Source of the DNA: Sphingomonas flavalba
GTDB lineage: Bacteria > Pseudomonadota > Alphaproteobacteria > Sphingomonadales > Sphingomonadaceae
Assembly: GCF_004796535.1 (NCBI RefSeq)
Contig: NZ_SPHY01000003.1
Coordinates: forward strand, 248,001 to 312,000
Direction of reading: 5' to 3'
DNA length: 64,000 bases
Shown here: piece after piece, positions 1 through 64,000 of the stretch
How the letters are laid out: each line of letters begins with the position of its first letter
How positions within the stretch are numbered: the stretch's first letter is position 1
Translations under genes and position numbers: made by a program
The notes under the pieces: generated by a model
The model's database searches: none
Seen by the model: only the letters and a program-made list of their open reading frames with translations
Told to the model about the DNA's origin: nothing

Positions 1-924
1 TTCGCGCGCGTCGGCGTCGCTGTCGTTCTTGTCCTTCAGCATCACATATTCGAAGGTGATGCGTCGGGCGTTGTTGGCGCCGGGATAGGCGGCGCAGGCG
101 GCAAGCAGTTCCTCGATGCCGTATTTGCGGTTGATCGGCACGATCTCGTCACGCACGTCCTTGGTTACCGCGTGCAGCGATACCGCCAGGTTGACGCCGA
201 TCTCCTCACCGGCACGCGCCATCATCGGCACCACGCCCGACGTGCTGAGCGTAATCCGGCGGCGCGACAGGGCCAGACCGTCGCCGTCCATGACGATCTT
301 CAGCGCGTCGCGGACATTGTCGAAATTATAGAGCGGCTCGCCCATTCCCATCATCACGATGTTGGTCAGCATCCGCCCGTCGGGCGACGACGGCCATTCG
401 CCGAGCGAATCGCGGGCCAGCATCACCTGCCCGACGATCTCGCCGGGGGTCAGGTTGCGGACCAGCCGCATCGTGCCGGTGTGGCAGAAGCGACAGTTCA
501 GGGTGCAGCCGACCTGGCTGGAAACGCAGAGCGTCCCGCGGTCGGCGTCGGGGATGAACACCGCTTCATATTCCTGCGCGTCGTCGGAACGCAGCAGCCA
601 TTTGCGGGTACCGTCGGTCGAGACCTGCGCCTCCACCACCTGCGGCCGGCCGACGACGAAGCGCTGCTCCAGCCAGCCGCGCATGTCCTTGGCGATGTCG
701 GTCATCACCGCGAAATCGGTGGCGCCGCGATTGTAGATCCAGTGCCACAACTGCTTGGCGCGGAGTTTGGCTTGCTTCGTCTCCATCTGCGATTCGAGCA
801 GCGCCTCGCGGATCTGCAGCTTCGACAGACCGACGAGATCGATGCGGCCGTCGGCGCGCGGCGTCGCAACGCGTGGAGCGACGACCGGGTCGACGAGGCC
901 GGGAATGGACATGGGCACGTTCAT
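1..924 (-). CDS. rlmN: 23S rRNA (adenine-C2)-methyltransferase RlmN, 3' end cut by window edge
   Basis: Radical-SAM enzyme that methylates C2 of A2503 in 23S rRNA (and A37 of some tRNAs) in the cytoplasm. About 308 codons are visible and the C-terminus lies beyond the left edge. The radical-SAM cysteine motif CTLNCRFC is followed by [16 protein letters not shown], then the [14 protein letters not shown] and [10 protein letters not shown] blocks typical of the family. The N-terminal part ([25 protein letters not shown]) matches the RlmN leader domain. I place the start at the ATG at 924 because it precedes the conserved N-terminus. The gene follows a small exported-protein gene on the same strand with a 35-base gap, so the two may be co-transcribed. 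Identity is seen from motifs; the exact start is inferred. Confidence 0.95.
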
Positions 925-959
925 GACCGGCGGCCCTTAGGCCAAAAGGCGGACATTTT

Positions 960-1454
960 CTACCGTCGCCGCCGCCCGCAGCCGAGCGCGGCGGCATCGA
1001 TCGCCGTCGCGGCCCCGCGCAGGCGGTAACTGTCGGTAAAGCTGCCGCCGTTCTTGCCCCGGCTCGTCACCCGCAGCGTGCCGCCATTGCGCATTGCCGC
1101 GACGATCGCCGCGTCGGTCCGCGCATCGGGCGCCCAGGCGTCGACCCGGCCCGCGACCAGCGCGAAACGGCGGTCGCCGATGCTGAGCGCCACCGGCGCA
1201 TCCTGCCCCCGTTCGTGACTGAGGCGGATGTGGAGTTGGTTGCGCGCGCCGATAGTCGGCCAAAAGGCGATGCTGGCGAACGGCTTCCATGCGGCGGACG
1301 ACCGGCGCAGCGGCTGGGCGATGGCGAAGCAGCGCGGTGGCCGGTCGTCGCGGAACGCGCCCCACCCCTCGAACACGCCCAGCGAATCACGTGCCGACGC
1401 CGCGGTCGCAACCAGTGCCAACAGCAGCGCGGCGTAGGGCTTCAGGCCTGGCAT
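960..1454 (-). CDS. exported protein, probably invasion-associated locus B (IalB) family
   Basis: A 164-residue protein with a clear Sec signal peptide (MPGLKPYAALLLALVATAASA, cleavage after about residue 21). The mature part starts with a GVFEGWGAF...CFAIAQP segment, has a central beta-rich region (LSIGDRRFALVAGR) and ends with a second cysteine close to the arginine-rich tail. Two well-spaced cysteines and a tryptophan near the start suggest the periplasmic IalB fold, but no catalytic motif is visible. It sits directly upstream of rlmN on the same strand. The family assignment is by general resemblance only; role unknown. Confidence 0.65.
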   Translation of the reverse strand: MPGLKPYAALLLALVATAASARDSLGVFEGWGAFRDDRPPRCFAIAQPLRRSSAAWKPFASIAFWPTIGARNQLHIRLSHERGQDAPVALSIGDRRFALVAGRVDAWAPDARTDAAIVAAMRNGGTLRVTSRGKNGGSFTDSYRLRGAATAIDAAALGCGRRRR

Positions 1455-1652
1455 GCCCGCCCCAATACCGCCGCATCGATGAACCGGCGTTCAGAAAGGC
1501 TGGCTTTGGCCGCGTGCATGGCCCGTTTCATCTCCGGAATGTGCCCCCGATGCAACAGGCGGGGCTGTTGTCTGAGGTTCATGCAACGCCCGCCCGCTTC
1601 ATGCGATTGGAGCGGCTCGCCGATGTTCTGGCGAACACCAAGGAGTTGTTTA

Positions 1653-2237
1653 ATGCGTACTCTCATTCTTGCCGCCCTGTTCGCGACCGCCGCCGCCAGC
1701 CCGGCTCTGGCCCAGCCGGCCGGCAATGCGCCGTTCACCGGTCTGCGCATCGAGGGCCTGGTCGGTTATGACCACGTCAAGAATCACGGCTATGGCGACA
1801 ACGACGTCGCTTACGGCCTGGGTGCCGGCTACGACATGCAGATGGGCCGCGCCGTCGTCGGCGGTGAGGTCGAATATATGGATTCGGGCGCCAAGGGCTG
1901 CGAGACCGACTTCGCTGTGACCGGCGACAAGATCTGCGGCAGCGCGCGGCGCGACCTGTATGCCGGCGCCCGTGTCGGCGCGGAGGTGTCGCCGGGCATG
2001 CTGCTCTATGCCAAGGCCGGCTATACCAACGCTCGCGTCGCCACCCGTTACGACGGCGTGACCGGCGGTCCGGCCAGCTTCCGCGACAAGACGGACCTGG
2101 ACGGCGTGCGCGTCGGCGCGGGTGCGGAATACGCGCTCAGCCCGAACAGCTTCGTCAAGGCCGAGTACCGTTATTCCAACTATGAGAAGGGCGTTTCGCG
2201 CCAGCAGGTGCTGGGCGGCTTCGGCTTCCGCTTCTAA
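1653..2237 (+). CDS. outer-membrane beta-barrel protein (opacity/Omp25-like porin family)
   Basis: A 194-residue protein with signal peptide MRTLILAALFATAAASPALA and alternating hydrophobic/polar strands throughout the mature part, ending in GFGFRF, whose terminal Phe is the usual BAM-recognition residue. Strand motifs such as VGYDHVKNHGYG, YDLYAGARVG-like turns and SFVKAEYRYSNY resemble small 8-stranded outer-membrane barrels. The start is set at 1653 because AAGGAG lies 7 bases upstream and the signal peptide begins there; the frame is open much further upstream but is non-coding there. A terminator follows. Function beyond envelope structure is not evident. Confidence 0.85.
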   Translation: MRTLILAALFATAAASPALAQPAGNAPFTGLRIEGLVGYDHVKNHGYGDNDVAYGLGAGYDMQMGRAVVGGEVEYMDSGAKGCETDFAVTGDKICGSARRDLYAGARVGAEVSPGMLLYAKAGYTNARVATRYDGVTGGPASFRDKTDLDGVRVGAGAEYALSPNSFVKAEYRYSNYEKGVSRQQVLGGFGFRF

Positions 2238-2267
2238 ACGGGACAGCGGCTCGAAAAACCGCAGTCG

Positions 2268-2299
2268 AAGGGGTCGGGGCGCTTGCTCCGGCCCCTTTT
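2268..2299 (+). terminator. intrinsic terminator after the outer-membrane barrel gene
   Basis: Stem AAGGGGTCGG (2268-2277) pairs with CCGGCCCCTT (2288-2297), with one G-T pair, across a 10-base loop and leads into four Ts (2296-2299). It lies 30 bases after the stop codon and before dnaN. Confidence 0.75.
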
Positions 2300-2385
2300 C
2301 TCGTTAATGAAGATGCCCCGGAAAGGGGCGTGCCGTGCCCCGGTCCGGCCAATCGACTATGGGGCCGGACGCCCCGGGGGAAGAG

Positions 2386-3498
2386 ATGAAGGCGACGATC
2401 GAACGCGCAACGCTGCTCAAGAGCCTGGGCCACGTCCAGTCCGTGGTCGAGCGGCGTAACACCATTCCGATCCTGTCCAACGTGCTGATCGAGGCGACCG
2501 CGGACGGCGCGATCCGCCTGATGGCGACCGACCTCGACCTGCAGATCGTCGACAGCGTCGCCGCCGCCGTCGACCAGCCGGGCGCGACCACGGTTTCGGC
2601 CCACACCCTGTTCGATATCGTGCGCAAGCTGCCGGAAGGCAGCCAGGTCGCCCTCCACGCCGCCGACGGCAAGATGCAGGTCAACGCCGGCCGCGCCCGC
2701 TTCAACCTGGCGACGCTGCCGCGCGACGATTTCCCGGTGATCGCGGAAGGTGAACTGCCGACCCGGTTCGAGCTGCCGGCGGCGACGCTGCGCCAGATCA
2801 TCGACAAGACCCGCTTCGCGATCTCGACCGAGGAGACGCGCTACTATCTGAACGGTATCTTCCTGCACGTGTCGGACGAAGCGCAGCCGGTATTGAAGGC
2901 GGCAGCGACCGACGGCCACCGGCTGGCGCGGGTAACGGTGCCCCGGCCCGACGGCGCGGAAGGGATGCCGGACGTGATCGTGCCGCGCAAATGCGTCGCG
3001 GAGTTGCGCAAGCTGCTCGACGAAGTCGACGGTTCCGTCGAACTGTCGCTGTCGCCGACCAAGATCCGCTTCGGCCTCGGCGCCGCGATCCTGACGTCGA
3101 AGCTGATCGACGGCACCTTCCCCGATTATTCGCGGGTGATCCCAACCGGCAACGACAAGATCCTGAAGATCGACCCCAAAAGCTTCATGGAGGGCGTCGA
3201 TCGCGTCGCCACCATCGCCAGCGAGAAGACGCGCGCGGTCAAGATGGCGCTCGACCGCGACAAGATCACCCTGTCGGTGACCTCGCCGGAAAACGGCACC
3301 GCATCGGAGGAAGTCCCCGGCGACTACAGCGCCCAGACCTTCGAGATCGGGTTCAACGCCCGCTACCTGCTCGACATTCTGGGCCAGGTCGAGGGCGATC
3401 TGGTCGAGGTGCATCTGGCCGATGCCGCCGCGCCAACGCTAATTCGCGAGAACGACAAGGCGCCGGCGCTTTACGTGCTGATGCCGATGCGGGTCTGA
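2386..3498 (+). CDS. dnaN: DNA polymerase III subunit beta (sliding clamp)
   Basis: 370 residues, the normal length for an alphaproteobacterial beta clamp. It forms the ring that tethers Pol III to DNA. The start MKATIERATLLKSLGHVQSV is the standard clamp N-terminus; the ATG at 2386 follows GGGGGAAGAG. Typical blocks are RRNTIPILSNVLIEA, the central TRFAISTEETRYYLNGI and the C-terminal end in ALYVLMPMRV, where the family has the conserved MPMR(V/L). dnaN and recF are near each other, interrupted by an opposing gene, and dnaA is not in the window, so this need not be the replication origin. Confidence 0.97.
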   Translation: MKATIERATLLKSLGHVQSVVERRNTIPILSNVLIEATADGAIRLMATDLDLQIVDSVAAAVDQPGATTVSAHTLFDIVRKLPEGSQVALHAADGKMQVNAGRARFNLATLPRDDFPVIAEGELPTRFELPAATLRQIIDKTRFAISTEETRYYLNGIFLHVSDEAQPVLKAAATDGHRLARVTVPRPDGAEGMPDVIVPRKCVAELRKLLDEVDGSVELSLSPTKIRFGLGAAILTSKLIDGTFPDYSRVIPTGNDKILKIDPKSFMEGVDRVATIASEKTRAVKMALDRDKITLSVTSPENGTASEEVPGDYSAQTFEIGFNARYLLDILGQVEGDLVEVHLADAAAPTLIRENDKAPALYVLMPMRV

Positions 3499-3504
3499 CC
3501 GGCG

Positions 3505-4029
3505 CTATTCCGCCGGCTTGCGCTGCGGCGCGGCCGGCGGTTTGCACCCTTTCTGCCGGCCGATCCCTTTCAGGAATCCCCGCCGGGTCAGCCCCGCGTC
3601 GACCGCCAGATTATAGGCGCGATCCGCCTTCTCGGCACCGGAAACATAACGGACCAGCCCCCGGAACGGGATCAGGCCGTTGACCACCGCCTTGCCGACC
3701 GCGCCAGCACCTTCTTCCCGCTTCTGGTCGCGCGTCGCGGGCGGCAGCGGCGGCGCGTCGAAATCTTCGCCCAGCGCGGCATCCAGCTCGGCGATGGCGG
3801 CGACCAGCGCCTTGCAGCTGCGGGTGTCGTCGCCGGCATAGGGGTCGATGACCGCCTGCTCCAGCACCGGTGCGATCTCCCGTTTCTTCAGATTGGTGTC
3901 GGACAGCGGCTGGGTGGCGATCTCGCCCGCCTGCCGGTCGAACGACTTCGGCTTCTGCGGCGGCTGGGCCATGGCGGGCATGGCAAGGGCCAGCAGCGTC
4001 AGCCCGGCAGCAAGCGATCGATGAGGCAT
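3505..4029 (-). CDS. exported protein of unknown function
   Basis: 174 residues with signal peptide MPHRSLAAGLTLLALAMPAMAQ. The mature part is charged, probably helical, with cysteines near the middle (DDTRSCKALV) and near the C-terminus (RQKGCKPP) that could pair in the periplasm. No enzymatic motif recognised. It is transcribed against dnaN and recF and sits in the gap between them; its stop lies six bases after the dnaN stop. It could be a conserved sphingomonad hypothetical protein, which I infer from the organised signal peptide and codon usage rather than from a known family. Confidence 0.75.
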   Translation of the reverse strand: MPHRSLAAGLTLLALAMPAMAQPPQKPKSFDRQAGEIATQPLSDTNLKKREIAPVLEQAVIDPYAGDDTRSCKALVAAIAELDAALGEDFDAPPLPPATRDQKREEGAGAVGKAVVNGLIPFRGLVRYVSGAEKADRAYNLAVDAGLTRRGFLKGIGRQKGCKPPAAPQRKPAE

Positions 4030-4135
4030 CAGCGGATATCCTTACGCGCAACGAACCGGCAGCTTGTCCCGGGTCGCCCCTGCTGGCAAGCATTGACGAT
4101 TTGAGCCGCGGCGCGGCTTCGCCTACCAAGCGGCG

Positions 4136-5206
4136 GTGCCGATCGACCGTCTCGCCCTCACCGATTTCCGCTCCTACGCCGACGCGCTGATCGCGCCGGG
4201 CCCCGGCATGGTCGTGCTGACCGGGGAGAATGGTGCCGGCAAGACCAACATATTGGAGGCGGTATCGCTGCTCGCCCCAGGGCGCGGGATGCGTGGCGCA
4301 ACGCTTGGTGAGATGGCGCACAGCGAGGGCGCCGGTGGCTTCGCGGTCGCCGCGCGGGTCAGCGGGACGGAGATCGGCACCGGCACGCTCGCCGCCCAGC
4401 CGGAACGCCGGCTGGTGCGGATCAACGGCGCTCCAGCGGCGGCGGCGGCGCTTGGCGAATGGCTCTCGATCCTGTGGCTGACCCCGGCGATGGACCGGCT
4501 GTTCTCCGAAGCGGCGGGCGGGCGCCGGCGCTTTCTCGACCGGCTGGCGCTGGCGCTGGTGCCGGACCATGCCGGGCATGCCACCCGCTACGACGCGGCG
4601 ATGCGGGCGCGCAACAAGCTGCTCGCCACCGATGCTGCACCGGACGCCGCCTGGCTGAGCGCGCTGGAGGCACGCATGGCTGAACATGGCTCCGCGCTCG
4701 GCGCCGCGCGTGCACTGGTAACGGCGGCACTCGGCGAGCGGCTGGCGGCGGCGCCGGAAGGGCCGTTCGCCCGCGCCGGACTGGCGCTCGCCGGCTGGGA
4801 CGATACCGATCCCGGCGCGTTCGCCGCCGCCCTCGCCGCCGGGCGCGGGCGGGACGCCGCGGCCGGGCGGACGCTGGTCGGGCCACACCGCGCCGACCTG
4901 ATCGTCACCCATCTCGGCAAGGGGCAGCCGGCGGCACGCTGTTCGACCGGCGAGCAGAAGGCGCTACTACTCGGCATCGTCCTCGCCCATGCCGATCTGG
5001 TGGCGGAACGCGCCGGGCGGCGGCCGGTGCTGCTGCTCGACGAGGTCGCGGCGCATCTCGACCCGGCGCGGCGGGCGGCGCTGTTCACCCGGCTGGCCGA
5101 CGGCGGCGGCCAGGTGTGGATGACCGGCACGGAGGCATCGCTGTTCGCCGGCATCGGCGCCGCCACCCTGTTGAGCGTCGCCGACGGCCGGGTGAGCGGC
5201 CGCTGA
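4136..5206 (+). CDS. recF: DNA replication and repair protein RecF
   Basis: SMC-like ATPase that helps load RecA at gaps through RecFOR. 356 residues. N-terminal [14 protein letters not shown], Walker [10 protein letters not shown] at about residue 30, signature region [18 protein letters not shown] and Walker [14 protein letters not shown] near residue 300. The chosen start is a GTG (4136), where homologues begin just before the LxxFRSY motif. Close to dnaN, as in many bacteria, although an opposing gene separates them. No unusual features. Confidence 0.95.
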
Positions 5207-5212
5207 GGCGGA

Positions 5213-6847
<1,635 letters not shown>

Positions 6848-7042
6848 GCGGAACCTCCCGGATAGCAGCCAGTCTTCCTAAGGCGCGATGCCACCGAATC
6901 AAAGGCTTGTCGGTGCCGCGCGGCGCCATCCCGAAATGGGAAAGCGGGGCGCAGGCGCCAAACGACATCGCTTTCCCCGCCGCCGATCGGCGGTTAGGAT
7001 CGCGGCCGGCGACGGGCGCCGGGGACGGACGGCGGAGGACGA

Positions 7043-8206
7043 ATGACCAGACATGGCTTTATCGGCGCGGCTTTGCTGCTGACCCTGGGCGTCAGCGGCT
7101 GTGCCGATGCGGCACCGCTGCCGAGGGTGATCACCAACACCGTCGAGCTGGACCGGGCGCTGGAGCAGGCGAAGGGCGGCGAGCGCATTGTCCTTGCCCC
7201 CGGCAATTACGGCATCAGCCTCGCCAACCGCCAGTTCACCGCGCCGGTGACGATCACCTCGCAATCGCGCGACGCCATCGCCCAGATCAGCCGTTTCATG
7301 GTCAAGAACGTCAGCAACCTGACCTTCGAGCGCGTCGCGATCGGCCGGCCGCTGAACGCCGGCGAGCCGGGCTACAGCCGGCTGGCCGACCTGATCGAAT
7401 CCCGCAACATCCTGTTCGACCATGTCGATTTCCACGGGTCGAAGGACGGCAACCCGGCCAATGACGGCTGGGGGCTGTACATCCTTGGCGGCAGCAAGGT
7501 GACGGTGCGCCGCTCCGCATTCAGCGAATTGACGCGCGGCGCGGTGTCGTCGCGGATCACCGGCCTGAAATTCGAAGGCAATTCCTTCACCACCATCGCC
7601 AGCGACGGCAGCAATTTCGCCGCGGTCGACGATGTCGAGATCGTCGGCAACTGCTTCACCGGCTTCTCGCCGCAGCCCGGCGACCACCCCGATGCCATCC
7701 AGTTCTGGACGCAGGGACAGACCAGGGGGTCGAGCCGGGTCCGCATTGCCGACAACCAGCTGTTCCAGGGTGACGGCGAGGGGTTCCAGGGCATCTTCAT
7801 CGGCGGCGAGCCGGGCAAGCGGCACAGCAAGTTCGAGATCGTCAACAACCTGATCTATGTGCAGGACCAGTATCACGGCATCGCCGTCGCCGACGCCGAC
7901 GACGTCCTGATCGCCGATAACACGGTGGTGTCGATTCCCGACCACCGGCCACTATGGATATCGGTGCTGCGGGTCGGCAATGCCGAGATACGCGGCAATA
8001 TCACCGACCGCATCCTCAACCGCGAAAGCAACGCGATCCGCCTTGCCGACAACACCGTGCTGGACGAATCGCCGGGCGCGCGCGGCAAGCTGAAAGACCT
8101 GCGGGCCGGGGCGGCGGCCAGCGCCGCCGGGCTGACGATCAGCGGGCGCGGCTATCAGGGAGCGCCGCACCAGTGCGGGGCCGGCACCGGCGCACGGGCC
8201 GACTGA
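7043..8206 (+). CDS. right-handed beta-helix lipoprotein (pectate-lyase-like fold)
   Basis: 387 residues. The N-terminal stretch ending in LGVSGC is a lipoprotein signal (lipobox VSG-C), so the protein is probably lipid-anchored. The body shows repeated short strand-turn units with asparagine/valine ladders (VSNLTFERVAIG, LKFEGNSFTTIA, VEIVGNCFTGFS, FEIVNNLIYVQ, VLIADNTVVSI, AEIRGNITDRI), typical of parallel beta-helices. The segment GDHPDAIQFWTQG resembles Asp-rich active-site turns of polysaccharide lyases. It could be a polysaccharide lyase or a carbohydrate-binding structural protein; substrate cannot be told. It stands alone between the divergent M28 peptidase gene and gapR. Confidence 0.8.
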   Translation: MTRHGFIGAALLLTLGVSGCADAAPLPRVITNTVELDRALEQAKGGERIVLAPGNYGISLANRQFTAPVTITSQSRDAIAQISRFMVKNVSNLTFERVAIGRPLNAGEPGYSRLADLIESRNILFDHVDFHGSKDGNPANDGWGLYILGGSKVTVRRSAFSELTRGAVSSRITGLKFEGNSFTTIASDGSNFAAVDDVEIVGNCFTGFSPQPGDHPDAIQFWTQGQTRGSSRVRIADNQLFQGDGEGFQGIFIGGEPGKRHSKFEIVNNLIYVQDQYHGIAVADADDVLIADNTVVSIPDHRPLWISVLRVGNAEIRGNITDRILNRESNAIRLADNTVLDESPGARGKLKDLRAGAAASAAGLTISGRGYQGAPHQCGAGTGARAD

Positions 8207-8307
8207 GCACCGCCACCCGCCACGGCGGATTCTGGCATTATCCACGGATTCCCGGCGTTCGGGCGATTCCGCTTCACGGCGAATTGCCCTGGAGCGAGCT
8301 GCGCTAC

Positions 8308-8351
8308 TGTCCGCTTTAGGCGGCACCAGCCGATTCCGCTTCAAGCGGACA
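8308..8351 (+). repeat. 44-base palindromic intergenic repeat, copy A
   Basis: Outer arms TGTCCGCTT and AAGCGGACA are perfect inverted repeats, with an inner GGC-ACCA-GCC hairpin. The copy at 53226-53269 is identical when reverse-complemented except for the four central bases, which read TGGT there. Looks like a REP-type element. Confidence 0.85.
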
Positions 8352-8397
8352 GACTCTAAACCCGGCACAGGCTGCTTATTCTCATTCTTCGGTATCG

Positions 8398-8452
8398 CAT
8401 CGTCGATCGCGAAAAACCGGTTCCCACTTTTTGGCACGATGCTCTAGAGCCG
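8398..8452 (+). repeat. second intergenic repeat-like block upstream of gapR
   Basis: The stretch containing AAAACCGGTTCCCACTTTTT followed by a GCACGATGCTCTAG end resembles a dispersed intergenic element that I recall from many alphaproteobacterial genomes. There is only one copy in this window, so repeat status rests on recognition. It lies just before the gapR ribosome-binding site and may contribute to its upstream region. Confidence 0.45.
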
Positions 8453-8480
8453 GCGCTTCATTCCAGACAGGAGCACAACA

Positions 8481-8720
8481 ATGAGCGACATTATCGCGGC
8501 GGACCAGCTTCGCCTGTTCATCGAGCGCATCGAGCGGCTCGAGGAAGAGAAGAAGGGCATCGCCGACGATATTCGCGACGTTTATTCCGAAGCGAAGTCG
8601 CAAGGCTATGACAGCAAGACGATGCGCCAGATCGTCCGCCTGCGCCGGATGGAGAAGCACGTCCGCGAGGAGGCCGACGCGCTGCTCGAAACCTACCGCA
8701 CCGCGCTCGGCCTGGCCTGA
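8481..8720 (+). CDS. gapR: GapR-family nucleoid-associated DNA-binding protein (DUF2312)
   Basis: 79 residues, almost all helical and rich in charged residues, matching the small GapR/DUF2312 family across its length ([45 protein letters not shown]). In Caulobacter GapR binds overtwisted AT-rich DNA ahead of replication and transcription and stimulates type II topoisomerases. The start is the ATG at 8481, preceded by ACAGGAGCACAAC. It converges with the tadC end of the pilus operon across a GC-rich hairpin. Confidence 0.93.
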
Positions 8721-8724
8721 GCGC

Positions 8725-8780
8725 GGCGGGCCGGGAAGGCGCCCGCTGCGAAGCGAAGCCGGCGCGCCCGGCCGGCCGCC
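8725..8780. terminator. possible bidirectional hairpin between gapR and tadC
   Basis: GC-rich arms GGCGGGCCGGG (8725-8735) and CCCGGCCGGCCGCC (8767-8780) can pair imperfectly between two convergent genes. No T tract follows, so termination is inferred from position only. Confidence 0.4.
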
Positions 8781-9785
8781 CTAGTGCTGGTTCAGGAACG
8801 AGTCGGAGATCGAGCAGGCGGCCGGGCCGAGAATGACGATGAACAGCACCGGCAGGATGAAGCAGATCAGCGGCACGGTCATGATCGCCGGCAGCCGCGC
8901 CGCCTTTTCCTCCGCCCGCATCATCCGCTCGTTGCGGAATTCCGCCGATAGCACGCGCAGCGCCGAGGCGAGCGGCGTGCCGTATTTCTCGGTCTGGATC
9001 ATTGTCGTGACGACGCCGCGCACCGCTTCCAGATCAACCCGGTTGGCGAGATTCTCGAACGCCTGACGCCGTTCGGTGAGAAAGCCCAGCTCGATCGAGG
9101 TCAGCATGAACTCGTCGCCAAGCTCGGGATAGCCGCGGCCCAGTTCGCGCGCGACCCGGCCGAAGGCGGCGTCGACGGTCAGGCCGGCTTCGGCGCAGAT
9201 GACCAGCAGGTCGAGCGCGTCGGGCAGGCCCTTGCGAATCGCGGTGCTGCGCTTGGTGATCTGGTTCTTCAGCCAGATGTCGGGCGCCTTGTACGAGCCG
9301 ATCAGCACGCCGGCGACGAGGAAGAATTTCTTCATCGGCGACCAGGCCGGGAAATAGTCGATGCCGTAGACGAGCAGCAGGATGAAGCCGCCCGCGACCA
9401 GCGGGATGACCAGCCGGCCGAAGATGACGGCGACCGCCGCGTCCTTCGAGCGGATACCGGCCTGCATCAGCTTTTTCTGCGCCGCCTTCAGCTGTTCGTC
9501 CTGCAGCACCTTCAGGCTGCCCAGGAACGAGCGCATCCGCTGTGTCGTCGCGCTTTTGGCGCCGAGCTTCGCCCGGCGGCGCGAGGCCGGGGCGGTGATG
9601 CCGGCCTTCAACTGCTCGCGGCGGTCGTTCAGCGCCTTGACCCGGCGGGCCATCGGATCGCGCACCGTCGTCGCCGCATAGAGCGCGACCAGCACGAAGA
9701 AGGTGGCGACCGCCGACAGCAGCGTCGCGACCCAGAGGACGTCGACACCCAGCAGCGTCGGACCAGCGGCAGGAATTTCACCCAT
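8781..9785 (-). CDS. tadC: Tad pilus assembly inner-membrane protein TadC (T2SSF family)
   Basis: 334 residues. Inner-membrane platform protein of the Tad (Flp) type IVb pilus. Hydrophobic segments lie near residues 12-35, about 125-165 and at the C-terminus (IMTVPLICFILPVLFIVILG), around a cytoplasmic T2SSF domain with KGLPDALDLLVICAEAGLTVDAAFGRVARELG, the family's conserved block. It is the last gene of the cpa/tad operon, 18 bases after tadB. No TPR gene (tadD) follows; the next gene is gapR on the other strand. Confidence 0.93.
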   Translation of the reverse strand: MGEIPAAGPTLLGVDVLWVATLLSAVATFFVLVALYAATTVRDPMARRVKALNDRREQLKAGITAPASRRRAKLGAKSATTQRMRSFLGSLKVLQDEQLKAAQKKLMQAGIRSKDAAVAVIFGRLVIPLVAGGFILLLVYGIDYFPAWSPMKKFFLVAGVLIGSYKAPDIWLKNQITKRSTAIRKGLPDALDLLVICAEAGLTVDAAFGRVARELGRGYPELGDEFMLTSIELGFLTERRQAFENLANRVDLEAVRGVVTTMIQTEKYGTPLASALRVLSAEFRNERMMRAEEKAARLPAIMTVPLICFILPVLFIVILGPAACSISDSFLNQH

Positions 9786-9803
9786 GACGAACGCCTTCTC
9801 CGC

Positions 9804-10784
9804 TCAGATCTCGAAATTGACCATCTTGGCCATGATGAAGCCGCCGATCGACATCCACACCAGCCCGCCCAGGCCGGCGATGATCAGCCTGTCATCGGTG
9901 AAGAAACCCCCGAGATATTTGGGGTTCATGATGTAGACGAGCGTGAAGACGATGAACGGCAGCGCGCCGACGATATAGGCCGACGCCTTCGATTCCGACG
10001 ACATCGCCCGGATCTTCAGCTTCATCTGCGCGCGCTTGCGCAGCACGTCGGCGAGGTTGGACAGGGTTTCCGCCAGATTGCCGCCGGTCTCTCGCTGGAT
10101 AGCCAGAGTGATGACGAAGAACTGGAATTCCGGCGTGCCGAGACGTTCCGCCGATTCCTGCAACGCGGCATCCATCGTCCGGCCGATCTTGATCTTGTCG
10201 CTGACGTTGCGGAACTCGTCGCCGACCGGGCCGGGCACCTCGCTCGACACCACGGTCAGCGTTTCGGAGATCGGCAGGCCGGCGCGCAGGCCGCGCACCA
10301 GCAGCTCGATCGCGTCGGGAAAGCGAGCGGTGAACTTGGCGATCCGCCGCTTGACCAGCACTCCCACGATAAAATGCGGCACCCCAAGGCCGACGAACAG
10401 CGCAACGCCGACCGCCAGCAGCAGCGGCGCGCCGCGCAGTTCAAGCAGCAGGAAGACCAGCGCGAACAGCCCAATCGAGGTGAGGGCGTATTTGCCGACG
10501 CTCCAGTCCTTGCCGGTCATCGCCAGCCGCTTGCGCAGCAGTTCCGGGTTGGGAATGAAGCGGGCCAGCGCGCTGTCCATCCGCGTCTCGCGCGCGGCGA
10601 GGATGCGGCGCATCTGCGCCTCGACCGCGCCGCCGGCGTTGCCGGTGTGCCGTTCGCGGATCATGCCGATCCGCCGCCGCTGGGCCTTGTCGAGCGACGG
10701 CCCGGCCAGGGCGACGAACAGCATCGCGCAGACGCACAGCATGCCGAACAGGACCAGGAGCAGCGGAAGCAGGGCCATCAGCAT
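9804..10784 (-). CDS. tadB: Tad pilus assembly inner-membrane protein TadB (T2SSF family)
   Basis: 326 residues from the ATG at 10784. TadB partners TadC in the pilus platform. N-terminal membrane segment (LLPLLLVLFGMLCVCAMLF), two central ones around 105-145, then the T2SSF domain with FPDAIELLVRGLRAGLPI and ETGGNLAETLSNLADVLRKR, and a C-terminal hydrophobic end. The ATG at 10778 and upstream GTG at 10811 are alternative starts; 10784 best matches a GGA-containing upstream sequence. The gene begins 46 bases after cpaE stops, so there is no room for the cpaF ATPase gene that normally lies between them. Confidence 0.92.
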   Translation of the reverse strand: MLMALLPLLLVLFGMLCVCAMLFVALAGPSLDKAQRRRIGMIRERHTGNAGGAVEAQMRRILAARETRMDSALARFIPNPELLRKRLAMTGKDWSVGKYALTSIGLFALVFLLLELRGAPLLLAVGVALFVGLGVPHFIVGVLVKRRIAKFTARFPDAIELLVRGLRAGLPISETLTVVSSEVPGPVGDEFRNVSDKIKIGRTMDAALQESAERLGTPEFQFFVITLAIQRETGGNLAETLSNLADVLRKRAQMKLKIRAMSSESKASAYIVGALPFIVFTLVYIMNPKYLGGFFTDDRLIIAGLGGLVWMSIGGFIMAKMVNFEI

Positions 10785-10830
10785 TTCATCCAAGCTATCG
10801 CCCGGCGGCACGGCGGCGCCGCCCGGCGGT

Positions 10831-12114
10831 TCAGTTCTTCTTCGCCTTCGGCATCATCGCCTTCAGGCCGCCCAGCTTGCCGAGCAGGCTCGGCTTGCGG
10901 CCGTCTTCCGGCGCCGCGCTTTCCTCGCCGTCCTCGAACGAGGCGACGAGCCGGGCGGCGAGGGCCTGCAGCGCCTGGCCGACCTTTGCGCTCTTGCCCG
11001 CCTCGGCGAGCGGCTTGCCAAGCTTGGCGGCCTGGGCCGCGACCTTGGCGTCGCCGGGGACGACGAAATCGACCTTGCGTTCGATCGACGTCTCGAAATC
11101 CTTGCGCGCCAGTTCGCCGACGCCGGCCGCCGCCACCCGGTTGGCGACGACGAACGGCATCGCCTGCGGCGCGTTGGCGCGCAGCCAGGCGAGCAGGCGG
11201 ATAACGTCGCGCGCCGCCGCCAGCGTCAGTTCCGTCACGATGACGACGCTGTTGACGTCGCTGAGGAGGTGCGGGTGCTGGACCAGCATGTGGCGCGGCA
11301 GATCGACGACGGTGCATTCGAACGCCGCCTTCATCTCTTCCTGCAACTGGAACAGCGCGGACCCGTCGGACGCCATCGGCTGATGGATCGGCGCCTCGGC
11401 CGACAGCACCGCCAGCTTCTCGTTCGACTTGACCATCGCGCGTTCGATGAACAGCCCGTCGATGCGGCTCGGATTCTCGATCGCGTCGGTCAGGCCGCGG
11501 CCCGGCTCGAGGTCGAGCGCCAGCGCGCCGGTGCCGAAATGGACGTCGAGGTCGAGCAGCGCGGTCGAGCGCCCGCCCTTCTCGCCGAACAGCCAGGCCA
11601 GCGAGGTCGCCGTCGTCGACGCGCCGACGCCGCCGCGCGCGCCGACCACCGCCACCATCAGGTGCGGGCGCTCGGCCGCCGCCGGTTCGGCGTTGCGCGG
11701 CGCATTGAACACCGCCTGGGCCTGCGCGAAGCTGTCGCGCAGCTGGTCGGGGCTGAACGGTTTCAGCAGGTAATCCTGGATGCCGCTGGCGACGAGGTCG
11801 CGGTACAGCCGCACGTCGTTGACCTGGCCGGCAGCGATCACCACCGTGCCCGGCTCGCACACCTCGGCGAGGGCGTTGATGTCGTTCAGCGGATCGCCCG
11901 ATTCGGACAGGTCGACGAACAGCACGCTGGGGCTGGCCGACACCGACAGCGTCTGCACCGCGTTGCGCAGCCCGCCCTTGTTGACCTTGTCGGCCGACCA
12001 GCCCAACTCCACCGCGATCGGCCGGAGCTGATCGGCGGTGGCGTCGTCGCAGACGAAGGCGATGAACGGTTCGCGCGAATTCCCCGCGCGCGAAGGACTC
12101 CAGGGCGCGTTCAT
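10831..12114 (-). CDS. cpaE: pilus assembly/localisation ATPase CpaE (TadZ)
   Basis: 427 residues. N-terminal receiver-like domain (about 10-140; LFVDLSES, then YLLKPFSPDQL) followed by a MinD/ParA-type ATPase domain. The deviant Walker A reads GARGGVGASTTATSLAW, where the second lysine of the usual KGGxGKST is replaced, as is usual for TadZ/CpaE. The Walker A-prime region ALLDLDVHFGTGALALDLEP follows. CpaE places the Tad apparatus at the pole and docks the CpaF motor. The start ATG overlaps the cpaD stop (ATGA), indicating coupling. Confidence 0.92.
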   Translation of the reverse strand: MNAPWSPSRAGNSREPFIAFVCDDATADQLRPIAVELGWSADKVNKGGLRNAVQTLSVSASPSVLFVDLSESGDPLNDINALAEVCEPGTVVIAAGQVNDVRLYRDLVASGIQDYLLKPFSPDQLRDSFAQAQAVFNAPRNAEPAAAERPHLMVAVVGARGGVGASTTATSLAWLFGEKGGRSTALLDLDVHFGTGALALDLEPGRGLTDAIENPSRIDGLFIERAMVKSNEKLAVLSAEAPIHQPMASDGSALFQLQEEMKAAFECTVVDLPRHMLVQHPHLLSDVNSVVIVTELTLAAARDVIRLLAWLRANAPQAMPFVVANRVAAAGVGELARKDFETSIERKVDFVVPGDAKVAAQAAKLGKPLAEAGKSAKVGQALQALAARLVASFEDGEESAAPEDGRKPSLLGKLGGLKAMMPKAKKN

Positions 12115-12758
12115 CAGTTGCTGCCTTTCGATGTGGTTTCGGACTTCAGATCGCCGTCGCCGCTCGGCTTGCGCTCGCGATACTGCTTGATCGCGCGGCC
12201 CGAGGTGGTGGCGTCGTTGGCGCCGACCGGATCGCGGCCGTGGATCAGATCCTCCGGATTGGCGACCATCGCAGCGAGGTTGGTGCTGACCGAACAGCCG
12301 TAGTTGGACATGTTCGAGCCGGTCATTTCGGTCGAGCCGCGGCCCCAGTCCGGGCAGGTCGGCACTTCCGCACGGGTGCGGCTGACGACGACGCGGACGG
12401 CGCCCGGCGGGATCTCCCCGGCGGTGACCGGCGCGGTGTCGGCCAGCATCAGCCCCTGCTCGGCGGCAAGCTGGGCAACCGCGTCGCGCGCCCCGGCGCC
12501 GCCATAGGCGGCCTGGTCGTCGACCGAGATGCGGTCACCGTAGCCGATCCGCATCGAAGCGAACCAGCCGGCCAGCCGTTCGCGCTCGCCCGGCGCCAGG
12601 CCGGCGCCGCCACTGGCGAGATCGATGACGTAATCGGTGCGGCTGACCACCGGCTGGTGAACGGTCTCCAACCCCTGGTTGAAGCCGGTGCTGCCGGTGC
12701 CGCAGGCGGTGAGCCCCAGCGAGAGCACGATCAGCGTGGATGTGGAAAGGCTGCGCAT
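12114..12758 (-). CDS. cpaD: CpaD-family pilus assembly lipoprotein
   Basis: 214 residues. N-terminal lipoprotein signal MRSLSTSTLIVLSLGLTAC with lipobox LTA-C. The body matches the CpaD/TadE-region domain: VVSRTDYVIDLA, the RISVDDQAAYGGAGARDAV segment and PDWGRGSTEMTGSNMSNYGCS near the C-terminal third, followed by NLAAMVANPEDLIHGRDP. It is an outer-membrane-associated partner of the CpaC secretin. Start at 12758 chosen because GGGGAG lies 9 bases upstream and the signal starts there; a GTG at 12782 overlapping the cpaC stop would add 8 residues. Confidence 0.9.
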   Translation of the reverse strand: MRSLSTSTLIVLSLGLTACGTGSTGFNQGLETVHQPVVSRTDYVIDLASGGAGLAPGERERLAGWFASMRIGYGDRISVDDQAAYGGAGARDAVAQLAAEQGLMLADTAPVTAGEIPPGAVRVVVSRTRAEVPTCPDWGRGSTEMTGSNMSNYGCSVSTNLAAMVANPEDLIHGRDPVGANDATTSGRAIKQYRERKPSGDGDLKSETTSKGSN

Positions 12759-12778
12759 GATGCTGTTCTCCCCGCGGA

Positions 12779-14395
12779 TCACTTGAACGAGAAGCCGGGC
12801 GCCGCCGCCTGGCCGGTCTGCTTGTTCTTGCCGGCGGCCGACGCCTGCGGCGCCGGCACCGGCGGCGGCACGGTGGTCGAGGTGGTCGGCGGCGCCATCG
12901 TCGGCGATGGCCGCTTCTCGCCGGTCTTGCCGTCGAACGTCTTGTCGAGGATCACCCGTTCGAAGTCGGTCGGCGCCTTGTAGCCGTCGGTCGGCAGCGC
13001 CAGCTGGTTGGCCGAGACGGGCCGGACCAGATAGGGCGTGACGATGATCATCAGTTCCGTCTCCTGCCGCCGGAAGCGGGTGGAGCGGAACAGCGCACCG
13101 AGGATCGGCAGGTTGCCGAGGCCGGGCGCCTTGTCGACACTGTTGTTGTGGGTGGCGCTGAGCAGGCCGCCGATCATGAAGCTCTGACCCGAGCCAAGCT
13201 CCACCGTCGTCTCGGCGCGGCGGGTGGTCAGGGCGGGCACGCTGAAATTGTTCAGCACGACCGCGCCGGCGCTGGTCAACTGCGACACTTCCGGCCGGAC
13301 CCGCATCGAGATGCGGCCGTCGGCAAGCACCGTCGGCGTGAACGCCAGGCTGACGCCGTACTGCTTGTATTCGATCGTGACCTGGTTGAGGCCCTGGCTG
13401 ATCGGGATCGGGATCTCGCCGCCGGCCAGGAAGCTGGCGGTTTCGCCGGACAGCGCGGTCAGGTTCGGGTTGGCGAGCGTCGTCACCAGCCCGTCCGTCT
13501 CGGCCAGGTCGAGCGCCGAAGCGATGTCGAGGCCGAACAGCCGGCCGGCGAGGCCGAGACTGGTCTTGCCCGCGCCGAGGCCGAGCTTCGCCATATCGAA
13601 GGCGGTGCCCGCCTTGGTGATGAACTGGCCGGTCGTCGGATCGAACGGCAGCTTCAGCGAACCGCTGGGCAGGCCGAAGATCGACGAGGCATCGAGCTGC
13701 GGCAGGCCGGACAGATCGGTATTGCCGATCGAGCCGAAGCTGCGGCCCTGTGCGACACCGAACAGGAAGCCGCCGGTGGTGTCGCGGCTGAGCAGGTTGA
13801 CGCCGATTTCCTTGACGAGATCGCGATTGACCTCGGCGATGCGGACCTGGAGGTTGACCTGCAGCGGCGTCGCGTTGCGCAGGCGGCTGACCACCTGCGT
13901 CTCCTCGCCGACGAAGGCGGTGACCAGGCGTTCCGCCTCGGCCGCGTCGTCGGGGTTGGCGACGGTGCCGGTCAGCAGCACCAGCCCGTTCATCGGCGTG
14001 ACGACGATGCGCGCATCGGGCATCGCCAGCGCCAGCATCTGATCGACCGTCTCGACATTGGTGCCGACGCGCACGTTGGTCGAAAAGACCACCGCGCCGT
14101 TCTTCGCCGTCGCGTAGATCGTCGTTTCGCCGGCATCCTTGCCGAAGATGTAGAGCTGGCGCGGCGAGCGGACCTGGACGTCGGCCACCTTGTCGTTGGC
14201 GACGAACAGGTCGCTCATCGGCGCCGACAGGTTGACCAGCCGGCCCCGGCCCTTCGACAGGTCCATGGTGGTGGTCGGCGCCTGCGTGGTCGGCGCGGCG
14301 ACCAGCGGCGCGCTCGCCGCGATCGTCGCGGCGGCCAGCGCGGCGGCGATCGCCGGGCCGACGGTGCGGCGCATCTGCGTCTTCAGATCGAGCAT
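12779..14395 (-). CDS. cpaC: Tad pilus secretin CpaC (RcpA)
   Basis: 538 residues. Outer-membrane channel for the Tad pilus. Signal peptide-like N-terminus (about 1-34), a pilus-secretin N-domain (SDLFVANDKVADVQVRSPRQ), a BON-like region (VDQMLALAMPDARIVV to FVGEETQVVSRLRNATP), and the secretin domain with SFLAGGEIPIPI, VSLAFTPTVLADGRI and FMIGGLLS. The C-terminal 60 residues are Pro/Thr-rich (PSPTMAPPTTSTTVPPPVPA), presumably disordered. Stop lies just before the cpaD gene. Confidence 0.95.
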   Translation of the reverse strand: MLDLKTQMRRTVGPAIAAALAAATIAASAPLVAAPTTQAPTTTMDLSKGRGRLVNLSAPMSDLFVANDKVADVQVRSPRQLYIFGKDAGETTIYATAKNGAVVFSTNVRVGTNVETVDQMLALAMPDARIVVTPMNGLVLLTGTVANPDDAAEAERLVTAFVGEETQVVSRLRNATPLQVNLQVRIAEVNRDLVKEIGVNLLSRDTTGGFLFGVAQGRSFGSIGNTDLSGLPQLDASSIFGLPSGSLKLPFDPTTGQFITKAGTAFDMAKLGLGAGKTSLGLAGRLFGLDIASALDLAETDGLVTTLANPNLTALSGETASFLAGGEIPIPISQGLNQVTIEYKQYGVSLAFTPTVLADGRISMRVRPEVSQLTSAGAVVLNNFSVPALTTRRAETTVELGSGQSFMIGGLLSATHNNSVDKAPGLGNLPILGALFRSTRFRRQETELMIIVTPYLVRPVSANQLALPTDGYKAPTDFERVILDKTFDGKTGEKRPSPTMAPPTTSTTVPPPVPAPQASAAGKNKQTGQAAAPGFSFK

Positions 14396-14396
14396 C

Positions 14397-15407
14397 TTAC
14401 TTACCCCCCACCGCGACGTCGGTGATCGTGTTGCCGCGCGCCACCCGGACCACCGGGCCTTCCGGGCGCGGACCGATCATGCCGGTGCCGCCGTTCGCCG
14501 CGCCGTTGCCGGCGGAGCTTTCCTTGGCCGGCACGGTGCGGCGCTGGAACCGCGACACGTCCGCGCCGGTGACGAAGCTGTCATTGCTGTCGATCGGCCG
14601 CGACGCGATCCGCAGCAGCATCTGCTTTTCGGCCTTCGGGTCGCCATCGGCCGGAACCGTCACCTCGCCGGCGGCGATCGCCCGCTCAAGCTCCGCCGCA
14701 TTGTCGGCGATCGAGCGCAGCGACAGCGACAACTGGCCCACGGTCTGCGCGACGGCGATCTTCTCCGCGATGCGCGGCGTCGCCTCCAGCGTGACCGTCG
14801 AGAAAGCGAGCACCTTGGTCTTGCCGTCCTCGTCGGTGCTGTCGGTGCGCTGATCGGTGGCGAGCACGCGCAGGTTGCGCACGAACGTCTCCGAGGTCTT
14901 GAGCGGCGGGCCATCGCCACCGCCGCGCACTTCCTGGGTCAGCACCAGATCGATGCGGTCGCCGGGGAAGACGAAGCCGGCGACGCCGCTGGACGCGGAC
15001 ACCGAAACCGTCACCGCGCGCATGCCCGGCCCAAGCGCCGCGGCAAGGAAGCCGCGATCGCCCGGCTTGACCAGCGCGCCCTGGGTCAGCGGCTGACCGG
15101 CGGTGACCGCATAGCGGATGACACGGCCGACGAGCTGCTGCGGATCGCTGCCTTCCCCGCCTTTCACGAAGTAAGCCGACTGCATCAGCTCCTTCGGCCA
15201 AGGCTGATAGCGAAACGCGTCCTGCTCGACGATCGTGCCGATCGGCAGCGCCTTGGTCGCCACCAGAACCTGCGGCGAATCATCGGGCACCGCCGCCGCC
15301 TGGGCGGTGGGTGCCGTGGTGCCGGACATCAGGCTGCGTGCCATCAGCGCGGTAATCACCGCGATGACAAGCGCACCGACCAGCAGAGCGATCTTCTTTC
15401 CATCCAT
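14397..15407 (-). CDS. cpaB: Flp pilus assembly protein CpaB (RcpC)
   Basis: 336 residues. An N-terminal membrane anchor (KIALLVGALVIAVITALMA) is followed by an SAF domain (VLVATKALPIGTIVEQDAFR, about 47-120) and the RcpC-type domain with VFPGDRIDLVLTQE. It is a periplasmic partner of the secretin. C-terminal tail is Gly/Pro-rich. It is separated from the downstream cpaC start by one base and from cpaA upstream by 49 bases. Confidence 0.94.
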   Translation of the reverse strand: MDGKKIALLVGALVIAVITALMARSLMSGTTAPTAQAAAVPDDSPQVLVATKALPIGTIVEQDAFRYQPWPKELMQSAYFVKGGEGSDPQQLVGRVIRYAVTAGQPLTQGALVKPGDRGFLAAALGPGMRAVTVSVSASSGVAGFVFPGDRIDLVLTQEVRGGGDGPPLKTSETFVRNLRVLATDQRTDSTDEDGKTKVLAFSTVTLEATPRIAEKIAVAQTVGQLSLSLRSIADNAAELERAIAAGEVTVPADGDPKAEKQMLLRIASRPIDSNDSFVTGADVSRFQRRTVPAKESSAGNGAANGGTGMIGPRPEGPVVRVARGNTITDVAVGGK

Positions 15408-15456
15408 GACGTTCAGTCGCCTCCCGCGCGGACCGCAAAGGTCCCGGCACGTTTCA

Positions 15457-15930
15457 TCAAGTAAATTGGTTAAAATATCGTTCGGTAATCACCCACAGCC
15501 CGGCGGCCGCGATCGCGACGCCGTAGGGTATTTCAAGCTCGGTACTTGCGCGGCGCAATTTGTGCGCCGCCAGCATCGCCAGAGTGAGCACGCCGCCGAT
15601 GATCGACATGACAAGAAGCATCTGGACGATCGCCAGCAACGGCAGCCACAGCGCCAGCGCGCCGAGCAGCTTGACGTCGCCGCCGCCCATGCCGCCAAGC
15701 ATGAAGACGCCGGCGAAGACGGCGAACACCGCGACGCCCAGCCCGAGCTGGATCGCCATGTCCGGCCAGGGCGCCAGCCCGGACGCCCACCAGTAGACCG
15801 GCGCGAGCAATGCGATCGCGATGTTCAGGCCGTTGGCGATCGTCCGGTCATGCAGGTCGTTCGCCGCCGCGCACAGCAGCAGCAGCGCCAGAACGGCCGG
15901 AAGCGCCAGAGACAGTGATTCCCCCCACAT
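15457..15930 (-). CDS. cpaA: prepilin peptidase CpaA (TadV, A24 family)
   Basis: 157-residue membrane aspartyl protease that cleaves Flp pilin leaders. Only the peptidase half is present (no N-terminal methylase domain), as is normal for TadV. Catalytic aspartates are seen in AANDLHDRTIANGLN (about residue 27) and in MGGGDVKLLGALAL (GxGD motif, about residue 80). Five or six hydrophobic helices. I start at MWGESLSLALP (15930), the first Met before the first helix. It is divergent from the hydrolase gene at 15978. No pilin (flp) gene is adjacent. Confidence 0.88.
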   Translation of the reverse strand: MWGESLSLALPAVLALLLLCAAANDLHDRTIANGLNIAIALLAPVYWWASGLAPWPDMAIQLGLGVAVFAVFAGVFMLGGMGGGDVKLLGALALWLPLLAIVQMLLVMSIIGGVLTLAMLAAHKLRRASTELEIPYGVAIAAAGLWVITERYFNQFT

Positions 15931-15977
15931 GCTTAAAGCTCTAGACGCCACGACTTGCCAAACCGTAACCAACGCCC

Positions 15978-16940
15978 GTGATTCCGCAGTCCGACTCAGT
16001 CCGCCGCCAGCTTCCCAAAGGGGCGGTGCTGGCCCAATGGGCCGCGGCGGACGGCTGGGCGCTGCGCCATTTCCGTTGGGATTCGAACGCCGTGCCACCG
16101 CGCGGATCGATCCTGTTCCAGGGCGGGCGCGGCGACATTCCGGAGAAATATTTCGAGGCGTTCGCGCACTGGCACGATGCCGGCTGGGGGGTGGAATCGT
16201 TCGATTGGCGTGGCCAGGGGGGGTCAGGCCGGCTGTCCGCCGACCCGATGGTCGGCCATGTCGAGGACTTCGCGACGTGGGTCGCCGACCTTGCCGCCTT
16301 CTTCGCCGACTGGCGGGCGCGCACCCCGGCGCCGCATGGCGTCATCGCCCATTCGATGGGCGGCCACCTGCTGCTGCGCGCGCTGGCGGAGGGGCGGATC
16401 GCGCCGGACGCGGCGGTGCTGGTCGCGCCGATGCTTGGCCTGCAAAGCGGCCCGCTGCCGGCCCGCATCGCCAGAATCGTCGCGCATGGGATGACCCGGA
16501 TCGGCTCGCCAGCGCGGCTGGCGTGGAAGGTCAACGAGCGGCCGGCCGGCCGCAACGCTTCGCGCGAGGCGTTCCTGACCCACGACCGGGACCGTTATGC
16601 CGACGAGCTGTGGTGGAAGACGCGGAAGCCGGAACTGGCGCTCGGCCCGCCGAGCTGGCGCTGGCTGGCCTGCGCCTATGATTCGACGCTGGCGCTGGAG
16701 CGACCGGGGGTATTGGAGGCAGTGGCGACGCCGCTGCTGATCCTTGCCGCCGCCGAGGACCGGCTGGTCGACCCGGCGGCGATCCTCCGCGCCGCCCGGC
16801 GCCTGCCCGATGCCGCCCTGCATCTCTACGGCCCCGAATCGGCGCACGAGATCCTGCGCGAGGTCGACGCGGTGCGCGACGATGCGCTGGGCCGCATCGA
16901 CGCCTTCCTTGCCGCGCGCGCGCCGGCCGCGGCGCGATGA
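15978..16940 (+). CDS. alpha/beta hydrolase (monoglyceride lipase/lysophospholipase-like)
   Basis: 320 residues. Serine hydrolase with nucleophile elbow AHSMGGHL near residue 130, an upstream GxGGSG strand-turn (DWRGQGGSG), acid in LAAAEDRLVDP (about 260) and a histidine in GPESAHEILREV (about 287). The lid-like insertion and early WALRHFRWDS match the lysophospholipase/monoacylglycerol lipase group (PldB-like). Start is GTG (15978). Its stop overlaps the start of the downstream flavoenzyme gene (ATGA), so they form a coupled pair. Confidence 0.88.
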   Translation: MIPQSDSVRRQLPKGAVLAQWAAADGWALRHFRWDSNAVPPRGSILFQGGRGDIPEKYFEAFAHWHDAGWGVESFDWRGQGGSGRLSADPMVGHVEDFATWVADLAAFFADWRARTPAPHGVIAHSMGGHLLLRALAEGRIAPDAAVLVAPMLGLQSGPLPARIARIVAHGMTRIGSPARLAWKVNERPAGRNASREAFLTHDRDRYADELWWKTRKPELALGPPSWRWLACAYDSTLALERPGVLEAVATPLLILAAAEDRLVDPAAILRAARRLPDAALHLYGPESAHEILREVDAVRDDALGRIDAFLAARAPAAAR

Positions 16941-18031
16941 GCCGCTATGCCGTCGCCATCGTCGGCGCGGGCATGGCCGGCGCCAGCCTCGCCGCCGAGA
17001 TCGCGCCGCACGCGCCGGTGCTGCTGATCGAGGCGGAAGACCGGCCCGGCTACCACGCCACCGGCCGGTCGGCGGCGTTCTGGGACGAGACTTACGGCGG
17101 GCCGGGCATCCAGCCGCTAACCTCCGCCTCCGGCCCGTGGCTGCGCGCGGAGGGCGTACTCGCGCCGCGCGGCTCGCTCCACATCGCCCGCGCCGGGCAG
17201 GAGGCGCTGCTCGACAGGTTCGAAGCAGAGTTCGCCGGCACCGGCGTGCGGCTCGACCGGCTCGACCGCGCCGCGCTGGCGGCGGCGCTGCCAAGCTTGC
17301 GCCCCGGCTGGATCGGCGCCCTGTCCGGGCCGAGTTGCACCGACATCGACGTCGCCGGGCTCCATGCGTTGTATCTGGCCCGCGCCCACGCCGCCGGGGC
17401 GCAGCTGGTGCTGGCCAGCCCGCTGCGCGCGACCGAGCGGCGCGGCGGGGTGTGGCACCTGACCGCCGGCGAGCGGCGGTACGAGGCGGAGATACTGGTC
17501 GACGCCGCCGGCGCCTGGGCCGATCCGGTCGCCGCGCTGGCCGGTGCCCGGCCGATCGGCATCGGGCCGAAGCGGCGCACGATGGTCCAGCTCGCCGTCG
17601 CTCCACCGGCGGCGGCAACGATGCCGCTGATCCTCGGCGTCGACGAGACATTCTATTTCAAGCCGGAGGCGGGTGGGCGGATCTGGCTCAGCCCGCACGA
17701 CGAGACGCCGTCGCCGCCGTGCGACGCGGCGCCGGAGGAGATCGACGTCGCGATCGCCATCGACCGGCTCGAGCAGGTCGTCGCCTGGCAAGTCGAGCGG
17801 GTCGAGCGCAAATGGGCCGGGCTGCGCAGCTTCGCGCCGGACCGGCTGCCGGTCTACGGCTTCGATCCGGCGGTGCCCGGCTTCTTCTGGTGCGCCGGGC
17901 AAGGCGGCTTCGGCATCCAGACCGCGCCGGCCGGGGCGAAGCTTGCGGCGGCGCTGCTGCTGGGGGCGGCGCCGGACCCGATGGTCGCGGGGATCGACCC
18001 GGGCCGCTACCGGGCGACGCGGTTCAGGTAA
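16937..18031 (+). CDS. FAD-dependent oxidoreductase, DAO (D-amino-acid oxidase) family
   Basis: 364 residues. N-terminal dinucleotide-binding motif VAIVGAGMAGASLAAEIA, then the HATGRSAAFW segment common in the DAO/glycine-oxidase/sarcosine-oxidase group. DAAGAWADPVAALAG is the second conserved block, and the C-terminal GQGGFGIQTAPAGAKLAAAL binds FAD. It probably oxidises an amine or amino acid; substrate unknown. Translationally coupled to the upstream hydrolase. It ends at a large inverted repeat shared with convergent dapE. Confidence 0.88.
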   Translation: MSRYAVAIVGAGMAGASLAAEIAPHAPVLLIEAEDRPGYHATGRSAAFWDETYGGPGIQPLTSASGPWLRAEGVLAPRGSLHIARAGQEALLDRFEAEFAGTGVRLDRLDRAALAAALPSLRPGWIGALSGPSCTDIDVAGLHALYLARAHAAGAQLVLASPLRATERRGGVWHLTAGERRYEAEILVDAAGAWADPVAALAGARPIGIGPKRRTMVQLAVAPPAAATMPLILGVDETFYFKPEAGGRIWLSPHDETPSPPCDAAPEEIDVAIAIDRLEQVVAWQVERVERKWAGLRSFAPDRLPVYGFDPAVPGFFWCAGQGGFGIQTAPAGAKLAAALLLGAAPDPMVAGIDPGRYRATRFR

Positions 18032-18035
18032 TCTA

Positions 18036-18124
18036 GTCCCGCACCGGCCCACTCCCCCACCCGGCCTCCCAGCGACAGTATCCTGAAATGGGAGGCCGGG
18101 TGGGGGAGTGGGTCGGTGCGGGAC
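18036..18124. terminator. long perfect-type hairpin between convergent genes
   Basis: Arms of 36 bases (18036-18071 and 18089-18124) pair at 35 of 36 positions, the exception being a G-T type pair, across a 17-base loop. The arms contain CACTCCCCCACCCGG. The hairpin lies exactly between the stop codons of the flavoenzyme and dapE, so it can end transcription from both sides. It may also be a dispersed repeat. Confidence 0.7.
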
Positions 18125-18130
18125 CAAACT

Positions 18131-19255
18131 CTAGCCGAGCGCCCGCGTCGCGATGTCGCGATAGATCAGGGTGAGCATTCGGAGGTCTTCGACGGCGGCG
18201 GCCTCGTCCAGCTTGTGCATCGTCGCGTTGGGCAGGCCGAATTCGATCACCGGGCAGAGGGCGGAGAGAAAGCGCGCGTCGGAGGTGCCGCCGGTGGTCG
18301 ACAATTCCGGCCGGATGCCGAGCCGGGCATGGATCGCATCCGACACCAGATCGGACAGCGGCCCCGGCTTGCTGAGAAACGCCTCGCCAGAGATCTGCGC
18401 TTTCAGCGTCGCGTCCGGCGCTTCGGCGGCGACGGTGGTGCGGATGCGCTCGACCAGCGCCTCGCCCCGATGCAACGCGTTGAAACGGATGCTGAGCCGG
18501 GCATGGGCAGCGGCGGGGATGACGTTGGTCGCCGGGTTGCCGACGGTCAGGTCGGTGATTTCGATGTTCGACGGCTGGAACCAGTCGGTGCCGTCGTCGA
18601 GGTGGATCGCCTCGATCGCCGCCAGGATGCGGACCAGCTTCGGGATCGGGTTGTCGGCCAGGTGCGGGTAGGCGACATGGCCCTGCACGCCCGGCACGGC
18701 GATCCACATGTTGACCGAGCCGCGCCGGCCGATCTTGACCATGTCGCCCAGCCGGGCGACCGAGGTCGGTTCGCCGATCAGGCACAGGTCGGGGCGCAGG
18801 CCGCGCTCCGCCATCCGCGCGATCAGGGCGCGGGTGCCGTGGATCGCAGGGCCTTCCTCGTCGCCGGTGATGATCAGGCTGATCGTGCCGTCCGCCTGCT
18901 CCAGCCCGGCGAGGGCGGCGACGAAGGCGGCGATCGCGCCCTTCATGTCGACGGCGCCGCGCCCGTGGAGCAGCCCGCCCCGCAGCGTCGGCGCGAACGG
19001 ATCGCTGGCCCATCCCTCTCCCGGCGGCACCACGTCGAGATGGCCGGCGAAGGCGAAATGCGGGCCGCCGGTGCCGCGCACCGCCAGCAGGTTCTCGACC
19101 GGGCCGTCCGGCGCCTCGCCAACGACGAAGCGTTCGACCGAAAAGCCGAGCGGGGTCAGCATCGCCTCCAGCGCGTCGAACACCGCGCCGCGCGCCGGGG
19201 TGATGCTGTCGCAGGCGATCAACCGGCTGGCGAGGGCAATCGGGTCGAGGGTCAT
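18131..19255 (-). CDS. dapE: succinyl-diaminopimelate desuccinylase
   Basis: 374 residues. Dinuclear zinc M20 amidohydrolase that converts N-succinyl-L,L-DAP to L,L-DAP in the lysine/peptidoglycan pathway. Metal and catalytic residues: AGHLDVVPPG (His/Asp), GRGAVDMKG (bridging Asp), ITGDEEGPA (catalytic and ligand Glu) and a C-terminal LPNATMHKLDE with the last His. Dimerisation-domain motif GHVAYPHLADNP is present. Start at MTLDPIALASRL (19255). dapD and lysA of the same pathway lie 38-42 kb away in this window. Confidence 0.95.
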   Translation of the reverse strand: MTLDPIALASRLIACDSITPARGAVFDALEAMLTPLGFSVERFVVGEAPDGPVENLLAVRGTGGPHFAFAGHLDVVPPGEGWASDPFAPTLRGGLLHGRGAVDMKGAIAAFVAALAGLEQADGTISLIITGDEEGPAIHGTRALIARMAERGLRPDLCLIGEPTSVARLGDMVKIGRRGSVNMWIAVPGVQGHVAYPHLADNPIPKLVRILAAIEAIHLDDGTDWFQPSNIEITDLTVGNPATNVIPAAAHARLSIRFNALHRGEALVERIRTTVAAEAPDATLKAQISGEAFLSKPGPLSDLVSDAIHARLGIRPELSTTGGTSDARFLSALCPVIEFGLPNATMHKLDEAAAVEDLRMLTLIYRDIATRALG

Positions 19256-19352
19256 GCTGCGTCGTCCTGATGCCGCCGGAGGTCGGGCGCCCTCTTCATT
19301 CTTCCGCCGGGACAAGGCAAGATCGTTTGTCATTCCCGCAAAGGACCGGCCG

Positions 19353-19799
19353 ATGCCGAAGATCGCCGTCGATTCGATCCCCGAGACCAACGCCACCGGC
19401 TATCCGCCGCACTATGCCGACAAGGTGCAGGGGCGCTGGTATCGCCGGCTGGCGCCCGCCGCCGGGCTGAGCGATTTCGGCGCCAGCCATGTGACGCTGA
19501 AGCCGGGGGCATGGTCATCGCAGCGCCACTGGCACGAGGGCGAGGACGAGATGGTGGTGATGCTGGCCGGCGAGGCGGTGCTGGTCGACGACCATGGCCG
19601 CACGCCACTGCGCGCCGGCGACATCGCCGCCTTCCCCAAGGGCGACGGCAACGGCCATGTCCTGATCAACGAAAGCGGGGCGGATTGCGTGTTCGTGGCA
19701 GTCGGCCGCCCCTCAGCAACCGACTGCCACTATCCCGACATCGACATGCATCTGGTTGCCGGCGTCGGGCAACGCCATAAGGACGGATCGGCATTCTAG
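19353..19799 (+). CDS. cupin-domain protein
   Basis: 148 residues. Single cupin: metal-binding motif 1 SQRHWHEGEDEMVVMLAGE (two His, one Glu) and motif 2 PKGDGNGHVLINES with a fourth ligand His. Such small cupins bind a divalent metal and may be isomerases, dioxygenases or sugar-binding proteins; nothing in the neighbourhood tells which. Start is the ATG at 19353 (MPKIAVDSIPETNATGYP); the open frame extends upstream within antisense sequence of dapE, which is not coding. Divergent from dapE, convergent with aceA. Confidence 0.85.
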   Translation: MPKIAVDSIPETNATGYPPHYADKVQGRWYRRLAPAAGLSDFGASHVTLKPGAWSSQRHWHEGEDEMVVMLAGEAVLVDDHGRTPLRAGDIAAFPKGDGNGHVLINESGADCVFVAVGRPSATDCHYPDIDMHLVAGVGQRHKDGSAF

Positions 19800-19827
19800 C
19801 CCCGGCCCGGGTGGCCGAACCGGGGCT
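19798..19827. terminator. hairpin between cupin gene and aceA
   Basis: AGCCCCGG (19798-19805) and CCGGGGCT (19820-19827) form a perfect 8-base stem between two convergent stop codons. It probably acts in both directions; a T-rich tail is poor. Confidence 0.6.
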
Positions 19828-19844
19828 GCATCGGTTGTCTGTGC

Positions 19845-21125
19845 CTAAGCGGCGTTCTTCTTGAACTGATCCGCTTCCGTCGATTCGGCGAGGGCGGTGG
19901 TCGACGCCTCGCCACCGGAGACAGCGGTGGCGACCAGATCGAAATAGCCGGTGCCGACTTCCCGCTGGTGGCGGGTGGCGGTGTAGCCGGCCGCCTCGCT
20001 GCCGAATTCCGCCTGCTGCAGTTCCGAATAGGCGGCCATGCCCCGATCCTTGTAACCGCGCGCCAGCTCGAACATGCCGTGGTTGAGCTGATGGAAGCCG
20101 GCCAGCGTGACGAACTGGAACTTGTAGCCCATCGCCCCCAGCTCACGCTGGAACTTCGCGATCGTCGCCTTGTCCAGCTTCGCTTCCCAGTTGAAGCTGG
20201 GCGAGCAGTTGTACGCCATCATCTTGCCCGGGTGCGCCTTCTGCACCGCCTCGGCGAACCGCTTGGCATCCTCAAGGTTCGGATGGCTTGTTTCCCACCA
20301 CAAGAGATCGGCGTGCTCGGCGAAGGCGATGCCGCGCTTGATGCAATGGTCGACGCCGGTGCCTTCGCGCAGGCGGAAGAAGCCTTCCGGCGTGCGCTCG
20401 CCGGTCAGCCATTCATGATCGCGCTCGTCGACGTCGGAGGTGATCAGCTTCGCGCTCTCCGCGTCGGTGCGGGCGACGAGCACGGTCGGCACGCCGCAGA
20501 CGTCGGCGGCAAGGCGCGCGGCGTTCAGGTTGCGGATATGCGCCTGGGTCGGGATCAGCACCTTGCCGCCGAGGTGGCCGCACTTCTTTTCCGACGCCAA
20601 CTGGTCCTCGAAATGGACGCCGGCGGCGCCCGCCTCGATATAGGCCTTCATGATCTCGAAGCAGTTGAGCGGCCCGCCGAAGCCGGCCTCCGCATCGGCG
20701 ACGATCGGCGCGAACCAGTCGCGCTCCGCCCCGCCCTCGCTATGTTCGATCTGGTCGGCGCGTTGCAGGGTGCGGTTGATCCGGCGGCACAGTTCCGGCC
20801 CGGCATTGGCCGGGTAGAGCGACTGGTCCGGGTACATCGCGCCGGCGGTGTTGGCGTCGGCGGCGACCTGCCAGCCGGACAGGTAGATCGCCTTCAGCCC
20901 GGCGCGGACCATCTGCATCGCCTGGTTGCCGGAGAGGGCGCCGAGCGCGTTGATATAGTCTTCCGACTTCAGCAGTTCCCACAGCTTCAGCGCGCCGCGG
21001 CGGGCGAGGGTGTATTCGATCGGGAAGGAACCGCGCAGCTTCTCGACATCGGCCGGGGTGTAGGTGCGGCGGATGCCGTCGAAGCGGCCTTCCGGCGAGG
21101 TTATCAGGTCTGAGAAGCTGGTCAT
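19845..21125 (-). CDS. aceA: isocitrate lyase
   Basis: 426 residues. Cleaves isocitrate to glyoxylate and succinate, the first step of the glyoxylate bypass for growth on acetate or fatty acids. The active-site signature KKCGHLGGK with its catalytic Cys is near residue 190. Other blocks: [30 protein letters not shown] and [12 protein letters not shown]. The start is the ATG at 21125 ([15 protein letters not shown]); earlier in-frame codons are in the promoter region. Divergent from a ScfR/RamB-type regulator with operator-like sequences between them. Malate synthase is not in the window. Confidence 0.97.
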
Positions 21126-21205
21126 CGCGCTATATCCTTTACAAGCCCACCGGGCGGTTGCCCGGCAGATGCGCGGATTTTCGGCCATGCGCCAGCAGGC
21201 GACGC

Positions 21206-21220
21206 TGTAAATTGATGTCA
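21206..21220. promoter_or_regulatory. imperfect second copy of the aceA operator
   Basis: TGTAAATTGATGTCA shares the TGTAAATT half with the perfect palindrome 50 bases away. It lies about 80 bases upstream of the aceA start, the side expected for an activator or repressor of aceA. Binding is inferred. Confidence 0.45.
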
Positions 21221-21255
21221 TAGCGTGGCTATTGCGGCGCACCATTGTGTCGATT

Positions 21256-21271
21256 TGTAAATTAATTTACA
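21256..21271. promoter_or_regulatory. palindromic operator between aceA and its regulator
   Basis: TGTAAATTAATTTACA is a perfect 16-base palindrome in an otherwise GC-rich region. It ends 19 bases before the regulator ATG (21291), just upstream of its ribosome-binding site, so it could mediate autoregulation. The likely ligand protein is the adjacent HTH regulator. Confidence 0.65.
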
Positions 21272-21290
21272 TCACTTGCAGGAGGCGCGG

Positions 21291-22682
21291 ATGGCGGAAC
21301 GCAAGATCTTCGGCGGCCATGCGGTGCGGCGGCTGCGGCGCGGCGCCGGGCTGACCCAGGCGGCGATGGCCGAGGCGCTCGGCATATCGCCGAGCTACCT
21401 GAATCTGGTCGAGCGCAACCAGCGGCCGCTGTCGGCGGCGCTGCTGCTGCGGCTGGCCGAGACCTATGACTTCGACCCGCTGGCGCTGTCCGCCGACGCG
21501 CCGGGCGGCGGCGCCGAAGCGATCCGCCGCCGGCTGACCGACCCGCTGTTCGCCGACATCGCGGTCGACCGGCAGGAGGTGGAGGACTGGCTGTCGGCGG
21601 CGCCGGGTGGCGCGGCCGCCTTCGCCCGCGCGTTCGACGCGCTGCGCGCCGGGGGCGGCGCGCCCGTAGCCGCCGAGGACGATGCGATCGCCGCCGTCCG
21701 GCGCGAGATCGAGCGCTGGCGCAACCATTTCGCCGACCTGGACGCCGCCGCCGAGCGGCTGGCCGACGAGCTGCGGATGGGCGCCGGCGACCTGTACGGC
21801 GCGATCGCCGAGCGGCTGCGCGTCCGCCACCAGCTTGGCATCCGCATCCTGCCGGTGGAGGTGATGCCGGACCGGCTGCGCCGGCTGGACCTCCACGCCC
21901 GCCAGCTGCAGCTTTCCGAAATGCTCGACCCGGCGTCGCGCAGCTTCCACGCCGCCAGCCAGCTCGCCCAGATCGAGGCGAAGGCGGAGATCGACGCGCT
22001 GGCGCGCGGCGCCGGCTTCGCCGACCGCATCGCCGAACGCCTCTACCGCCGCCACCTGACCAGCTATTTCGCGGCGGCGGTGATGATGCCCTATGCCCGC
22101 TTCCTGCGCGCCTGCGAGGCGAGCGGCTACGACATCGCGCTGCTCCAGCGCCGGTTCGGCGCCGGGTTCGAGCAGGTCGCCCATCGGCTGACGACGCTGC
22201 AACGCGTCGGCGCGCGCGGCCTGCCCTTCTTCATGCTGCGCATCGACCGCGCCGGCCAGGCGTCGAAACGCTATGCCGGCGCGTCCGGCGCGGCGCTGGT
22301 CGAGGCGGGGGGGCGCTGCCCACTGTGGCAGGTCCACGCCGCCTTCGCCCGGCCGGGCGAGACGATCGCCCAGCTCGTCGCGCTGGAGGACGACAGCCGC
22401 TGGTTCACCATGGCGCGCGCCGTCCACCCGCAGGGCCAGCGCAGCGGCGGGGTCGACGCGGTGTTCGCCGTGGCGCTGGGGCTGGAGGCCGGGCTGGCGG
22501 CGCCGCTTGCGCTGGCCCGCGGCATCGACCTGCGCCAGGGCGCGGCGACGCCGGTCGGCCTTGGCTGCCGCGATTGCGCCCGCGCCGGCTGCCCGCAGCG
22601 TTCGGCCCCGCCGGCCGGCCGGGCGCTGAGCGTCGACGAGCGCGAGCGCGGCCTGTCCGCCTTCGTCTTCGCGGAGGATTGA
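21291..22682 (+). CDS. ScfR/RamB-type HTH transcriptional regulator
   Basis: 463 residues. N-terminal XRE helix-turn-helix ([28 protein letters not shown], about 20-50). A middle ImmA/IrrE-like (DUF955) segment includes [15 protein letters not shown]. The C-terminal DUF2083 domain has a cysteine cluster [13 protein letters not shown]. This is the short-chain fatty acyl-CoA regulator (ScfR) architecture, whose best-known member RamB controls isocitrate lyase in actinobacteria. Divergent location next to aceA strongly suggests control of the glyoxylate bypass. Start at ATG 21291 with AGGAGG 6 bases upstream; an in-frame TTG at 21276 is less likely. Confidence 0.88.
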
Positions 22683-22740
22683 CCGCACCGGCGAAACCGG
22701 TTCGTATCGCTCACGCCATACACGACAGGGGAGTGACGTC

Positions 22741-23451
22741 ATGCCTTCACCCAATCGTTTGTTCGCAGAGCTTTTCGGTACGTTCTGGCTGGTGTTCGGC
22801 GGCTGCGGCGCCGCCGTGCTCGCCGCCGGCTTTCCCGGTTTCGGCATCGGATTCGCCGGGGTGGCGCTGGCCTTCGGCCTGACGCTGCTGACCATGGCCT
22901 ATGCGATCGGCCATATTTCCGGCTGCCACATCAACCCGGCGGTGACCGTCGGCCTGTGGGCGGCCGGGCGTTTCCCGGCGCGCGAGATCGTCCCCTATGT
23001 GATCGCCCAGGTGCTGGGCGCGATCCTGGCCGCCTGGCTGCTGCTGTTCATCGCCAGCGGCGCGCCGGATTTCGTGCTGACCAGCACCGGCCTCGCGGTC
23101 AACGGCTATGGCGAGCAGTCGCCCGGCCACTACACGCTGCTGTCCGGCCTGCTGATCGAGATCACCCTGACCTTCGGCTTCCTGTTCGTGATCGCCGGGG
23201 CGACCGACCGGCGGGTGCCGGCCGGCTTCGCACCGATCGCGATCGGCCTGGTGCTGACCCTTATCCACCTGATCGCGATCCCGGTGACCAATACGTCGGT
23301 CAACCCGGCGCGCAGCACCGGCCCGGCGCTGCTCGTCGGCGGCCTGGCTTTACAGCAGCTCTGGCTGTTCTGGCTGGCGCCGATCGTCGGCGGCGTCGCC
23401 GGCGGCTTTGCCTATCGCTGGCTGGCCGGCGACGGATCGACCGCCGAATGA
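22741..23451 (+). CDS. aqpZ: aquaporin Z (MIP family channel)
   Basis: 236 residues with six membrane helices and the two half-helix NPA motifs: [13 protein letters not shown] near residue 64 and [15 protein letters not shown] near residue 184. Arg after the second NPA is the selectivity-filter residue, and His/Thr-rich surroundings suggest a water-selective AqpZ rather than a glycerol facilitator. ATG 22741 follows GGGGAGTGACGTC. Its last 40 bases overlap the 3' end of the CDF gene on the other strand. Confidence 0.93.
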
Positions 23452-24077
23452 CCGTGGGCCGGGGCGCCGCCGCCGCGCAGCTCCCCGGCCGCCTGGGCGA
23501 CGATCTGGGCGCCGCCCCACAGCGCCAGCCCCGCCATCAGCGCCGCGACGATCAGGTCGGGCCAGGCAGTACCGGTGCCGAACACGCCGAGCGCGGCGAG
23601 CATCACCGCGCAGTTGCCGACCGCGTCGTTGCGCGAGCAGATCCACACCGAGCGCATGTTCGCGTCGCCGGTGCGGTAGCGGTAGAGCAGCGCCGCGACC
23701 GCGACGTTGGCGACCAGCGCGACGACGCCGAACGTGCCCATCACCGCCGGTTCCGGTGCCGAGCCGTGGAGCGCCGCCCAGCCGGTGCCGGCGACGATCC
23801 ACAGGCCGAACAGCAGCAGCGTCGCGCCCTTCAGCAGCGCGGCGCGCGCGCGCCAGGCGAGCGCCATGCCGACGACCATCAGGCTGATCGCGTAATTGGC
23901 GCTGTCCCCCAGGAAATCGAGCGCGTCGGCACGCAGCGCCATCGACCCGGCGGCAAGCCCGGCGGCCATTTCGGCGACGAACATCGTACCGTTTACGGCG
24001 AGCGCGATCCACAGCGCCCGGCGCCAGCGCGGGCTGTTCGACGGATCGGGGGTGCCGGAGCAGCAATGGGCGGACAT
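23412..24077 (-). CDS. cation diffusion facilitator (CDF) metal exporter
   Basis: 221 residues with five or six hydrophobic helices. Helix 2 carries a metal-site pattern [16 protein letters not shown] and a helix-5 region with [13 protein letters not shown], typical of CDF proteins. An N-terminal His/Cys segment (MSAHCCSG) and a C-terminal APAHGHSAV could bind metal. The usual long cytoplasmic domain is missing, so it is a short CDF (DmeF/CzcD-like, Co/Ni/Zn/Cd possible). Divergent from a MerR regulator with a typical MerR operator in its own promoter, supporting metal-inducible expression. Confidence 0.88.
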
Positions 24078-24111
24078 GGGCAGTTACCTCGACAGACTCG
24101 ATGCAACGCCC

Positions 24112-24142
24112 CATATGCACCCTGTAGCAACTGCAGGGTCAA
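24112..24142 (-). promoter_or_regulatory. MerR-type promoter/operator of the CDF gene
   Basis: Arms ACCCTGTAG and CTGCAGGGT (24119-24139 on the plus strand) form the dyad typical of Pb/Cd/Zn-responsive MerR regulators. On the minus strand the dyad lies between a -35 TTGACC (24142-24137) and a -10-like CATATG (24117-24112) with a 19-base spacer, the long spacing that MerR proteins correct. Confidence 0.75.
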
Positions 24143-24147
24143 GCCCC

Positions 24148-24561
24148 ATGTCCGCGCTGACCATCGGCCGCCTCGCCGCGTTGACCGGCACCAGCAACGA
24201 GACGATCCGCTATTACGAGACGATCGGCCTGCTCGCCGCGCCGCCGCGCACCGCCGGCAATTACCGCGCCTATGATGGGCGCCATGTCGCGCGGCTGAGC
24301 TTCATCCGCCGCGCCCGCGCGCTGGGCTTCACGCTCGATCAGGTCCGCACCCTGCTGGCGCTGTCCGACGACCGGACGCGGCCGTGCGGCGAGGTCGACG
24401 ACATGACGCGCGAGCAACTGGCGATGGTCGACCACAAGATCGCCGACCTGACGGCGCTGCGCCGCGAACTGAGCGGGCTGCTCGCCCAGTGTCACGCCGG
24501 CACGATCGCCGAATGCGGGATCATCGAGGCGCTGGGGCCGGGGCCGCGCCGCCCGGATTAA
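24148..24561 (+). CDS. MerR-family metal-responsive regulator (CadR/PbrR-like)
   Basis: 137 residues. N-terminal winged helix-turn-helix IGRLAALTGTSNETIRYYETIGLL with the RYYExxGLL motif of MerR proteins, a long dimerisation helix, and metal-binding cysteines: RPCGEVDD (about residue 77), AQCHAGTIAECGIIEAL (about 115 and 122). The C-x6-C loop resembles CadR/PbrR/ZntR. It most likely senses Cd, Pb or Zn and controls the divergent CDF exporter. The ATG at 24148 lies just after the operator. Its stop overlaps that of convergent serB by 4 bases. Confidence 0.9.
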   Translation: MSALTIGRLAALTGTSNETIRYYETIGLLAAPPRTAGNYRAYDGRHVARLSFIRRARALGFTLDQVRTLLALSDDRTRPCGEVDDMTREQLAMVDHKIADLTALRRELSGLLAQCHAGTIAECGIIEALGPGPRRPD

Positions 24562-25451
24562 TCGGCGTCGGCTTCCCAGTCGGCACGGCGGATGCCCTGG
24601 GCGTGGAGCAGGACGGTCAGGTCGCCATGGGCGATCCGCGCGGCGGCGGCGGCGGCGGTCGCCGGCTTGGCGTGGTAGGCGACGCCGAGGCCGGCTTCGC
24701 GGATCATCGGGATGTCGTTGGCGCCGTCGCCGACCGCGAGGCTGGCCGAACGATCGAGCCCGGACTCGGCGAGCGCGGCGAGCAGGGTGCGCCGCTTGGC
24801 CTCCGCATCGACGATCGGGCGATGGACGGTGCCGGCGAGCACCCCGCCGTCAAGCGCAAGCCGGTTGGACAGCGCGCGGTCGAAGCCGATCGCCGCCGCC
24901 ACCCGGTCGGCGAAGTGGGTGAAGCCGCCGGAGACGAGCAGCGCGGTGGCGCCCCGCGCCCGCATCGTGCGGACCAGTGCGCGGGCACCGGGCATGATGC
25001 GGACGCGTTCGTCATGGCAGCGGGCGAGCACGTCTTCGTCCAGCCCGGCGAGCAGCGCGACGCGGGCGTCGAGCGCCGATTCGAAATCCAGCTCTCCGCG
25101 CATCGCCCGTTCGGTGACGGCGGAGATTTCCGCGCGCAGGCCCATATAGTCGGCCAGCTCATCGATGCACTCGACGGTGATCATCGTCGAATCCATGTCG
25201 GCGATCAGCAGCCGCTTCTCCCGCCCCTGCGCCGGCTGGACGACGACGTCGACACCGGGAAACGCCCCTTCCAGCGCGGCGCGGGCCGCGACCGGATCGC
25301 CGCCGAAGCGCAGGTCGGCGGCGACGCCCGGATCGGTCTCCGTCGTCTCCGCCAGTGCCGCGCCGGCGGCGGCGAGACGATCGGCGGCAGCCGAAATATC
25401 GCCGCGCGCCAGGGACTGCGATGCTATCAGCGTGGCGATGAACACGGACAT
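24558..25451 (-). CDS. serB: phosphoserine phosphatase
   Basis: 297 residues. Last step of serine synthesis. HAD-type motifs: [19 protein letters not shown] (DxDST nucleophile, about residue 86), [12 protein letters not shown] (motif II Ser), EAKRRTLL (Lys) and [11 protein letters not shown] (motif III). The N-terminal 80 residues form the small regulatory domain seen in SerB. Start is given at ATG 25451; a GTG at 25445 has a better spaced GGGGG. Its 5' end overlaps the miaA start on the opposite strand by 14 bases (8 with the GTG start). Confidence 0.94.
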
Positions 25452-26370
25452 TCCCCCAGAGCGTCGAACGGTGGCGCTTATCGCGGGGCCGACGGCCAGC
25501 GGCAAGTCGGCACTTGCGCTGGCGCTGGCCGAGCGGCTGCCGTCGGTGATCGTCAACGCCGATTCGGCGCAGGTCTACGCCGACCTGGCGGTGCTGTCGG
25601 CGCGGCCCGACGCCGTCGAGACCGCGCGGGCGCCGCACCGGCTGTTCGGCCATGTCGACGGGGCCGAGGCCTGTTCGGCCGCGCGCTGGGCGGCGGAGGC
25701 GCGGGCGGCGATCGCCGAAGCATGGCGTGACGAGCGCGTGCCGATCCTGGTCGGCGGCACCGGGCTGTACCTGCGTACCCTGCTCGACGGCATCGCGCCG
25801 GTGCCGGAGATCGACCCGGCGGTGCGCCGCGCGGTGCGGGCGCTGCCGGTTGCCGAGGCCCATCGCGCGCTGGCCGCCGAGGACCCGGCGGCGGCTGCAC
25901 GGCTTGCCGCCGCCGACACCAGCCGCGTCGCCCGCGCGCTGGAGGTGGTGCGATCGACCGGGCGGACGCTGGCCGACTGGCAGAGCGAGCGGGTCGGCGG
26001 CATCGGCGATGCGATCCGGCTGGTGCCGACGCTGCTGCTGCCGCCGCGCGACTGGTTGTTCGAATGCTGCGACCGGCGGTTCGAGGCGATGATGGCGGGC
26101 GGCGCGGTGGAGGAGGTGGAGCGGCTGCGCGCCAGGCGGCTGGACCCGGCGCTGCCGGTGATGCGGGCGATCGGCGTGCGCGAGATCGCCGGCTGGCTGG
26201 ATGGAACCCACGACCGCGCCGCCGCGATCGCCACCGCCCAGGCGGCGACCCGGCGCTATGCCAAGCGCCAATATACCTGGTTCAACCACCAGCCGCCGGC
26301 CGAATGGCCGCGTACGGCGCAAGCGGATTCCGCCCTTATTGGGAAAATTGAAACAATGTTGCTGTCATAG
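25438..26370 (+). CDS. miaA: tRNA dimethylallyltransferase
   Basis: 310 residues. Transfers dimethylallyl to A37 of tRNAs that read UNN codons. P-loop [18 protein letters not shown] near residue 14, then [25 protein letters not shown], and the C-terminal [16 protein letters not shown] motif typical of MiaA. The ATG at 25438 overlaps the divergent serB start; the next in-frame alternative is a GTG at 25471. The stop is about 97 bases before ilvB. Confidence 0.95.
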
Positions 26371-26466
26371 TGGTTGACATGCCATATTATTACCAATAGG
26401 GCGCGCGCTTGCGTTTGCCGGCCGGCGACGCGAGAAGCTGAACCCAGCGATTCTTGGGAAATGGTG

Positions 26467-28214
26467 ATGACACGCGAACGCAGCGGTGCGGACATATTGG
26501 TTGAAGCCCTGACCGATCTGGGCGTCGAAGTGATCTTCGGCTACCCGGGCGGCGCGGTGCTTCCGATTTATGACGCACTGTTCAAGCAGAAGCGGATCCG
26601 CCACGTCCTCGTCCGCCACGAGCAGGGCGCCGCCCATGCCGCCGAGGGTTATGCCCGCGCGACCGGCAAGCCCGGCGTCGTCCTCGTCACCTCCGGCCCC
26701 GGTGCGACCAACGCCGTCACCGGCATCACCGACGCGCTGATGGATTCGATCCCGATCGTCGTGCTGACCGGGCAGGTGCCGACGACGCTGATCGGCACCG
26801 ACGCGTTCCAGGAGGCCGACACGATCGGCATCACCCGGCACGTCACCAAGCACAACTACCTGGTGCGCGACCCCGCAAAGCTGGGCGACGTGATCCACGA
26901 GGCGTTCTACATCGCCACCGCCGGCCGGCCCGGCCCGGTCGTCGTCGACATCCCGAAGGACGTGCAGGTGGCGAGCGCGCCCTACCGCAAGCCCGGCGTC
27001 ATCGAGCACAAGACCTACCGCCCCCGGCTGAAGGCCGACGCGGCAGAGATCGAGGCGATCGTCGACATGCTGGCGGCGGCGGAGCGGCCGATCCTTTACA
27101 CCGGCGGCGGCATCATCAACGCCGGGCCGGGCGCCAGCCAGTTACTGCGCGAGCTGGCGCGGATCAGCGGCGCACCGGTCACCTCCACGCTGATGGGGCT
27201 GGGCGCGTTGCCGGCATCGTCGCCGCAGTGGCTGGGCATGCTGGGCATGCACGGCACCTACGAAGCCAACATGGCGATGCACGGCTGCGACCTGATGCTG
27301 TGCCTGGGCGCCCGTTTCGACGACCGGGTGACCGGGCGGCTCGACGCGTTCAGCCCGGGCAGCCGCAAGATCCACGTCGACATCGACCGGTCGTCGATCA
27401 ACAAGAATGTCCGCGTCGACCTGGCCGTCGTCGGCGACGTCGGGCTGGTGCTGGAGGACATGGTCCGCGTCTGGAAGGCGCGCCAGCACCCGAAGCCGGA
27501 CCTGGCCGCCTGGTGGAAGCGGATCGAAGGCTGGCGGGCGAAGAAGAGCCTGGCCTTCCCGGCGTCGAAACAGGAGATCATGCCGCAGCAGGCGATCCGC
27601 GCGCTGTGGCGGGCGACGCACGCGCTGAACCCGATCATCACCACCGAGGTCGGCCAGCACCAGATGTGGGCGGCCCAGCATTTCGGCTTCGAGGCGCCGA
27701 ACAAATGGCTGACCTCCGGCGGGCTCGGCACGATGGGCTACGGCCTGCCCGCCGCGATCGGCGCGCAGGTCGGCAACCCCAACGCGCTGGTCATCGACAT
27801 CGCCGGCGAGGCGTCGATCCAGATGAACATCCAGGAGCTGGGCACCGCGACGCAGTACCGGCTGCCGGTCAAGCTGTTCATCCTCAACAACGAATATATG
27901 GGCATGGTCCGCCAGTGGCAGGACCTGACCTATGGCGGCCGCTATTCGGAAAGCTACAGCGAATCGCTGCCCGATTTCGTCAAGTTGGCCGAGGCCTATG
28001 GCTGGACCGGGCTGCGCATCGAGAAGCCGGCGGAGCTGGAGGACGGCATAGCCCGGATGCTGGAAACCGACGGGCCGGTGCTGGTCGACTGCCGGGTCGC
28101 CAAGCTGGCCAACTGCTTCCCGATGATCCCGTCGGGGGCGGCCCATACCGAGATGCTCCTCGACCAGGCGGAGGTGTCCGGCGAGATGGGCGACGAGGCG
28201 AAAGCACTGGTGTG

Positions 28215-28215
<1 letters not shown>
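26467..28215 (+). CDS. ilvB: acetolactate synthase large subunit
   Basis: 582 residues. TPP/FAD enzyme that makes acetolactate and acetohydroxybutyrate for valine, leucine and isoleucine. Typical blocks: FGYPGGAVLPIYDAL, RHEQGAAHAAEGYARATG (catalytic Glu), SGPGATNAVTGI, GGGIINAG, TTEVGQHQMWAAQ and the TPP region GLGTMGYGLPAAIGAQ ... GEASIQMNIQELGTA ... NNEYMGMVRQWQ. I use the second ATG (26467) because GGGA lies 7 bases upstream; ATG 26461 would be too close. A TTGACA at 26374-26379 in an AT-rich stretch may be its -35. Its stop overlaps the start of the next small gene. Confidence 0.96.
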
Positions 28216-30123
<1,908 letters not shown>

Positions 30124-30184
30124 CGCGAACGGGCCGATGCACCGGCCGTTCCCGGAGCGGCCGGCGAATGCTACAGCGCCCATG

Positions 30185-30209
30185 CGGGAACCGGCGGCGC
30201 CGGTTCCCG
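30185..30209 (+). terminator. intrinsic terminator after ilvC
   Basis: A perfect 11-base stem, CGGGAACCGGC with GCCGGTTCCCG, on a 3-base loop, followed by TTTCG. It lies 61 bases after ilvC and before yceI. Confidence 0.8.
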
Positions 30210-30245
30210 TTTCGATTCCGCCCTGCCGCCGTGGAGTGACACCCG

Positions 30246-30857
30246 ATGCGCCTTGTTCCCTTCGCCCTGCCGCTGCTGCTCGCCACCGTCACCGCGACCG
30301 CGCAGGCGCCGATGCCGGTTTCCGGCACCGCCGACCCGAGCCGCGTCGCCGCCGGCACCTATCAGGCCGACAGCGCCCACACCCAGATCGCCTGGTCGGT
30401 CAACCATCTGGGCTTCAACGCCTTTCACGGCCTGATCGGCGGCGCGACCGGCACGCTGACCATCGATCCGGCGCGACTGGCCGACGCCACCGTGTCGATC
30501 ACCATTCCGATCGCCGGCGTGGTGACGACCAGCGCCGCGCTCGACAAGCATCTGCTGTCGCCGGATTTTTTCGACGCCGCCAATTTCCCAACCGCGACAT
30601 TCAAGTCGACGAGCGTGGCGGTGGACGGCACCCGCGCGACGATCACCGGCTCGCTGACCCTGCGCGGGGTGACCCGCCCGGTGACGCTCGACGCGCGCTT
30701 CGTCGGCGCCGGGCCGAACCCGATGTCGAAGGCGGCGACCGTCGGCTTCGAGGCGACGACGACGATCAGGCGCAGCGATTTCGGCATAAGTTTCGGTGTG
30801 CCGGCGGTGTCCGACGCCGTGCCGCTGGCGATCACCGTTGCGTTCGAGAAGGCGTAG
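30246..30857 (+). CDS. YceI-family periplasmic protein
   Basis: 203 residues. Signal peptide MRLVPFALPLLLATVTATAQA, then the lipocalin-like YceI beta-barrel: YQADSAHTQIAWSVNHLGFNAFHG, a hallmark start, FDAANFPTATFKSTSV, and GSLTLRGVTRPVTLDARF. YceI proteins bind isoprenoid or long-chain lipids in the periplasm; exact ligand unknown. It is probably independently transcribed since a terminator precedes it. Confidence 0.92.
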   Translation: MRLVPFALPLLLATVTATAQAPMPVSGTADPSRVAAGTYQADSAHTQIAWSVNHLGFNAFHGLIGGATGTLTIDPARLADATVSITIPIAGVVTTSAALDKHLLSPDFFDAANFPTATFKSTSVAVDGTRATITGSLTLRGVTRPVTLDARFVGAGPNPMSKAATVGFEATTTIRRSDFGISFGVPAVSDAVPLAITVAFEKA

Positions 30858-30920
30858 CGGCCAGCCCGGCCGCCAAGAAAGGGATGGACTTTGCGGCGGC
30901 AGCCGGGCTATCGCGCAGCC

Positions 30921-30968
30921 ATGCAGTCGCTCGGCGGCCTTTTCCTGCTTCGACTTACACGCCCTTAG
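30921..30968 (+). CDS. leader peptide of leuA (putative LeuL)
   Basis: A 15-residue frame MQSLGGLFLLRLTRP, with leucine at positions 4, 7, 9, 10 and 12. It uses CTC, CTT and CTG codons and ends in TAG 108 bases before leuA. Its stop codon lies in the loop of a hairpin that competes with a longer-range stem, the arrangement expected of a transcription-attenuation leader. No strong Shine-Dalgarno sequence is obvious. Translation is inferred from composition and position. Confidence 0.65.
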   Translation: MQSLGGLFLLRLTRP

Positions 30969-31018
30969 GCGTGTTCCCCGTCGCGCGCCCGGTCCGGGCT
31001 GCGCACCGCGCCTAAGGG
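30957..31018 (+). promoter_or_regulatory. leucine attenuator-like structure upstream of leuA
   Basis: Hairpin 1: ACACGCC (30957-30963) with GGCGTGT (30968-30974). A competing stem pairs CCCTTAGGCG (30962-30971) with CGCCTAAGGG (31009-31018). Both use the same bases, so they exclude each other. Inside the long stem sits a GC-rich hairpin (30983-31004). A ribosome stalled on the leader leucine codons would decide between them. No T tract is seen, so termination could be Rho-dependent or the control translational. Confidence 0.6.
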
Positions 31019-31075
31019 TTCAGCATCTTCAAGCCAGACGGGCATAGCCCCGCCGCTGATTCCGAAAGCCGCATC

Positions 31076-32743
31076 ATGATTGCCGATCCTTCGACCAAAT
31101 ACCGAGCGTTCCCGCAGGTGCCGATCGCCGACCGCCAATGGCCGTCGCGCACCATCACCCGCGCGCCGCGCTGGCTGTCCACCGACATGCGCGACGGCAA
31201 CCAGGCGCTGATCGACCCGATGGACAGCGAGAAGAAGCAGCGCTTCTTCGACCTGCTCGTCCGCGTCGGCGTGAAGGAGATCGAGGTCGGCTTCCCGTCC
31301 GCCGGGGCGACCGAGTTCGACTATATCAGCGGCCTCGTCCGGTCCGGCCGCATCCCCGACGACGTGACCGTCCAGGTGCTGACCCAGTCGCGCCGCGACC
31401 TGATCGAGAAAAGCTTCGAGAGCCTGGAGGGCGCGCGGCGCGCGATCGTCCACCTCTACAACGCGGTGTCGCCGGCGTGGCGGCGGATCGTGTTCCAGAT
31501 GGACCGCGCCGAGGTACGCCAGATCGCGGTCGACGGCGCCAAGATTCTGCGCGACGAGGCGGCGAAGCGGCCGGACACCGACTGGCATTTCGAATATAGC
31601 CCGGAAACCTTCTCCACCGCCGAGCTGGATTTCTCGGTCGAGGTCTGCGCGGCGGTGATGGACGTGCTGCGCCCGACGCCGGACCACCCGCTGATCCTGA
31701 ACCTGCCGGCCACCGTCGAGGCGGCAACGCCCAACATCTATGCCGACCAGATCGAATGGTTCGGCCGCAACATCCCCAACCGCGACAGCGTCGTCATCAG
31801 CCTGCACCCGCACAACGACCGCGGCACCGGCGTCGCCGCCGCCGAGCTGGGCCTGATGGCCGGCGCCGACCGGGTCGAGGGCTGCCTGTTCGGCAATGGC
31901 GAGCGCACCGGCAACGTCGACCTGGTGACGCTGGGCCTGAACCTCTACACTCAGGGCGTCGACCCGAAGCTGGACTTTTCCGACATCGATTCGGTGATCC
32001 AGACGGTCGAATATTGCAACGCCCTGCCCGTCCACCCGCGCCACCCCTATGCCGGCGAACTGGTGTTCACCGCCTTTTCCGGCAGCCATCAGGACGCGAT
32101 CAAGAAGGGCTTCGCCGCGCAGGAGCAGCGCAACGACGATTATTGGGAAGTGCCCTACCTGCCGATCGACCCGGCCGATCTCGGCCGCAGCTACGAGGCG
32201 GTGATCCGCGTCAATTCGCAATCCGGCAAGGGCGGCGTCGCCTGGGTGCTGGAACAGGACAAGGGGTTGAAGCTGCCCAAGCGGCTGCAGGCCGATTTCA
32301 GCCGCCACGTCCAGCAACTGGCCGACGACAACGGCCGCGAGCTGGACGCCGGCGACATCTGGTCGCTGTTCGAGCAGACCTACCGCCTGTCCGGCGAGCA
32401 GCGTTTCACCCTCGACGCCTATGACGAAAGCCGGGCGCCCAACGGCGACCGCATCTTCGCCGGGCATATCGGCGTCGACGGCGCGCTGCGCTCGGTCGGC
32501 GGACGCGGCAACGGCCTGATCTCCAGCGTGCTCGCCGCGCTGAACAGCGGCTGCGGTGTCGACCTCGACGTCGCCGACTATAGCGAGCACGCGATCGGCA
32601 AGGGCGCCGGGGTGCACGCCGCCGCCTATGTCGAATGCCGAACGCCCGACGGCCGCAGCGTCTGGGGCGTCGGCATCGACCTCGACGTCGCCACCGCCTC
32701 CGTCCGCGCCGTGCTGAGCGCGGTCAACCGGTTGAACAGCTGA
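31076..32743 (+). CDS. leuA: 2-isopropylmalate synthase
   Basis: 555 residues. First committed step of leucine synthesis, acetyl-CoA plus 2-ketoisovalerate. DmpG/HMGL-like barrel: [15 protein letters not shown] (metal Asp), [18 protein letters not shown] (metal His) and [18 protein letters not shown]-terminal LeuA regulatory domain binds leucine for feedback control. The length and the [21 protein letters not shown] start resemble the longer actinobacterial/fungal LeuA type. ATG 31076 chosen as first in-frame Met. A leader peptide and hairpins lie upstream. The 3' end overlaps the glycerate kinase gene by 20 bases. Confidence 0.96.
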
Positions 32744-33539
32744 GCGACACTGCCTCGACCACCCGCCGGTTGGCGTCGAGGCGGATGAGGCAGTCGGCGC
32801 GGGCGGGCATTTCGGTCAGGATGTGGCGGGTCAGTCGCTCGTAATGGGCGATGAAGCGGGTGAGGGCGGCGGTGTCCATCGCTGAGTGGGGGAGCGCCGC
32901 CTCCTGTTCCGCGCGCCAGCGGTGGACGACGGAGAAGGCGGGGGCGGCGAGCAGGATCTGCACCGCGATCCGGGCGAACAGCGGCTGGTAGAGGGTGGCG
33001 AGAAGCTGGTTGGCGCGGCGGCGCCAGCGACCGTCGGCGTCCTCGTCCCGCTCCAGCGCGTTGACCGGCGCCGCCAGCGCCACCGCATCCTGAGGCCGGG
33101 CGCCGACCAGCCAGCCTTCGAACAGGATCAGGTCGACCGGCGCCGCGACTACCGGCCAGGCGGAGTCCGGCAGCCGGTCGTCCACCGCCTTGTCAAAGCG
33201 CGGCAGGCGGACCGGGCCGGTGCCGGCCAGCGCGTCGAACAGCCGGTGGCCGAGGGCGATGTCGTGGGTGCCGGGCGGGCCGCGGGTGATCCACAGCGGA
33301 TGCTCGGCGGCGGCAAGCGCCAGGCGGTCGGCGCGCGGCAGATAGAGGTCGTCGATCGACAGACAGGCGACGCGCAATCCGCCGGCGCCGAACGTCTGCG
33401 CCAGCCGGGCGGCGAGGGTCGATTTGCCGCTGCCCTGCGCGCCGGCGATGCCGACGATCAGCGGGCCGCCGCGATGCCGGGACAAGGCCCGGGCGATGGC
33501 GGCGTGGGCCGGGGTGTGCGCATCGTGCAACGGGTCCAT
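32724..33539 (-). CDS. D-glycerate 3-kinase-like P-loop kinase
   Basis: 271 residues. Walker [21 protein letters not shown] at about residue 28, [16 protein letters not shown] motif with Asp residues near 65, [15 protein letters not shown] and the [10 protein letters not shown] block, all typical of the plant-type/YggC-like glycerate kinase branch of the phosphoribulokinase/uridine kinase superfamily. It would phosphorylate D-glycerate to 3-phosphoglycerate. Convergent with leuA and overlapping its last 20 bases. Confidence 0.87.
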
Positions 33540-33603
33540 CCCGTTCAGCTATAGGCGCGGCGCAAAAGCTTGCAAAACCGGCTCGTCGCGGCCATGGGAC
33601 GGC

Positions 33604-34029
33604 ATGCTTTCTCAACGGACACGGTATGCAATTCGGGCGCTGCTCCATCTCGCCGACCGTTACGGCGAGGGGCCGATCCAGCTGACCGCGATCGCCGAGA
33701 CGCAGAATATTCCCGCCAAGTTCCTGACCGTCATCCTGTCCGAGATGAGCCGGGCCGGGCTGGTCGATACCCAGCGCGGCAAGGACGGCGGCTATTGGCT
33801 GGCGCGGCCCCCGCACGAGATCAGCTACGGCCATATCGTCCGGCTGACCCGCGGCTCGCTGGCGCTGGTGCCGTGCGCCAGCCGCCGTGCATACGCGCCA
33901 TGCGAAAACTGCGTCAGCCAGGAGGAATGCCGGATCCATTTCGTCATGCTGCGCGTGCGTGACGAGGTGGCGAACGTGCTGGACGGCATCACCCTGTCCG
34001 ACCCGATCAGCGAGCTGATCGCCGCCTGA
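33604..34029 (+). CDS. Rrf2-family transcriptional regulator
   Basis: 141 residues. Winged-helix DNA-binding domain starts at once (MLSQRTRYAIRALLHLADR, then IAETQNIPAKFLTVILSEMSRAGLV). A C-terminal cysteine set (CASRRAYAPCENCVSQEEC) followed by RIHF suggests a [2Fe-2S] or redox-sensing site as in IscR/NsrR relatives, with different cysteine spacing. The start is the ATG at 33604. Divergent from the glycerate kinase and followed by nitronate monooxygenase on the same strand; target genes unknown. Confidence 0.88.
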   Translation: MLSQRTRYAIRALLHLADRYGEGPIQLTAIAETQNIPAKFLTVILSEMSRAGLVDTQRGKDGGYWLARPPHEISYGHIVRLTRGSLALVPCASRRAYAPCENCVSQEECRIHFVMLRVRDEVANVLDGITLSDPISELIAA

Positions 34030-34102
34030 GCCGCTTTCGGGGCGGGGCCCCGGGGGTTTCCGCGCAACTGGACAGCGGCGTAGCGCGCGCTAGGAATGGG
34101 GC

Positions 34103-35086
34103 ATGAGCCTTCCCCCGCTGTTCGACCGGCTGCGCCTGCCGATCATCGCTTCCCCGATGTTCATCGTGTCCGGCCCGGAACTGGTCATCGCCCAGTGCAA
34201 GGCGGGGATCGTCGGGTCGTTCCCGGCGCTGAACGCCCGGCCGCAGACCCTGCTCGACGAATGGCTGCACCGGATCACCGAAGAGCTGGCGGCGTGGAAC
34301 CGCGACCACCCGGACAGGCCAGCGGCGCCGTTCGCGGTCAACCAGATCGTCCACAAGTCGAACGACCGGCTGGAGGCGGACCTGGCGACCTGCGCCAAAT
34401 GGCAGGTGCCGATCGTCATCACCTCGCTCGGCGCGCGCGAGGACCTGAACCACGCGGTCCACGGCTGGGGCGGCATCACCCTGCACGACGTGATCAACGA
34501 CCGCTTCGCCCGCAAGGCGATCGAGAAGGGCGCCGACGGGCTGATCCCGGTCGCGGCCGGCGCCGGTGGCCATGCCGGCGTCATCTCCCCCTTCGCGCTG
34601 GTGTCGGAGATCCGGCGCTGGTTCGACGGGCCGGTCGTGCTGTCCGGCGCGATCGGCAACGGCCGGTCGGTGCTGGCGGCGCAGGCGACCGGCGCCGACC
34701 TCGCCTATATCGGATCCGCGTTCATCGCGACGACGGAGGCCAATGCGAGCGCCGGCTACAAGGACGGCATCGTCGCCGGCCACGCCGCCGACATCGTCTA
34801 TTCCGACCTGTTCACCGGCGTGCACGGCAACTATCTGCGCGGGTCGATCGAGGCGGCCGGGCTGGATCCGGACAATCTGCCGAAGGGCGATTACAAGACG
34901 ATGGACTTCGGCTCCGGCGGCAACAGCGCCAAGAAGGCGTGGCGCGACATCTGGGGCTCCGGCCAGGGCATCGGCTCCGTCGACCAGGTCGAAAGCGTCG
35001 CCGACCGGGTCGACCGGCTGGAGCGCGAATACCACGCCGCCCGCGCCGAGCTGATCGCCCGGTCCGATTACCGGCCGCGCGGTTAG
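34103..35086 (+). CDS. nitronate monooxygenase (2-nitropropane dioxygenase family)
   Basis: 327 residues. FMN TIM-barrel enzyme: LRLPIIASPMFIVSGPELVIAQCKAG at the N-terminus, the VAAGAGGHAG phosphate-binding glycine loop at about residue 153, and VLSGAIGNGRSVLAAQATGADLAYIGSAF. It oxidises alkyl nitronates such as propionate-3-nitronate; physiological substrate not known. It follows the Rrf2 gene by 73 bases. Confidence 0.9.
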   Translation: MSLPPLFDRLRLPIIASPMFIVSGPELVIAQCKAGIVGSFPALNARPQTLLDEWLHRITEELAAWNRDHPDRPAAPFAVNQIVHKSNDRLEADLATCAKWQVPIVITSLGAREDLNHAVHGWGGITLHDVINDRFARKAIEKGADGLIPVAAGAGGHAGVISPFALVSEIRRWFDGPVVLSGAIGNGRSVLAAQATGADLAYIGSAFIATTEANASAGYKDGIVAGHAADIVYSDLFTGVHGNYLRGSIEAAGLDPDNLPKGDYKTMDFGSGGNSAKKAWRDIWGSGQGIGSVDQVESVADRVDRLEREYHAARAELIARSDYRPRG

Positions 35087-35088
35087 GG

Positions 35089-35135
35089 TTCGTCCCGTTC
35101 AAGCGGCACCGGCCAGCCTAAAGCAGACAAACTCC
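35089..35135 (+). repeat. degenerate third copy of the 44-base palindromic repeat
   Basis: Contains CGTCCCGTTCAAGCGGCACC and CTAAAGCAGACAAACTC, matching 53226-53276 with several substitutions and a small deletion. It lies right after the nitronate monooxygenase stop. Confidence 0.55.
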
Positions 35136-35141
35136 AGTACG

Positions 35142-35175
35142 GGATTGCCGCGCCGCTGCGCGGCTCGCAATGACG
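35142..35175. repeat. palindromic intergenic repeat, ATTGC...GCAAT type
   Basis: GGATTGCCGCGCCGCTGCG followed by CGGCTCGCAATGACGG forms an imperfect palindrome. A related sequence is at 41840-41869. This resembles a common dispersed element of proteobacteria. Confidence 0.5.
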
Positions 35176-35188
35176 GTTCGGCGCCGCA

Positions 35189-35251
35189 GTGCTCCTGCGC
35201 AGGCAGGAGCCCAGAGTCATACACCCTAGGCTCCTGCTTTCGCAGGAGCAC
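35189..35251. repeat. double GTGCTCCTGC palindromic repeat
   Basis: Two hairpins, each CTCCTGC...GCAGGAG (35192-35209 and 35231-35247), are placed head to head so that the outer ends GTGCTCCTGC and GCAGGAGCAC also pair. A single unit recurs at 41741-41762. Sphingomonad-type dispersed repeat. Confidence 0.7.
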
Positions 35252-35266
35252 GATCGGCCTTCCGGT

Positions 35267-36265
35267 TCAGCCCAGGCGGGCGGCGACGAGGGCTTTCAGG
35301 TCCGCTTCCGGCCGCGCGCCGTAATGGGAGATGATCTCCGCCGCCGCGACGGCGCCCATCGTCAGGCTGTCCGCCAGCGACAGGCCCCGCGCCTGCCCGG
35401 CGAGGAAGCCGGCGGCGAACAGGTCGCCGGCACCGGTGGTGTCGATAACCTCGGCGACCGGCTCGGCCGGGACGGCAACGCGCTCACCGCCGGCGACGGC
35501 AAGCGCGCCCTGCTCGCTGCGGGTGACGACGAGCAGCGGCACCTGCGCCGCCGTCGCGGCGACCGCCGCCTCGAAATCCTCGGTTTCGTTGAGGGCGGTG
35601 ATCTCCGCCTCGTTGGCGAACAGGATATCGATGTCGCCATTGGCGATCAGCGCGAGGAAGTCGGCGCGGTGGCGCGAGATGCAGAAAGTGTCGGACAGGG
35701 TGAACGCCACCTTGCGCCCGGCCTTGCGGGCGATGTCGATCGCCGCGCGCATCGCCTGGCGCGGTTCCTCCGGGTCCCACAGATAGCCTTCGAGGTAGAG
35801 GATCGCGGCATCGGCGATCAGCGTCGGGTCGAGCGCGGCGGCCGGCAGGAACTGCGACGCGCCGAGATAGGTATTCATCGTCCGGTGGCCGTCGGGCGTG
35901 ACCAGGATCAGGCAGCGCGCCGTCGACGGATCGCCGCTGCGCATCGGCGTGTCGAAGGTAACGCCGAGGGTGCGGATGTCGTGCGCGAACACGCCGCCGA
36001 GCTGGTCGTCGGCGACCTGGCCGATGAAGCCGCAGCGGTGGCCGAGCGCGGCGAGGCCGGCGACGGTGTTGGCCGCCGAGCCGCCGCTCGCTTCGATCCC
36101 CGGCCCCATCTTCGCATAGAGCGCCTCGGCCGCCTCCATCGAGAACAGCAGCTGCATCGTGTTCTTCTTCAGATTCTCGGCGACGATGAACGCGTCATCC
36201 GCCTTGGCGATGACGTCGACGATCGCGTTGCCGATGGCGACGACATCATATTGGGGTGCAGCCAC
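35267..36265 (-). CDS. PfkB-family kinase, adenosine kinase-like
   Basis: 332 residues. Ribokinase fold: NAIVDVIAKADD start, SGGSAANTVAGLAALGHRCGFIGQVADDQLG (substrate loop) near residue 55, and the C-terminal signature DTTGAGDLFAAGFLAGQA with catalytic Asp. Overall pattern fits the adenosine/ribokinase group widely annotated in alphaproteobacteria; sugar versus nucleoside specificity is not proven. Start is a GTG (36265) with AAGGA six bases upstream; an upstream ATG (36319) is less likely. Confidence 0.88.
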   Translation of the reverse strand: MAAPQYDVVAIGNAIVDVIAKADDAFIVAENLKKNTMQLLFSMEAAEALYAKMGPGIEASGGSAANTVAGLAALGHRCGFIGQVADDQLGGVFAHDIRTLGVTFDTPMRSGDPSTARCLILVTPDGHRTMNTYLGASQFLPAAALDPTLIADAAILYLEGYLWDPEEPRQAMRAAIDIARKAGRKVAFTLSDTFCISRHRADFLALIANGDIDILFANEAEITALNETEDFEAAVAATAAQVPLLVVTRSEQGALAVAGGERVAVPAEPVAEVIDTTGAGDLFAAGFLAGQARGLSLADSLTMGAVAAAEIISHYGARPEADLKALVAARLG

Positions 36266-36363
36266 TGCCTGTCCTTCTTGTTCTGCTGGATGAGCGCCGG
36301 AATAGCGGTCGCTTCGCATTCGTCAACTTGACCGCGCGCGGCGGCGGCGCGCAGGGTGCGGCG

Positions 36364-37047
36364 ATGGTCCGGGCGCTGATCCTGACGCTGCGCCAGCTCG
36401 GCGACCCGGCGATCGTCGGCGTCATCCTGCGCTCGCTGGCGCTGACCCTGCTGATCTTCGCCACGAGTGGCGTCGCGCTCGGTCTTGGCGGGCGGATGCT
36501 GCTGGCCCATGCCGGCATCGGCCATGCCGGGGCGATCGCCGCGACGGCGGCGACGCTGCTGACCATCCTGACCGGCTGGCTGCTGTTCCGCGCCGTGGCG
36601 GTGGCGGTGATCGGCCTGTTCGCCGACACGATCGTCGCCGCGGTCGAGCAGCGCCATTATCCGGCGGAGGCGGCGCGGGCGCGGCCGGTGCGGCTGCATC
36701 GCGCGCTGGCGATGGGCGGGCGGTCGGCGGCGCGGGCGATCCTCGCCAATCTGGTCGCGGCGCCCTTCTATCTGCTGCTGCTGGTCAGCGCGGTCGGCGC
36801 GCCGCTGGCGCCGCTGCTGTTCGCCGCGGTCAACGCGCCGCTGCTCGGCCGCGACCTGGGCGAGATGGTCGCGGCGCGCCATGTGCCGGCGGCGGCGATG
36901 AAGGGCTGGCTTGCGGCGACGCGAGGCCCGCGCGCGCTGATCGGGCTTGTCGCGACGCTGCTGTTCGTGATTCCTGTGGTCAACCTGCTGGCGCCGGCGA
37001 TCGGCGCCGCGCTGGCCACGCACCGCTTTCACGGGGGTAGGCAATGA
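36364..37047 (+). CDS. EI24-domain membrane protein (CysZ-like)
   Basis: 227 residues with four or five hydrophobic helices (LALTLLIFATSGVAL, AATLLTILTGWLLF, APFYLLLLVSAV, LIGLVATLLFVIPVV). The closing ATRGPRALIGLVATLLFVIP pattern matches the EI24/CysZ domain, a family of sulfate-transport related membrane proteins. The substrate is not known here. Start at ATG 36364. The stop overlaps the start of the next lipoprotein gene (ATGA). Confidence 0.8.
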   Translation: MVRALILTLRQLGDPAIVGVILRSLALTLLIFATSGVALGLGGRMLLAHAGIGHAGAIAATAATLLTILTGWLLFRAVAVAVIGLFADTIVAAVEQRHYPAEAARARPVRLHRALAMGGRSAARAILANLVAAPFYLLLLVSAVGAPLAPLLFAAVNAPLLGRDLGEMVAARHVPAAAMKGWLAATRGPRALIGLVATLLFVIPVVNLLAPAIGAALATHRFHGGRQ

Positions 37048-37427
37048 CGAAGGGCTGGGTGAGCGGGGCGATCGCGGCGGCGCTGCTGACCGGCGGCTGT
37101 GCCACGGCGCCGCTGGTGCCGCGCCCACAAGCCGCGCCGGTGGTCCGGCCGCCTGCCTTCGGCCTGGTCGGGCTGGAGCGGGTGATGGGCAAGCCGGCAT
37201 CCGCACTGGTCGCGCTGTTCGGCCAGCCGGACCTGGACGTGCGCGAGGCGAGCGCCCGCAAGCTGCAGTTCGCCAGCGCGATCTGCGTGCTCGACGCCTA
37301 TCTCTATCCGCCCGCCGCGCAGGCCGAGCCGGTCGTCCGCTATATCGACGCGCGCCAGCCCGACGGGCAGGACATCGACCGCGCCAGCTGCGTCGCCGCG
37401 CTCGTCCGCCGGACCGGGGGCAAATGA
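37044..37427 (+). CDS. small lipoprotein of unknown function
   Basis: 127 residues. Lipoprotein signal MTKGWVSGAIAAALLTGGC with lipobox TGG-C. The mature part begins Pro-rich and has a segment VMGKPASALVALFGQPDLDVREASARKLQFAS reminiscent of small SmpA/BamE-like outer-membrane lipoproteins, with two later cysteines (SAICVLDAY, RASCVAAL) that may pair. Coupled to the EI24 membrane gene, so it may work with it. Family uncertain. Confidence 0.8.
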   Translation: MTKGWVSGAIAAALLTGGCATAPLVPRPQAAPVVRPPAFGLVGLERVMGKPASALVALFGQPDLDVREASARKLQFASAICVLDAYLYPPAAQAEPVVRYIDARQPDGQDIDRASCVAALVRRTGGK

Positions 37428-37497
37428 CGGCGGGCAACGCGATGTTAAGCCGGGCCTGCCACGCTCCGCCGATGCCGGAGACGAAAGGCGCGCAGCG

Positions 37498-38403
37498 GTG
37501 AACGATGCTCTGGCGGTGTGCGCGACCGGGCTGGTCAAGCGCTTCGGCGGGCATGTGGCCGTCGACCATGTCGACCTGGCGATTCCCGCCGGCACGATCT
37601 ACGGCGTGCTCGGCCCCAATGGCGCCGGCAAGACCACGGCGCTGCGCATGCTGATGGGGATCATCGACCCGGACGAAGGCCATTGCCGCGTGCTCGACCA
37701 CGACCGGCCGCGCGCGGCAGGCGACCATATCGGCTATCTGCCGGAAGAGCGCGGCCTCTACCCCGGCATGAAGGCGCGCGAGGCGATCGCCTTCATGGGC
37801 GCGCTGCGCGGCCTCGACTGGAAGACCGGGCGGGGGCGGGCGGCCGAGCTGCTGGACGCGGCGGGGCTGGGCCATGCCGCCGACCAGAAGATCCGCAAGC
37901 TGTCGAAGGGCATGGCGCAGCTCGTCCAGCTTCTCGGTGCGCTGGTCCACCGGCCGGCGCTGCTGGTTCTGGACGAGCCGTTTTCCGGCCTAGACCCGGT
38001 CAACCAGGAACGGCTGGAGGCGCTGATCCGCGGCGAGCAGGCGCGCGGCGCGACGATTCTGCTGTGTACCCATGTGATGGCCCACGCCCAGCGGCTGTGT
38101 GACCGGATCGCGATCATCGCCGGCGGACAGCGCCGGTTCGAGGGCACGGTGGCGGAGGCGCGGGCGCTGTTGCCGCTGCGCGCGCATTTCGTGCCGAAAG
38201 CGGGCGACGACACGGTGCGGGCGCTGCTCCCCGCCGATGCCGAGCGCAGCGGCGACGGCTATGCCTTCACCGTGCCGGACGAAGGAATGGAGGCGCTGCT
38301 CGCCCGGCTGATCGAGAAGGGACACGGCGTCGCCGGCCTGTCTATCGAACGGCCCGGGCTGCACGACGTGTTCGTCGCCATCGTCGGCGGGAACGGGCGA
38401 TGA
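37498..38403 (+). CDS. ABC transporter ATP-binding protein (NatA-like)
   Basis: 301 residues. Walker A GPNGAGKTTALRML, Q-loop region, signature KLSKGMAQLVQLLGAL, Walker B LLVLDEPFSGLDPVNQ, and a C-terminal accessory region after about residue 220. Domain order matches ABC-2 type exporters such as NatA. GTG start. Coupled (ATGA) to the permease gene. Substrate could be Na+, drugs or lipids. Confidence 0.92.
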   Translation: MNDALAVCATGLVKRFGGHVAVDHVDLAIPAGTIYGVLGPNGAGKTTALRMLMGIIDPDEGHCRVLDHDRPRAAGDHIGYLPEERGLYPGMKAREAIAFMGALRGLDWKTGRGRAAELLDAAGLGHAADQKIRKLSKGMAQLVQLLGALVHRPALLVLDEPFSGLDPVNQERLEALIRGEQARGATILLCTHVMAHAQRLCDRIAIIAGGQRRFEGTVAEARALLPLRAHFVPKAGDDTVRALLPADAERSGDGYAFTVPDEGMEALLARLIEKGHGVAGLSIERPGLHDVFVAIVGGNGR

Positions 38404-39590
38404 CCGGCCGGTTCCTGCGTCAGACGCTGGTCATCGCGCGGCGCGATTTCACCGCGATCGTTTTCACGCCGACCTTCCTGGTATTCCTGCTCGCGCCGCT
38501 GCTGATGGTCGGCTTCGCCGCGATCGGCGGGGTCGGGGCGGCACAACTGGCCGACGGCGGGGCGGAGCGGGCGCGGATTGTCGCCGTGCTGCCGGCCGAC
38601 GAGGGCCGACGCTTCGCCGCCGCCGACGCAGCGCTGCGCGGGGTGTTCCGCCCCGGCGAGGCGCCGCCAGAGCTGATCGTCGAGACGGCGGGCGCCGACC
38701 CGGCCAAGCAGGCGCGCTCGATGCTGGACGCACCCGCCCGCCACGTCGTGGCGGTGCTTTCCGGCCCGCTCGCCGCGCCGACGATCCTCTACCGCCCGCA
38801 TGGCGAGCGCGCCGCGACCTGGCTCGGTGAGGTCGCCGAACGCGCGCTGGCCGGGGCGGAACGGCGCAGCGCGCCACGGCGGGTTGCCCTCGCCGCCGCC
38901 CCCTCTGCCGACGACGGCCGCCAGTCGACCGGCTTCGGCGCGGTGTTCCTGATCTTTTTCCTGACCCTGCTGCTCGCCGGCCAGTCGGTCGGCATGCTGG
39001 CAGAGGAGCGCACCAACAAGGTGATCGAGATCCTCGCCGCCGCCGTGCCGCTGGAATCGGTGTTCCTCGGCAAGCTGATCGGCATGTTCGGCGTCGCACT
39101 GCTGTTCATCGCCTTCTGGGCAACGTTGCTCGGCCAGGGGCTGATGCTGCTGCCGGACCACGCGGCGCTGATCGAGCGGATCGCGCCGGCCGTCGGCATG
39201 CCGCTGTTCGTCGCCCTGTTCCTCATCTATTTCACCCTCGCCTTCCTGCTGCTCGGTGCGGTGTTCCTGGGGGTCGGCGCGCAGGCCGGGTCGATGCGCG
39301 AGATTCAGATGCTGTCGCTGCCGATCACCCTGTTCCAGGTCGGCATGTTCGGCTTGTCCTCCGCCGCCGCGGCGCGGCCGGACAGCGCCGTCGGCCTGTT
39401 CGCCGCCATATTCCCGTTCAGCTCGCCCTTCGCGATGGCGGCGCGGGCGGCGACCAGCCCGGCGATCCTGCCGCATCTTGCCGCGATCGCCTGGCAAATG
39501 GCGTGGGTGGCGGCAACGGTGATGCTCGCCGCGCGGCTGTTCCGGCGCGGTGTGCTGAAATCGGGCGGGGCGGCACCGGCGCGCCATTGA
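38400..39590 (+). CDS. ABC-2 type transporter permease (NatB-like)
   Basis: 396 residues. One N-terminal helix (FLVFLLAPLLMVGFAAIGGV), a long extracytoplasmic domain of about 150 residues, then five helices including TGFGAVFLIFFLTLLLAGQSV and EERTNKVIEILAAAVPLESVFLGKLIG, which is the conserved ABC-2 coupling segment. It forms an exporter with the upstream ATPase. Confidence 0.9.
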   Translation: MTGRFLRQTLVIARRDFTAIVFTPTFLVFLLAPLLMVGFAAIGGVGAAQLADGGAERARIVAVLPADEGRRFAAADAALRGVFRPGEAPPELIVETAGADPAKQARSMLDAPARHVVAVLSGPLAAPTILYRPHGERAATWLGEVAERALAGAERRSAPRRVALAAAPSADDGRQSTGFGAVFLIFFLTLLLAGQSVGMLAEERTNKVIEILAAAVPLESVFLGKLIGMFGVALLFIAFWATLLGQGLMLLPDHAALIERIAPAVGMPLFVALFLIYFTLAFLLLGAVFLGVGAQAGSMREIQMLSLPITLFQVGMFGLSSAAAARPDSAVGLFAAIFPFSSPFAMAARAATSPAILPHLAAIAWQMAWVAATVMLAARLFRRGVLKSGGAAPARH

Positions 39591-39663
39591 CATTCATGTA
39601 AGCAATGGCACTCTACCCCGGTCCGGGCCGCGATGACGCGGCCGGCGGGAGAGGGCCTGAACC

Positions 39664-40896
39664 ATGGCGACGCTTGCCGAGGATGCAGCGGCGGCGGCGG
39701 TCGATCCGCTCGACGTCAGCCGCGCCGAAATCTACCGCGACCACCAATGGCATGAGCCGTTCCGCCGGCTGCGCGCCGAGGCGCCGGTCTATTACTGCGA
39801 ACATTCCGCCTTCGGCCCCTATTGGTCGGTGTCGACCTACAAGCCGATCGTCCATGTCGAATCGCTGCCGGAGCTATTCTCGTCCGAACTGGGCGGCATC
39901 ACCCTCGCCGACCGGCTGGACGACGACTACGCGATGCCGATGTTCATCGCCCGCGACCGGCCGGTGCACACCGCCCAGCGGCGGACGATCGCCCCCGCCT
40001 TCGCACCCAGCGCGCTCGCCGGCATGGCCGACGACATCCGCCGCCGGACGCAGGAGATTCTGGACACGCTGCCGGTCGGCGTGCGGTTCGACTGGGTCGA
40101 CCGGGTGTCGATAGAACTGACCACCCAGATGCTGGCAATCCTGTTCGCCTTCCCGTGGGAGGACCGGCGCAAGCTGACCTTCTGGTCCGACTGGGCGGGC
40201 GACATCGAGCTGGTCCACAATGCCGAGAGCCGGCAGGAACGGCTGGGCCACATGTTCGAGTGCGCCAGCTATTTCAAGCGGTTGTGGGAGGAGCGGATCA
40301 ACCAGCCGCCGGCGGCCGACCTGATCTCGATGATGATCCATTCCGAGGCGATGAGCCACATGGACGACGGCGAGTTCATCGGCAACCTGATCCTGCTGAT
40401 CGTCGGCGGCAACGACACCACCCGCAATTCGATGACCGGGGCGATGTATGCGCTCGACACATTCCCCGACCAGCGCGCGAAACTGGAGGCGGACCCCGGC
40501 CTGATCCCCAACACGGTCAGCGAGATCATCCGCTGGCAGACGCCGCTGGCCCATATGCGCCGCACCGCCACCGCCGACACCGAGCTGGACGGGCAGGCAA
40601 TCCGCGCCGGCGACAAACTGGCGCTGTGGTACATTTCCGCCAACCGTGACGAGAGCGTGTTCGAGGACCCGGACAGGCTGATCGTCGACCGGCCGAACGC
40701 GCGGCGGCACCTGGCCTTCGGCTACGGCATCCATCGCTGCGTCGGCGCGCGCCTGGCCGAGATGCAGATCCAGATCCTGCTGGAGGAGATGGCCAGGCGC
40801 CGGCTGCGGGTCAACGTGCTGGACCAGCCGGTGCGCGTCGCCGCCTGCTTCGTCAACGGCTATCGCAAGCTGCCGGTGGAGCTGAGCCGGTATTAG
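39664..40896 (+). CDS. cytochrome P450, possibly CYP153-like
   Basis: 410 residues. Heme-ligand loop FGYGIHRCVGARLAEMQ near residue 355, the ExxR pair in SEIIRW (about 280), and the I-helix GGNDTTRNSMTG (about 245). The GGNDTTRNSMTG and HLAFGYGIHRCVG motifs are like those of bacterial CYP153 alkane and fatty-acid terminal hydroxylases, but I could not align it. Needs electron partners, which are not next to it. No signal peptide. Stands alone between the ABC exporter and a lyase gene. Confidence 0.88.
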   Translation: MATLAEDAAAAAVDPLDVSRAEIYRDHQWHEPFRRLRAEAPVYYCEHSAFGPYWSVSTYKPIVHVESLPELFSSELGGITLADRLDDDYAMPMFIARDRPVHTAQRRTIAPAFAPSALAGMADDIRRRTQEILDTLPVGVRFDWVDRVSIELTTQMLAILFAFPWEDRRKLTFWSDWAGDIELVHNAESRQERLGHMFECASYFKRLWEERINQPPAADLISMMIHSEAMSHMDDGEFIGNLILLIVGGNDTTRNSMTGAMYALDTFPDQRAKLEADPGLIPNTVSEIIRWQTPLAHMRRTATADTELDGQAIRAGDKLALWYISANRDESVFEDPDRLIVDRPNARRHLAFGYGIHRCVGARLAEMQIQILLEEMARRRLRVNVLDQPVRVAACFVNGYRKLPVELSRY

Positions 40897-40926
40897 CGGC
40901 TGATCGGCGTTGCCGACTCCCACATC

Positions 40927-41685
40927 CTAGTCACCGAGGGCGCTGCGGGCGGCGGTGGTGACGGCCTGAATCGCCAGGCGGTAGGGGCCGGGGCCGTGGC
41001 TGACGCGGGCGACGCCCAGCTCGGCGAGGCGGCGGGCGTCCGGCACGCCGGGCGCCATCATGATGTTGACCGGTAGCGGCGACGCCGCGCACAGCCGGGC
41101 GATCAGCCGTTCGTCCTTCAACCCCGGCGCGAAGAAGCCGCTGGCCCCGGCGTCGCCATAGGCGCGGGCGCGCTCAAGCGCGGCGTCGAGGGCGGCGGCA
41201 TCGTGCGCCTCGGCCGGCGCCTTCAGGAAGATGTCGGTGCGGGCGTTGATGAAGGCGTCGCCGTCGACCGCGCGCATCGCCGCGATCCGGGCGGCGTGCG
41301 GGCCGATCGGGTGGATGCCGCTGCCGCCGATCACCTGATCCTCGTAGTTGATGCCGACCATGCCGGTCGCCATTGCCCGGCCGAAATTATCGGCGAGCGC
41401 GGCCGAATCGGTCGCGTAGCCGCCCTCGAAATCAAGCGTCACCGGCAGCGGCGTCGCCGCGCAGATTCGCGCGGCATTGGCGAGCGCGTCAGCGATCGGC
41501 ACCGCCTCGGCCGCCGTCGCGCCATAGGCGGCGCCGACCGACCAGCTGCCGGTCGCCAACGCCTTCGCCCCGGCTTCCGCCACGGCGAGCGCGCTGCCGA
41601 CGTCCCAGATGTTGAACAGGATCACCGGCCGGCCGGGGACGTGAAGGGCGGCGAACGCCCGTGCCCGATCGATCCTGTCCGTCAT
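40927..41685 (-). CDS. isocitrate lyase/PEP-mutase superfamily protein
   Basis: 252 residues. TIM-barrel of the PEP mutase family: VILFNIWDVGSALAVAEAG, ATGSWSVGAAYG, LDFEGGYA (metal-binding acidic motif), GINYEDQV, and NARTDIFL. Lacks the KKCGHL signature of isocitrate lyase, so it may be a carboxyphosphonoenolpyruvate mutase-like lyase, oxaloacetate decarboxylase or 2-methylisocitrate lyase relative. Start is the ATG at 41685 (MTDRIDRARAF); the upstream in-frame region is a palindromic repeat. Confidence 0.82.
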   Translation of the reverse strand: MTDRIDRARAFAALHVPGRPVILFNIWDVGSALAVAEAGAKALATGSWSVGAAYGATAAEAVPIADALANAARICAATPLPVTLDFEGGYATDSAALADNFGRAMATGMVGINYEDQVIGGSGIHPIGPHAARIAAMRAVDGDAFINARTDIFLKAPAEAHDAAALDAALERARAYGDAGASGFFAPGLKDERLIARLCAASPLPVNIMMAPGVPDARRLAELGVARVSHGPGPYRLAIQAVTTAARSALGD

Positions 41686-41739
41686 GCCCTGTCTCCTTTC
41701 GCCTGGAGCGGTCCGCGCCCGCGACGGTACGCCCGTTCT

Positions 41740-41765
41740 GGGCTCCTGCCTGCGCAGGAGCACGA
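41740..41765. repeat. single GGCTCCTGC...GCAGGAGC palindromic repeat
   Basis: GGGCTCCTGCCTGCG then CAGGAGCACGA, the same unit as at 35189-35251. Lies upstream of the PEP-mutase family gene. Confidence 0.65.
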
Positions 41766-41839
41766 CGGGGTGGAACCCTCCGCCCCCTTTGCTGGACCCT
41801 GATGGCGGGAGTCGCAAGGGGGCGGGGCGTCAGCCGATG

Positions 41840-41869
41840 GATTGCGCGCCCCGTCGGAGCTCGCAATGC
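41840..41869. repeat. palindromic ATTGCG...CGCAAT element
   Basis: ATTGCGCGCCCCGTC then GGAGCTCGCAATG. Imperfect relative of 35142-35175. Confidence 0.4.
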
Positions 41870-41889
41870 CGCTCGTATTGCGGGCGGGG

Positions 41890-42690
41890 TTAGTGGACGA
41901 AGCGGGCGACGACGTCGCGGTAGCTGCGGCTGACCTTCACCTGCGCGCCGGAATCGAGGACCAGGAAGCACTCGCCGTTGGTGTGCGGCTTCACCTGCTT
42001 GACCAGGTCGAGATTGACGATGGTCGAGCGGTGAACCCGCTGGAAACGGCGCGGGTCGAGCCGCTTTTCCAAGTCCTTCATCGTTTCGCGCAGGATCAGC
42101 GTGTTGTCGCCGGTGTAGATGCACATGTAATCGCCGGCGGCGTCGATCCGTTCGATCGTGTCGACGTCGACGCGGAAAATCTGGCCGCGGTCCTTGATGT
42201 TGATCAGCTTCTCGAAGCGGTTGGCGGCGGGGGCGTCGTCCGCCTCGGCCATCTCGGCCGCCGCCTCCGGCGCGACCTCGGCCAGCACCTCCTTCAACCG
42301 GCCGATTTCCTCGACGCCGCGCTTCTCGGCCATGCGCTGGCGGATGCGGTCGAGCGTGTCGGCCAGCCGTTCCTCCTCCACCGGCTTCATCAGGTAATCG
42401 GCGGCCTGCGCTTCGAACGCGCGGATCGCGTGGTCCTGATAGGCGGTGACGAACACGAACAGCGGCGGTTCCACCTCCATCAGCCCCTGGACGACGGAAA
42501 AGCCGTCGAAGCCGGGCATCTGGACGTCGAGAAAGACGAGATCCGGCTTGTGGGTCTTGATCGCCCGGATCGCCTCGCGGCCGTTCGAGCAGGTTTCGAC
42601 GATCTCGACATCGTCATGGGCTTCCAGGCGCAACGCGAGGCCCTGGATCGCCAGGGATTCGTCGTCGACCAGGATGGTTCTGATGGTCAT
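41890..42690 (-). CDS. LytTR-family response regulator
   Basis: 266 residues. Receiver domain with phosphoacceptor Asp in LVFLDVQMPGFDG (about residue 54), and conserved Thr/Lys (FVTAYQ, MKPVEEER). C-terminal LytTR DNA-binding domain (about 160-266) with VDTIERIDAAGDYMCIY and RVHRSTIVNLDLVKQV. Its start overlaps the histidine-kinase stop region (four bases), so they form one operon. Binds DNA at paired LytTR repeats, not identified here. Probably controls extracellular or envelope functions. Confidence 0.92.
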   Translation of the reverse strand: MTIRTILVDDESLAIQGLALRLEAHDDVEIVETCSNGREAIRAIKTHKPDLVFLDVQMPGFDGFSVVQGLMEVEPPLFVFVTAYQDHAIRAFEAQAADYLMKPVEEERLADTLDRIRQRMAEKRGVEEIGRLKEVLAEVAPEAAAEMAEADDAPAANRFEKLINIKDRGQIFRVDVDTIERIDAAGDYMCIYTGDNTLILRETMKDLEKRLDPRRFQRVHRSTIVNLDLVKQVKPHTNGECFLVLDSGAQVKVSRSYRDVVARFVH

Positions 42691-43829
42691 GCAGCTACCT
42701 TAGGTTGTTCTCCGGTCTGGAACGGGATCTCGATCGTCACCGCGAAACCGCCACCTGGACGAGCTTTCGCCTCGAATCGATGGTCCGCGCCATAGGCCTG
42801 CGCCAAACGGTCGCGGATATTCGCCAAACCGACTCCTGTGGAATAGCTGGGTCTTTTACGCCGGTCATTCAACCCCGGCCCGGTATCGGCCACGGTGATG
42901 TGGACGCGATCGATGACCAGCCGTGCCGTCACCGCGATATCCGCCCCTTCCTCCTTCGGCGTCACCGCGTATTTGATCGCGTTCTCGACCAGCGGCTGGA
43001 GCAGCAACGAGGGCAGCAGCGCCTTGGCCGCCGCCGGGTCGCAATCGAAACCGGTGCGCAGCCGGTCCTCGAAGCGCATCTTCTCTATCTCCAGATAGAG
43101 CTTCAGCGTCTCGATCTCCTGCTCCAGCGTCACCGCCGCCGCCGGCTCGTTGACCAGCGTGTAGCGCAGGAAGGAGGACAGCCGCGACAGCATCGCGTTG
43201 GCGCGCTCCGTCTGTTTCAGCAGCACCAGCGTCGAGATCGAATTGAGGGTGTTGAACAGGAAATGCGGGTTGAGCTGGTAGCGCAGCATCGCCAACTGGG
43301 CGGTCGATGCCTGGGTTTCCAGCCGGGTCAGCTGGTCGGCCTGGTCCTCGACCACCAGATAGAAGTTGATCGCGTAATAGAGCGCCGACCAGCCGATGAT
43401 GACCATCGCGTCGAGGAACACCGTACCGAGCAGCAGCCGCACCTCGAAGATCGCGCCGGGGCGCTGGATGGTGTTGAAGATCCATGCGTCGATCAGCGAA
43501 TAGGTCGCCGCGGCGACGACCAGCGCCGCGATCGAGGCGCTCCACGTCACGATCGGCGCGCGGTTGAGCAGCGCGCGGAACACCGCCGCCAGCACCAGCG
43601 TCAGCGAATAACCGGTCGCCGTCGACACCGCGACCGGGATCAGGAACGAAATCGTCAGCCCGTTGGCGAAGCCGGACAACGTCCGCAGCAGGAAATAGGC
43701 AGCCCAGCCGGCGGTCTGGAGGTTCCAGAAAGCCCGGTTCTTGTCGTCGAAAAAGGGCTTCGCACTAAGGCCAATCGTCGCCATCGGCGGTTGGTCTAGT
43801 CGATTCGGCGACCGGTTTGAAGCGGACAT
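42687..43829 (-). CDS. LytS/AlgZ-type sensor histidine kinase
   Basis: 380 residues from the ATG at 43829; an in-frame ATG at 43784 gives 365. Four or more membrane helices in the N-terminal 170 residues (FWNLQTAGWAAYFLLRTL and VVAAATYSLIDAW). The His_kinase domain carries the phosphoacceptor His in LRYQLNPHFLFNTLNSIS, a linker of helices, and an ATPase domain with LVENAIKYAVTP and TGPGLND plus TGVGLANIRDRL. Partner of the LytTR regulator downstream. No extracytoplasmic sensor domain is obvious; membrane stress or lipid-related signals possible. Confidence 0.9.
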   Translation of the reverse strand: MSASNRSPNRLDQPPMATIGLSAKPFFDDKNRAFWNLQTAGWAAYFLLRTLSGFANGLTISFLIPVAVSTATGYSLTLVLAAVFRALLNRAPIVTWSASIAALVVAAATYSLIDAWIFNTIQRPGAIFEVRLLLGTVFLDAMVIIGWSALYYAINFYLVVEDQADQLTRLETQASTAQLAMLRYQLNPHFLFNTLNSISTLVLLKQTERANAMLSRLSSFLRYTLVNEPAAAVTLEQEIETLKLYLEIEKMRFEDRLRTGFDCDPAAAKALLPSLLLQPLVENAIKYAVTPKEEGADIAVTARLVIDRVHITVADTGPGLNDRRKRPSYSTGVGLANIRDRLAQAYGADHRFEAKARPGGGFAVTIEIPFQTGEQPKVAA

Positions 43830-44023
43830 GCCGCCCCGGCCGCGGGCCGCACCGCTCGCTTCGGCGACCGCGCCGGGCGGCCTGGCGCGAAACACCGCCC
43901 GGCAAGCGATGAGTCATTGTTTGTCTTCATTGAGCAAATATAGATACCAGTCAGGTCGCGCTGATCATAAGTACATCGGCAAGATGTCTCTCGAAACATT
44001 ATTAAGTTCACGGGAGATTAACT

Positions 44024-45511
44024 ATGGCGCGTCACGGCATTTATCCGCACGACATTATTCCACCCCGCTCTCAATATTATGACTCGGGCCGCTTTGGCCG
44101 GATGTTCGGCAAGCTGCCGCCGTTCGCCGCCGATACGCCCGATATCCGCGCGGCCCTGCTCGACATCGGCAAGGCCGGCGGCATCATGGACGCGAAGGAC
44201 AAGCTGAACGAGGGGCCGCAGAAGCTGATCACCGACCCGACTTTGTCGGCGAAGAACAGCGACAACCCGACGCTCTCGGCCGGCTTCACTTTCCTCGGCC
44301 AGTTCCTCGACCACGACATCACCGCCGACCCGACGTCGAGCCTGGAGCGGCAGTCCGACCCGGAACAGATCGCCAATTTCCGTACCCCCAGCCTGGGCCT
44401 CGACAATGTCTACGGCGCCGGGCCGGGCGGCAGCCCGCACCTTTACGATCAGGGCGCCGGTCAGGGCATCAAGTTCCTGCTCGAGCCGACCGGAACCCCC
44501 GGCAAGAACGACGTGCCGCGCAACAGCCAGCGTGTCGCGCTGATCGGCGACCCGCGCGACGACGAGAATCTGATCATCTCGCAGTTGCAGGTCGCCTTCC
44601 TGCAATTCCACAACGCGGCGGTCGATTATGTCCGCACCAAGATCAAGCTGACCGTTCCAGGCGAGGTGTTCGCCGAGGCGCAGCGCATCGTGCGCTGGCA
44701 CTATCAATGGATGGTCGTCCACGAATTCCTGAAGAAAAGCTGCGGCGCTGCGGTAGTCGACACCATCCTGCAGAACGGCCGCAAATTCTACAAATGGCAC
44801 AACGAGCCGTTCATTCCGGTCGAATTCTCGGTCGCGGCCTATCGCTTCGGCCACAGCCAGATCCGGCCGTCCTACCGCGCCAATTTCACCGGCAACCCCG
44901 GCGACACGCCGTTCTTCGCGATGATCTTCACGCCGACGCCGTCCGACCCGCTCGACCCGGACGACCTGTCGGGCGGCTGCCGCGCACCGCGCCGCTTCGT
45001 CGACTGGCCGACCTTCTTCGATTTCCACGACGGCAACGTGAAGCCGAACAAGAAGATCGACACCACCCTGTCGACCGCGCTGTTCAAGCTGCCAGGATCG
45101 GTGGTGCCGCACCCGGATCCGAAGGCGAACCCGTCCTCGCTCGCCCAGCGCAACCTGCTGCGCCACCTGACCTTTTCATTGCCGTCCGGCCAGCGGGTGG
45201 CGAGCGCTATGCAGCTACCAGTGCTGTCGAAGGGCGACCTCGCCGACCTGAAGCCGCACGGGCTGGACGACCGCACCCCGCTCTGGTTCTACATCCTGCG
45301 CGAGGCGGCGACGGTCGAGAATGGCGAGCGGCTCGGCCCGGTCGGCGCGCGGATCGTCGCGGAGGTGTTCCTGGGCCTGATCCAGGGCGACCGCGCCTCC
45401 TACCTGTCGCAGGACCCGGAATGGCAGCCCTTCCTGCCGACCGTCGACCCGTCGAAGAAGGGCGACGATTTCGGCATGATCGACCTGCTGCGCTTCGCCC
45501 AGGTGGCTTAG
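44024..45511 (+). CDS. animal-type heme peroxidase (peroxicin-like)
   Basis: 495 residues. Matches the animal haem peroxidase superfamily: GFTFLGQFLDHDITADP with the distal His, PRNSQRVALIGDPRDDENLIISQLQVAFLQFHN, and SVAAYRFGHSQIRP with the proximal His near residue 275. Absence of an N-terminal signal peptide suggests cytoplasmic location or non-Sec export. Bacterial members are called peroxicins; most bacteria lack one. ATG 44024 follows GGGAG; upstream DNA (43920-44020) is AT-rich compared with the window. Divergent from the LytS/LytR operon and followed by an HD gene. Confidence 0.9.
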   Translation: MARHGIYPHDIIPPRSQYYDSGRFGRMFGKLPPFAADTPDIRAALLDIGKAGGIMDAKDKLNEGPQKLITDPTLSAKNSDNPTLSAGFTFLGQFLDHDITADPTSSLERQSDPEQIANFRTPSLGLDNVYGAGPGGSPHLYDQGAGQGIKFLLEPTGTPGKNDVPRNSQRVALIGDPRDDENLIISQLQVAFLQFHNAAVDYVRTKIKLTVPGEVFAEAQRIVRWHYQWMVVHEFLKKSCGAAVVDTILQNGRKFYKWHNEPFIPVEFSVAAYRFGHSQIRPSYRANFTGNPGDTPFFAMIFTPTPSDPLDPDDLSGGCRAPRRFVDWPTFFDFHDGNVKPNKKIDTTLSTALFKLPGSVVPHPDPKANPSSLAQRNLLRHLTFSLPSGQRVASAMQLPVLSKGDLADLKPHGLDDRTPLWFYILREAATVENGERLGPVGARIVAEVFLGLIQGDRASYLSQDPEWQPFLPTVDPSKKGDDFGMIDLLRFAQVA

Positions 45512-45633
45512 CGGCCAGGGAAGCGGCGGGCGGCCGTATCGCCGCCCGCCTGCTCCTCCTGTGCGCCGGGCTGTACGTCGGGCACCTTCGCGCTAGACTG
45601 GCGCCCGACATGCAGGTCGAGAGGAGGCGGATC

Positions 45634-46230
45634 ATGGCCGGGGATACCCACCCCGATCGCGCGCGCTTTGCCGCGATGACCGAGGGAACGCGCGAGGACT
45701 GGGCGATCATCGCGGCGCATTTCATGCCGTTCGCCGGTCGGCTGGCCGACCGGGTGATCGCCCACCTGACCCTGCTCGACGGCGACTATGGCGGCTTCCC
45801 CGTCGACCGGCTGCAGCATTCGCTGCAGACCGCGACCCGCGCCCACCGCGACGGCCGCGACGAGGATTATGTGGTGATGGCGCTGCTCCACGACATCGGC
45901 GACACGCTGTGCAGCTACAACCACCCGGACATGGCGGCGGCGATCCTGAAGCCATTCGTGTCGGAGGAGCTGCACTGGATCTGCGCCCAGCACGGCGTGT
46001 TCCAGGGCTATTATTTCTTCCACCACCTCGGCCTCGACCGCGACATGCGCGAGCATTTCCGCGGCCATCCGCATTTCGAGGCGTGCGCCGAGTTCTGCGA
46101 GAGATACGATCAGGCGGCGTTCGATCCGGCCTACGACACCGCGCCGCTCAGCTTTTTCGAGCCGATGCTGCGGCGGGTGACGGCGGCGCCGAAGAACAGC
46201 ATGTACGTGAAGCGGACGGAAGCGGCCTGA
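45634..46230 (+). CDS. HD-domain protein (possibly PhnZ-like oxygenase or phosphohydrolase)
   Basis: 198 residues. Contains the HD motif LLHDIGDTLCSYNH near residue 88, an upstream His in LQHSLQTATRAHRDGRDEDY and a further His-rich stretch HWICAQHGVFQGYYFFHH. These fit metal-dependent HD proteins; the layout of the HD motif and following YNHPDMAAAIL also resembles the di-iron PhnZ-type oxygenases, so catalysis may be oxidative. The ATG at 45634 has GAGGAGG upstream. Follows the peroxidase with 122 bases between and ends at a hairpin. Confidence 0.82.
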   Translation: MAGDTHPDRARFAAMTEGTREDWAIIAAHFMPFAGRLADRVIAHLTLLDGDYGGFPVDRLQHSLQTATRAHRDGRDEDYVVMALLHDIGDTLCSYNHPDMAAAILKPFVSEELHWICAQHGVFQGYYFFHHLGLDRDMREHFRGHPHFEACAEFCERYDQAAFDPAYDTAPLSFFEPMLRRVTAAPKNSMYVKRTEAA

Positions 46231-46237
46231 TCCGATA

Positions 46238-46280
46238 CGGAAAAGGCCGCCCCCCCCCAGGGGAGCGACGGCCTTTCCGT
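46238..46280. terminator. bidirectional terminator between HD gene and TonB receptor
   Basis: CGGAAAAGGCCG pairs with CGGCCTTTCCG, with one extra A, around a loop containing nine Cs (46250-46258). It lies between convergent stops and has A/T-rich ends on both strands. Confidence 0.75.
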
Positions 46281-46294
46281 GGTAGACCAGCCGA

Positions 46295-48829
46295 TCAGAA
46301 GCCGACGACGAGCGTACCGATGAAGGTGCGCGGCGCGCCGATCTGGGCGTTGGTGATCTTGCCGTTGTCCATCGTGCCGTCGAAGCCGCCGACATAGAGC
46401 TTGTCGAACAGGTTGGTCACGTTGAACTGCAGGTAGGTGGTGTCGTTCAGCCCGAGGAAGCCGAGCGGCAGCCGGGCGTCGATGTCGACCAGCGTATAGG
46501 CCGGGGCGGTCGCGCCGTAGACCTCAGTACGGACGCCGCCGATCGTCTGGTAGACCGGGGTGTTCTGGTCGTTCACCCAGCGCCGGCCGGTGCGCTTCGC
46601 CTGCACGCCCAGCTCCAGCGGGCCGAGCGACCCCTGGATCCGCCCGCCGAACGTGTATTCGGGCGCGCCGCTCTCGCGCTTGCCGCCGGTCGGCAGGTAA
46701 GTCTTTACCCCGCCGACCTCGCCGACCAGCACGTCGTCCTTGATCTTCGACTTCAGGTAGGAGCCGAAGACATAGACGGTCAGGTCGCGCACCGGGCTGT
46801 AGGCGATGCTGCCGTCGACGCCGTATTTGTCGACGGTGCCGAGGTTGCGGTACAGTGTGCGGTCGGTTTCGGGGTCGTAGGCGGCGGCCAGCCGGTTCTG
46901 GTACTTGGTGTACCAGCCGCTCAGTTGCGCCTGAACCCGGCCGGAACGGTAGCGGACGCCAAGGTCGAAATTGTCCGTCGATTCCGGCACCGGCCGGGCC
47001 GACGGCGTGTTCGCCGGGAAGAAGAACGCGTTGTACAGGTTATCGGTGCCCGGAACCTGCAGGCCTTTCGAGTAATTGCCGAACAGCGAAACCTGGCTGC
47101 TGATGTTGTAGGTCAGCCCGACGTTCGGCAGCGGCTTGTCATATTTCAGCACCCGCTGCTGCGGCCCCTGGAAATTGGGGTTGGCCGCTGCATAGGCGGC
47201 CGCGTCGGCGGCGTTGTCGCCGAAGCAGTCGACGAAACCGGTATCGCTGGTCGTCGAGCAGAAATTGTTCAGGTCCCGCTTGAAGAACGGCATGCGCAGG
47301 CCGGCCGTGACGATCAGCCCGCCATCGAAGAAGCGGCCGCGATATTCGCCCGACACCTGGTTCAGGATCGCGTAGGATAGCCGGTCGCGCTTCTGCAGGA
47401 CATGGCCGTTCAGGTCGGCGATCGGATCGTCGACCGGGAATACGCTGACCGGTTTGCCGTCCCGCTGGAGATAGCCGACCTGGCCGGTCTGGCGATGGCG
47501 GGCGCGGTCATAGGAATAGGCAAGCCGGACGCTGTGTGCGTCGCTGATATCGTAGCGCAGCGAGGCGATCACGCCATAGCGCTTGGTCCGCGTCTGGCTG
47601 GGGGCGAGCAGCGATACCTGGTCGAGCAGGTCGCCGTCGCCGTTCAGGTCGATGCCGGCATAGGGCTTGCCGCCGATATAGCCGAACAGCCCGTTCGGGC
47701 CGGTGACCGGGTTGCGGCTGTTGAAGGTCGGCGAGCCCGGCTCGTTGATATAGGCATATTCGAATCCGGTGACGGTGCCGCCGCCGTTCGCCTTGACCGA
47801 CTGGTAGCTTGGGTCGACGGTCAGCACCAGGCCGTCGGCCAGGGTGAAGCGCGACGAGATGCGGATGTTGCCGGTGTCCGACGGGTTGAAGCGGTTGTCG
47901 AACACGGTGCCGCAGCTGTTCGGCGTGTCGGCGACGCCGGGTTGCGCGACGTCGACCTGGCACGGCGTGATCTCATAGAAGCGCTCGTCCTTGGTGACGG
48001 GGAAGCGGTTGCTGCTGTTCGGGCCGACGACGCGGTCGGCGTCGAGCCGCAGCGGCACCGAGCCGAAGAAATTGTTGCGGTTGACGTTCCAGTGGCCGGC
48101 GATCGACACGAAGTCGCCGTTGGAGCCGATCGGCTGGTACAGGCGGCCGTTGAACTGCTTCTTGTTGATCCGGCCGCTGCCGTACACGGTATCGTTGGTC
48201 GCGCTGCTCGCCGAGAAGAAGGCGCGGGTACCCCACGGCGTGAACGTGCCGGTGTCGACCATGCCGAAGATACGGAAGAAGCTGAAATCGCCGGCGGAGC
48301 CGACGAGCTTCACGCCGAAATCCTCCGACGGCAGCCGGGTGCGGTAGTTGACCGTCGAGCCGGAAGCGGCGGCGGTCGGGCTGTCGACGTCGGTCGAGCC
48401 GAGGTTGACGTTGACCTGCTCGATCAGCTCCGGATCGAGCTGCTGGTTCGAATAGAGCGCGTAGTTGCCCGAGTCGTTCAGCGGGATGCCGTCGAAGGTC
48501 TGGCTGATGCGGCTGTTGTCGAAGCCGCGGATGAACATCTTGCCACCGGCCGAGCCGAACGGATCGTTGTTCTGGAAGCTGACGCCGGGCAGCTGGTTGA
48601 TGATGTCGTTGACCGTCTGGCCAGGCACCTGCCGCTGGATGAATTCCTGGGTCAGGACCGCCTTGGCCTTGGAGGTGTCCGGCACGACGACGCCGCCGAC
48701 ATCCCGGCTGGTGATCGCGGTAACGACGATCTCGTTGTCGAAATCGACCGATCCGGTCGACTGGGCGCCGGCGGCAGCCGGCATCGTCAGGGCGGCCAAC
48801 GCCACCCCGCAAAGGTAGTACATCTTCAT
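46295..48829 (-). CDS. TonB-dependent outer-membrane receptor
   Basis: 844 residues. Signal peptide MKMYYLCGVALAALTMPAAAGA, plug domain (VLTQEFIQRQVPGQTVNDIINQLPGVSFQNNDPFGSAGGKMFIRGFD) with a PGV-type plug motif, then a 22-strand barrel ending in TLVVGF with terminal Phe. Cysteine pairs in loops (PCQVDV, NSCGTV, NFCSTT, VDCFGD) may form disulfides. Substrate is not identifiable; siderophore, carbohydrate or metal complex are possible. No TonB-box was picked out. Start at 48829 with GGGGAT upstream. Neighbouring genes give no clear clue to substrate. Confidence 0.92.
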   Translation of the reverse strand: MKMYYLCGVALAALTMPAAAGAQSTGSVDFDNEIVVTAITSRDVGGVVVPDTSKAKAVLTQEFIQRQVPGQTVNDIINQLPGVSFQNNDPFGSAGGKMFIRGFDNSRISQTFDGIPLNDSGNYALYSNQQLDPELIEQVNVNLGSTDVDSPTAAASGSTVNYRTRLPSEDFGVKLVGSAGDFSFFRIFGMVDTGTFTPWGTRAFFSASSATNDTVYGSGRINKKQFNGRLYQPIGSNGDFVSIAGHWNVNRNNFFGSVPLRLDADRVVGPNSSNRFPVTKDERFYEITPCQVDVAQPGVADTPNSCGTVFDNRFNPSDTGNIRISSRFTLADGLVLTVDPSYQSVKANGGGTVTGFEYAYINEPGSPTFNSRNPVTGPNGLFGYIGGKPYAGIDLNGDGDLLDQVSLLAPSQTRTKRYGVIASLRYDISDAHSVRLAYSYDRARHRQTGQVGYLQRDGKPVSVFPVDDPIADLNGHVLQKRDRLSYAILNQVSGEYRGRFFDGGLIVTAGLRMPFFKRDLNNFCSTTSDTGFVDCFGDNAADAAAYAAANPNFQGPQQRVLKYDKPLPNVGLTYNISSQVSLFGNYSKGLQVPGTDNLYNAFFFPANTPSARPVPESTDNFDLGVRYRSGRVQAQLSGWYTKYQNRLAAAYDPETDRTLYRNLGTVDKYGVDGSIAYSPVRDLTVYVFGSYLKSKIKDDVLVGEVGGVKTYLPTGGKRESGAPEYTFGGRIQGSLGPLELGVQAKRTGRRWVNDQNTPVYQTIGGVRTEVYGATAPAYTLVDIDARLPLGFLGLNDTTYLQFNVTNLFDKLYVGGFDGTMDNGKITNAQIGAPRTFIGTLVVGF

Positions 48830-48996
48830 CTTGCTATCCCCTTGGGCTCGTACGGCCCGTCTACGCTGCGGATCGCTGCGGCGGGCCTTCATTGGTCGCG
48901 GTATATTGCCGCAGTGTGACAGAGTTTAGGGGATATTTATACCGCTGAAAAAACGCCGTTTATGCGTTGCAGAAATGCATCACATGCTGCACCTGC

Positions 48997-50820
48997 TCAG
49001 CCCTCGTCACCCATGCGAAGGGCCGCAATGAACGCTTCCTGGGGGATCGAAACGGATCCGTACTCGCGCATCCGCTTCTTGCCTTCCTTCTGCTTGTCCA
49101 ACAATTTCCGCTTGCGGCTGGCGTCGCCGCCATAGCATTTCGCGGTGACGTCCTTGCGCAGCGCGGCGATCGTTTCGCGGGCGATCACCTTGCCGCCGAT
49201 CGCCGCCTGAATCGGGATCTTGAACAGATGGCGGGGGATCAGGTCCTTCAGCCGCTCGCACATATGGCGGCCCCGCGCCTCGGCGGCGGCGCGGTGGACG
49301 ATCATGCTGAGCGCATCGACCGGCTCGCCGTTGACCAGGATGCTCATCTTGACCAGATCGCCGGCGCGGTGCCCGATCTGGTGATAGTCGAAGCTGGCAT
49401 AGCCGCGGCTGATCGATTTCAGCCGGTCGTAGAAATCGAACACCACCTCGTTCAGCGGCAATTCGTAGGTCATCTGGGCGCGACCGCCGACATAGGTCAG
49501 GTTCTTCTGGATGCCGCGCCGGTCCTGGCACAGCTTCAGTATCCCGCCCAGATATTCGTCGGGCACGTAGATCGTCGCCTCGATCCATGGCTCCTCGATC
49601 AGCTCGATCCGGTTGGGATCGGGCATGTCGGCGGGGTTGTGCAGCTCGATCTCGCCGCCGCCGTGGGTCAGGCCGATCTTGTAGACCACCGACGGCGCGG
49701 TGGTGATCAGGTCGAGGTCGTATTCGCGGGTCAGCCGTTCCTGGATGATCTCCAGGTGGAGCAGCCCCAGGAAGCCGCAGCGGAAGCCGAAGCCGAGCGC
49801 CGCCGAGGTTTCCATCTCGAACGAGAAGCTGGCGTCGTTCAGCCTGAGCTTGGAGATCGATTCGCGCAGCTTGTCGAAATCATTGGCGTCGACCGGGAAC
49901 AGCCCGCAGAACACCACCGGCTGCACTTCCTTGAACCCCGGCAGCGGCTGGGCGGCGGGGCGCTTGACGTCGGTGATCGTGTCGCCGACCGCAGTCTGGC
50001 TGACTTCCTTGATCTGGGCGGTGATGAAGCCGATCTCGCCCGGCCCCAACTCGGTCAGCTGCTCGATCTTCGGGCGGAAGCAGCCGACCCGGTCGACCAG
50101 ATGCTGGGTGCCGGCGTTCATGAACCTGATCGCCTGGCCCTTGCGGATCGTGCCGTCGACGACGCGGACGAGGATGACGACGCCCAGATAGGGGTCGTAC
50201 CAGCTGTCGACCAGCATCGCCTTCAGCGGCGCGTCGGCGTCGCCCTTGGGCGGCGGGATGCGGGCGACGATCGCGTCGAGAATCTCGTCGATGCCGATGC
50301 CGGTCTTGGCGCTGGCCAGCACCGCGTCCGACGCGTCGAGGCCGATCACCTCCTCAATCTCCGCGCGGACCTTTTCCGGCTCGGCGGCCGGCAGGTCGAT
50401 CTTGTTGATCACCGGCACGATTTCATGGTCGTGCTCGATCGACTGGTAGACATTGGCCAGCGTCTGCGCTTCCACCCCCTGCGCTGCGTCGACGACGAGC
50501 AACGCGCCTTCGCAGGCGGCCAGGCTGCGCGACACTTCATAGGCGAAGTCGACATGGCCCGGCGTGTCCATCAGGTTCAGGACATAGGTTTCGCCGTCCT
50601 TGCCCTTCCAGTCGAGGCGCACGGTCTGCGCCTTGATGGTGATGCCGCGTTCCTTCTCGATGTCCATGTTGTCGAGCACCTGGGCGCTCATCTCGCGCTC
50701 CGTCAGACCGCCGGTGCGCTGGATCAGCCGGTCGGCAAGCGTCGACTTGCCGTGATCGATATGGGCGATGATGCTGAAATTGCGGATTTTGTCGAGCGGA
50801 GCGGCCACGGTTCGCGTCAT
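48997..50820 (-). CDS. lepA: elongation factor 4 (LepA)
   Basis: 607 residues. GTPase that back-translocates or remodels stalled ribosomes. G-motifs: AHIDHGKST (P-loop), [11 protein letters not shown] (switch I), DTPGHVDF (G3), INKIDLP (G4) and SAKTG (G5). The LepA-specific C-terminal domain ends [22 protein letters not shown], as usual. Start at [18 protein letters not shown] (50820). Upstream intergenic region is shared with the divergent CsgG-like gene. Confidence 0.97.
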
Positions 50821-51031
50821 TCTTCCAGAGAAAGGAGCGCCGCCGATAGCACCGGCGCCGGCGCTTGCCAAAAGGAGAGGTGAATCGTCGGGGCGCCCGC
50901 CAGCAAATACTTGATCGGCCCCCGCGGTTAACCGATAATATAGTTCGGATCGCATAAGGCCGCGTGCCGCGCCACGGAAAAAAGACGGGCGTGTTTCATT
51001 TTTACTGCCACCGCCTTTTGGGGGAAAAATC

Positions 51032-51799
51032 GTGCGCAAGATTATCACCGCCGTCGCCGCTGCCTCGCTCGTCGCCACCGCGGCGCCGGCATTGGCGCAG
51101 AACAAGGGTTCGTCCGGCCGCCAGGCACAGACCAAGGGCACCCAGGAAATCCCGGTCTGCACCAAGCGGCTGGGCACCATCGCGATCGTCGAGCCCGACA
51201 ACCAATGGTGGCGCGAGCTGAGCCTCGGCAGCCCGGAAGCGATCATCAAGGTCTTCGTCCAGAAGTCCGGGTGCTTCGGCCTGGTCAATCGCGGCCGCAG
51301 CATGGCCAGCCGCAACATGGAACGCGCCATGGCCGATTCGGGTGAGCTGCAGGCCGGCTCCAACCTCGGCAAGGGCCAGGTGAAGGCGGCGGATTACTTC
51401 CTCCAGCCCGACATCGTCAGTTCGAACAACAATTCCGGTGGCAACGCGCTGGGCGGCGTGCTCGGCGGCTTCCTCGGCCGGTCGACGATCGGCGCAATCG
51501 CCGGCGGTATCTCGATCAAGAAGAAGGAAGCCAACGTCACCCTGTCGGTGGTCAACGCCCGCACGACGGAGGAAGAGGCGCTGGTCGAGGGCTATGCCCG
51601 CAAGTCTGACCTGAGCTTCGGCGCCGGCGGCGGTGCCGGCTGGATGAGCGGCCTCGCCGCGGCCGGCGGCGGCGGCTACCAGAACACCGAGATCGGCCAG
51701 GTCATCGTCCTCGCCTACCTCGACGCCTACACCAAGCTGGTCACCCAGCTCGGCGGCCTGCCGGAGAACGCGGCGGACGCGGCACCGCTCGCGCGCTGA
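51032..51799 (+). CDS. CsgG/HfaB-like exported protein
   Basis: 255 residues. Signal peptide [22 protein letters not shown]. The mature part resembles the CsgG/curli-assembly family: [58 protein letters not shown], a glycine-rich loop and [20 protein letters not shown]. No lipobox cysteine follows the signal, so unlike CsgG it may not be a lipoprotein. No curli or holdfast genes are nearby. GTG start (51032). Terminator follows. Confidence 0.75.
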
Positions 51800-51813
51800 C
51801 CGTACGAACAATC

Positions 51814-51855
51814 AGGCGCGGCGCCTTCGCTTGCCGGCGAGGGCGCCGCGCTTTT
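51814..51855 (+). terminator. intrinsic terminator after the CsgG-like gene
   Basis: GCGCGGCGCC (51816-51825) pairs with GGCGCCGCGC (51842-51851), followed by TTTT (51852-51855). Lies 15 bases after the stop. Confidence 0.75.
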
Positions 51856-51919
51856 GCTTGCGCTTGCCCCGTCCCACGCTAGCATCCCGCACGACAACAT
51901 GGCGGGAGGACGGTCTGAC

Positions 51920-53221
51920 ATGCGGCATGTCGCGGTGATCGGTTCTGGGCCGGCGGGCTATTACACCGCCGAGGCGTGCCTCAAGACCTTCGGCGACGCG
52001 GTCCGCGTCGATGTCATCGACCGGCTGCCGGTGCCCTACGGGCTGATCCGGTTCGGCGTCGCCCCCGACCACCAGTCGATCAAGGCGGTCGCCAAGCGCT
52101 ACGAACAGGTCGCGCTGACCGACAATGTCCGCTTCGTCGGCAACATCACCATCGGCGAGGACGTGACCGTCGCCGAACTGCAGCAGCTTTACGACGCGGT
52201 GGTGCTGGCGACCGGCGCGCCGCACGACCGGCCGCTCGAGATACCGGGCGCCGACATGCCCGGGGTGATCGGCTCCGCCGCCTTCGTCGGCTGGTATAAC
52301 GGCCACCCCGATTTCGCCGACCTTGCCCCGCCGCTCGCCGGCCCCGGCGTCGCCGTCATCGGCAACGGCAACGTCGCGCTCGACGTCGCCCGCATCCTGG
52401 CCAAGACCCCGGCGGAATTCGCCGGTTCCGACATCGTCGCCCACGCGCTGGCGGCACTGGAGCAGGCGCGCGTGCGCGACATCCACATCCTCGGCCGGCG
52501 CGGCCCCCACCAGATCGCGATGACGCCGAAGGAACTGGGCGAGCTGGGCAAGCTGGAGCGCGCGCAGCCGGTGGTCGACCCGGCCGATTTCCCGCCCGAG
52601 GGCGACGACGCGCTGCTCGAGCCGGGGATGCGCAAGGCGGTCACCCACCTGCGCGATTTCGCCGCCACCCCGCACAGGGGCAAGCCGATCGCGATCGATT
52701 TCGATTTCTTCGCGATGCCGGTGGCGATCGAGGGCGACGGCCGGGCCGAGCGGGTGATCGTCGAACGGACGCGGCTGACCGAGGACCTGCGCTCGGTCGG
52801 CACCGGCGAGACCTATATGGTGGAGGCATCGCTGGTCGTCACCTGCATCGGCTACCGCACCCCGCCGATCGCCGGCGTGCCCTACGAGCATGGCCGCGGC
52901 CGCTTCGCCAACACCGACGGGCGGATCCTGCCCGGCCTTTATTGCGTCGGCTGGGCACGGCGCGGCCCGACCGGCACGATCGGCACCAACCGGCCGGACG
53001 GCTACGCGGTGGTCGAGCTGATCGCCGCCGACACCGGCGCGGCCAGCGGCAAGACCGGGCGCCCCGGCCTCGATACCCTGCTCGCCGAGCGGGCGGCCGA
53101 CGTCGTGACCTTCCGCGACTGGCAGAAGATCGAGGCGGCGGAAGTCGCGCGCGCGCGCGCCGGCGCCCCGCGCGAGAAATTCACCGGCATTGCCGAAATG
53201 ATCGCGGCGCGGAGCGATTAG
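51920..53221 (+). CDS. ferredoxin/adrenodoxin-NADP reductase-like flavoprotein
   Basis: 433 residues. N-terminal FAD motif VAVIGSGPAGYYTAEACLK, followed by DRLPVPYGLIRFGVAPDHQSIK, the classic adrenodoxin reductase segment. NADP motif GNGNVALDVARIL near residue 155 and the ARRGPTGTIGTNRPDGY C-terminal signature of the FprA/adrenodoxin reductase group. It transfers electrons from NADPH to ferredoxin; cytochrome P450 partners would be natural but the P450 is 11 kb away. Start at ATG 51920 with GGAGG nine bases upstream. A 44-base palindrome follows five bases after the stop. Confidence 0.92.
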   Translation: MRHVAVIGSGPAGYYTAEACLKTFGDAVRVDVIDRLPVPYGLIRFGVAPDHQSIKAVAKRYEQVALTDNVRFVGNITIGEDVTVAELQQLYDAVVLATGAPHDRPLEIPGADMPGVIGSAAFVGWYNGHPDFADLAPPLAGPGVAVIGNGNVALDVARILAKTPAEFAGSDIVAHALAALEQARVRDIHILGRRGPHQIAMTPKELGELGKLERAQPVVDPADFPPEGDDALLEPGMRKAVTHLRDFAATPHRGKPIAIDFDFFAMPVAIEGDGRAERVIVERTRLTEDLRSVGTGETYMVEASLVVTCIGYRTPPIAGVPYEHGRGRFANTDGRILPGLYCVGWARRGPTGTIGTNRPDGYAVVELIAADTGAASGKTGRPGLDTLLAERAADVVTFRDWQKIEAAEVARARAGAPREKFTGIAEMIAARSD

Positions 53222-53225
53222 AGTT

Positions 53226-53269
53226 TGTCCGCTTGAAGCGGAATCGGCACCAGCCGCCTAAAGCGGACA
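53226..53269 (-). repeat. 44-base palindromic intergenic repeat, copy B
   Basis: Read on the minus strand this is identical to 8308-8351 except that the central four bases are TGGT instead of ACCA. Same arms TGTCCGCTT and AAGCGGACA. Confidence 0.85.
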
Positions 53270-53380
53270 GGCTCTAAGGCGCGGGCGATTCCGCCATCGC
53301 ATTCCACCGCTTGTCACCACGGCCCGCCGCCCCTATAGGCACCCTCCTTGCCTCCGCGCGCCACCGGCGCCCGGTCCGGT

Positions 53381-53457
53381 CGGGGAGTAGCTCAGCCTGG
53401 TAGAGCACTGTCTTCGGGAGGCAGGGGCCGGAGGTTCGAATCCTCTCTCCCCGACCA
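53381..53457 (+). tRNA. tRNA-Pro (anticodon CGG)
   Basis: Complete cloverleaf: acceptor CGGGGAG with CTCCCCG, D-arm GCTCAGCCTGGTAGAGC, anticodon stem CTGTC/GGCAG with loop TTCGGGA giving anticodon CGG (53415-53417), T-arm GGAGGTTCGAATCCTC, and CCA end encoded (53455-53457). Reads CCG proline codons, which are common in this GC-rich genome. No further tRNA nearby. Confidence 0.97.
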
Positions 53458-53494
53458 ATTTACGGCCACCGCCGAAACGGAATCGGCCCCCCGA

Positions 53495-55813
53495 TCAGAA
53501 CGCGGTTGAGAAGCGCAGGGCGCCGCCGCGGTCGTCGGGCATCGCGGCGATGTTACCCGGATCCTGACGCCAGAACAGGTTGGCATCGACGCGGCCGCCG
53601 AGCAGTGGCAGGCCGTAGCTCGCCTCCGTCGTGATCTCACGTCCCTTGGGCGCCAGGTTCAGCCGGGCGGGGGCGAAAGCGGTGACGCCGCTCGCATAGC
53701 TGTAGCCGACCGGCAGGCTGAGCGCGAAGCCGCCGGAGCGGACGCGCAGCGGCTGCGCAACGCGCAGGGCGAAACGGTCGCCCGGCGCGAACAGGCCGGG
53801 GCCGCTGACGTCGACGGCATAGGCATCGGTGCGAATCAGGGTCGCGCCGGGGGCGGCGCCGCCGGCGCCGACGCGGGTCCAGCCCTGCCGGGTGGCGGCG
53901 GCGATGGTCCAGCCGCCGCCGAGCGCATAGCGCAGAGTCAGGTCGGCGAACCAGCTACGGCCCTGCCCGTTGCCGAACGCCGGGCCGAAGCTGGCGCCGA
54001 GCACGGTGCGGCTCTCGACCATGTGCGCCAGCGCCGCGGTTACGCCCAGCGGCCCGAACGCGCGGTCGGCGCCAAGCGTCACCGTCGCGAACGGATAAGC
54101 CTGATACTGGCCGCGCCCCGGCGCCACCGCCCGTTCCCGCCAGACCAGCGCGTCGCCTTGCTCCGCCGTCATCCACAGCGTCGTCGCCCCGAGCAATCGG
54201 CGCAGCGCGAAGGCGCCGCCGGCCGCACGTTGGAAACCGGCCTGGTCGCGGGTCGCCGACGCGACGAGGAAGGCCGGCTCGCTGCGCCCGGCAAGGCGGG
54301 CGGCCAGCGCCCCGCCGCTCTGCGCGATGCCGACGGCAACATCGAGCGAGCGGCCGAGCCGCCCGGCTGCCCAGCCGGCGGTGGCGCGGGCGCGATCGGC
54401 ATCCTCGACGGACAGGCGCAGCGGCGCGACCGCCGGCATGCCAGCCCGGCCGGGCAGAACGGACAGGGCGATCACGGTGCCGCCGTTACTGGTCGCGGCC
54501 AGGCTGCGCTGATGGCCGGCCAGCGCCGCACCGAAGCCCATGCTGGGCGGCGCGCTACGGATCGCCCCGCCGATATCGGCGGCATAGGCGCGGGCATAAC
54601 CGTCGAGAACCACCGCCTCCATCGCTCCGCTGGCCGTGGTGGCGGCATCGCCCATCGCCGGCGACAGCGTGCTGACCGCGGTCAGCGACACCGGCGCCAG
54701 CGAGCCGGCGAGGCGCATCCCCCCCTGAGGCGCGAACGCGTTGCCGATGTTGAGCAGGCCGCGCCCATAGATCGGGTCGGTCCCCGGCGCACCGGCATCG
54801 GTTGCCGACTGGAGCAGCAATTCGACCAGTTGCGCACCGGTCAGATTGGGAAAGGCCTGGGCAAGCAGGGCGACAGCGCCGGCGACGTGCGGCGCCGCCA
54901 GCGAGGTGCCGTCCCACAGATAGGCGGTGCCGCTGTTGTCGATCGCCCGCACGCCGACGCCAAGCGCGGCGATGTAATGATCGGCGTCGACACCGGCGCG
55001 GTTGCTGAAACCGGCGATCGTCCCGCCCGAATCGGTGGCGCCGACGACGATGACCATGCCGCGCGCGACCGGGTCGGAGGCTATGCGGGCGAGCACGTCG
55101 GGATCGGCGGCCGAATCGTTGCCGGCCGAAATGACGATGACGACGCCGGCTGCGGTCGCCCGGTCGACGGCTGCGCGCAGCGTGCTGTCCGGCCCGCCGC
55201 CGCCCAGCGATATGTTGACCACCCGCGCCTTCTGCGCGACCGCCAGGTCCAGCCCGCGCGCGATCGCCCGATCGGGGAAGGTGCAGCCGGATTCGCCGTC
55301 GGCGCCGGGGGTGGCGCAGCTTCCCGGCGAATCGGCCCGCAACACCAGCAGCGTCGCGTCGAAGGCGACGCCGTGGGTGCCCTGGCCGTTGCGCGCGCCG
55401 AGCAGCACGCTGGCGACGGCGGTGCCGTGGCCGTCCTCGTCCTCCAGCCCGCGCGACGCGGCGACATCGGCTGAGGCGGCGCTGATCCGCCCGGCGAATT
55501 CGGCGTTGCCGGTCGCGACGCCGCTGTCGATCACCCCCGCGAGCACGCCGAGCCCGGTCGCCCCCGCCGCATAAGCGGGCAGGGCGTTGGCGAGGGCGAC
55601 GCCCGACGAACGGCGATATTCGGCGGTGTCGAAGCTGCTCGGCGGCGTCGGAGTCGGGGAAGGCGTGGGTGTGGGTGCCGGGGCGGGCGTCGGGCTGGGT
55701 GTGGGCGCAACCGGCGGCGCAGGGGTTGGCGACGGGCCGCCGCCGCCACCGCAGGCGCCCAGCGCGAACAGCGGCAGCAGCAGGACGGTGCGGTACGAAA
55801 CGGTGCGCGGCAT
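53495..55813 (-). CDS. S8 subtilase lipoprotein/autotransporter-like protease
   Basis: 772 residues. Signal MPRTVSYRTVLLLPLFALGAC has a lipobox (LGA-C), then a Pro/Thr-Ser/Ala-rich spacer (about 24-66). Catalytic triad: Asp in AGVIDSGVATG (about 107), His in EDGHGTAVASV (about 146) and Ser in DGTSLAAPHVAG (about 320). Asn oxyanion hole in SAGNDS. The C-terminal 390 residues are beta-rich and end in LRFSTAF, suggesting a barrel or autotransporter-like outer-membrane part. The combination of lipobox, Pro-rich stalk, protease and barrel is unusual. ATG 55813 follows GGGAAG. Confidence 0.85.
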   Translation of the reverse strand: MPRTVSYRTVLLLPLFALGACGGGGGPSPTPAPPVAPTPSPTPAPAPTPTPSPTPTPPSSFDTAEYRRSSGVALANALPAYAAGATGLGVLAGVIDSGVATGNAEFAGRISAASADVAASRGLEDEDGHGTAVASVLLGARNGQGTHGVAFDATLLVLRADSPGSCATPGADGESGCTFPDRAIARGLDLAVAQKARVVNISLGGGGPDSTLRAAVDRATAAGVVIVISAGNDSAADPDVLARIASDPVARGMVIVVGATDSGGTIAGFSNRAGVDADHYIAALGVGVRAIDNSGTAYLWDGTSLAAPHVAGAVALLAQAFPNLTGAQLVELLLQSATDAGAPGTDPIYGRGLLNIGNAFAPQGGMRLAGSLAPVSLTAVSTLSPAMGDAATTASGAMEAVVLDGYARAYAADIGGAIRSAPPSMGFGAALAGHQRSLAATSNGGTVIALSVLPGRAGMPAVAPLRLSVEDADRARATAGWAAGRLGRSLDVAVGIAQSGGALAARLAGRSEPAFLVASATRDQAGFQRAAGGAFALRRLLGATTLWMTAEQGDALVWRERAVAPGRGQYQAYPFATVTLGADRAFGPLGVTAALAHMVESRTVLGASFGPAFGNGQGRSWFADLTLRYALGGGWTIAAATRQGWTRVGAGGAAPGATLIRTDAYAVDVSGPGLFAPGDRFALRVAQPLRVRSGGFALSLPVGYSYASGVTAFAPARLNLAPKGREITTEASYGLPLLGGRVDANLFWRQDPGNIAAMPDDRGGALRFSTAF

Positions 55814-55954
55814 GATCTTCCCTTGTCGGTCGCGAATCATCTAGCAGCCGACGCCTGCTTTTTCCTTTAAACCGCGTTCGTTATCGATCCGCCCGTGTCC
55901 GGCCGGAACCGCCGTGTTGCCGGGCGCCCCCGCCCCGGCTAAGCCCGCGCGGCC

Positions 55955-56629
55955 ATGCTTCGCCGCCTCGCCCATGTCCGCAACTGGGTCTTCGACCTGG
56001 ACAACACGCTCTACCCGGCGGCGAGCGACCTGTTCGGGCGGATCGACGTCAGGATGGGCGCCTATATCCAGCGCCTGCTCGACGTCGACGCCGGCGAGGC
56101 GCGGCGCATCCAGAAACGCTATTTCGTCGATCACGGCACCACGCTCAGCGGGCTGATGGCGACGCATGGCATCGACCCGCATGATTTCCTCGATTTCGTC
56201 CACGATATCGACATGGACGCGCTGGCGGAGGACCGGCGGCTGGCGCGGCTGCTCGCGCGGCTGCCGGGGCGCAAGCTGGTGTTCACCAACGGCGACACCG
56301 CCTATGCGCGGCGGGTGCTGGACCGGCTCGGCCTGGGCGACAGTTTCGAGGCGATCCACGACATCCACGCCGCCGCCTATGTGCCGAAACCCGATCCGCG
56401 CGCCTATGCCGGCATGGTCGCGGCGTTCGGTATCGACCCGGCCGAATCGCTGTTCGCCGAGGACATGGCCCGCAACCTGCGGCCGGCCAAGGCGCTGGGC
56501 ATGGCGACGCTGTGGATCAACAACGGATCGGAGATGGGCGCACGCGATGCCGCCCCCGACTATATCGATTTCGAGACCGACGACGTCGGTTCCTGGCTGG
56601 AACGGCTTTTGGAGAATGAGCATGACTGA
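55955..56629 (+). CDS. pyrimidine 5'-nucleotidase-like HAD phosphatase
   Basis: 224 residues. HAD motif [18 protein letters not shown] (DxDxT), motif [13 protein letters not shown] (Thr/Asn), Lys region [13 protein letters not shown] and motif [18 protein letters not shown]. The DLDNTLYP start and length fit the SDT1/YjjG-type pyrimidine 5'-nucleotidase group (HAD IA). Substrate is inferred. Its last 8 bases overlap the start of dapD, which suggests coupling, as seen in many alphaproteobacteria. Confidence 0.9.
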
Positions 56630-57461
56630 CGCATTGCGCGCCGCCATCGAGGAGGCGTGGGACCATCGCGACACGATCGACGCCGGCACCACGGGGCCGG
56701 TGCGCCAGGCGGTGGAGCAGGCGCTCGGGCTGCTCGATGCCGGCGCCGTCCGCGTCGCCGAGCCGTCCGCCGATGGCTGGCAGGTCAACCAGTGGCTGAA
56801 GATGGCGGTGCTGCTGTCGTTCCGACTGAACGCGATGACCGAGATCGTCGGTGGCCCCGGCGGCGCGCATTGGTGGGACAAGGTGCCGTCGAAATTTGCC
56901 GACTGGGGCGCCGACAGCTTCGCCGCCGCCGGTTTCCGCGCGGTGCCGGGCAGCATCGTCCGCCACGGCGCGTTCATCGGCAAGGGCGCGGTGCTGATGC
57001 CGAGCTTCGTCAACATCGGCGCCCATGTCGGCGAAGGGACGATGGTCGACACCTGGGCGACGGTCGGCAGCTGCGCGCAGATCGGCCGCAATGTCCATTT
57101 GTCCGGCGGCGCCGGCATCGGCGGCGTGCTGGAACCGTTGCAGGCCGGCCCGGTGATCATCGAGGATGGCGCCTTCATCGGCGCCCGCGCCGAGGTGGCG
57201 GAAGGGGTGCGCGTCGGCACCGGCGCGGTGCTGGCGATGGGCGTCTATCTGGGCGCGTCGACTAAGATCATCGACCGGGCGACCGGCGAGGTGTTCGTCG
57301 GCCACGTCCCGCCCTATGCGGTCGTCGTCCCCGGCAGCCTGCCGGGCAAGCCGCTGCCCGACAGCACGCCGGGGCCGTCGCTCTACTGCGCGGTGATCGT
57401 CAAGCGCGTCGACGCCCAGACCCGCGCCAAGACCGGGATCAACGAGCTGCTGCGCGACTGA
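56622..57461 (+). CDS. dapD: tetrahydrodipicolinate N-succinyltransferase
   Basis: 279 residues. First succinylase-branch step of lysine/DAP synthesis. N-terminal helical domain, then left-handed beta-helix hexapeptide repeats ([43 protein letters not shown]) and a C-terminal [16 protein letters not shown]-like end. Start ATG 56622 follows GGAGAATGAGC and overlaps the HAD gene. Same pathway as dapE and lysA in this window. Confidence 0.96.
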
Positions 57462-57481
57462 ACCCGGCGTCGGCTTGCCGG

Positions 57482-58054
57482 TTAACCGGCAAGCTGAGCG
57501 AGCAGTTCCTTCGCCTGTTCTCCGGCCCAGTCGAGGCCGCCGGTCACCCGCCACACCTCCTTGCCGTCGGCATCGAACAGCACCGTCGTCGGCAGCTGGC
57601 CGCCGGACAGGGCGAAGCCGATCGCGTTTTCCGGGTCGATATAGGGTTTCAGCGCCTTGAACCCGCCCTTGGCGAAGAACGGGTCGACCTTGTCCCGCCC
57701 CTGCAAATCCTGGCTGATGACCAGCACCTGCAGCTTGCCCGCCTCGCGCGCCGCCAGCGCGTCGAGTGTCGGCATTTCGGTGACGCAGGGTACGCACCAG
57801 GTGGCCCACAGGTTGACCAGCAGCGGCTTGCCTTTGAACGCGGCGAGGGTGACGCTGCTGCCGTCCGGCGCGGTAAACGCCTCGGTCGGCGCGGGCTTGC
57901 CCTTGTGGCTGGCGTCGATCAGCGGCTTTTCCGCCTGCGGGGCGGCGGGCGCCGGCTGTTCCGCCGTCGGCGCGGGTTGCGGGGTGTCGCCGCTTTGCCT
58001 ATCGCAGCCGGCGATCAGGCCAAAGGCAAGGAAAAGCGCGATGGATGAGCGCAA
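57482..58054 (-). CDS. tlpA: TlpA-family thioredoxin-like lipoprotein
   Basis: 190 residues. N-terminal lipoprotein signal [16 protein letters not shown] (lipobox IAG-C), Pro/Ala-rich linker, then a thioredoxin fold with active site [13 protein letters not shown] (CxxC) near residue 92. Membrane-anchored periplasmic thiol reductase, typically for cytochrome c or copper-site maturation. Start is a TTG (58054) with GGAG six bases upstream; no ATG precedes the signal. Its 5' end overlaps the argH start by 14 bases on the other strand. Confidence 0.88.
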
Positions 58055-59453
58055 GACAAGCTCCAATGCAATGTGGGGCGGGCGCTTCGCCGAAGGGCCC
58101 GCCGCGGTGATGCGCGAGATTAACGCCTCTATCCCGTTCGACAAGCGGCTGTGGCGCCAGGACATCGCCGGATCGCGCGCGCATGTCGCGATGCTGGCCG
58201 ATCGCGGCATCGTCAGCGCCGACGACGCGGCACTGATCGCCGACGGCCTTGCCCGCGTCGCCGCCGAATATGAGGCGGACGGCGTGCCGGAAGACATGGC
58301 GCTGGAAGACATCCACATGCATGTCGAACACCGGCTGGCGGAGCTGATCGGCCCGGTCGCCGGCCGGCTGCACACCGCCCGGTCGCGCAACGACCAGGTG
58401 GCGACCGATTTCCGCCTGTGGGTGCGCGACGCGATCGACGCGGTCGACGAGGGGCTGGCCGGGCTGCAGCGCGCGCTCGTCACCCGCGCCGGGGAGCATG
58501 CCGAAAGCGTAATGCCCGGCTTCACCCACCTGCAATCGGCCCAGCCGGTGACGCTCGGCCACCATCTGATGGCCTATTTCGAGATGGTCCACCGCGACCG
58601 CAGCCGGTTTGAGGATGCGCGGGCGCGGATGAACGAATGCCCGCTGGGCAGCGCCGCTCTCGCCGGCACCGGCTTTCCGATCGACCGCGAGGCGACGGCG
58701 GAGGCGCTGGGCTTCGACCGGCCGACCGACAATTCGCTCGATGCCGTGTCCGACCGCGATTTCGCCCTCGACTATCTGATGGCGGCGGCGACGACGGCGA
58801 TCCACCTGTCGCGGCTGGCGGAGGAATTCGTGCTGTGGGCGTCCCAGCCCTTCGGCTTCGTCAAGCTGCCGGACGCCTATTCGACCGGCAGCTCGATCAT
58901 GCCGCAGAAGCGCAATCCCGATGCGGCCGAACTGGTGCGCGGCCATGCCGGGCGGATCGTCGGCGCGATGACCGCGCTGACCATCACGATGAAGGGCCTG
59001 CCGCTCGCCTATTCGAAGGACATGCAGGACGACAAGCCGCCGGTGTTCGAGGCGCATGACCTGCTGGCGCTGTCGATCGCGGCGATGACCGGCATGGTCG
59101 AAACCGTCACCTTTCGCACCGACCGGATGCGCGCGGCGGCGGAAGCGGGGTTCGCCACCGCCACCGACCTCGCCGACTGGCTAGTCCGCGAAGCCAACAT
59201 TCCGTTTCGCGAGGCGCACCACATCACCGGCGCCGTGGTCCGCCAGGCGGAGGCGGACGGCGTCGCGCTCGACGCGCTGCCGCTGGCCACGCTCCAGGCG
59301 ATCGATTCGCGGATCGACGAACGGGTGTTCGGCGTGCTCGGCGTCGATGCATCGGTCGCCGCGCGCACCAGCCATGGCGGAACCGCGCCCGATCAGGTAC
59401 GACGGCGCATCGCCGAGGCGAAGGCGGCGATCGGCATGGAGGACGAGGCGTGA
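58041..59453 (+). CDS. argH: argininosuccinate lyase
   Basis: 470 residues. Last step of arginine synthesis. Fumarase/aspartase superfamily signature [19 protein letters not shown] near residue 285; [21 protein letters not shown] start region, [16 protein letters not shown] and [14 protein letters not shown] blocks. The ATG at 58041 ([11 protein letters not shown]) is used; an in-frame ATG at 58071 (MWGGRF) is an alternative that would avoid the overlap with tlpA. Ends overlapping the lipoprotein gene (GTGA). Confidence 0.97.
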
Positions 59454-59689
59454 GGACCGCGATGGCCATCGCATTGCTGGCGCTGACCGCCGCCTGCGGT
59501 TCGCGCGGGGAGCTGAAGCCGGCGGAAGGCCATGCGCCGCCGCCCAAACCCGCCTTCGCCACCGCCGCGCCGACGCCCAGCGAGATGATGGCGCCGTCGT
59601 CGCAGGCGATGCCGACCCGCAACGACGAACTGCTGACCCGATCGCAGGAACGCAGCAACGATCGTTTCAGCCAGCCGCCCCGCAACTGA
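59450..59689 (+). CDS. lptM: small LptM-like lipoprotein between argH and lysA
   Basis: 79 residues. Lipoprotein signal ending [13 protein letters not shown]. The lipidated Cys followed by G-x-[KR]-G-x-L-x-P fits the LptM/LppL family, a small outer-membrane lipoprotein that in E. coli helps LptD assemble. The rest is Pro-rich and disordered. GTG start overlaps argH, and lysA starts 19 bases after its stop. This placement next to lysA mirrors the usual lppL-lysA arrangement in proteobacteria. Function here is inferred. Confidence 0.8.
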
Positions 59690-59708
59690 GCCACAGACAC
59701 ACCGGATC

Positions 59709-60983
59709 ATGGACCATTTCACCCTGAAGGACGGCGCGCTTCACGCCGAGGATGTCGCGCTGGACGCGATCGCCGACGCGGTCGGGACGCCGGTCTATGT
59801 CTATTCGAGCGCGACGCTGCGCCACCATGTCCGGGTGATGCGCGACGCGGTCGCCGGGCTGGGCGCCGGGCCGGACGGACCGCTGATCGCCTTCGCGGTC
59901 AAGGCCAACCCCAATGGCGCGGTGCTGGCGACGCTGGCGCGCGAGGGGCTGGGCGCCGATGTCGTTTCGGGCGGCGAGATCGCCCGCGCCGTCGCCGCCG
60001 GCATCCCGCCCGCCAAGATGGTGTTTTCCGGCGTCGGCAAGACCGCCGACGAAATGCGCCAGGCGCTGGCCGTCGGCGTCGGCCAGTTCAACCTGGAGTC
60101 GGAGGCGGAGGCCGAGATGCTGTCGGCGGTGGCGGCGGCGGAAGGCCGGACCGCCCATGTCGCCTACCGCATCAACCCCGATGTCGACGCCGGCACCCAT
60201 GCCAAGATTTCCACCGGCCGGTCCGACAACAAGTTCGGCATCCCCTATGCCGCCGCGCCCGCCGCCTATGCCCGCGCCGCCGCCCTGCCCGGCCTCTCCG
60301 TTCAGGGCGTCGCCGTCCATATCGGCAGCCAGTTGACCGACCTGGCGCCGCTGGAAGCCGCCTTTATGCGGGTCGGCGCGCTGATCGACACGCTGCGCGC
60401 CGCCGGCCATGCGATCACCACCGCCGATCTCGGCGGCGGGCTGGGCGTGCCTTACGACCGCAGCCTGCCGGCGCCGCCCAGCCCGGCCGATTATGGCGTC
60501 ATGGTGGCGCGGGTGACCAGCGGCTGGGATACCCGGCTGATCTTCGAGCCGGGACGGGTTATCGTCGGCAATGCCGGCGCGCTGGTCGCGACGGTGATCC
60601 GGCTGAAGGACGGCGCCGACAGCCCGTTCGTCATCGTCGACGCGGCGATGAACGACCTGCTGCGCCCCAGCCTGTACGACGCCTGGCACGACATCCGCGC
60701 CACCCGCCCGACCGGCGCGGCGGCGACGGTCAACGTCGTTGGCCCGGTGTGCGAAAGCGGCGACACCTTCGCCACCGCGCGGACGATGGATGCGGTGGCG
60801 GCCGGCGACCGCGTCGCCTTCATGACCGCCGGCGCCTATGCCGCGGCGATGGCCAGCACCTATAATTCGCGCCTGCTGACCCCGGAGGTACTGGTCGACG
60901 GCGATCGCTGGACAGTGGTGCGGCCCCGCGAGCCGATCGAGGCGATGATCGCGCGCGAACGGATACCGGACTGGCTGGCCTAG
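59709..60983 (+). CDS. lysA: diaminopimelate decarboxylase
   Basis: 424 residues. PLP enzyme making L-lysine from meso-DAP. PLP Lys in IAFAVKANPNGAV (about residue 63), VAVHIGSQLTDLAP, GGGLGVPY, a PLP-phosphate-binding GPVCESGDTF (catalytic Cys), and AYAAAMASTYNSRLLTPEVL (Tyr). ATG 59709 chosen as the first Met of MDHFTLKDGALHAEDV, preceded by a weak site. Together with dapD, dapE and the coupled argH cluster this forms a conserved amino-acid region. Confidence 0.97.
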   Translation: MDHFTLKDGALHAEDVALDAIADAVGTPVYVYSSATLRHHVRVMRDAVAGLGAGPDGPLIAFAVKANPNGAVLATLAREGLGADVVSGGEIARAVAAGIPPAKMVFSGVGKTADEMRQALAVGVGQFNLESEAEAEMLSAVAAAEGRTAHVAYRINPDVDAGTHAKISTGRSDNKFGIPYAAAPAAYARAAALPGLSVQGVAVHIGSQLTDLAPLEAAFMRVGALIDTLRAAGHAITTADLGGGLGVPYDRSLPAPPSPADYGVMVARVTSGWDTRLIFEPGRVIVGNAGALVATVIRLKDGADSPFVIVDAAMNDLLRPSLYDAWHDIRATRPTGAAATVNVVGPVCESGDTFATARTMDAVAAGDRVAFMTAGAYAAAMASTYNSRLLTPEVLVDGDRWTVVRPREPIEAMIARERIPDWLA

Positions 60984-61033
60984 GGCCGGGTTTGCTCAGG
61001 GGGCGTGGGTCGGCGCCGCTTCAACCAATTAGG

Positions 61034-61648
61034 TTAGCCGGCGGGGACCAGCTCGATCACGTCGACGATACTTTCGAAGCGGGGATAGGGGAGGACGAGG
61101 CGCCAGCGCCGTTCGCCGATCCGCTGAACCGAACCGATCATGTCGCGGTCCGGGTCGGCGCCATAGTCGACGGCGCGGCGTTCGTCGCCCAGCGTCATCG
61201 TGCCGAGGAACACCATCCGGCTGTCGGGGTCGGCGAACAACAGGCCGGTGGGGCGCTGGGCGCCGTCGGCCTTGCGCAGGCTGGCGACCTCACCTTCCGC
61301 GCGGACGACGCAATCCGCCGGCGGATAGGCGATGAAGCCGTTCGCCCGTGGCGCCTTCACCCCAAGCTTGACGATCCGGCAGCGGTAGACCCCGGCCGGC
61401 AGCGCCGCGTCGGGCAAGGCGGCGTCGGGCAGGAGCAACGCGCCCTCCCGGGCGACGCTGTCGGCATGGCCAGCAGCGGTCGCGGCGGCGACGCCCTTGA
61501 CCAGCGCCTCGCGCCAGCCGCGCAGCCGGGCGCGGTCGCCGGCAGTGGCGACGCCGTGCCAGTCTGGCGGCGGCTGGACCACCACGGCGGTGGCGGCGGT
61601 GGAAGACGATGCGGCCAACAGCAGGCCGGACACGATACCCAAGAACAT
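61034..61648 (-). CDS. exported protein, DUF4893-like
   Basis: 204 residues. Signal peptide MFLGIVSGLLLAASSSTAATA; the mature protein has the pattern DWHGVATAGDRARLRGWREALVKGV, a YRCRIVKLG strand and LGDERRAVDYGADPDRDMIGSVQRIGERRWRLVLPYPRFESIVDVIELVPA, which I associate with DUF4893 proteins of sphingomonads. One Cys pair possible (YRCRI, ADCVV). No enzymatic role known. It lies just downstream of the hydroxybutyrate dehydrogenase gene (54 bases), so may be co-transcribed. Confidence 0.78.
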   Translation of the reverse strand: MFLGIVSGLLLAASSSTAATAVVVQPPPDWHGVATAGDRARLRGWREALVKGVAAATAAGHADSVAREGALLLPDAALPDAALPAGVYRCRIVKLGVKAPRANGFIAYPPADCVVRAEGEVASLRKADGAQRPTGLLFADPDSRMVFLGTMTLGDERRAVDYGADPDRDMIGSVQRIGERRWRLVLPYPRFESIVDVIELVPAG

Positions 61649-61702
61649 GGCGACCCTGATTTCCCGCGCCGATTCTATCGCGACGCGGCCCGGCGGCAAC
61701 CG

Positions 61703-62488
61703 CTATTCGGCTGTCCACCCCCCGTCGACCGAAAGATTGGCCCCGGTGATCGCTTTCGCTTCGTCCCGGCACAGGAACAGCGCCAGCGCCGCGACCTGGT
61801 CGACGGTGACGAATTCCTTGGTCGGCTGCGCTTCCAGCAGCACGTCGTGCATCACCTGCTCGCGGGTCAGGCCGCGCGCCTTCATCGTGTCGGGGATCTG
61901 CTTTTCGACCAGCGGCGTCCAGACATAGCCGGGCGAGATGCAGTTGACGGTGATGCCGTGGGTCGCGGTTTCCAGCGCAACCGTCTTGGTCAGCCCGGCA
62001 ATGCCGTGCTTGGCCGCGACATAGGCCGACTTGTTGGGGCTGGCGACCAGCGAATGGGCGGAGGCGGTGGAGATGATCCGCCCCCATTTCTTCGCCTTCA
62101 TCAGCGGCACCGCCGCGCGCATCAGGTGGAAGCTGGAGGTCAGGTTGATCGCGATGATCGCATCCCATTTCTCGATCGGAAAATCCTCAACCGGCGCGAC
62201 ATGCTGGATGCCGGCGTTGGAAATGACGATATCCGGCCCGCCGAACCGGTCGGCGGCAAGCTGGACCAGCCCGGCGATCTCATCCGGCCGGGTCATGTCG
62301 GCGGGCGAATAGAGCGCCTCGGCGCCGCTTGCCTCGGCCAGCGCGGCGCGCTCCTTCTCGATCTCGCCGGCATCGCCGAAGCCGTTGATGACGACGGCGG
62401 CACCCTCGGCGGCCAGCGCCTTCGCATAGGCGAGGCCGATGCCGGACGTCGACCCGGTGATGATGGCGCTCTTGCCTTTCAGAAACAT
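61703..62488 (-). CDS. bdhA: 3-hydroxybutyrate dehydrogenase
   Basis: 261 residues. Short-chain dehydrogenase: TGSTSGIGLAYAKALA cofactor motif, NAGIQHVAPVEDFP, catalytic Ser in STASAHSLVASPNKSAYVAAKHG (YxxxK included) and C-terminal GANLSVDGGWTAE. The sequence order and the HVAPVEDFP/EKWDAIIAINL blocks fit BdhA/HbdH, converting 3-hydroxybutyrate from PHB to acetoacetate with NAD. It directly follows a patatin-like phospholipase gene, a pairing reported for PHB metabolism. Confidence 0.92.
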   Translation of the reverse strand: MFLKGKSAIITGSTSGIGLAYAKALAAEGAAVVINGFGDAGEIEKERAALAEASGAEALYSPADMTRPDEIAGLVQLAADRFGGPDIVISNAGIQHVAPVEDFPIEKWDAIIAINLTSSFHLMRAAVPLMKAKKWGRIISTASAHSLVASPNKSAYVAAKHGIAGLTKTVALETATHGITVNCISPGYVWTPLVEKQIPDTMKARGLTREQVMHDVLLEAQPTKEFVTVDQVAALALFLCRDEAKAITGANLSVDGGWTAE

Positions 62489-62517
62489 GGATCATGCCTT
62501 TCTGTGATGAAGGGTAA

Positions 62518-63669
62518 TCAGGCGGCCTGTTCCTTGGTCAGGTCGAAGGTGGCGGTCTTGCCGTCGAGGATGTTCTTCGCCAGCAGCCCGGCCTTGCCCA
62601 TCGTCTTGGCGACGGCGGCGCGGCCGGCCTCCCAATGCTCATGCATCGCGCGGGCGGAAAATTCGAAGTCGCGGGAGCCGCCTTCCCACGCATTGGCGCG
62701 GTAGATCAGCTGGACGAGGCTGACCGGATAGTCGGTGGCGGCCGCGCACAGCGCCTTGACGTCCGGGTCGTCGCGCAAGGCGTCCGGCAGCTTTTCGAGT
62801 ACCCGCTGCGCCGCCTCGCGGGTGCGGCGCAGCTTCAGCAGTTCGTCGCTGATCTGACGGGTCCGGCTGGAAAAGCGGATTTCCTTCTCGCGCGCCACGA
62901 CGTCCATGATCGTGCGCGGCCGGACGGAGGCAGCCGGGAACAGATCGACCTGGAACACCAGCAGGTCGCTGCTCTGCGTCTCCAGCACGTCGGTCAGCGG
63001 GGTGTTGGAGACGATGCCGCCGTCCCACCACAGCCGCCCGTCGATCTCCACCGGCGGCAGGCCCGGCGGCAGTGCGCCGGACGCCATGACATGGCGCGCG
63101 TCGAGCCGCTGCTTGCGATTGTCGAAATAGAAGAAATTGCCGCGTTCGACATCGACGGCGCCAACCGACAGGTGGATCGGCCCGTCGTTCAGCAGATCCC
63201 AGTCGACCAGCCGATTGAGCGTGTCGGCGAGCGCGCTCGAATCGTAGAAGCTCAGCGCTTCCGGCGTGCCGGGCGCGGCGAAGAACGGCGCGAGCGGGCG
63301 CGGCGAAAAGAAGCCGGGCACCCCGGCGGTGGCGACGAAGCCGGCCGACCATTCGTGCAGCCATTCGCGAATGCGCTCGTCATGCCAGATCGGAAAGCTG
63401 GGCAGCGCGCTGGTCGCCATGTCCCAGAAGGCGCGCAGCCGCTCGACCCGGCGTTCCGGCGGGTTGCCGGCAATGATCGCGGCGTTGACCGCGCCGATCG
63501 AAATGCCGGCGATGCGGTCGATGGCGATGCCGCGGTCGACCAGCGCCTCGAACACTCCGGCCTGATAGGAACCGAGCGCGCCGCCGCCCTGGAACACCAG
63601 CGCGACCTCACTCGGCAGCGGCAGGGGGGCGGCAACGCGGCGTGGAGAGGGCTTTTTCGAGTCGGTCAT
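62518..63669 (-). CDS. patatin-like phospholipase (DUF3734 type)
   Basis: 383 residues. Oxyanion loop GGGALGSYQAG, nucleophile GISIGAVNAAI (Gly-x-Ser-x-Gly, about residue 60) and catalytic Asp in WWDGGIVSNTPL (about 205). The C-terminal DUF3734-like tail (EIRFSSRTRQISDELLKLRRTREAAQ, YPVSLVQLIYRANAWEG) is typical of the group found next to bdhA in PHB-producing alphaproteobacteria. It may hydrolyse PHB granule polymer or phospholipids. Start ATG 63669 lies inside a perfect 17-base palindrome. N-terminus MTDSKKPSPRRVAAPLPLP is basic, no signal peptide. Confidence 0.9.
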   Translation of the reverse strand: MTDSKKPSPRRVAAPLPLPSEVALVFQGGGALGSYQAGVFEALVDRGIAIDRIAGISIGAVNAAIIAGNPPERRVERLRAFWDMATSALPSFPIWHDERIREWLHEWSAGFVATAGVPGFFSPRPLAPFFAAPGTPEALSFYDSSALADTLNRLVDWDLLNDGPIHLSVGAVDVERGNFFYFDNRKQRLDARHVMASGALPPGLPPVEIDGRLWWDGGIVSNTPLTDVLETQSSDLLVFQVDLFPAASVRPRTIMDVVAREKEIRFSSRTRQISDELLKLRRTREAAQRVLEKLPDALRDDPDVKALCAAATDYPVSLVQLIYRANAWEGGSRDFEFSARAMHEHWEAGRAAVAKTMGKAGLLAKNILDGKTATFDLTKEQAA

Positions 63670-63684
63670 ATTGCAGTGCAATAT
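63668..63684. promoter_or_regulatory. palindromic operator-like site over the patatin start codon
   Basis: ATATTGCAGTGCAATAT has perfect 8-base arms around a central G and includes the start codon of the minus-strand gene. TTGC/GCAA dyads are the kind of site I associate with PhaR-type PHB regulators. It also lies 88 bases upstream of the metallopeptidase gene. Confidence 0.5.
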
Positions 63685-63771
63685 CGCAAATGCGCGGCGT
63701 CTGTAATGGTTCCTTTTGCAACCGGCGCGAAGCCAGTGCATTCTCCGCCAGCCTGACATGGGGAGGTGCGT

Positions 63772-64000
63772 ATGCGGCTCGACGATTATCGGACCAGCGA
63801 CAATGTCGAGGACCAGCGCGGTACCGGCGGTGGCGGCGGGCTCGGCTTCGGCGGCGGGGGCGGCGGCGGACTCGGCCTGATCATGAGCCTGATCGGCAGC
63901 AAGTTCGGCATCGTCGGCATCATCGTCGTCATCGGCGGCGCGATGCTGCTCGGCATAAACCCGTTCGCCGGGGGCGGCGGCACCGGCACGATCGGCCCGC
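63772..64000 (+). CDS. YpfJ-family neutral zinc metallopeptidase, 3' part outside window
   Basis: The first 76 codons are visible. MRLDDYRTSDNVEDQRG followed by a glycine-rich stretch (GGGGGLGFGGGGGGGLGLIM), one membrane helix (FGIVGIIVVIGGAMLLGINP) and another glycine-rich segment, the standard start of KPN_02809/YpfJ-type metallopeptidases. The HExxH motif lies beyond the right edge. GGGGAGGTGCGT precedes the ATG. Divergent from the patatin gene. Confidence 0.85.
   Translation, partial: MRLDDYRTSDNVEDQRGTGGGGGLGFGGGGGGGLGLIMSLIGSKFGIVGIIVVIGGAMLLGINPFAGGGGTGTIGP

Follow-up and report, generated by a model that had tools for sequence, protein, structure and literature searches.

The window, that is, the whole 64-kb stretch of DNA analysed here, carries ilvB, ilvH, ilvC, a YceI-like gene and leuA in the same direction. 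The YceI-like gene, which lies between ilvC and leuA (30246–30857), matches PRK03757 with 132.7 bits, below the cut-off of 232; a similar peptide end is found ahead of the leader also in three relatives (L005, L030, L054). For ilvB, a promoter-like TTGACA is seen at about 26373; when positions 26060–26520 were read by eye, without computation, no leader ORF was evident ahead of the gene, in contrast to the ilvB leaders reported for other Alphaproteobacteria. The features of leuA and of the region in front of it are collected in Table 1.

Table 1. Features of leuA and its upstream region, in window coordinates.
Feature	Position	Strand	Basis or remark
leuA, 2-isopropylmalate synthase, type 2 (proposed controlled gene)	31076–32743	+	TIGR00970, 815.8 bits against a cut-off of 697.4; start ATG at 31076
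Leader ORF MQSLGGLFLLRLTRP-stop, 15 codons, five Leu	30921–30968	+	ATG at 30921, TAG at 30966–30968
CGACTTA, with the putative control codon CTT at 30954–30956	30951–30957	+	In 82 of 82 sphingomonad-type upstream regions; commonest 7-mer there
7-bp hairpin ACACGCC-CTTA-GGCGTGT, possible transient or pause hairpin	30957–30974 (30957–30963 with 30968–30974)	+	Sequence and relatives
Long-range stem, 5′ strand CCCTTAGGCG, contains the stop codon	30962–30971	+	Covariation in relatives
Long-range stem, 3′ strand CGCCTAAGGG	31009–31018	+	Covariation in relatives
GC-rich hairpin within the loop of the long stem	30983–31004	+	Minimum-free-energy folds
Spacer from the stem to the leuA start region, 15 C against 10 G	31020–31061	+	Base composition
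Promoter-like pair TGGACT (30885–30890) and TATCGC (30909–30914), spacing 18	30885–30914	+	Weak match, 7 of 12 positions

The original prediction described a 15-codon frame with five leucines ahead of leuA, and this frame is seen in the sequence. It further described a 7-bp hairpin and a 10-bp long-range stem of which only one can form, and here too the coordinates agree: the two overlap in shared bases and are therefore mutually exclusive. In the folding model, the long stem is dominant, with a mean pairing probability of 0.999 against 0.001 for the 7-bp hairpin. The leader region is more stable than its dinucleotide shuffles (z = −2.40; 3 of 200 shuffles were equal or better). It should be noted that CGACTTA, being a short word, is not enriched in the window by count (one occurrence against 1.49 expected); its importance follows from its position and conservation. 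The exact sphingomonad form of the leader occurs in one copy in its own genome.

Upstream regions for comparison were chosen by LeuA similarity alone and not by the leader. The relatives from named genomes were the best 80 of 591 loci, so this sample leans to close relatives; further regions came from 193 genomes of the class Alphaproteobacteria. The sphingomonad-type set consists of 82 regions, including the window and L082–L084, with the Tistlia (L053) and Brevundimonas (L064) loci moved to the other type-2 regions. One region (L015), whose gene start had been set too far upstream, was dropped, leaving 81 sphingomonad-type leaders. The type-1 set consists of 71 LeuA-like regions picked by E-value only; LeuA of types 1 and 2 are only about 25–31% identical. 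One record titled Arthrobacter sp. TPD3018 (L023) has a LeuA 79% identical to that of the window and a sphingomonad-type leader, so that the organism name of this record is probably wrong.

CGACTTA, invariably present in the sphingomonad-type set, occurs on the antisense strand in 2 of the 82 regions. An in-frame upstream start codon exists in 81 of the 81 leaders, and 25% of the codons before CGACTTA are Leu in this frame, compared with 5% and 3% in the two alternative frames; over the three groups, the Leu fraction is 0.25, 0.17, and 0.27 in the leader frame and 0.03–0.10 in other frames. Stems were aligned in 38 of the 81 leaders, hand-picked as about one per cluster. Covariation of the long stem was scored on 11 pairs, namely the 10-bp core and one more; 93.5% of the cells are paired, both sides have changed at 7 of the 11 pairs, and the score of 0.280 exceeds that of shuffles (0.166) and of slid controls (at most 0.132). 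For the 7-bp hairpin, 73.7% of the cells are paired, both sides have changed at 2 of 7 pairs, and the score is 0.133 against 0.081 in shuffles, with one slid control reaching 0.104. Thus, of the two predicted structures, the long stem is well conserved and the short hairpin less so. The loop of the long stem varies between relatives in length and sequence.

The stop codon had been placed in the loop of the 7-bp hairpin, which is nearly exact: its T and A lie in the loop, while its G is the first base of the 3′ arm. The placement itself is not conserved. Counted from the start of CGA, the stop is 15 nt away in 61 of 81 sphingomonad-type leaders and 21–24 nt away in the other 20, so its position in the loop is not essential. 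In the Sphingopyxis loci, the stop comes two codons later and the stem is maintained by matched changes, indicating that the stem is more important than where the stop falls. Overall, the comparison that had been proposed as a test, conservation among relatives, gave a kept frame, kept Leu codons and a kept long stem with compensatory changes. The observation of a leader with its stem is real and beyond chance, and the pattern of conservation supports a layout of the kind expected for ribosome-controlled attenuation.

The start of the RNA was predicted for part of the leaders. Within 60 nt upstream of the leader start, TGGAC is present in 50 of 81 sphingomonad-type leaders; in 49 of these 50, the +1 position predicted at fixed spacing falls within 5 nt of a start codon, the best of several starts being allowed; 59 permuted words gave an average of 1.3 in the same test. 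The predicted RNA start at or next to the leader ATG suggests that the ORF is leaderless or nearly so.

Both codons of the conserved word are rare in the genes of the window, where CUU accounts for 6.8% of Leu codons and CGA for 4.3% of Arg codons. Among the other Leu codons of the leaders, the share of CUU is 43% in the sphingomonad type, 44% in type 1 and 29% in the other type-2 leaders. The Salmonella leu leader, with its CUA codons, is an earlier example of rare control codons, as given in the accessible part of PMC1183508. The distance from the codon to the stem varies little in three of the four groups: counted from the first base of CUU, the 5′ arm starts 7–8 nt downstream in 75 of 81 sphingomonad-type, 30 of 35 type-1 and 18 of 18 CTN-CTTA leaders, and in 21 of 38 other type-2 leaders.

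A ribosome was assumed to cover the RNA between 15 nt upstream and 12 nt downstream of the first base of the A-site codon. With this footprint imposed on the folding model, the pairing of the window stem, 0.999 in the free RNA, falls to 0.49 once the control CUU occupies the A site; with the Leu codon before CGA there it remains at 0.998, and with the next Leu codon upstream at 0.997. In the model, CUU is thus the only one of the three Leu codons tested at which a waiting ribosome disturbs the stem. With the stop codon in the A site, the modelled pairing is 0.0; a ribosome at the stop masks the stem even more fully, so the off state would need prompt release. We can also suppose that, with CGA in the P site, the reading of CUU may depend unusually strongly on the leucyl-tRNA supply.

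The original prediction was concerned with sphingomonads, where the element is indeed present, but it also stands before both LeuA types in other Alphaproteobacteria. CGACTTA lies upstream of the other type-2 LeuA in 41 of 57 regions and of type-1 LeuA-like genes in 38 of 71, with one antisense occurrence in each set. In the Tistlia and Brevundimonas loci, the word is present and the stem is different. Most type-1 leaders have the form CGACTTA-N4-CCCCTGA...TCAGGGG, and one type-1 leader (L144) ends in RLTRP-stop, identical to the end in the window. CGACTTA was not found in 33 of 71 type-1 and 16 of 57 other type-2 regions; in about 18 of these (15 type 1, 3 type 2), CTTA and a stem were judged to be retained, CGA being replaced by a Leu codon, and in the rest they were not.

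Because a search by the stem alone leaves the count of control codons free of selection for CGACTTA, we identified type-1 leaders in this way, in 48 of 71 regions. The control codon is CUU in 45 of the 48 and CUA in 3, never CUG or CUC. This codon is followed by A in 47 leaders and by T in 1, and preceded by CGA in 31, by a Leu codon CTN in 15 and by GGC in 2. The three leaders with CUA are L161, L183, and L189, and CUA is also the control codon of Salmonella leu.

The pattern of the type-1 form with CTTA, applied without gene information, matched 62 of 387 alphaproteobacterial genomes, with one copy each among the matches listed, and the reversed pattern gave 6 matches by our count. In a phylum-wide draw, 33 of 397 genomes matched, 28 of them Alphaproteobacteria; the 5 matches outside the class are at about the level of the reversed pattern there (3), and their sequences look unrelated. 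The start of LeuA (DTT[LM]RDGEQ) was found 73–191 nt downstream in 39 of 39 loci fetched from the two lists of matches.

Two CGACTT sites occur in 15 of the 57 other type-2 regions (L085, L092, L096, L103, L107, L108, L109, L116, L118, L129, L130, L133, L135, L136, L137), each with a stem above the score threshold, a count made without a shuffle control. Each member of a tandem has CGACTTA or CGACTTC and its own stem, and the upstream stem is usually a compact CCCGG...CCGGG hairpin; the tandems are possibly two attenuators in series. The leader peptides of three further loci (L141, L169, L184) end in LRLRCP-stop and so contain Arg-Leu-Arg, a motif linked to drug-induced ribosome stalling in the accessible text of PMC8632094.

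These data point to a leucine-responsive, ribosome-controlled attenuator without an intrinsic terminator in front of leuA, a reading which we consider probable on the conservation and the folding model. The sequence shows a small Leu-rich ORF with its end inside the 5′ strand of a covarying stem, and one rare CUU that precedes this strand by 7–8 nt. Under leucine shortage, the ribosome would wait at CUU, where it is predicted to mask about half of the stem, the stem could not close and leuA would be expressed. A ribosome held at the Leu codon just before CGA would, according to the model, leave the stem intact. When leucine is ample, the ribosome would reach the stop and leave, the stem would close and leuA would be turned down.

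It is quite possible, and we put it forward tentatively, that the element is a class-wide and so far undescribed leucine switch of Alphaproteobacteria that senses one codon. Such a switch would comprise a single near-invariant CUU (rarely CUA), mostly after the rare CGA and followed by A, at about the reach of a ribosome from a stem that holds or adjoins the leader stop; it would act without a terminator, be found ahead of two LeuA types with little identity to each other and be doubled in some lineages.

The output step is the least certain part of the mechanism. The missing T tract noted in the original prediction turned out to be general: the 8 nt after the 3′ arm contain on average 1.8 T in 77 sphingomonad-type leaders, and five or more T occur in only 2 of 77 sphingomonad-type, 2 of 38 other type-2 and 4 of 35 type-1 leaders (the sets used for T tracts and spacer composition). 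As T is scarce after the stem in all groups, we reject intrinsic termination. With the U-run generally absent, the Rho-dependent or translational output suggested by the original prediction are the apt alternatives.

One possibility, which the statistics of the relatives favour and to which we give tentative preference, is that the closed leader would act mainly by hindering ribosome binding at leuA, Rho-dependent termination being a rival or a partner. In type 1, the CGACUUA region pairs with the spacer at −18.1 kcal/mol, against −13.4 kcal/mol for shuffled spacers (p = 2 × 10−8) and −14.0 kcal/mol for the spacers of other species (p = 2 × 10−5). Pairing of the Leu-codon region with the spacer is weak in the CTN-CTTA leaders (p = 0.03; 0.15 against other spacers) and in sphingomonad representatives (p = 0.007 against shuffles; 0.06 against foreign spacers), and there is no effect in the other type-2 leaders (p = 0.54). 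In the window, all 100 shuffles pair at least as well (p = 1.0). After filters for score, length and spacer, the spacer-pairing test included 36 type-1, 38 other type-2 and 81 sphingomonad-type leaders; the comparison of pairing between groups included 34 type-1, 15 CTN-CTTA and 30 other type-2 leaders and 37 sphingomonad representatives.

The accessibility of the leuA start region was modelled in two ways. Its mean unpaired probability (37 type-1, 38 other type-2 and 81 sphingomonad-type leaders) shows no effect of stalling in type 1 or in the other type-2 leaders and a small effect in the sphingomonad type (p = 0.02). The second measure, the cost of opening this region (36, 33, and 81 leaders, respectively), was adopted after that result had been seen, so its p-values are to be read with caution; its figures come from thermodynamic modelling in which the ribosome footprint was assumed and held constant. 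When the ribosome stalls, the modelled cost falls by 2.0 kcal/mol in type 1 and 1.9 kcal/mol in the sphingomonad type, against 0.1 and −0.4 in shuffled controls, and the drop is not clear in the other type-2 leaders (0.7 against 0.4 shuffled). Counted by cluster, it is 1.94 kcal/mol against 0.17 for shuffled spacers in type 1 (33 clusters) and 1.34 against −0.41 kcal/mol in the sphingomonad type (38 clusters), exceeding 2 kcal/mol in 14 of the 33 and 13 of the 38 clusters. The window RNA runs opposite to the trend of its group: its opening cost rises on stalling from 14.3 to 16.6 kcal/mol.

This fold of the window, which gives blocked initiation no support, fits better with the main rival. Here, a leader read to its stop would expose a naked C-rich spacer, or the stem would cause a pause, and Rho would end transcription before or early in leuA unless a stall at CUU prevented it. 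The absent T tract agrees with such a mechanism, as does the composition of the spacers, which are richer in C than in G in 72 of 77 sphingomonad-type, 32 of 38 other type-2 and 24 of 35 type-1 leaders; among other upstream regions of the window, this holds for 17 of 30. A G-poor stretch, however, is equally expected of an unstructured ribosome-binding region. Moreover, with a stalled ribosome a larger part of the RNA behind the polymerase would be unpaired; this should favour Rho, and the direction of control then requires an extra assumption. We regard Rho as a possible but somewhat doubtful output. For the leader family, we lean to translation over Rho, though not for this genome; an output step other than these two seems unlikely.

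The remaining rivals replace the reading of leucine codons by something else. TnaC is known for tryptophan-dependent stalling of the terminating ribosome, and a conserved C-terminus R-L-x-x-P-stop could by analogy stall the terminating ribosome in a leucine-dependent manner; the usual stop distance of 15 nt, found also in 32 of 37 type-1 leaders, does give this ending in most cases. But the stop is shifted in the 20 sphingomonad-type leaders mentioned above, Arg is replaced by Leu or Gly in the 17 stem-identified type-1 leaders without CGA while CUU or CUA stays, and CGA and CUU are conserved even at synonymous positions, to which a peptide is indifferent. With stops shifted and Arg and Leu exchanged, we consider nascent-peptide arrest improbable. 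More improbable still is an RNA element bound by a ligand or protein, with CGACUUA as the recognition sequence and the ORF incidental: a seven-base unpaired stretch is indeed kept in distantly related genomes, but its bases match the codon phase of a Leu-rich ORF, the codon preceding CUU is not fixed, being an Arg or a Leu codon in 46 of 48 type-1 leaders, and no Rfam family fits the leader. A programmed +1 frameshift at CUU-A, by which the ribosome would pass through the stem, is hardly credible and was rejected, since the +1 frame, although open for a median of 25–33 codons past CUU, does not consistently have the lowest stop density (type 1, 0.022 against 0.034 and 0.047; CTN-CTTA, 0.027 against 0.024 and 0.021; sphingomonad type, 0.027 against 0.022 and 0.040; other type-2, 0.028 against 0.041 and 0.020).

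A search of the window with Rfam 15 gave only a tRNA at gathering score and one match below threshold (30815–30882, E = 0.76); in eight relatives, it gave two sub-threshold miRNA matches, both in L053 at 4190–4256, away from the leader. A known family (T-box, riboswitch, or known leader) was therefore rejected. We found no account of a leuA leader in Alphaproteobacteria in the literature searched, which covered few subscription papers.

A close functional parallel is the leu attenuator of Salmonella and E. coli (leuL), which, in the accessible parts of PMC6123439 and PMC1183508, likewise has a leader peptide with rare Leu control codons and mutually exclusive structures before leuA. Its control codon is CUA, whereas here it is CUU and rarely CUA. 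Unlike leuL as described there, the leader studied here has no U-run terminator, is short, has its stop in the stem and one fixed control codon, and gives no Rfam match. Of the marks of a leu/trp-type attenuator, a leader ORF with Leu codons and exclusive structures are found, the masking being seen in the folding model alone, and a hairpin with a U-run is absent.

The actinobacterial LEU element is also a terminator-less leader with Leu codons in an ORF before leuA, according to the accessible text of PMC1262725, and the type-1 relatives resemble it in pairing the Leu-codon region with the spacer before leuA. In the same text, a base stem of the LEU element joins the run of Leu codons to the Shine–Dalgarno box of leuA, a pseudoknot is conserved, and mutation evidence against control by Leu codons is cited. 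The window, in contrast to the LEU element as described there, shows no such base stem. Since the leader also lacks a hairpin with a U-run, an Rfam match and, in the literature searched, a published account, it appears to be a new form of ribosome-controlled attenuation.

If this is true, leucine synthesis in many Alphaproteobacteria would be governed by one shared unannotated leader, which searches keyed to terminators would miss because it has no U-run. The leader would offer a clean test case for regulation by a stalled ribosome without an intrinsic terminator and for why one synonymous codon persists across divergent genomes, and it would give annotators a specific signature for small leader ORFs.

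Within the Alphaproteobacteria, an ilvB/ilvIH leader has reportedly been described by Vitreschak et al. (2004); it is said to be also a branched-chain amino-acid leader, from the same bacterial class as the leuA leader. The accessible part of PMC1273637 cites that work only for the ilvB leader peptide. The trpL leader of Sinorhizobium meliloti, with its 14-residue peptide peTrpL, is a leaderless small ORF according to the accessible text of PMC10117765, as the sphingomonad leuA leader is predicted to be or nearly so; it differs in controlling trpE and sensing tryptophan. Finally, uORFC-8-2 upstream of cysS in Rhodobacterales is likewise proposed, in the accessible text of PMC8632094, to be a ribosome-mediated attenuator and comes from the same bacterial class, with cysteine codons, cysS as its gene and another structure.
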